A stretch of DNA of 6,722 nucleotides from Chloroflexota bacterium (GTDB lineage: Bacteria; Chloroflexota; Anaerolineae; Caldilineales; Caldilineaceae): contig QEUW01000409.1 in NCBI GenBank assembly GCA_003577005.1, forward strand, positions 1 through 6,722, given 5' to 3'. Below the pieces are notes generated by a model, which was not told where the DNA came from, did not search any database, and saw only the letters and a list, made by a program, of their open reading frames with translations. Below are positions 1-6,722 of the stretch, piece after piece. How positions within the stretch are numbered: position 1 is the stretch's first letter; the number at the start of each line of letters is the position of its first letter. Both the position numbers and the translations under genes were made by a program.

Positions 1-54
1 GCGTTAACAACCGTCGCGGGCTGCTCGACCGCAGCACCAGTGGCGTTCACATAA
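1..54 (+). CDS. Possible 3' tail of an upstream gene (partial)
   Basis: Reading from base 1 gives 17 codons (ALTTVAGCSTAAPVAFT) ending in TAA at 52-54, 17 nt before the stem of a strong intrinsic terminator. That spacing fits the end of a gene transcribed rightward into the window. The fragment is too short for any product call. A second frame (from base 3, with RRGLLDRSTSG) is also open but would stop inside the terminator stem, which makes it less likely. The terminator could instead end an RNA gene, so the coding call is weak. Confidence 0.3.
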   Translation, partial: ALTTVAGCSTAAPVAFT

Positions 55-71
55 ATTTTTATTCATTCTTT

Positions 72-108
72 GCCCCAGGATTATTTTTGTGATCCTGGGG
101 CCTTTTTT
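72..108 (+). terminator. Rho-independent terminator of the upstream gene
   Basis: A 10-bp perfect stem (72-81 GCCCCAGGAT with 92-101 ATCCTGGGGC) encloses a 10-nt loop and is followed at once by a run of six T (103-108). This is the classic intrinsic terminator layout on the + strand. It separates whatever lies to the left from the toxin-antitoxin module, so that module needs its own promoter. Confidence 0.87.
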
Positions 109-134
109 GTACAGGACGTGATGGGCCGCATAAT

Positions 135-164
135 ATGACAAGTTCCCTAGTTGTGTATTACAAT
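135..164 (+). promoter_or_regulatory. Putative sigma70-type promoter of the toxin-antitoxin module
   Basis: ATGACA (135-140, five of six to TTGACA) and TACAAT (159-164, five of six to TATAAT) are separated by 18 nt, placing a start site near 171 and a leader of roughly 55 nt before the antitoxin ATG. A short near-palindrome, TGTATTACA (154-162), overlaps the -10 element. Type II antitoxins usually repress their own promoter, so this could be the operator, but a 9-nt palindrome is weak evidence. No other recognisable element was found in the 109-227 gap apart from a purine-rich ribosome-binding stretch near 213-221. Confidence 0.5.
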
Positions 165-227
165 GTAGGTTGCCTAAGCCCTGGGTTTGGGGTTGTTTGC
201 TGGAATGATAGCAAAGGGTGAGCAGGT

Positions 228-455
228 ATGTGGCGCACGGTGGAAGCGGTAATCGACGAAAACGGAGAGATTCATCTCCTTGAGGCAGTCGCACTCAAGA
301 AAAAAAAACATCGGGCCCTGGTAACAATTTTAGATGACGCTATTGCTGATCGCTTAGAGCGTCCCTTTGGTCTGTCTGCTGGCGAATTTGTAGTACCGGA
401 TGATTTTAACGATCCCTTACCTGAGCATATTTTACGAGACTTCGAAGGCGTATGA
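228..455 (+). CDS. VapB-like antitoxin of a type II toxin-antitoxin pair
   Basis: A 75-residue protein, about the usual size for small antitoxins. The N-terminal half (about residues 4-36: VEAVIDENGEIHLLEAVAL, then RALVTIL) looks like the beta-rich DNA-binding half seen in small antitoxins paired with PIN toxins. The acidic C-terminal half (FVVPDDFNDPLPEHIL, about 54-69) resembles the toxin-wrapping tail of DUF2281-type antitoxins. Expected role, known from such pairs: bind and neutralise the PIN ribonuclease and repress the shared promoter. The ATG is preceded by AAAGGGTGAG (212-221) at suitable spacing. The gene overlaps the toxin gene by 4 nt (ATGA), the typical coupled arrangement. Residues 24-27 (KKKK) are encoded across nine consecutive A, unusual in so short a gene. 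The family assignment is by pattern recognition; the antitoxin role rests mainly on the toxin partner. Confidence 0.72.
   Translation: MWRTVEAVIDENGEIHLLEAVALKKKKHRALVTILDDAIADRLERPFGLSAGEFVVPDDFNDPLPEHILRDFEGV
300..308 (+). repeat. A9 homopolymer inside the antitoxin gene
   Basis: Nine consecutive A encode three Lys codons (residues 25-27, after Lys24 AAG). Loss of one A would give a stop after 31 residues and gain of one would give a stop after 36, so any slippage removes the C-terminal toxin-binding half. Such runs are known slippage sites for polymerases; functional use here is inference. Confidence 0.9.
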
Positions 456-838
456 GAATACTCCTGGATACGCAGATCTTTCTCTGGTACATCATTGGTG
501 ATAGACAGATTCCTGCACCGGTTTTGCAGGCTGTGCGTGATCCCAGTAACGAAGTCTTTCTGAGTGTTGTCGCAATTTGGGGGGCAGTGATAAAGTATCA
601 GTTGGGTAACCTGCCCCTGCCCCAGCCGCCTGAATTATATCTGCCGGAACAGCGCAGACTCCATCGGATTGTTAGTCTGAACGTCGATGAAGCCAGTGTC
701 GTGCAGTTAGGCCAGTTGCCAGCGCTGCATCGTGATCCTTTTGACCGGCTCATGATCTGCCAAGCGATTGAACATAGTCTTCTATTTGCGACAGTGGACA
801 AGGCCATCCACTCGTATCCCGTGATGTTGCTCTCGTAG
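452..838 (+). CDS. vapC: PIN-domain toxin (VapC family) with a substituted catalytic position
   Basis: A 128-residue PIN-domain protein, normal length for VapC-type toxins, which are Mg2+-dependent RNases that cleave tRNA or rRNA. Visible family features: the N-terminal LLDTQIFLW with acidic Asp6; the SVVAIW...IKYQLGNL block (38-54); [13 protein letters not shown] (93-105) with the acidic Asp98; and the late ATVDKAI segment with Asp116, followed by YPVMLL. In close relatives the second block reads IWE; here it is IWG (Gly44, codon GGG at 581-583), so one residue of the acidic metal-binding quartet is missing, one base from GAG. The enzyme may therefore be weakened or dead. Translation is probably coupled to the antitoxin by the ATGA overlap, with AAGG (445-448) just upstream. 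The stop lies 28 nt before secA with no terminator between. Base composition is more AT-rich than secA, consistent with horizontal gain. Confidence 0.85.
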
Positions 839-866
839 CAAGCCGACCGGTCTATCAGGAACTGCA

Positions 867-3833
<2,967 letters not shown>

Positions 3834-3858
3834 CCCACTTTGCGACTGAGACATGTAG

Positions 3859-3890
3859 GCCCATCGCTCGCTGAGCGGTGGGCTTTTTTT
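3859..3890 (+). terminator. Rho-independent terminator of secA
   Basis: An 11-bp stem (3859-3869 GCCCATCGCTC with 3873-3883 GAGCGGTGGGC, one G-U wobble) has a 3-nt loop and is followed by seven T (3884-3890). It lies 25 nt after the secA stop and separates secA from the sugar transport operon. Confidence 0.92.
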
Positions 3891-3944
3891 GCCGTGCGCA
3901 TCATCAAGATCTGAATCCATGCCGCCTTCCGCAGCAGGATGGTA

Positions 3945-3977
3945 GGATCAAGCGGTTACATGTTTCGCTGCTGATCC
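3945..3977. repeat. Interrupted inverted repeat upstream of the transporter promoter
   Basis: GGATCA-AGCG (3945-3954) pairs with CGCT-GC-TGATCC (3966-3977): 6 bp plus 4 bp with a 2-nt bulge, around an 11-nt loop. It lies in the 280-nt gap between the secA terminator and the binding-protein gene, next to further palindromes. Since it is upstream of the likely start site, it would act as DNA (a regulator site) rather than as an RNA fold. The region 3891-3944 shows nothing recognisable. Confidence 0.5.
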
Positions 3978-3978
3978 G

Positions 3979-4012
3979 TTGATTTGCGAAATCAAAGTTT
4001 CGCATGGCGAAA
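3979..4012. promoter_or_regulatory. Overlapping palindromes, probable operator of the sugar transport operon
   Basis: Three inverted repeats share sequence here. TTGATTT-GCG-AAATCAA (3979-3995) has perfect 7-bp arms. TGCGAAA-N6-TTTCGCA (3985-4004) has perfect 7-bp arms. TTTCGC-ATG-GCGAAA (3998-4012) has perfect 6-bp arms. A fourth TTTCGC lies at 3963-3968. The cluster ends 6 nt before the -35 hexamer, a position used by activators and also by repressors that block polymerase. Sugar ABC operons are commonly controlled by LacI, ROK, GntR or DeoR family regulators that bind such sites; which family acts here cannot be told, and no regulator gene is in the window. Confidence 0.65.
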
Positions 4013-4018
4013 AGTGCT

Positions 4019-4047
4019 TTGACAAGATCCCTGCATAAGGGTATCAT
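4019..4047 (+). promoter_or_regulatory. Strong sigma70-type promoter of the sugar transport operon
   Basis: TTGACA (4019-4024, perfect -35) and TATCAT (4042-4047, five of six to TATAAT) are separated by exactly 17 nt. The start site should lie near 4054, giving a leader of about 115 nt. The spacer contains a short inverted repeat, CCCT-gcata-AGGG (4029-4041), and TTTGT/ACAAA (4053-4057 and 4066-4070) straddles the predicted start; both are weak secondary operator candidates. The leader otherwise holds three TCTGT words (about 4087-4114) and no strong hairpin that I can see. Confidence 0.8.
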
Positions 4048-4156
4048 GCTGTTTTGTAGTGATCGACAAAGCCCACATCCTGGCTAACTCTGTTGATTCT
4101 GTCTCGATTTCTGTGTTTGCAGTTTCGTTTCCTTCATTTACAGTATAGCTACTCAC

Positions 4157-4163
4157 AGGGGGA
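4157..4163 (+). promoter_or_regulatory. Ribosome binding site deciding the start at 4171
   Basis: AGGGGGA ends 7 nt before the ATG at 4171. It settles the start of the binding protein against an in-frame TTG at 4093, which would place 26 unlikely residues ahead of the Tat signal. Confidence 0.8.
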
Positions 4164-4170
4164 CCACTCT

Positions 4171-5361
4171 ATGCGCAGTCCGTCATCTTCAGCGGGCGGG
4201 TCGTTCAGCCGCCGTGCGTTTTTGCAGGGTATGATGTGGGCTGGCGGCGCTGTCGCTGGCGTCAATCTGCTGGCTGCATGTGCTGCACCGATAGCGCCGG
4301 CGCCGGCAGCCGCACCGACCGCGGCGCCAGCAACCGATACAGGGCCCGATCCCAAAACGTTCCAACCGTTTCAGGCCAGTGACAAGGTGGGCGAAAAGCC
4401 AAACCTGCCCCGCCGCATTGCCTGGGCCAACACCTCCAATGCCGAATTCTTCCTTGCCATCACCAATGCGATCCAGATGGCAGCCGAAGATCGCGACCTG
4501 GAATTTATCACCGCCATTGCCAACGATGATTCGGCCCGCAATATCGAGCAGATCAACACCTTTCTCCAGCGCGGGATTGCTGCACTCTGTATCCAGCCGC
4601 TCGACGCCAACGCCCAGGCGCCCCTCATGCAAAAGGCAATTGACGACGGGATCGCCGTTCTGTCCCTGGTGACGCCGCCGAGCACCGTGCAGGCGGTGGC
4701 CGATCAATACCAGGTCGGCTACACCCAGGGCGCGGCCGCGGCCAAGTGGATCATGGAAAACCTCGACGGTAAGGCGAAGGTTCACTACTTCAACATCGAC
4801 ACCATCGAAGTGCTGATTGCCCGCCATCAAGGCGTGCTCGACGGGGTGAAGACAGCCGGTGAGGGGGTGGAGATCGTCAGCGACATCAACGCCGGCGCCA
4901 TTACCAACGAGGCTGGCTTCAACACCATGAATACGGTCCTCCAGGCCCACCCGGACATCAACGTGATCCTGGGAGGCGACACGCTCGTGCTCGGCGCCCT
5001 CGCCGCCGTCGAGGCCGCCGGCAAGGCAGGTGAGCAGATCTACATGTCGGGCATCGACGGTGACGCCGAGGCGCTCAAGAAGGTGCGCGAGGGCGGGCCA
5101 TACAAGGCCAGCTTTGCCTTCGCCTACCCAATGATGGGCTATGCCTGGGGCCAGTACGCGGCCGACTGGTTGGACGGCAAAGAGATCCCGCAAGTGATGC
5201 AGTTCAACGCCATCGAACTCAACTCAGCCGAGAGCATCGACGCCTTTGAACAGGATATGGCGAATGTGCGCGAGTCGTGGACCGCGGCCGAGAAGTACTT
5301 TACCAATCTGGGCAGCATCAGCTACGAGACCCGCCAGAACTATGTGCGGGTGTCGGCCTAA
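4171..5361 (+). CDS. Tat-exported sugar-binding lipoprotein of a CUT2-type ABC importer
   Basis: A 396-residue solute-binding protein. The N-terminus carries a twin-arginine motif SRRAFLQG (13-20), a hydrophobic stretch (21-36) and a lipobox LAAC with Cys37, so it should be exported folded through Tat and lipid-anchored outside the membrane. An Ala/Pro/Thr-rich linker (about 38-60) follows. The rest (from about residue 81, RRIAWAN) is a periplasmic-binding-protein-like sugar-binding domain of the RbsB/FrcB type, with the recurring IQPLDANAQ-like region, GGDT (268-271) and the SGIDGD segment (293-298), matching the family's GxDG hinge-side motif. It would deliver a monosaccharide to the permease-ATPase encoded next. 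The sugar cannot be read from sequence; the gene order binding protein, permease, ATPase is like the frcBCA fructose system rather than rbsDACB. It is the first gene after a strong promoter with a palindrome cluster, so it is probably induced by its substrate. Confidence 0.93.
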   Translation: MRSPSSSAGGSFSRRAFLQGMMWAGGAVAGVNLLAACAAPIAPAPAAAPTAAPATDTGPDPKTFQPFQASDKVGEKPNLPRRIAWANTSNAEFFLAITNAIQMAAEDRDLEFITAIANDDSARNIEQINTFLQRGIAALCIQPLDANAQAPLMQKAIDDGIAVLSLVTPPSTVQAVADQYQVGYTQGAAAAKWIMENLDGKAKVHYFNIDTIEVLIARHQGVLDGVKTAGEGVEIVSDINAGAITNEAGFNTMNTVLQAHPDINVILGGDTLVLGALAAVEAAGKAGEQIYMSGIDGDAEALKKVREGGPYKASFAFAYPMMGYAWGQYAADWLDGKEIPQVMQFNAIELNSAESIDAFEQDMANVRESWTAAEKYFTNLGSISYETRQNYVRVSA

Positions 5362-5381
5362 CGCCATCAGAACCAAATAAA

Positions 5382-5436
5382 AAGAGGAGAGGATGCCAAG
5401 GTAAAACTGCCCGCCACTTTGTCATCCTCTCTTCTT
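5382..5436 (+). other. Large intergenic mRNA hairpin between binding-protein and transporter genes
   Basis: Arm 5382-5395 (AAGAGGAGAGGATG) pairs with 5423-5436 (CATCCTCTCTTCTT) over 14 bp with one G-U wobble. After a C/T mismatch the helix continues for 6 bp (5397-5402 with 5416-5421), leaving a 13-nt loop. No T-run follows, so it is not a standard terminator. In sugar ABC operons such structures after the binding-protein gene commonly protect its mRNA or reduce expression of the membrane components. It starts about 20 nt after the stop codon and ends 24 nt before the permease ATG. Confidence 0.8.
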
Positions 5437-5460
5437 GATCGGGTGCGAAAATAGAGACTT

Positions 5461-6722
5461 ATGTCCGCTCTCTTATGGAGTTCACTGCGGTCATTGATGC
5501 GTTCTTCCAGCCTGGCCTGGGACTGGCGCAACCGGCTCGGCCTGGGGTTGCTCTGTATGGCGTTGATCGCCTTTTTCGGGCTGCGCTTTGACAATTTCTT
5601 TACCATCGACAATGGCTTTGCCACCCTGCTCAACATCTCCTCGATTGCCATTGCCGCCATTGGCAGTGGATATCTGCTGATCTCGGGCAATGTCGATCTC
5701 TCCATCGGCGGCCAGTATGCGCTGATCTCGGTGGTGGTGGCCCAGGTTGCGGTGAGCAGCCAAAATGCGATGCTGAGTGTGCTGGCGGGGCTGCTCTTTG
5801 GTGCGCTGCTGGGTTTCTCCAATGGTGCGCTGGTGCGTGCGCTCAAGATCTCCCCCATCATCGTCACCATTGGCACCTCGGCTGTCTTTCGCGGTATGGC
5901 GTATGTCGTCTCCGGTGGCGTTTCGATCTTTGGCTTTCCACAAAACTTTATCGCCATTGGCCGCACCTACGTTGGCCCCGCGCCCCTCCCCGTCATCATT
6001 GCCGCCATCGTCTTTGTCGTGAGTGGCCTGATCCTTACCAAGACGGTAATCGGGTTGCGCATCTATGCAATTGGCGGCAATGCGGCCGCCGCCCGGCTGA
6101 CCGGCATCAACACCGGTCGCTTTGTCGTCGGTCTGTACGTCTTCAACGGCGTGCTCATGGGGCTGGTGGCAACCCTGGCAACGGCGCGGTTGGGCAGCGG
6201 CACCCCCTCGATCGGGCTCAGCTTTGAGCTCGATGTCCTCACCGCCGTGATCCTCGGTGGGGTCGGTTTTACCGGCGGGTCGGGCCATCCCTTTGGCATC
6301 TTTATTGGCGTCGCCACCATCGCCGTGCTCAACACCGGTCTCATCTTTGCCGGGCTACAAGATTGGTACCAGCAGATCGCCCGCGGCCTGACATTGCTGC
6401 TTGCCCTGGCCGCCGACCAGGTGGCCGCGGCCCGGCGCGAGCGAGCCGTGAGCGTCGAACCCCAGATCGACCGGCGCGAGGCGCTCCTGGCTGCCGCCAC
6501 CCGTGATGGCCAATTGCCACCCGCCAGCGCGCAGCTCTCTGCCGCCGCTAAAGGGGAGATGGTCTTCCATTGTGCCGGGCTGGTCAAGAGTTATGGTCCC
6601 GTCACTGCCGCCTACGATGTGAGTTTTTCCATCGCTGCCGGCGAAGTCGTCTGTCTCGTCGGCGATAACGGTGCGGGCAAAAGTACAGTGATCAAGATGA
6701 TCAGCGGCGCCATCCAACCCGA
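5461..6722 (+). CDS. Fused sugar ABC permease and ATPase (RbsC/FrcC-RbsA/FrcA type), 3' truncated by window
   Basis: One uninterrupted frame of 420 complete codons runs to the window edge. Residues about 25-320 are a CUT2-type permease (BPD_transp_2 family), with many hydrophobic helices, SGNVDLSIGG (75-84), KISPIIVTIGTSAVFRG (129-145), AIGGNAAAARLTGI (203-216) and the ILGGVGFTGGSGHPFG segment. After the last helix, an Arg/Ala/Glu/Gln-rich linker (about 321-366) leads in frame into an ABC ATPase domain: MVFHCAGLVKSYG with A-loop Tyr378, then CLVGDNGAGKST Walker A (398-409; Lys407) and VIKMISGAIQP. Q-loop, signature, Walker B and any second ATPase domain lie beyond the window. The GDNGAGKST form and the permease-then-ATPase order recall FrcC and FrcA. 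Together the parts would form the membrane pore and motor for the sugar caught by the upstream lipoprotein. The chosen ATG follows an in-frame TAG at 5452 and has only a weak Shine-Dalgarno (AGAG, 5453-5456), suggesting lower expression than the binding protein. Fusion versus assembly indel is weighed in the findings. Confidence 0.88.
   Translation, partial: MSALLWSSLRSLMRSSSLAWDWRNRLGLGLLCMALIAFFGLRFDNFFTIDNGFATLLNISSIAIAAIGSGYLLISGNVDLSIGGQYALISVVVAQVAVSSQNAMLSVLAGLLFGALLGFSNGALVRALKISPIIVTIGTSAVFRGMAYVVSGGVSIFGFPQNFIAIGRTYVGPAPLPVIIAAIVFVVSGLILTKTVIGLRIYAIGGNAAAARLTGINTGRFVVGLYVFNGVLMGLVATLATARLGSGTPSIGLSFELDVLTAVILGGVGFTGGSGHPFGIFIGVATIAVLNTGLIFAGLQDWYQQIARGLTLLLALAADQVAAARRERAVSVEPQIDRREALLAAATRDGQLPPASAQLSAAAKGEMVFHCAGLVKSYGPVTAAYDVSFSIAAGEVVCLVGDNGAGKSTVIKMISGAIQP

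What the first reader, a model, noticed from the sequence alone, without database searches (positions are those of the whole stretch)
5461..6722. Sugar permease and ABC ATPase encoded as a single polypeptide
Seen directly: from ATG 5461 no stop occurs in frame through an RbsC/FrcC-like permease, a linker of about 45 residues and an ATPase domain with an intact Walker A. CUT2 sugar importers normally encode these as separate proteins; permease-ATPase fusions are known to me mainly from LivM-LivG (branched-chain amino acid) importers. A fusion places the two nucleotide-binding domains on the two permease copies of a homodimer, giving fixed 1:1 stoichiometry as in exporter-type half transporters, but in an importer. 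The linker keeps GC-rich codon third positions, which favours real coding over a sequencing error.
Basis: partly seen in the sequence, partly recalled or inferred. Interest (0 to 1): 0.72.

Follow-up and report, generated by a model that had tools for sequence, protein, structure and literature searches.

The report
Sugar importer with fused permease and ATPase
In this bacterium the membrane channel and the ATP-burning motor of a probable sugar importer, normally two separate proteins, are one continuous protein; related bacteria share the fusion, which would pair up into an importer with two identical motors.

Summary
From ATG 5461 one frame runs without a stop to the window end through a PF02653 permease, a 37-residue linker and the start of an ABC ATPase domain, Walker A at 6661-6687. 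It is not an assembly error: 117 of 120 listed database proteins (the window's own included) carry both domains. 110 of 110 of full length keep six catalytic residues, and three relatives in named genomes are fused with ONE ATPase domain. The window's own gene end was not seen. Both halves were largely inherited together. The ATPase groups with single-domain CUT2 ATPases, not with the tandem RbsA type, and lacks RbsA's degenerate motifs. The permease model has the BtuC (type II importer) fold. Best reading: a binding-protein-dependent monosaccharide or polyol importer whose core is a homodimer of one polypeptide with two consensus ATP sites. Dimer, transport and substrate are inferred. It is rare in the phylum of L001 (Chloroflexi; 2 of 400 genomes) and also found in actinomycetes. 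It is a new variant of a known kind; the searches named below did not show it described.

The parts
4019..4047 (+). promoter-like site TTGACA-17-TATCAT upstream of the operon
   Evidence: 11 of 12 consensus matches; 1 found where shuffles give a mean of 1.0, so weak evidence
4171..5361 (+). substrate-binding protein, Peripla_BP_4 (RbsB-like), with twin-arginine-like motif and lipobox (LAAC)
   Evidence: PF13407 3.1e-32; frame is open from TTG 4093, start ATG 4171 chosen by the signal sequence; motif names recalled
5382..5436 (+). strong hairpin between the binding-protein gene and the fusion gene
   Evidence: dG -27.5, z -4.9, 0 of 200 shuffles as stable; hairpins at the same place in L002 (z -7.5) and L001 (z -11.1) with other sequences
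5461..6722 (+). fused permease-ATPase gene, 5' part (420 codons; runs past the window end; start may be 5497)
5524..6447 (+). permease domain, PF02653, predicted type II (BtuC-like) importer fold
6448..6558 (+). linker, 37 residues, poorly conserved but in frame
6559..6722 (+). start of the single ABC ATPase domain; Walker A at 6661-6687

Best explanation
A genuine, inherited fusion of a CUT2-type permease with a single-domain CUT2-type ATPase. Inferred working: a lipid-anchored binding protein (encoded just upstream) captures a monosaccharide or polyol and docks on a homodimer of the fusion protein. Each chain gives one BtuC-fold half of the pore and one ATPase domain; the two identical ATPase domains close on two ATP at two consensus sites and drive import. 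Shown here: the continuous frame, conservation of both domains and of catalytic residues in relatives, largely common inheritance of the two halves, kinship with single-domain ATPases, adjacency of a binding-protein gene, absence of another permease or ATPase in the stretches held around three relatives. Inferred: homodimer, transport direction, substrate, ATP stoichiometry. The fusion probably arose by loss of the stop between a permease gene and a directly following ATPase gene, an order that split relatives still have.
For: 117 of 120 listed database proteins, the window's own included, have both Pfam domains; 110 of 120 are 590-665 aa, and in 110 of 110 of these Walker A Lys, Q-loop Gln, signature Ser, Walker B Asp and Glu and H-loop His are kept (two end Walker A in SS instead of ST). 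Fused members lie on contigs of 6.4-8.1 Mb in named actinomycetes (P0062, P0065, P0075), which speaks against assembly error. Linker dN/dS 0.26-0.28 against L001 and L002. Permease and ATPase trees of the 110 proteins share 54 of 107 splits (at most 2 in 200 relabellings); of splits supported at 0.9 or more, 42 of 54 and 37 of 51 recur in the other tree, 3 pairs conflict. ATPase tree of 84 rows: fused rows in a 100/100 clade (with five standalone rows) within the single-domain group (100/97); tandem N-halves (96/86) and C-halves (100/98) apart. Binding-protein gene upstream in the window and in 3 of 3 fused loci; an SDR gene downstream in 3 of 3. No second permease or ATPase match in L001 (13.3 kb), L002 (8.7 kb), L003 (13.2 kb). 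Five of 400 genomes of the phylum have permease and ATPase genes adjacent in one frame with one or two stops inside. Model of P0002: pLDDT 86.8, pTM 0.84.
Against: The window holds only the first 420 residues; the rest is read from relatives. Strict monophyly of the 30 fused rows is rejected (p-AU 0.0007) because five standalone ATPase rows (P0139, P0153, P0158, P0161, P0162) nest among them: secondary splits, or pieces of frameshifted fused genes; not resolved. One close relative looks split or broken: P0081 (352 aa permease) and P0131 (244 aa ATPase) have contigs of the same length, 65,471. Several near permease-only rows end in what look like frameshifts. The linker sequence is hardly conserved. 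No expression, dimer or transport data; no dimer was modelled.
Confidence: 0.88

Rival explanations
1. Two separate genes joined by a sequencing or assembly error (missing stop or indel).
For: The longest contig listed for this protein is 6,722 bases, the window's length (P0001), and no reads were available. Split, adjacent, same-frame gene pairs exist, and one close relative looks split (P0081 with P0131).
Against: The same fusion in 117 of 120 listed proteins, some on contigs of megabases; linker codons without a gap against L001 and L002; the 11 split loci examined are only 27-35% identical in the permease.
Confidence: 0.03
2. The fusion is made as one chain but works as a heteromer, sharing its ATPase with, or needing, another permease or an RbsA-like ATPase elsewhere in the genome.
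For: The three genomes hold many other matches to the permease and ATPase halves.
Against: No partner gene in the three fused loci; catalytic residues kept in 110 of 110, so no helper site is needed; the two halves are largely coinherited.
Confidence: 0.08
3. The chain is cut after translation in the weakly conserved linker and works as an ordinary two-subunit importer.
For: The linker is the least conserved inner stretch and the least confidently modelled.
Against: Linker length stays within 51-84 residues (measured from DQ to SYG, median 60) in 110 of 110. No cutting has been seen; protease sites were not searched for.
Confidence: 0.05
4. Not an importer of sugars but of another small molecule such as a nucleoside or vitamin.
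For: CUT2-like permeases also serve other solutes (recalled); the substrate was not determined, and no curated family model was passed at its cut-off.
Against: Best curated matches are sugar permeases (AraH 5e-54, 183.6 bits against a cut-off of 378) and the binding protein is RbsB-like (59.7 bits, cut-off 337); SDR genes nearest to gluconate 5-dehydrogenase follow in relatives (below cut-off).
Confidence: 0.2

Closest known systems
FrcBCA-type CUT2 importers (S. meliloti fructose; that FrcA has a single ATPase domain is recalled)
   Same: Gene order frcC (permease) then frcA (ABC protein) as in the fusion (PMC10433430, passages). The fused ATPase groups with standalone single-domain ATPases of about 255 aa, about 50% identical; 34 of 34 such rows in the tree keep Walker A, an SGG signature and Walker B DEP.
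   Different: Two genes there, one here; the permeases of 11 split loci are 27-35% identical to the fused one. FrcA itself was not fetched.
RbsABC / AraFGH / MglBAC (classical CUT2)
   Same: PF02653 permease, homodimeric, with a sugar-binding protein (PMC11212667, passages).
   Different: Their ATPase is a tandem of two unlike halves: N half with deviant signature, C half with Walker A Lys to Arg, Q-loop Gln to Glu and H-loop His to Ser (5 of 5 E. coli proteins; one degenerate site also noted for B. subtilis RbsA and NupO in PMC11466899, passages). Here one domain with these motifs intact, fused to the permease.
BtuCD and other type II importers
   Different: Separate ATPase subunit in BtuCD; sequence identity 11%.
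Half-transporters: ABC exporters, and fused permease-ATPase siderophore importers such as IrtAB and YbtPQ
   Same: One membrane domain and one ATPase domain per chain; fused permease-ATPase iron-siderophore systems are in print (PMC3672683 and PMC7550540, passages).
   Different: Exporter-type membrane fold there (recalled), BtuC-like fold here; this one has a binding-protein gene beside it.
LivM-LivG fusions
   Different: The fused ATPase lies far from E. coli LivG and LivF.

Membership tests
CUT2 carbohydrate importer family | PF02653-type permease related to RbsC/AraH | tested here: met
   PF02653 above cut-off; best curated matches AraH and RbsC, below their cut-offs; tree
CUT2 carbohydrate importer family | Peripla_BP_4 sugar-binding protein gene in the operon | tested here: met
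   window 4171-5361 and 3 of 3 relatives
CUT2 carbohydrate importer family | ATPase with two fused ATP-binding domains (as stated for CUT2 in PMC11212667, passages) | tested here: not met
   one ATPase domain: proteins of 590-665 aa, 110 of 120 listed; filed only as a variant beside the single-domain branch
CUT2 carbohydrate importer family | imports a monosaccharide | not testable with these tools
   needs uptake or binding assays
Single-domain (FrcA-like) CUT2 ATPases | ATPase groups with them rather than with tandem halves or Liv | tested here: met
   100/97 in the tree of 84 rows; FrcA itself not in the tree; the tool warns of long branches among the tandem C-halves and the outgroup
Single-domain (FrcA-like) CUT2 ATPases | ATPase is a separate protein | tested here: not met
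   fused
Type II ABC importers | BtuC-like membrane fold | tested here: met
ABC half-transporter | works as homodimer | not testable with these tools
   no dimer prediction offered

The most novel reading that the evidence does not exclude
A stable lineage of one-gene type II sugar importers: a homodimer with two equal, consensus ATP sites tethered to BtuC-fold membrane domains, in a family whose textbook ATPase is a fused, half-degenerate tandem. The tether could be active (ATPase domain docked on the partner's membrane domain, as in swapped exporters), and the asymmetry of RbsA would be dispensable for CUT2 transport.
Probability: 0.25. Interest if true: 0.6.

Novelty: new variant of a known kind. 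Interest (0 to 1): 0.42.

Why it matters
By sequence no solved structure matches E. coli RbsC or a profile of 40 fused and split permeases, and the role of the degenerate site in RbsA and NupO is called unclear in print (PMC11466899, passages). A single chain that carries the permease and a consensus ATPase, present in cultured actinomycetes, is a simple system to purify and to ask whether that asymmetry is needed. For annotation, permease-only or ATPase-only naming of such genes is half wrong.

Tried and rejected
Assembly error: rejected for the family. Descent from tandem RbsA by simple fusion: not supported by the ATPase tree; but the tool warns that the long C-half branches meet the outgroup, so which came first, tandem or single domain, is open. 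A first ATPase tree used wrong-strand translations of L010, L012, L013 and L018 and was replaced. Single origin of the fusion: likely but not shown (AU test p 0.0007 against strict monophyly; five nested standalone ATPase rows). The fold search with the full-length model returned ATPase-domain or exporter-type matches, hence the separate permease model. The window's own genome is not held. Rfam: no match in the window at gathering scores. Plasmid records: at least 5,000 matched P0002, all best places under 60% identity; the one I opened is split. Actinomycete neighbourhoods of fused genes could not be read (no locus). Literature in the open library: nine answered searches, six of them aimed at the fusion and three at neighbours; listings show at most 20 papers each. 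No title or abstract start listed, and no passage I opened (nine papers), describes a CUT2 permease-ATPase fusion. The hits on 'fused permease' that I opened concern siderophore systems (PMC7550540, PMC3672683) and a lantibiotic exporter (PMC13068155). Subscription papers and TCDB were not searched. Some database names already list both functions for these proteins.

Full report
WHAT IS THERE. The frame from ATG 5461 stays open to the end of the window: 420 codons, no stop. It holds a PF02653 permease (residues 55-316) and the first 35 residues of an ABC_tran domain (386-420), both above Pfam's cut-offs. Walker A is intact at nt 6661-6687. GC at third codon positions is 0.76 in the linker and 0.77 in the permease. 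An open frame of this length is not by itself surprising in such DNA (p about 0.09 for the 91 codons after the permease); homology carries the case. An in-frame TAG lies just upstream of ATG 5461; the database protein P0001 starts at M13, nt 5497, so the start is not settled.

IS THE FUSION REAL. Of 924 database proteins matched (only the 7,995 candidates sharing most words were scored), 120 were listed; 117 of these 120 carry both PF02653 and PF00005 (P0081, P0090 and P0118 do not), and one of the 117, P0001, is the window's own. 110 of 120 are 590-665 aa long; the other ten, shorter, were left out of the motif counts. In 110 of 110 the Walker A lysine, Q-loop glutamine, signature serine, Walker B aspartate and glutamate and H-loop histidine are present; 108 read GDNGAGKST and two (P0108, P0113) GDNGAGKSS. 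P0002 is 93% identical to the window protein and 624 aa long, with one ATPase domain. Named sources include Caldilineaceae and other Chloroflexota, and the actinomycetes Phytohabitans, Micromonospora, Paractinoplanes, Acrocarpospora, Solwaraspora, Sphaerisporangium, Asanoa, Dactylosporangium, Streptomyces and Streptosporangium, three entries of these on contigs of 6.4 to 8.1 Mb. Of six loci found in named genomes, three (L001, L002, L003) are full-length relatives, and 3 of 3 are fused in complete ORFs of 620, 621 and 625 aa; the other three match only the C-terminal part of the query weakly. Against L001 and L002 all 47 codons of residues 323-369 align without a gap; third positions change most often (32 of 74 and 23 of 46 changes), dN/dS is 0.26 (dS 2.6, saturated) and 0.28; against L003 45 of 47 align and dS could not be computed.

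HOW THE TWO HALVES EVOLVED. FastTree trees of the two halves of the 110 proteins share 54 of 107 splits (at most 2 under 200 relabellings). Of well supported splits, 42 of 54 permease and 37 of 51 ATPase splits recur in the other tree, and 3 pairs conflict: the halves mostly travel together. A tree of 84 ATPase domains was built from samples: 30 fused (29 of the 110, plus L003), 34 standalone single-domain rows (24 of 72 taken by step, four more chosen, six loci), nine tandem N and nine tandem C halves, and LivG and LivF. The fused rows form a 100/100 clade together with five standalone rows, inside a 100/97 group that holds only single-domain and fused rows; tandem N-halves (96/86), C-halves (100/98) and Liv lie outside. 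Holding the 30 fused rows alone together is rejected (p-AU 0.0007), so the five standalone rows are either secondary splits or pieces of damaged fused genes; I could not read their DNA. In the permease tree (79 rows) the 29 fused permeases and ten near permease rows form a 100/100 clade away from RbsC, AraH, MglC, AlsC, YtfT and YjfF. P0081 and P0131, on contigs of equal length, look like one split or broken member.

HOW COMMON. With P0002 as query (the tool scored only a few best candidates in most genomes): 2 of 400 genomes of the phylum of G001, the genome of L001, hold a full-length unbroken match (G001, G003), and 5 of 400 hold adjacent permease and ATPase genes aligned in one frame with one or two stops inside (E at most 1e-70). 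Family of G002: 2 of 46 fused and 1 split (E at most 1e-75). Class of G002: 1 of 249 (E at most 1e-100). Class of G003: 1 of 29 (E at most 1e-100). L003, the locus of G003, is titled Proteobacteria, but G003 was drawn in the phylum of G001. Of 11 split loci examined, 9 have permease then ATPase and 2 the reverse; in 7 of 11 both are in one frame, but those seven were found because they matched a fused query across the join, so this share is inflated. A lost stop is an easy route to the fusion (inference).

SURROUNDINGS. Upstream lie a promoter-like site at 4019-4047 and a Peripla_BP_4 binding protein, start likely ATG 4171, with SRRAFLQG and LLAAC. A strong hairpin (5382-5436) separates it from the fusion gene, and equally placed hairpins with other sequences occur in L002 and L001; perhaps it lets the binding protein outnumber the transporter (inference). 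An SDR gene follows in L001, L002 (cut by the contig end) and L003 (3 of 3), nearest to gluconate 5-dehydrogenase but below that model's cut-off; a polyol or sugar acid is a guess.

VERDICT. I found it described in none of the searches named, but it is a variant of known CUT2 importers, conserved and already half visible in database names.

Noticed in passing
window 5382-5436; L002 5912-5990; L001 5886-5994: Very stable hairpins between the binding-protein gene and the fusion gene, same place, different sequences (z -4.9, -7.5, -11.1). L003 has a gap of only 27 bases there.
   Followed up: partly
window 228-455 and 452-838: A 75-aa ORF overlapping a PIN-domain (VapC-like) gene by 4 bases; looks like a toxin-antitoxin pair. 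The 75-aa ORF has no Pfam match.
   Followed up: partly
window 867-3833; L002 1404-4397: SecA (988 aa) directly upstream of the sugar operon in the window and in L002.
   Followed up: no
window 3857-3885: Terminator-like stem with T run after SecA, so the sugar operon is probably its own transcription unit.
   Followed up: no
L003: Record titled Proteobacteria whose genome G003 falls in the phylum of a Chloroflexi record; the title is probably outdated or wrong.
   Followed up: no
L026 6040-7799: Streptomyces plasmid with a split single-domain ATPase (252 aa) and permease (334 aa) overlapping by 4 bases, in the reverse order.
   Followed up: partly
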